Part shown: piece by piece, positions 1 to 17,002 of the stretch
How the letters are laid out: each line of letters starts with the position of its first letter
Position numbering within the stretch: the stretch's first letter is position 1
From: Lobulomyces angularis
Lineage: Eukaryota; Chytridiomycota; Chytridiomycetes; Lobulomycetales; Lobulomycetaceae
DNA: 17,002 nucleotides
NCBI GenBank assembly: GCA_027604685.1
Contig: JADHYX010000397.1
Coordinates: forward strand, 1 to 17,002
Reading direction: 5' to 3'
The notes under the pieces: model-generated
Database searches by the model: none
Told to the model about the DNA's origin: nothing
The model's input: the letters and a program-made list of their open reading frames with translations, nothing else
Translations under genes and position numbers: made by a program

Positions 1-1
1 G

Positions 2-394
2 TACTTTGATGTTGGTGGTTCAGATTCTGGGAAAAAAGCAGAATATTTTTATCATGCATTTTGTTTGGGGCTATTTGTTCACGCTCGCGACAAGTTATTT
101 AATGTTTCAAGTGAATTACCTGCAGGTACAGGTCGTTTTGATGTTACAATCACACCTCATGTAGATCAGTATTATGCAGCTATCCTGGAATTTAAAGTTG
201 TTAAAGGAGGTGAATCAATTGATGTAAAATCTCAAGAAGCGCTTGATCAAATTGATTTAAAAAGCTATCGAGCAAGTATTCCTCTTCACGTCAATAAGTT
301 AATGGAAATTGGAATTGCCTTTAAGGGTAATTCTTCTCATGTTGTTGTCAGAAAACTTGAAAAAGATGGTAATGATATTTGGAAAATAGTATAA
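2..394 (+). CDS. PD-(D/E)XK nuclease-family protein, C-terminal part (5' end outside window)
   Basis: The frame is open from base 2 to the TAA at 392-394, giving about 130 residues with no intron. It carries the pattern of the PD-(D/E)XK nuclease superfamily domain usually found behind a predicted AAA-ATPase-like domain (DUF1703/PDDEXK_9 type): YHAFCLGLF, then GRFDV with the conserved Asp, then AILEFKVV holding the E-x-K pair, then EALDQI and IGIAFKG. Family members are commonly several hundred residues, so the ATPase-like N-terminus should lie upstream of the window. Asp and E-x-K are present, so the fold's catalytic core looks intact. The family is mostly bacterial but has patchy, often multicopy occurrence in some protists and fungi. 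Its cellular role is not well established. The internal TTG at 65 is not a real start. Confidence 0.85.
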   Translation, partial: YFDVGGSDSGKKAEYFYHAFCLGLFVHARDKLFNVSSELPAGTGRFDVTITPHVDQYYAAILEFKVVKGGESIDVKSQEALDQIDLKSYRASIPLHVNKLMEIGIAFKGNSSHVVVRKLEKDGNDIWKIV

Positions 395-944
395 TGTACT
401 TATTAAATATGATTTATTTATTTGTATTTTTAAATATAAATTCTACTCAATAAGATTAATGCTTTTTTTTTTCAATTTGTAGAGAATGAATGATTCCCAA
501 AAAAGTCTAAAAATAGTAAAGTGGTAATTTAAAATAAATTGTATTTTGTGTCGCAATTTAATGTTGTAAAAGCAAGATATTGAACTTAGTGATTACATTA
601 TTTTAAATTTTACTTAATGAGATTCTCTAAAAGCAATCATAGTAAATTACATTTTCTTTTTAATTTTCCAAATTTACTCAATATTACGAGAGAAGAACTG
701 AAATTCGCTGTTTATTTTTTTTAATATTTGGAGGCATATTGGAGGGGAAAACGGAAATTCTAAAGGTTTATTTTTGTTGGAAAAATTAATTGAAGCTGAG
801 ATTGATCTAAATTGGTAGTTTCTTCGAATTAAAGACATTGGTATTAGATTTAAAAAAAAAAAATTTATTAATTTTATTGTTTGCATGCATAAAAAATTAT
901 AGTGTTTTAAAAAATCTATTTACCTTTGTTTTTAGTTAAATTTT
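395..944. other. AT-rich spacer with a decayed coding remnant (about 669-850, + strand)
   Basis: No intact gene is visible. Around 669-850 on the plus strand, successive short open stretches in different frames read like one protein broken by stops and shifts: LLNITREELKFAVYFF (669-718 region), then EAYWRG, then NSKGLFLLEKLIEAEIDLNW ending at a TAG, then FLRIKDIGI. The composition is protein-like rather than random AT sequence. I cannot name the family. The minus-strand open frame over 674-886 is probably a shadow of it. Confidence 0.3.
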
Positions 945-1124
945 TTGATATTTTAATTTTGCAATCAGTGTGACAATTGTACCAAGGAACAAATTTTCAT
1001 TTTTTGTATATTGATAAGTTTGTGCATTTAATTTACCTATATCGCCATAACCTGCAATAACAGCTGCCACAATTGAAAAATTAAATTGACTGTAGTTACC
1101 TCTAAGATAGACAATTACAAAGCA
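944..1124 (-). pseudogene. Unassigned open exon-like stretch, minus strand
   Basis: On the minus strand an open frame of about 60 codons runs down to a TAA near 944. It includes YLRGNYSQFNFS, IVAAVIAGYGDIGK and NENLFLGTIVTLIAKLK. It has no start codon and stops lie just upstream, so it would have to be an internal or last exon, or a relic. GYGDIGK recalls the NAD-binding loop of adenosylhomocysteinase, but the flanking residues do not continue that alignment, so I do not assign it. Confidence 0.25.
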
Positions 1125-1168
1125 TTATTATTAAAAAATTAGTAAGATATTTTAAAATGTTTAACTAG

Positions 1169-1481
1169 AATTTAATGAGTTAGTGAAAAAACTAAAACAG
1201 AATCAACAAGATATAAATGGCTTAAATAATAAACTTTTTGAAAAAGAAAATAGGTTTTCATCAAATATTTTTTTCTTAATTTCTTAACCAGATAATTTTT
1301 TTTTTTTTATAGTTTACAGTTTCCACGAAGAAGTAAAGAGTTAATTGAAAAAATCAATCAAAAAGATACTGTATTTATAAAAACCCCAATACCAGGTAAC
1401 TTTTCAATCCAAAACTACTAGTTAAAAGAAAATTTTTTTTATTTTTTCAAAATTTTTATTTCATACAGCTTGTCTGAAATA
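1169..1481 (+). pseudogene. Possible three-exon 3' end of an unrecognised coiled-coil gene
   Basis: Three pieces join in one frame through plausible splice sites. The first begins after an AG at 1167-1168, with EFNELVKKLKQNQQDINGLN and then KLFEKEN, up to AG|GTTTTC. The second follows a T-rich TATAG acceptor near 1311, with FPRRSKELIEKINQKDTVF and then IKTPIP, up to CCAG|GTAAC. A short last exon after ATACAG near 1469 gives ACLK and a TAA. The charged, Gln/Asn-rich first piece looks like coiled coil. No upstream exon or start could be placed, so this may be a truncated gene or remnant. I do not recognise the family. Confidence 0.35.
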
Positions 1482-1791
1482 ATTAAAAAATTTTGATATA
1501 GCAATTTCTACAAAAAAAAACTGAATTAGTAGAAAAAAAGATAGCTTTGTAAAAGAATAGATCAGCACTTCAAAAAAAATTAAAATTCGCATTTTAACAA
1601 ATCTTCAATTTTTTTTTTAGCAATAAATACAAAATGTACTATCTACTCTACCATTTTCAGTACAAAAAATATATATATATTTGAAAAAAAAATAAAAAAT
1701 CTCATAAAATAAAATTTAGTTTTTATTATATTTATTGAAAAAAAAAGTATCAAAAAAAAAAAAAAATCATATTGTACTATTGCATTAAACG
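1482..1791. other. AT-rich non-coding stretch
   Basis: Homopolymer A/T runs and short AT repeats (for example TATATATAT near 1670). I see no gene, RNA or repeat family here. Confidence 0.6.
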
Positions 1792-1944
1792 TTAAATTGG
1801 TGTATTAACTGCCGAATTTTTGTGAATACTTCTGCAAAATCCACCTTGAGCAAGCAGTGAACCATATCTTTTGCAGTTGCCATCGTTACTATATATACAA
1901 AGCCAAATATTTTTTCTTTTAAACTTTGATTACCAGTGATTCAT
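1792..1944 (-). CDS. Possible two-exon 35-aa Cys-containing micro-ORF
   Basis: On the minus strand an 11-nt first exon (1944-1934, starting ATG) could join across a 45-nt GT-AG intron (1933-1889, donor GTAATC, acceptor TATATAG) to an exon ending in TAA at 1794-1792. The joined frame encodes 35 residues including the Cys-containing stretch HCNDGNCKRYGSLLAQGGFC. A competing unspliced ATG frame (starting MATAKDMVHCLLK) overlaps it and stops at 1787-1785. Neither resembles a known family to me. The segment stands out as higher complexity than the surrounding AT spacer, so something coding or formerly coding is likely, but the model is tentative. Confidence 0.2.
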
Positions 1945-2087
1945 GAAAATAAAATAAAAATTGAGTACAAACTTTTAATACTTTAATAGTAGAAAAAAAA
2001 AGTAAAACACAAATTTCAATATTATATGACAAAAAATTTATATATTACAATCAAAAAAAAAAAATTCTTAAAAATTTGATGCATATA

Positions 2088-3090
2088 TCACCACCAATAG
2101 AATCTTAAATATAAAACAAGTAAGACAAGGGATACTACGATTGCCGGTGGTCCATATTTTTGATAGAGAGCCTGTAAATTTAAATCTTTCGCTTGCTTAT
2201 TGTACTTTCTGGAATTTTCTTTTAGGATTTCAGATTTATCAGCCATATCTAAAAGAAAATTTAACACTATCATTATAAAATAGTTTTACTCACAATCCAA
2301 CGTTTCTCCTCTCACTAAAGCATCTCTAATATTCTATTATGCAACTAATTAAAAAAAAATTTTTTAAACAAATTGCTGATAATACCATTGTCATAATTCC
2401 CGTTACATCTCTCAAATCTTCATGTAATTTATTTAAATTTTTTGTCGTTCTAGTGTCCTTGTATTGTTTTTTTGTTTTTTGAATAAAGGTATCTGCATAC
2501 AGTTAATTAAGTTAATTCAAAAACAGCTTTGCTTGTTACCAAATTTTACAAAAGCATATGGTCTAGCAACTGAGCCTACCTCGGAACCATATTTTTCATT
2601 AAACTCTTTTTGCAATTCTTCAAGAAACTGAAATGCTAACTAAAAAGATTAAAAAAAATAAAACAAAAATAAAAAAGTTGAAATTTGTTTTTAAATCGTT
2701 AATCAAACCTTTTTGGGATATTGTTTATCACAAATAGCTAAAAAGCATACACCATATTCTATATAGTAACTAAATTTTTTTAAAAAATTTTTCTGTAATT
2801 TAGTCAACTCCTCTTTATTTTACTTACTGAAAAATAAAATTTCCTGTATCAATTGAACATCTTTGATCTACTGAATTATTTAATTTTTTATAAAGTTGTC
2901 TTAATAAATTTTTTGGTTCTGCAAGCTCTTTTCCGTTGGAGTGCTTTTAAACATGTTAATAAAACAATATTTAATGAGATGTAAAAACATTGTTACGTTA
3001 TTTTAAAGATATCAATACCTCTTCATCATCCATAGAAGCAGCTAAAGGAAGTCCATCTGCTACTCGCACAATTTGGGTTGATAAAACCAT
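2088..3090 (-). CDS. SEC22: SEC22-type vesicle-trafficking R-SNARE
   Basis: Seven exons join in frame: 3090-3019, 2943-2828, 2769-2709, 2639-2540, 2492-2386, 2333-2294, 2248-2088, giving 218 aa (human SEC22B is 215). The N-terminus MVLSTQIVRVADGLPLAASM is the family signature that opens the longin domain. GVCFLAIC and RPYAFVKFDTFIQKTKK follow in the expected order. The R-SNARE motif contains VRGETLD, with Arg160 as the zero-layer residue, and a C-terminal membrane anchor of about 17 residues ends RFYWW. Sec22 acts in ER-Golgi transport, pairing with Q-SNAREs on ER/Golgi membranes. The six introns are 45-75 nt. Two prolines directly before the anchor and the terminal WW are slightly unusual. 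The gene is complete and looks functional. Confidence 0.97.
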
Positions 3091-3320
3091 TTTTTGTAAT
3101 TTTATTAAACATTGGTGTAACAAAGAGTCCATGTAAAAAGTGACTTGTTGGCATATTTGTTGAAAAGAAATTTATTGCTCTAAAAGAAAAGTTAATTGCT
3201 CTGAAAACGAAATAAATTTATAATATCCTAATAAGACTTCCAAACTTACAGAAATATTTTATAAATTAAAAGCATGATTTTTTGCAAAAATAAACATCAT
3301 CTTAATTTCCAGAAAAAATT

Positions 3321-3391
3321 TCCCCATCCGGGAATTGAACCCGGGTCTTGTCGGTGAAAGCGACATATCCTAACCACTGGACTAATGAGGA
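3321..3391 (-). tRNA. tRNA-Glu (anticodon UUC)
   Basis: The minus strand folds into a full cloverleaf. The acceptor stem is TCCTCAT/ATGGGGA, with one U-G pair. The D arm is GTCC/GGAT, the anticodon stem TGTCG/CGACA, and the loop CTTTCAC gives anticodon UUC at 3358-3356. The T arm is CCGGG/CCCGG around TTCAATT. There is no intron and CCA is not encoded. A run of six T follows on the transcribed strand (3318-3313), a Pol III terminator. It lies between SEC22 and the RING gene. Confidence 0.96.
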
Positions 3392-3616
3392 TTTTGAAAA
3401 ATCTAATTTTTATTGCATATGTTATATCATTTAATTGTGAAAATTCTTGCTGCTTTGAAAAACCCTTGTCAAATTATTTTGAGTGAAAGAAAATTAAAAG
3501 GTGATTTGAATTATATTTTTAGTAAAAAAATTTGTTAATTTTTTTTTATACAAATTCTAAGTTTTTTATTTTTTTTAATTTTTAGTTCTTAAAAATTCAA
3601 ATTTTGAATTTTTTAG

Positions 3617-5309
3617 ATGTTACAAAAAGAACATCATGTAAAGATAGGCAAAAAAGTGAAAAAAGGAAGTGAATTGCTCACTGAAATATTTAATACTAGT
3701 TCTAGTAAGCATGTCAATAGCACGCCATTGAGTAGCAAGTTTTCTGAAATAAATTTAAATGAAGTGGGTACATCAAAAAGTCCACTGATTAATACAAAAA
3801 AACACAATAACAAGAAAGTTTCAAATTGCTTTGATAATAGCAATTATTACGCAGAAGTTTCAAATGCTGAGTTTTTTGGAGAATACGAGGATTTATTTAT
3901 TACCGACGAAAATTTGGTAAGAATACAAACTTTTTAACTAATTTGCCAAAAAAATTCATTTACGTCTTTCTAGAAAGTATCTCAAGAAAAACTTGAGGAA
4001 GAAAAAAGTAAGGTAAGTTTTTAATATTTTTTATTTTTTTTATATGCAACTTAACAAGGAAACTGTACTAAAAGAAATGGTACATGGACTTAAAAAGTTT
4101 GAAATTAAATTGACTGATTTCGAAGCGCTATTTAGTATGATGCACTTGGAAAGTAAATATACGTTTTCCAACGTTTCCATTTGCTATAATTTTGTATGTT
4201 GTTGAAAAAAGTTACATTTAATGTTAATAAAAATGAGAGCAGATAGTTTTAGGTACAAATGCGAAAGTTATGATTTATAAGGCATTTTTACTAATTGAAG
4301 CAAACCTATTGAATAGCTTTAAAGCTACCTATTTCAAATTTAATTTTGACCGTATAAGTGATATCAGATTAAAAATTATAGATGAAAATGAATTCTTATG
4401 TTTAATTTGTTTGAATGATAACGAGTTTTTTCAGTTTCAATTAAAAGATGGTATTTTATTTTCTTGAAATTCGTAAATTCCCATTTTTTATTAAAGTTTC
4501 AACAGCAAAACTTTTTTGCGAGACGTTGCAAAAGCAACATAGTGCTTACAACAAAGAATATTCTAACGAAAGGAATATCAGATTATTTCCTCCAAATGAT
4601 AATGATGATGTTGCTACGAAAATATCGTAATTCAATTGTTGATCCAAACCTTTTAATTTATTTTATTTTTTTCTTTTTTAAAATCCAACATCTAAAAAAA
4701 ATTAATGTTAGCGACTCTGAAAATCAATTAAGCCTTATAGAAAAGTTAAATGTGCGAAGGAAAGAAGTAGAGTACGATTCAAAAGATTTTTTTTTATTTT
4801 TTTGAAATTACATTGCCTTTTAGAAAAAAAAAGGAGGCTTCCTTACGGAAACTGAACGAAATAATAGACCTAGCGAGAAAAAATTATGAAGACGAAATAC
4901 TTTGTTACGAAGCAGAACTCAAAAAATTTCAGTTACAGGTGGTAATAAAAAATTGCAAGAATCTCTTTACCACTAATTTTTTTTTCTTTCATAAAATAAA
5001 GTTAACCAACATTGAAACGCAGCAGATTTCAAGTGATGTTATTAAAAATAGTAACATTTTAGAGTTGAAAATGGAGTGTCAGATATGCTTTGATAATAAT
5101 GAAACTAAAGGTAAAGTGCAATGGATAAGACAAAAAAAAAAAGGAAAAATCGCTAATCCTTTTTTTTTTTAGAATTCCAACCGTGTCTTCATAAAGTTTG
5201 CAATACTTGTTTTGAAAAATTATATGTAGCATCAGAAGAAAAGAATGATATATCCAAAATGTATTGCCCCTGGGATAGAATAGAAGTTACTTTGATTAAA
5301 AATATTTAG
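3617..5309 (+). CDS. RING-finger protein with coiled coil, probable E3 ubiquitin ligase
   Basis: Nine exons join in frame: 3617-3916, 3974-4012, 4059-4152, 4253-4450, 4497-4626, 4712-4771, 4824-4938, 5002-5110, 5173-5309, giving about 393 aa. The exon 7 end could instead be 4941. Residues 1-100 are polar and low complexity. About 145-235 alternates beta-like hydrophobic stretches and ends in a helix (VSTAKLFCETLQKQHSAY), resembling a PH-like fold; that is inference. About 255-312 is charged coiled coil. The C-terminus is a RING: C338, C341, C353, H355, C358, C361, C380 and D383 in CPWDR. Asp in the eighth metal position is seen in some TRAF/LNX/RNF41-type RINGs. Substrate and partners are unknown. 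The start is the ATG after a T-rich TTTTTTAG, so an upstream exon is possible. It is convergent with APC4, 72 bp apart. Confidence 0.85.
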
Positions 5310-5381
5310 AGAAGTTGGTATATTTCGCTGAAAAATTACAAATACAAATAAAAAAAAAATTCTAAGAAGAATCTCATATAA

Positions 5382-8300
5382 TTACATATCCATACTATTA
5401 ACTTCGTACCTTGTATGACTGTCCAGTATCTCTTCTTCATTATTGTCTTCATCATTGTTACTTTCATTATCTTGATCAAAATCCAAGATTATTACTCTAT
5501 GCTCACTGACAACACTAATTATAAATTTTTTTCTATTGCAGCTTAGCCTTAACTTAAAATTATATTTCTCTTTGTCACTATTGCTTCTATCAATTATTTC
5601 ATCAGTTTCAAAGATGTCATTGGGAACTTTAAATAGTTGACTTTCTTGAAATTCAAATGAATTATCAAATTCACTGAGGCCATTCACAAAAATTGTTAAA
5701 TAGAAATTTTCATTTTCCTTTTCGCCGTGATCAAAAGATTTGTAAGATAACTTTAGGTAATTAACAAAAGCTACATATAAACCTAAAGAATAAATTGAAG
5801 TTGTTAAGATGCCAAAAAAAATTTAATTCTATATATATTACTTGAGTTAATATTATCATAAAAAAGTATAACAATATCGTCGCCAAAAAATTTAAAGTCA
5901 ACAACGTTGAAAATTGGAAATCTTTCATATTGAAACTTTAAAATTGCTATTTCAATCTTTTCTGTATCTTGCGTATGTGTTTTGATAACTAAAACTAAGA
6001 AAATTATTAATCAAAAAAAATGAAACTTTATATATAAAAAAAAAGTTGTAAATATTACTTTGATTTCTCATCTCCAAATTTTCATGATTTGGAATTGGTA
6101 TACTAATAGCGATATACTTAAAATAAAAAACGTAGAAAAAAAAATTATTAAGGTTTAAAATGGATTATTTTGTATCAAATACTTTAATATTTTCAAGAAA
6201 GGTGATGTAAACAATTACTCCAAACCCAACTTTATCATTAATAAAATCGAAGCAGTGAGATAGAAATTTTTCCAAAAAAAAACTTAATCTGTGGTTGCTT
6301 ATAGCTGCACTTTGTTTCCCTTTGAGAATGATACCAGTTTCTAAGGAATGCTTTTCCAATAAATCTACAGTATCGCAGTCATTTAAAATGGGTGTAAGGC
6401 TTTTAAATATTAAACAATCTACAAAACACTTTCCACTGCTTTCAAAAAATAAATTAACTTTGGATCTTAAATTAATCAAACAGTTGGAAATTGACTCAGA
6501 CTCCACTTTAATTTTTTGCGAATTACTATCAAAGTTCACATTGATTTCTACAAGATGTTCTTTTTTACTACTAAATTCAAAAAATTTTTTTAGTTGTGTC
6601 TCAACTAAACAGTCGGTTCTTAAAAATTCAACGACAAACTCATGCTGATTATCATTTTCATTTGCTGTATGTTCCGCACCAGAAAGCAGAACAACCGCTA
6701 AGAAACAAAAAAGGAATTTTACCCTAAAATAAATACACTAATTAACCTCATATATATACCTTTTATCAACCATGCACTAAATTCGGAAAATTTTTTAATT
6801 TCCTCATTCAAGTACAATAATAAACATTCAATTAAAATCATTAATGTTTCCACTTGTGTCATGCACTCAAAAATTAACTTTATGTCAAAATCCAAAGTGG
6901 TGGACTTTTTGTACCTTTAAAAAATGAAGTTAGAAAATGAAAAAATATTGTAACCATTCTCCCAGAGCCGCCAATTCACGTAATTGTAAGTATAACCTTA
7001 AAGCACCTGGTTGAAGATACGTTAAAATAGACTTTCTTAGAGTTGTGTAAGATGTCTGAATCGATTTTTCCCAGCGTAACAGTGTCTTTAACAAAATTGG
7101 TTAAATACAACAAATATTAGAAAACTGGTTACAGATTCTCCTAATTCATTAACAAGAAAAGAAAGAAATTGCTGACTGGGAAATCCAGTCAGGTACAAAC
7201 TCAGATATTCAAACATAGGATAACCCACACCTAAAAAAGAAATTGGCATAGTATCGGTAAAAAAATAATTACCTCCACATTCTTCCCATCTGGATTTATT
7301 TAAATTAAAAAACTTTTCATTAATTGTAAAGGAATTTAGAAATTCTTTTTTGCAAATTTCAAATCCTTCTTCCAAGTAGAGAAGATCTAAGTTTAGTTCA
7401 AAACTTTTTACCGAAAACATTTTCAGTTCATTTTTATATCGTAATAAATTTTTTAAGTCAAACTCAGTTGATAACAGTTGAAATAAATATTCATTTTTTG
7501 AAGCATCATCAGGTGGCTTTTTTATCGTCAAGAACGACAAAGTCTTCAATGTGCTTGTGATGGAAGACTGCACTATCCTAAAGCGCTGAATTTTTTATTT
7601 GTAATTGAAATTTGAAATTGCCAAAAACATCATACCGATGGATCTAAAGATAGTCCGTGTATAGGAATGGAACCAAGAAAAAAAATTCCATAGAGACTGA
7701 TTCAAAAATAAGTAAAATAAGTCGTACTGAAAAATAAATGGATAGTTAAATTATTACCTAAAAGTTAGATTTCCCAAAGAATCACAAATAAGAAGAATAT
7801 TAATAGTCTTAGAGCTTTCTTCTATTGTATTCAGCGAATCACTAATTCCAACTTTACTACTCAAAAAAAAAAAATAAAACATGATAAAAACAAAAAAATA
7901 ATTATGATATTAAACGGCTTTACAATTCTGATGAATTGGGAAGGGGGCTAGGCGTGGGTAATTTTGATTTGATACTCTTAGCATGTTTCTTGTTGAAAAG
8001 TAAAATGGTGTCGATGAATTTAAAGTGAAAGTGCCAAAATAATTAAAAAAAAACCTCAAAAACGGAATAATCAAGGACTTGATTTATATTACTGGATGTA
8101 TTGGAATTGTCTTCTTCTGCCCAAAATAAAAAAGTAATTTGATTCTTTAAGTTAAATGCATTTATTATCTCAGAGGTTTCCAGTGACACAATATTAACAT
8201 TCCCATTGATAAATCCAACAGATATAGAGTTCCCATCAGGCTTAAAGGCTACAGCTGTTATTTTATAATCAAATTTATTTTCCCAAACTTTTTTAATATC

Positions 8301-8453
8301 TTTTTCATCAAAATCCAACCTGCTCAATATAAGATTGGTATCTAATTGAATTATTGCAAATAAATCCTTGGTTGGGCAATAGGAAACCAATTCGATCTTT
8401 GTTGCAAAATGTTTTTCTAATCCAACCTTACATTCTGGATTCGAAAAATCCAT
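5382..8453 (-). CDS. APC4: Anaphase-promoting complex subunit 4 (APC4)
   Basis: Twelve exons join in frame: 8453-8055, 7988-7924, 7859-7758, 7696-7636, 7585-7273, 7230-7133, 7085-6955, 6914-6760, 6697-6219, 6116-6059, 5994-5842, 5782-5382. The product is 804 aa against 808 in human. The WD40 N-terminus has FKPDGNSISVGFINGNV and LPTPSPLPN. The central helical APC4 domain has LLRWEKSIQTSYTTLRKSI and LRELAALGEWYKK. The late region has ISIPIPNHEN and FKFFGDDIVILFYDN, and the C-terminus is acidic (Asp/Glu/Asn). APC4 is a scaffold subunit of the APC/C platform, which ubiquitinates cyclins and securin. Intron 1 uses an AACAAG acceptor and is the least certain junction. Introns are 40-102 nt. A candidate 5'-UTR intron lies at 8573-8512. 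The gene is complete, with no internal stops. Confidence 0.93.
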
Positions 8454-8629
8454 TGTTTTTCAAGTAAAACCCTCTTCGTTAAAAATATTAGTGCTTGGCC
8501 ATTATCTGCAACTAAATACATAAAAATAATCATTAATAAAAAAAAATTGGAAATTAAAAATCAAAAATATTACCATTGTAGAACTTCATAAACCAGTTGT
8601 AAATTTTGCTATAAATAAAAAGTTAAAAA

Positions 8630-9720
8630 ATAGAAAATCATTCACAAAACAAAACAAATTTTAATAAAGTTTTTTTTGGAATACCGACCAATATCAAAAA
8701 CAACCCCAATCAATCGTTTATTCAGCAAATCGATTAACTATACATAGTATTCATTTTTTTAATTATTTTTTGTTAAAATACCCTGACAACAAAAAATGGA
8801 GCTTGATTAATTCCGAGTTTTTGTTAGAATATACAAGTTTCTTAATCGTTCAATTAAAACTACAAAAGTTACTTCTCAAACAACTGCTATTATTAATGAG
8901 ATATTTAAAGAACACATTGAAAAGTATTAAAACTTAATTCGGTTACAAACAAGAAAATATCAAGTAATACCCTATGATGAAAAACTCAGATATACTCAAA
9001 TGCAAAGAATATTTGAAATTAAAGCTAAAAATTATGAATTAATTAGATGAAAATTAGCAAGCGATAATAAAATTTTGACAAAACAAGATGTTTATGGAAA
9101 GAATGGTTTAAGAAATTTTAATTTACTTATATCATCAAGAAAAATACTTGATCCTCTTGGATATACTCTTTATTTGAAAGATTACTTGTATCGTTTTGAA
9201 CAATTTAAATGCAATACAGTAACCATTAATTTAATTCCAATTTTCTAAATAATGGGTTTCTGTAATGCAATTCTAATTGTGCAAAACGATACAAGTAAAT
9301 TTATCAAAAAATTTAAAGAAAAATTTGGTGGTAGTGAAAACACATCCGTTTTAATTGGAGATTGGTCAAGTACATCAATGAGAAATCAAACTCTAACGAG
9401 GTAAAAAGGTTTTAGAGATATGTTTAAAAGGCGGATATCAACTTTATTGGGTTAATGAATTTTTAACTTCATCAATTTGCCCAAGACGCAAAAGTAGATC
9501 TTTAGAAACATTTAAAAAAAATAGAACATCCAAATCCCGGTAAGAATGATAAACTGATTAAAGTTTATTGATTGCTTCGTTGCAAAAACGAAAATTGTAA
9601 GCAAATGGTGAATGAGGAATTAGTGGATAGACTTTGGATAGAATTGATGTTGCAACGTTAAATAGGAAAGACATAGTAGAAAGTACTTTATTGCATGGAG
9701 TTTGACCAGTTTATTTAAGA
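8630..9720 (+). mobile_element. Decayed Fanzor (eukaryotic TnpB-like RuvC nuclease) gene, copy 1
   Basis: Plus-strand frames, broken by stops and indels, read as a Fanzor-type protein. At the N-terminus (from 8630, ATA where copy 2 has ATG) come NHSQNKTNFNKVFFG, SANRLTIHSIHFFNYFLLKY and KKWSLINSEF. The C-terminal half has SKFIKKFKEKFGG, then GDWSSTSMRNQ (GDWS at 9357-9368), then WVNEFLTSSICP, whose Glu codon at 9457-9459 fits the RuvC-II glutamate. LETFKK and LLRCKNENC, the rest of the zinc-finger region, follow. DVATLN (from 9646) fits the RuvC-III Asp, and HG-x-x-PVYLRR ends the match. One zinc Cys is now Arg (CGC, 9487-9489). I found no RuvC-I DxG segment. There are at least six in-frame stops plus frameshifts, so it is inactive as a protein. 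It sits divergent to APC4, 177 bp from its start codon. Confidence 0.85.
9182..9298. repeat. Foldback (imperfect inverted repeat) inside the Fanzor relic
   Basis: The outer arms match at 23 of 24 bases: TTACTTGTATCGTTTTG at 9182-9198 is repeated inverted at 9282-9298, and the match continues through CAATT. The inner arms (GCAATACAGTAACCATTA against its inverted counterpart around 9250-9270) are clearly related but diverged. The whole 117-bp segment can fold into one long hairpin with almost no loop. It interrupts the Fanzor frame just before SKFIKKFKEKFG. Confidence 0.85.
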
Positions 9721-9930
9721 AGATAGATGTTGTAAATTTTTACTAAATAGTTTTCGCTATTTTTTTAATCGGTGTTTGTTTTATTATTTTTTTGGATATT
9801 TAATGTTCAAAAAGATAATGCTTTCACACTCGTATTAATTTCAAAAAATTTAATTTTACACAAAATAATTTTCTACTGTAAAATACATTAAAAATTTAAA
9901 TTATACATTAAAAAAAAAAAAGTCATGAAA
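9721..9930. other. AT-rich spacer between Fanzor relic and RagC 3' end
   Basis: No gene is seen. If the element once carried a guide-RNA segment it would be expected at this 3' end, but I could not recognise a conserved fold or element end. Confidence 0.4.
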
Positions 9931-11441
9931 TTACTTGCAAGAAGATTTTAATTTAATTTCATGAACCTGTAAAACTGAATCTTTGAATAATTCAAAATTG
10001 TACTCAATAATACCAAACTGTCTATCGAAATTATCACTTTTTAGTAAACAAACAAGAGATATATTGCTAGAAAATAAAAATACTAAATTAATTTTACAAC
10101 AAAAATATTAACTATTACTGATTTATAGCACGAGAATATAAAACCATTCCGTTATTTAGTTTAATTAAAGAATGTGATTGAGCATCATGTCGCTTTTTTC
10201 CATATATTCCGTCATTAGGATCTTCACTAGCGCTTAATAAAATCAGTAATTTAAAATGATGATTTTTAAATGAAAAAGATTTTTAAAAATTTTTACTCGT
10301 AAATGGATGAAATATCTAAAAAAACGTCAATGACATCGGAGCATAATTCGTAACTTTGAATATCAACTTTTATAAAAATCAATTAGATATATTTAAAAAT
10401 GGGATCGAAATTAAAAACCTGGAGAAGCATCAGTGGCAATGTAAATCTTACTAAATACATCAAATAAAAAAGCTTTTTCAATTCCGGAATTCTAATTTTA
10501 ATAAAACAATTCATGAAAAAATAAATAGAAAATATTTTTAAATTACTTTTTTTAAATAGAAAAGAATAAGAATAATTGTTTATGAAAAAAACTTACTGAA
10601 CAAAAAATGTTTAACAAATTTTCCAAAGTAGGAAGCTCGGTCATTAGCTTCTGAACTATTTTACTAAATGCTTCATAGATTGAGTAATCATATATCGAAG
10701 TTAAATAAAAACTAACTCTGACAACATCTAACCCGTAATCTTCTAATTCTTCCGTCATACGTTGATGGATATCTCTTTGTGTTTCGATTTTATGATCGTC
10801 CGATAGTCCATCTACTTTGTGAATTAAAACTTCAAATGATATCTTTGGGTTGATTTTATATGCTGCTGTAACTATAAAAAACAACATAAAAATTTTTTTT
10901 TTATAAAATTATTTTTTACTTGTAGAGAAGAGAAAATGCAATGCTTCTAAATAGTCATCCTGCGCATCAATTACATACACTAAAGCACCGCAACTAAAAA
11001 AAAATGTTATAACTTTAAAAATTGTATATTTTTATTACTTTAAAAAAATTTCCTCTAAATTTTCATTATTTTCAGATAAATCAACTTGACCTGGCTACAA
11101 AAATTTATATACGTATAAAATAATTTTAACTCTTCAACTTAAATTGAAGAAAACAAAAAAAAAGTTATAAAATTCCTTACAAAATCCCAGATTTGAAATT
11201 CTTCAAAACTATTAAACTCAAATTTATTGATAATGTCAGTAGATTCCATGTAAAGAGTATCGTTTGCGTTTAACTTTCGAAAAACTACTTGTTGTATTGA
11301 ACTCTTTCCAGATCTTCTTAAACCCATTAACAATATTTTGGCTGAATTTAATGCTGTAGGTGTATTTAATGATTTTTGTGAAAATGATGAAGCACTGAGT
11401 GGTGAAGTAAGTGAAACTTCATCATGTATATCATTTTTCAT
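9931..11441 (-). CDS. GTR2: RagC/Gtr2-type small GTPase
   Basis: Eight exons join in frame: 11441-11181, 11094-11039, 10993-10920, 10871-10597, 10491-10419, 10366-10297, 10232-10119, 10066-9931, giving 352 aa (yeast Gtr2 341, human RagC 399). G1 is GLRRSGKS at residues 40-47, G3 is WDF|PGQ at 85-90 across intron 1, and G4 is HKVD at 148-151, inside [28 protein letters not shown] and [11 protein letters not shown] follow, and the C-terminal roadblock-type domain has [15 protein letters not shown] and [11 protein letters not shown]. RagC/Gtr2 heterodimerises with RagA/B (Gtr1) on the lysosome or vacuole to relay amino-acid status to TORC1. The RagC/D identity rests on GLRRSGKSS and the HKVDGLSDD block. 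Introns are 43-105 nt. The gene is complete. Confidence 0.96.
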
Positions 11442-11663
11442 TTCTACGAAAAAAAATTTTTATTTTTTTTTTTATATACAAAATTGAATTGTTAGAAATA
11501 GTATGTATTAAAGAAGAATTGACAAAATAAAAATGAAAAATTGTATTTAATGGTTAACTATTGCGATTGCAAAAACTATTAATAATTTTTATACCAGTTA
11601 ATTAAGACAAAAGTGATTAATTTTTTTCCAATGATGTATTAAAAAAAATTTACAAACTTCTTT
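11442..11663. other. AT-rich spacer upstream of the RagC gene
   Basis: This stretch holds the promoter and 5' leader of the RagC gene and the 3' end of the reductase gene, both on the minus strand. No gene or recognisable site is seen. Confidence 0.5.
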
Positions 11664-13020
11664 TTAAAATTTAGAACTAACTATATCCTCTTCATGCTCC
11701 TCACTAACTTTGACTAGCAGTTTTCCAATATTTTTGCCTTCAAAAAGATGAAGTAGAGAATTTGGTGCATTTTCCAACCCTTCAACAATGGTCTCTTTCT
11801 GCTGAATTTTTCCACTATTTAACCATTCTAGAATTTGTTTTCTTGCTTCAGAGTATCGTTTAGCGTAATCAAATACGATAAATCCTTCCATTTTTGCCCG
11901 CATCGATATTAAGGTCATGTATGCACTAGGTCCTAAAAAATTTAGTATAATGAATAAAAAAAAAATTACCTTTTGGTTCCTTCTCATTGTATTGTGATAT
12001 CGCACCGCATAATACGACTCTTCCTTTGAATGCTAATCTGCGTAAACAAAGATTTAAAATATCTCCACCAACATTGTCAAAGTACACGTCAATAAATTTC
12101 GGTGTAGCCTTAGAAAGATTTTTAGCAAAATCTTTATCTTTGTAGTTAAGAGCCTCATCACATCCAATTTCCTTAAGCCATTCACACTTTTCTTCACTTC
12201 CTGCAATTCCTACAACTCTGCAACCCACTGCTTTCGCAATTTGAGCAGCAACTTCGATACAATTAGACATAAAATAAGAATAAATTAATACTAGATCCGG
12301 TAGCTCCAGCACAACCGGAAATGACAACTGTTTCTCCGGCTTTTGGTTTTCCAATATCAAGCAATCCAAAGTAAGCAGTCATTCCGGTCATCCCAAGGCA
12401 GCCTTGACTTTGAAGCAAAGTAGTTCCTAGGAAATATGCATAAAAATTCATTCATTTTCGGTTTTAATTAATTACCCTCTGGAAAAGAAAATATTGAAAC
12501 GTCCTTCCCGTTAGAAATGGCATATTTTTGCCATCCTAATCATTTTCAATTAAAAAATTAAGATAATCAATATTATACCAAGAGTTCCTTGAACATAGTC
12601 ACCTTTTTTAAACTTTGAATTTTTTGACCTATTACAAACCAATTAATTGACAAATTAATTGATCAATAAAACTTACAAAATTACTTCACCAACAACAGCA
12701 CCTCTCATTACATCATTTATTTTAACTGGTTCTATGTACGATCTGGCATCATTCATCCAACCTAAACGCAAAAACTGTTGATGGGTTGAAAAGACAATAA
12801 TGGCAATTACCTCTCATAGCTGGATCTAAAGATAAATATACTGATCTAATCAATAAGTGTCCATCTAAGACAAATAATAAGTAGTGAAAAAAGTAAATTT
12901 ATTGAAACCAGGAATGTTGGTGTCAAATTCTTCTTTCGTTATTCTAAAAGTTTCATTTGGAATGAGCTGACCTGTTGGTCGTTTGACGAATAAAATCTTA
13001 GTATTAGTTAAAGTTGGCAT
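11664..13020 (-). CDS. NADP-dependent MDR oxidoreductase (prostaglandin/leukotriene reductase-like)
   Basis: Eight exons join in frame: 13020-12909, 12864-12811, 12761-12677, 12628-12579, 12535-12476, 12426-12292, 12251-11970, 11932-11664, giving 348 aa, typical for this zinc-independent MDR group. The N-terminal GroES-like domain has VYLSLDPAMRGWMNDARSY, then GDYVQG and GWQKYAI. The Rossmann segment has GMTGMTAYFGLLDIG and the glycine-rich ISGCAGATGS (about 156-165), then VYFDNVGG and GRVVLCGAIS. The C-terminus has MEGFIVFDY, then GKIQQKE and LFEGKNIGKLLVKV. Zinc ligands of classical alcohol dehydrogenases are absent, as expected. Enzymes of this family reduce the C=C bond of enones with NADPH; the substrate here is unknown. 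I chose the ATG at 13020 over an in-frame ATG at 13095 because the family starts close to this block. Introns include 37- and 40-nt examples. Confidence 0.95.
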
Positions 13021-13136
13021 TTTGTAATTTTTATTGGTGATTGAAAAAATTTTCACTCTTTTAAAGGTGTAGTAGGACAAATAGCTTCTCCGCAAATAAC
13101 CTTTGATTAAATTAGGTTAATTAAAATTGTTTAAAC

Positions 13137-13600
13137 TTAGATTAAGGTATTGGTGGTTAACGATTGCCCATATTCATCAGCACAAAACTGTTGAAGAGCT
13201 GATAGAAACTGAGCCAAGATACAATGCATTCTGTCACCTAATACAAACAGCATAGAGTTGATTTCAACTTCTTTTAATTTTCGCCAATTAAGATACCTTT
13301 AAATTTTAGTAGATTACTAAATATTTTATCAAATTTAGATCTTTGCGCTTTCTTTGACTTCCAAATGTATGATAAGTTTGTTCAAGGAGAGTAAAATTTG
13401 TTAAGCTTGTCCATATCATATCTAATAAAATCAAGAATAATTGAATTCAATTATTAAAAATACTTTTTTTCAAATTTAATAAAATTACATCAAAGTTATC
13501 AACTTGAGAAGAAAATCATCATGGGCTAATCAATTGCAGATAAAAAATTTGGTTTAACTTACAAGGAGAATTGTTAAAATTTCCAATTAAATTATAATAT
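13137..13600 (-). pseudogene. Unassigned exon-like region, strand uncertain
   Basis: Several open, protein-like stretches lie here with believable splice signals on the minus strand: HDDFLLKLITL (about 13540-13490), then MIWTSLTNFTLLEQTYHTFG and RKRKDLNLIKYL (about 13425-13330), then KEVEINSMLFVLGDRMHCIL and QFLSALQQFCADEYGQ, stopping at TAA 13139-13137. The last two pieces do not join in one phase with the splice sites I can see. The plus strand also holds open stretches (VEELIETEPRYNAFCHLIQ and LLNILSNLDLCAFFDFQMY). It may be a gene remnant. I do not recognise the family on either strand. Confidence 0.3.
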
Positions 13601-13965
13601 AATTAATATTATTAACACCAAATAATGACACTCTAATTACAGTATATTGATACCACGATATACATGTTACTCGTTCGAGTTTACTTATTAAGGTACTATT
13701 TATAATGTAATTATGAAAAGAATGAAATTTTTCGATTAGTAATAGAGGTTTGGAAATAAAAAATGAATGACAGCATATATATTAACAGTTTACTTTTCCA
13801 TTAAATTAAATAGTGCTTGCGCATTATCTTTTTAAACATATAAAAATAGTAATTAAAATATATATTCCAGATAGTTAATAAACACCGAAATTATAACTAT
13901 AATTATATTGGTAAAAAATTTTAGAAAAAAACTATAAATAGTGAGTAAAGTTAACATTTTTTTTT
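13601..13965. other. AT-rich stretch without a visible gene
   Basis: Sequence leading up to the second Fanzor fragment. No open frame, RNA or element terminus is recognised. Confidence 0.5.
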
Positions 13966-13980
13966 TTGATCATTTTAAAA

Positions 13981-14190
13981 ATGGAAAAACATTTTTGCAA
14001 TAAAACAAAATTCAATAATCTTTTTATTGGAACATCTGAACAATATGCAAAAATGGAAGATTTAATATATACTGCAAATCGATTAACTGTTCACACAACC
14101 CACTTTTTTAAATATTTTATGTTAAATTACCAAGATAACAATAAATGGAGTATGATAAATGCTGATTTTTTTGTTTATGAAAGTTCACTT
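13981..14190 (+). mobile_element. Fanzor N-terminal fragment, copy 2
   Basis: The frame opens at ATG 13981 (another in-frame ATG is at 13966). It encodes MEKHFCNKTKFNNLFIGTS, then TANRLTVHTTHFFKYFMLNY, then NNKWSMINADFF. Over about 65 residues this aligns with the N-terminus of the relic at 8630, including the shared A-N-R-L-T-x-H, H-F-F-x-Y-F and K-W-S-x-I-N blocks. Copy 2 has no stop or frameshift here and still has ATG where copy 1 has ATA. Similarity ends near 14190, and the frame runs on into a long T run at 14223-14242. None of the RuvC motifs follow, so this is a 3'-truncated copy, or the first exon of one broken downstream. Confidence 0.7.
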
Positions 14191-14244
14191 TACCTTTACC
14201 CATGCGCCACACCATTCAAGAATTTTTTTTTTTTTTTTTTTTTA

Positions 14245-14678
14245 AATAAAAAAAGAATTTAACATATTTTAATCTTGATAATGTATCCTTTTTTACTTTA
14301 AAACCTTAAACATTTCTAGAATCATCAAACATCTTATGATTACTAACTGTATGCTTTCCTAATTTAAAAGGAAACCAGAACTGTTAATAATTATTAAGAC
14401 GTTTTTTTGGATTTTCATTCAAAAAGCATTTTACTATTAATTAAGTATTTTTTTGTAATATTTTAATTGTTAGGCATTGCTGTACGCGGTAATATTTGCG
14501 ATAATTGCACCTCTGTTTGAGGCTGGTTAGTATTTACCTACACTAATTGGTTATAGGTAATGAGGTTAAATTTTTATACAAAAAAAACAATTTTTGAGAA
14601 AATTGGAAATTTAATAAAATTAAAAAAATTTAATTTTATTAGATTTCTACTTTATTACAAATATTGTTATTGACTTAT
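14245..14678. other. Non-coding stretch before the snoRNA pair
   Basis: Mostly AT-rich. The block at about 14470-14570 is less AT-biased and holds a 6-bp stem (TTACCT/AGGTAA) and the mixed-composition segment GCTGTACGCGGTAATATTTG. It could be an RNA gene or decayed coding sequence. I could not match it to a known RNA. Confidence 0.3.
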
Positions 14679-14769
14679 TTGATTTATGATGAACTATGAA
14701 GACTATTAAACCCAGCTCTTTGAACCCTTTCAGGTGTTGTGAGATATATTTCAATGTTTCTGAAATCAA
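14679..14769 (+). ncRNA. C/D-box snoRNA, copy 1 (predicted LSU rRNA 2'-O-methylation guide)
   Basis: C box ATGATGA is at 14686-14692 and D box CTGA at 14760-14763. They are flanked by a perfect 6-bp terminal stem, TTGATT (14679-14684) with AATCAA (14764-14769). The internal element TAAACCCAGCTC (14707-14718) is complementary to GAGCTGGGTTTA of the universally conserved peptidyl-transferase region of large-subunit rRNA. It lies just before a D'-like TTGA (14720-14723). The fifth base upstream of that box is G14715, which pairs with the C of GAGC. By my recollection this corresponds to yeast 25S C2948, guided by snR69. A weak C'-like GTGTTGT is at 14734-14740. Confidence 0.85.
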
Positions 14770-14990
14770 TAAATTTATTAATTAATTGGCATCTGGTTTT
14801 TTTTTTTAAAAAATATAAGTTCAATATGAACTTGGATTCTTTTTTAAAAAAAAATCCTTTGTTAATTAAAATTTAGTTTCCGTTAGGTATTGAATTGATG
14901 ATGACTTGAAAGTCTATTAAACCCAGCTCTCTTTGAGACCTTCAGTTTTTGGTCATGCTGATATAAAGTTTTCAATTACTGAAATTCAAT
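14686..14990 (+). repeat. Diverged tandem duplication carrying the two snoRNAs
   Basis: The block CTATTAAACCCAGCTCT occurs at 14703-14719 and 14914-14930, in the same orientation, 211 bp apart. Flanking snoRNA boxes are spaced similarly in both units. This reads as an old duplication of a small RNA gene. Confidence 0.75.
14889..14990 (+). ncRNA. C/D-box snoRNA, copy 2 (same LSU rRNA guide)
   Basis: C box ATGATGA is at 14898-14904 and D box CTGA at 14979-14982. The terminal stem is a perfect 8 bp: ATTGAATT (14889-14896) with AATTCAAT (14983-14990). The guide TAAACCCAGCTC (14918-14929) is identical to copy 1 and followed by a D'-like CTTTGA. A C'-like ATGCTGA is at 14955-14961. Outside the boxes and this guide the two copies have diverged, including the segment before the D box. 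Terminal stems differ in sequence but both pair perfectly, which points to two functional genes rather than one gene and a dead copy. Confidence 0.88.
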
Positions 14991-15131
14991 TTTAATTAGT
15001 TAGTTTGTAATAATTTATTGAAACTATTTTTATTAAATACAAAATAATTTAAATGACATATACTACTAATTACTGGAAAAAAAATTAAAACAAAATGTTA
15101 TAGTGTGACTTTTTTAAAAAAAAAAAAAACG

Positions 15132-15650
15132 TCAATTGCCCTTTTGCTTTAACATGGCATCAATTTCAACCTGAAGAACTTCCACTACAATAAAGTATTA
15201 AAATTATAACACATATTAAATTCTAGCTTACATGAAATTACATCCATTTCCCTAATTAAACTAAGCGCAGCAACTAGAATGTTATGCTATGAAAATAAAA
15301 AAAAGTTTTAATTTCTTACAAATTTATTTTAATTATATTTTTACATTAAAAGTAAAAGATTTCAAAGGTGATACATTATTAATTTTACTGGACGTATCAG
15401 AATTTGATATTGGAGTGTAAGGATAGTTGCTAGTACTATACTCTTTATTAGCCTGCAGATCAATTTCTTTGATAGAGTTCTGTTTATGCTGTAATTTCAT
15501 AGTATCCATCATCTTGTAATTTTCTGATAATTTTAAATTTTCTAATCTATCTGGTAATAAATTTTCCTTTTCATTGTAATTTTTAACATTTTCGGACTCA
15601 TTTGCATTGACATAAAAATATTCAGGATGAAGTGCATTCTCAGCATCATT
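15132..15650 (-). CDS. Unrecognised protein, C-terminal exons (5' end not found)
   Basis: Three minus-strand pieces join in frame: 15650-15345, 15286-15232 and 15184-15132. Introns are 58 and 47 nt, with acceptors TTTCATAG and ATTGTAG. The first 102 codons are polar and Asn/Ser/Lys-rich (for example NPYTPIS-like NYPYTPISNSDTSSK). The end is a well-formed helical segment, HNILVAALSLIREMDVIS then LEVLQVEIDAMLKQKGN, which is probably the conserved part. No upstream exon fits in the roughly 100 bp of A/T runs before the divergent syntaxin start. Translation may begin at ATG 15512 (MMDTMK), giving about 91 aa, or the gene is 5'-truncated. I do not recognise the family. Confidence 0.6.
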
Positions 15651-15758
15651 CTTTAAAAAAAAAAAAGTTTAATTTATTTTTTTTTTTTGTAACAAAAAAA
15701 TATTAAAAAAAAAAATTAAAAAATAATAAAAATTTTTTTTTTTTCAAAAAAATAAAAA

Positions 15759-16864
15759 ATGAGCAGAGACAGGTTTCAAGACTTAAACAATAACAGACAA
15801 CATCAGTACCCACAGCAACCTCAGCAGTACAATCAAAACAACTACAGTTCTTCTCAGCATCCAAGTTTCAACAAGGTCTCTTCAAACAATTTTAACGATT
15901 TAAGCAATGAAATCAGGAGAAATATTGATTCTATCAAGCAATCATCTAGAGACTTGCAAGGTCTTCATAGAAGAGCTTTAACGGAAATCAACTCACAGCA
16001 ACAACAAAGTAACTAAATTTTTTTTTTTTTTATTCACACTTTCTTTTTTTTTTTTTTTTTTCTAGGTATATTTTCTCAAATTGATAATATTGTAGATTCC
16101 ACCTCAAATTTAATTCAAAAAACCAGACAGGATTTAAAAAATCTAACATCTTCCTCTGGTGGTGACCCACAGATGAAATTAACAGAGCAAAAAAGTCTCG
16201 CCAGAAAGTTAATCGAAGTTGCTAAGGAATATCAAAATATTCAACAAAGTGCAAAAACTCAATACAGAGGCCAATTAGAAAGGCAGTTTAAAATTGCTAA
16301 GCCTAACGCCACCAGAGAGGAAATTACTGAAGCTCTTGACAACAACAGTGGAGGAAACGTTTTTCAACAGCAGATTTTAAGCAGCAGAGTTACGGATCAA
16401 AGAAGAATTCTTGATCAAGTTCAAAATCGTCAACAAGAATTGAACAAAATTGAACAAAGTTTAGTTGAATTATTTCAATTAATGCAGGATATGCAAATGA
16501 TGTTAGAGGTAAAAAAAAAGAAAAAAAGAAAAATAAAAGTAAAAAAAAATAATTCTTTTCTTTTTTTTAGAATCAGCAAACTATGATTGATCAAATTGAA
16601 ACAAATATCGAAGACTCATCTACAGCCATTGAGTATGGCTCAAAAGAACTGACAAAAGCTACTGACAATGCCAGATCCGCTAGAAAAAAGAAGTGGATCA
16701 TTTTCTTTTGTGTTTTGATTTTATTGATTATCGTTGGTTTAGTAGTTTGGTTCCAGTTTGTTGCTCCACTTGTTAACGCTGCAAATGCTGCCAACAATGG
16801 TAATGGCTCTGGTACTACACCTGTTACAACCACTGCCGCTGCCGCTTCTCCTACTCCCTCTTAG
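15759..16864 (+). CDS. Syntaxin-type Qa-SNARE (plasma-membrane/Sso1-like)
   Basis: Three exons (15759-16008, 16066-16508, 16571-16864) give 328 aa. Residues 1-50 are rich in Gln and Asn. An Habc-like helical region starts around DLSNEIRRNIDSIKQ. The SNARE motif runs from about QELNKIEQSLVELFQLM through MIDQIETNIEDS, with Gln233 as the predicted zero-layer residue, directly after intron 2. SARKKK precedes a membrane anchor at about 273-294. Such proteins sit in the target membrane and form the four-helix bundle with Qb, Qc and R-SNAREs. Fungal Sso-type and animal syntaxin 1 families end shortly after the anchor, whereas this one carries about 34 more residues rich in Asn, Gly, Thr, Ala and Pro. 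Introns are 57 and 62 nt. The gene is complete. Confidence 0.95.
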
Positions 16865-17002
16865 TTTACCTTTTTTTTTTTATTTATTTGAAATAAAACA
16901 AAAGTTGAACGATTATTTTTTTTTCTTTTTATTTTTTTGTCTTGTTTTTATTATTATCTTCATAGTTTTTTTAATTTATACTTTTTTTTTTTTTTTTTTT
17001 TT
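16865..17002. other. T-rich 3' flank of the syntaxin gene
   Basis: Poly(T) runs and an AATAAA at about 16892-16897 that could serve as a polyadenylation signal for the syntaxin transcript. No other feature. Confidence 0.5.

Follow-up and report, generated by a model that had tools for sequence, protein, structure and literature searches.

The closest described system is SPu-1, the element that encodes the Spizellomyces punctatus Fanzor1 protein SpuFz1. As described in PMC3627910 and PMC10432273, SPu-1 is ~2.1 kb long, has Fanzor1 as its sole ORF, ends in TIRs of ~30 bp and uses a TA target site, and it is accompanied by "ghost" copies without an ORF (PMC10432273). Its omegaRNA has been sequenced and consists of a 75-nt scaffold across the right IR and a guide of 14-15 nt; the TAM of SpuFz1 is CATA, and CA precedes the left IR (PMC10432273). 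The TIR and the target-site duplication are also predicted to lie within the scaffolds of Fanzor1 reRNAs, including that of SfAV (PMC10711439). Saito et al. 2023 report finding no transposase flanked by the SPu-1 repeats (PMC10432273). Fanzor-only elements that insert at TA and share TIRs with transposase-bearing Tc1/mariner elements, among them PUl-4 and PGv-1, were described by Bao & Jurka 2013 (PMC3627910).

The window analyzed here is the whole 17,002-nucleotide stretch at positions 1 to 17,002 of contig JADHYX010000397.1 of the chytrid Lobulomyces angularis. Its GC content is ~26%, and it was compared with the organism's own genome (20.76 Mb in 533 contigs). A preliminary description had recognized a decayed Fanzor gene at 8630-9720, next to APC4. 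The Fanzor reading is supported by a Fanzor1 motif and by matches to three solved Fanzor1 proteins, and the neighboring gene proved to be APC4, but the relic is longer than described, extending from TIR to TIR (Table 1). Very probably this remnant (W1) belonged to an SPu-1-type TIR transposon that carried Fanzor1 and inserted at TA, of which it is now a dead copy; the proposed mechanism is given below. No paper on this Lobulomyces Fanzor family was found in the literature searched, judged by title.

Table 1. Positions of the Fanzor1 element copies W1 and W2, their parts and other genes in the window
Feature	Position	Strand	Evidence or remark
PD-(D/E)XK nuclease domain ORF	2..394	+	PDDEXK_9, 3.4e-16; runs off contig start
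tRNA gene	3320..3391	-	Rfam RF00005, 65.5 bits
APC4 first exon	8043..8459	-	ANAPC4_WD40, 2.4e-18; start codon about 8453
W1, Fanzor1 transposon remnant (degenerate), both TIRs included	8489..9831	+	End alignments, genome matches
W1 left TIR	8489..8517	+	Alignment of ends; degenerate after GGCCATTATC, AT just before
W1 Fanzor N-terminal remnant	8626..8964	+	tblastn with L037 (N-terminal fragment), 37%, 4e-13
W1 internal-deletion junction	8966..8974	+	Comparison of copies; common to L011
W1 Fanzor C-terminal remnant	8974..9726	+	tblastn, three-frame reading
W1 imperfect inverted duplication	9170..9311	+	Comparison of copies; also in L011
W1 candidate omegaRNA scaffold	9740..9831	+	Covariance model R1; hairpin AAATAGTTTTCGCTATTT at 9745-9762
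W1 right TIR	9803..9831	+	Alignment of ends; outer end mutated
Gtr1/RagA gene exons	10552..11459	-	Gene on far side of W1 from APC4
Zinc-binding dehydrogenase gene	11926..12378	-	ADH_zinc_N, 1e-23
W2, second, truncated family copy	13811..14196	+	Left TIR 13811-13839, N-terminal coding part, ORF 13945-14262
Syntaxin/SNARE gene, multi-exon	15756..16864	+	SNARE, 3.9e-17

Identification of the protein rests mainly on L024, an open homologous fragment of 332 aa from elsewhere in the genome, which matches the window by tblastn at 8931-9431 (35% identity, 1e-14) and 9397-9717 (33%, 2e-5). A structure-sequence search with L024, the best fragment, gave five matches at E≤10, and the three significant ones are all Fanzor1 proteins: SpuFz1 (PDB 8gkh; E 5.8e-53, residues 10-328), Parasitella PpFz1 (2.3e-36) and Guillardia GtFz1 (1.6e-6). 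The C-terminal motif given for Fanzor1 by Bao & Jurka 2013 (PMC3627910), D-X(125,275)-[TS][TS]-x-x-C4 zinc finger-X(5,50)-RD, is found in L024 as D, X159, TS, CPGC...CKSEIC (C4), X11 and RD. The metal-binding residues D383, N385, E541 and D606 of SpuFz1 (PMC10432273) align with D91, N93, E248 and D306 of L024. Among readable loci, W1 counted, 21 of 23 have the first RuvC D, 26 of 34 the E and 30 of 35 the last D, and some of the misses are frameshift misreads, e.g., in L048, whose open frame reads NEFLTSS. The profile search proposed in the preliminary description was less decisive: the Pfam zinc ribbon PF07282 was matched, but at best with 21.1 bits against a cutoff of 26.3, and two Fanzor pieces and a longer relative (P0001) had no match in NCBIfam.

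PF07282 is common to TnpB and Fanzor (PMC3627910), and on that basis the remnant could, instead of being a eukaryotic Fanzor1, be a bacterial TnpB of the IS605/IS607 kind that arrived as contamination or was transferred recently. This origin is scarcely credible, however, given that every significant structure match is to Fanzor1, that the named relatives (a minority of 85) are chytrids, a green alga and one unclassified eukaryote, that the window carries multi-exon eukaryotic genes and that the element, unlike IS605/IS607, has TIRs and a TA target site. Among the relatives, P0004 of Clydaea vesicula (410 aa, annotated as partial) has a precomputed PF08706 domain, which we take to be of the D5 type and virus-like, followed by a Fanzor C terminus. 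The arrangement suggests that a Fanzor copy inserted in a helicase-like gene; a fusion made in annotation could explain it as well.

In 18 pairs of open fragments, dN was 0.08-0.34 and dS 0.33-3.2, in a set limited to open fragments, which favors low dN, and with the high dS values being unreliable. The excess of dS over dN in these pairs indicates constraint on the Fanzor protein at the time when the family was spreading.

W1 itself is an ordinary dead relic. A three-frame translation recovered the motifs GDWS (9357-9368), NEFLTSSICP, CKNENC and DVATLN on the + strand in the order previously described, in frames that shift and contain many stops throughout 8626-9726, and no intact ORF of about 600 aa is present. 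Both the N-terminal and the C-terminal halves that had been claimed are there, but they do not make up a contiguous protein, as the middle is missing at 8966/8974. Among 20 copies with both parts, W1 counted, 16 have an extra 760-1113 bp at this point, L018 has 278 bp, and W1, L011 and L010 have about none. The missing stretch includes RuvC-I, and the C-terminal part of W1 begins at approximately residue 104 of L024, past D91. The catalytic residues are incomplete: the alternative RuvC Glu, that of NEFLTSSICP, is kept (9457-9459), the RuvC-III Asp reads Ile (9643-9645), and the zinc ribbon is broken, with CPRR in place of CPGC.

The relic is one of many. A nucleotide search with 8600-9750 as query (108 candidates, 40 scored) gave at least 70 matching places in the genome. 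Apart from the query locus, the best of them has 87% identity over 776 query bases, and the relic is thus not a chance resemblance. The L024 protein gave at least 139 matches (271 candidates, 121 scored); in both counts one copy contributes several pieces, and neither is a copy number. Alignment of element ends defined a TIR of ~29 bases, TAGTGCTTGGGCATTATCTTTTTGAACAT, which occurs 121 times at ≤3 mismatches, compared with 0 for a reversed control. The TIR abuts a TA target site, and beyond the TA, the flanks of separate copies are unrelated. Both the TIR and the TA site are those of a TA-inserting transposon of the Tc1/mariner-IS630 type, and past activity in this genome, as deduced earlier from the relic, is supported. 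Most copies that retain both ends measure 2.0-2.4 kb, close to SPu-1, and L038, an internal-deletion copy of 538 bp that keeps both ends and the 3' region, corresponds to the "ghost" copies described for SPu-1 (PMC10432273). The window contains a second copy, W2, with 73.6% identity to a Fanzor N terminus and no right end found within the window.

The suggestion that intact copies may exist elsewhere was followed up in the assembly, and none was found: the copies are decayed, unlike SPu-1, and the longest open frame among the matches listed of the 139 is 361 aa, compared with 633 aa in SPu-1. Among the 100 TIRs listed of 121, 21 lie within 420 bases of a contig start and point into it, and only 1 points away, which indicates that contigs tend to begin inside elements. 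Near-identical, young and perhaps intact copies may therefore be absent from the assembly.

Both the deletion junction and the inverted duplication of W1 recur in L011, on contig C175, and the view that they are private to W1 is wrong. Of 11 other copies tested, only L011 has the inverted duplication, which is absent from L009, L010, L012, L013, L015, L019, L022, L025, L027 and L030; the deletion in L010 differs from that shared by W1 and L011. The match between W1 and L011 stops at the element ends (8507-9828) and the flanks are unlike, so that the two are separate insertions of one form that was already defective. It follows that this form was still mobile once broken, in keeping with mobilization in trans.

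A transposase that could act in trans is encoded by other elements with the same ends. Three elements carry transposase sequence between two TIRs of the family with 1-5 edits: L046 (2,513 bp), L057 (1,447 bp) and L059 (2,805 bp, TIRs with 5 edits). The HTH and DDE_3 transposase is found in these elements and not in W1, and its frames are decayed. In L046 (contig C280), with broken frames, HTH_23 was matched above the cutoff (4.4e-7), DDE_3 was matched in two pieces below it (6.7e-5) and just below it (1.6e-6), and matches to an IS630 model ranged from 5.5e-4 to 2.1e-6, below the cutoff. The HTH piece fits an IS481 model slightly better (5.9e-7) than IS630 (2.1e-6), which counts against the explanation preferred here. 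The second D and the E are separated by 44 residues in L046 and L059 by manual count. The middle piece of the transposase has 24 matches in the genome (26 candidates, 26 scored), and no intact transposase was seen in the assembly. These decayed IS630/Tc1-mariner-type transposases with the same or similar TIRs are likely the trans partner of the Fanzor elements.

On the strand opposite the L046 transposase, a 158-aa ORF (358-834, +) gave only weak matches of the coiled-coil type, the best being DUF7310 at 0.0012, which is far below the cutoff. At L056 (contig C109, 60-1527), a Fanzor remnant (180-719, minus) directly adjoins the remnant of a transposase that belongs to the same TIR family and lacks its start. 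A combined Fanzor-plus-transposase element was considered for this locus and rejected, as no second TIR was found and two truncated elements appear to have been joined there.

The sharing of ends between Fanzor and transposase elements is known in kind from PUl-4 and PGv-1 (PMC3627910), from which the present case differs in host lineage and in the 44-residue spacing of the transposase. What is new is its occurrence in an SPu-1-like chytrid family, for whose namesake the published account reports no transposase between the IRs (PMC10432273).

The right end of the element is a candidate omegaRNA scaffold. Just past the stop codon stands a hairpin, AAATAG-TTTTCG-CTATTT, found at 46 places in the genome at ≤1 mismatch (control, 0); an alternative hairpin, AACATAG-TTTTCA-CTATGTT, is found at 27 places at ≤2 mismatches (control, 0). 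A chance origin of the TIR and hairpin matches is ruled out by the zero counts in the controls. A long hairpin follows, with the right TIR and the TA as its 3' arm (GGUGUUUG with CAAGCAC, as well as an inner stem). W1 scores 86.5 bits (E 3.7e-14) against covariance model R1, which has W1 among its own sequences. When eight copies were folded singly, the z-scores were -6.1, -5.2, -5.9, -7.2, -2.7, -2.5, -0.9 and -5.5, i.e., ≤-5 in five copies and between -0.9 and -2.7 in three. The structure pairs 90.3% of 774 cells in an alignment of 33 right ends, compared with 46-58% when it is slid, an advantage that is partly built in, since the tested structure is our own reading of the alignment, extended from single-copy folds. 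The covariation score was 0.088; shuffles gave 0.072, and 3 of 500 reached the observed value. The placement of the candidate agrees with that of the sequenced SPu-1 omegaRNA, which likewise follows the stop codon and takes in the right TIR (PMC10432273), and with the predicted Fanzor1 scaffolds (PMC10711439). Weighed against the covariation counts given below, the folding results offer moderate support for a putative scaffold function.

The same hairpins might instead be DNA ends bound by the transposase and nothing more, with the left-flank dinucleotides described below reflecting its target preference. The TIR itself is one arm of the long hairpin, and its conservation may thus serve the transposase. 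Two-sided covariation is weak (three pairs with two-sided change against a shuffle mean of 2.6, 271 of 500 as high, with slid structures reaching six), and RNAalifold found no consensus pair. We nevertheless consider it unlikely that the hairpins are DNA ends alone. The first hairpin lies outside the TIR and is conserved across subfamilies, and one of its pairs changes from A-U to C-G in five copies and to U-A in one further copy. Moreover, neither this hairpin nor the rest of the RNA region was found in L046, L057 or L059, which bear the transposase; cmsearch at E≤1 gave a single 21.6-bit match (E 0.046), in L046. In SPu-1, sequenced RNA is reported at the same place (PMC10432273).

The left flanks differ between subfamilies, which we defined ourselves by left-end similarity. 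Among the 14 scored left ends of the L048 subfamily (CATA), the dinucleotide preceding the TA is CA nine times, TA four times and CC once (damaged); CA precedes TA in 3.8% of cases in the fetched DNA (binomial tail, 3e-10). This subfamily has 39 rows: besides the 14 scored, 17 stop short of the TIR and 8 were excluded as short or TIR-only, two of which were fetched (L071 with CA and L072 with GG). L067, whose TIR is damaged, was scored as a miss. In the W1 subfamily, the flank is AT in 8 of 10 ends, the others being CT in L011 and AA in the more distant W2, against a background of 12.5% for AT before TA (tail, 2e-6). The rows C181 (L030), C15, C254 and C167 lack the outer TIR end and were unscored, and the TIR of W1 was placed separately. 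Eight left ends from other subfamilies have no common dinucleotide (AT in L014 and L045, TA in L015 and L025, TC in L018, CA in L019, AC in L027 and AA in L037), a point in favor of a target preference of the transposase. Elements with the transposase or without an ORF have TA (L046 and L047), GT (L057) and AA (L059). The bias is one-sided, however, with no mirror bias at right flanks (TG in 1 of 6 in the CATA subfamily and AT in 1 of 10 in the W1 subfamily), and it differs between subfamilies with near-identical TIRs, both of which tell against a transposase preference.

CA before TA is also the arrangement described for SPu-1 (PMC10432273), shared here by one subfamily; the second, with AT before TA, differs from SPu-1. 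These biases may represent subfamily-specific TAMs. A further reading, to which we give less than even weight, is that sister Fanzor1 subfamilies with near-identical ends, presumably served by one transposase, diverged in TAM (CATA versus ATTA) and that the retained insertions record this divergence.

W1 lies upstream of APC4, its outer end only 36 bp from the start codon (window 8453-8489), and because of this short distance, the APC4 promoter sequence probably lies within the dead element, so that the two overlap. Proximity of this kind could be taken as a sign of domestication, with W1 kept to serve APC4 as regulatory or as coding sequence; the coding frames of W1 are wrecked, and we regard domestication as very unlikely.

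The preferred account remains that of a dead SPu-1-type transposon. In the proposed mechanism, the living ancestor would have been an element of ~2.0-2.4 kb encoding Fanzor1 only, moved into TA sites in trans by an IS630/Tc1-mariner-type transposase encoded on separate elements whose TIRs are the same or similar. The transcript of its right end (hairpin, TIR and TA) would act as the omegaRNA scaffold, with the flanking bases as the guide, and the Fanzor-RNA complex would cut the matching empty site where a TAM (flank plus TA) adjoins it. Such cutting may help the element to be kept or copied. The line from which W1 comes had already lost its middle and gained the inverted duplication, given that L011, on another contig, has both defects with different flanks; W1 was accordingly inserted as a passenger, and its decay continued afterwards.

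Beyond the features of the SPu-1 type, the family offers a candidate trans-acting transposase, a sister copy of a broken form that moved and flank evidence for two TAMs. The natural role of Fanzors is unsettled, and SPu-1, although well studied, has no transposase reported between its repeats (PMC10432273). A chytrid with matching ends on Fanzor elements and on elements with a Tc1/mariner-type transposase provides a concrete pair for testing mobilization in trans, to which a Fanzor-dead form that moved after breaking adds a test case. The two flank motifs are testable predictions of TAMs, and if the subfamilies did diverge in TAM, the Fanzor nuclease, and not the transposase alone, would decide where elements persist.
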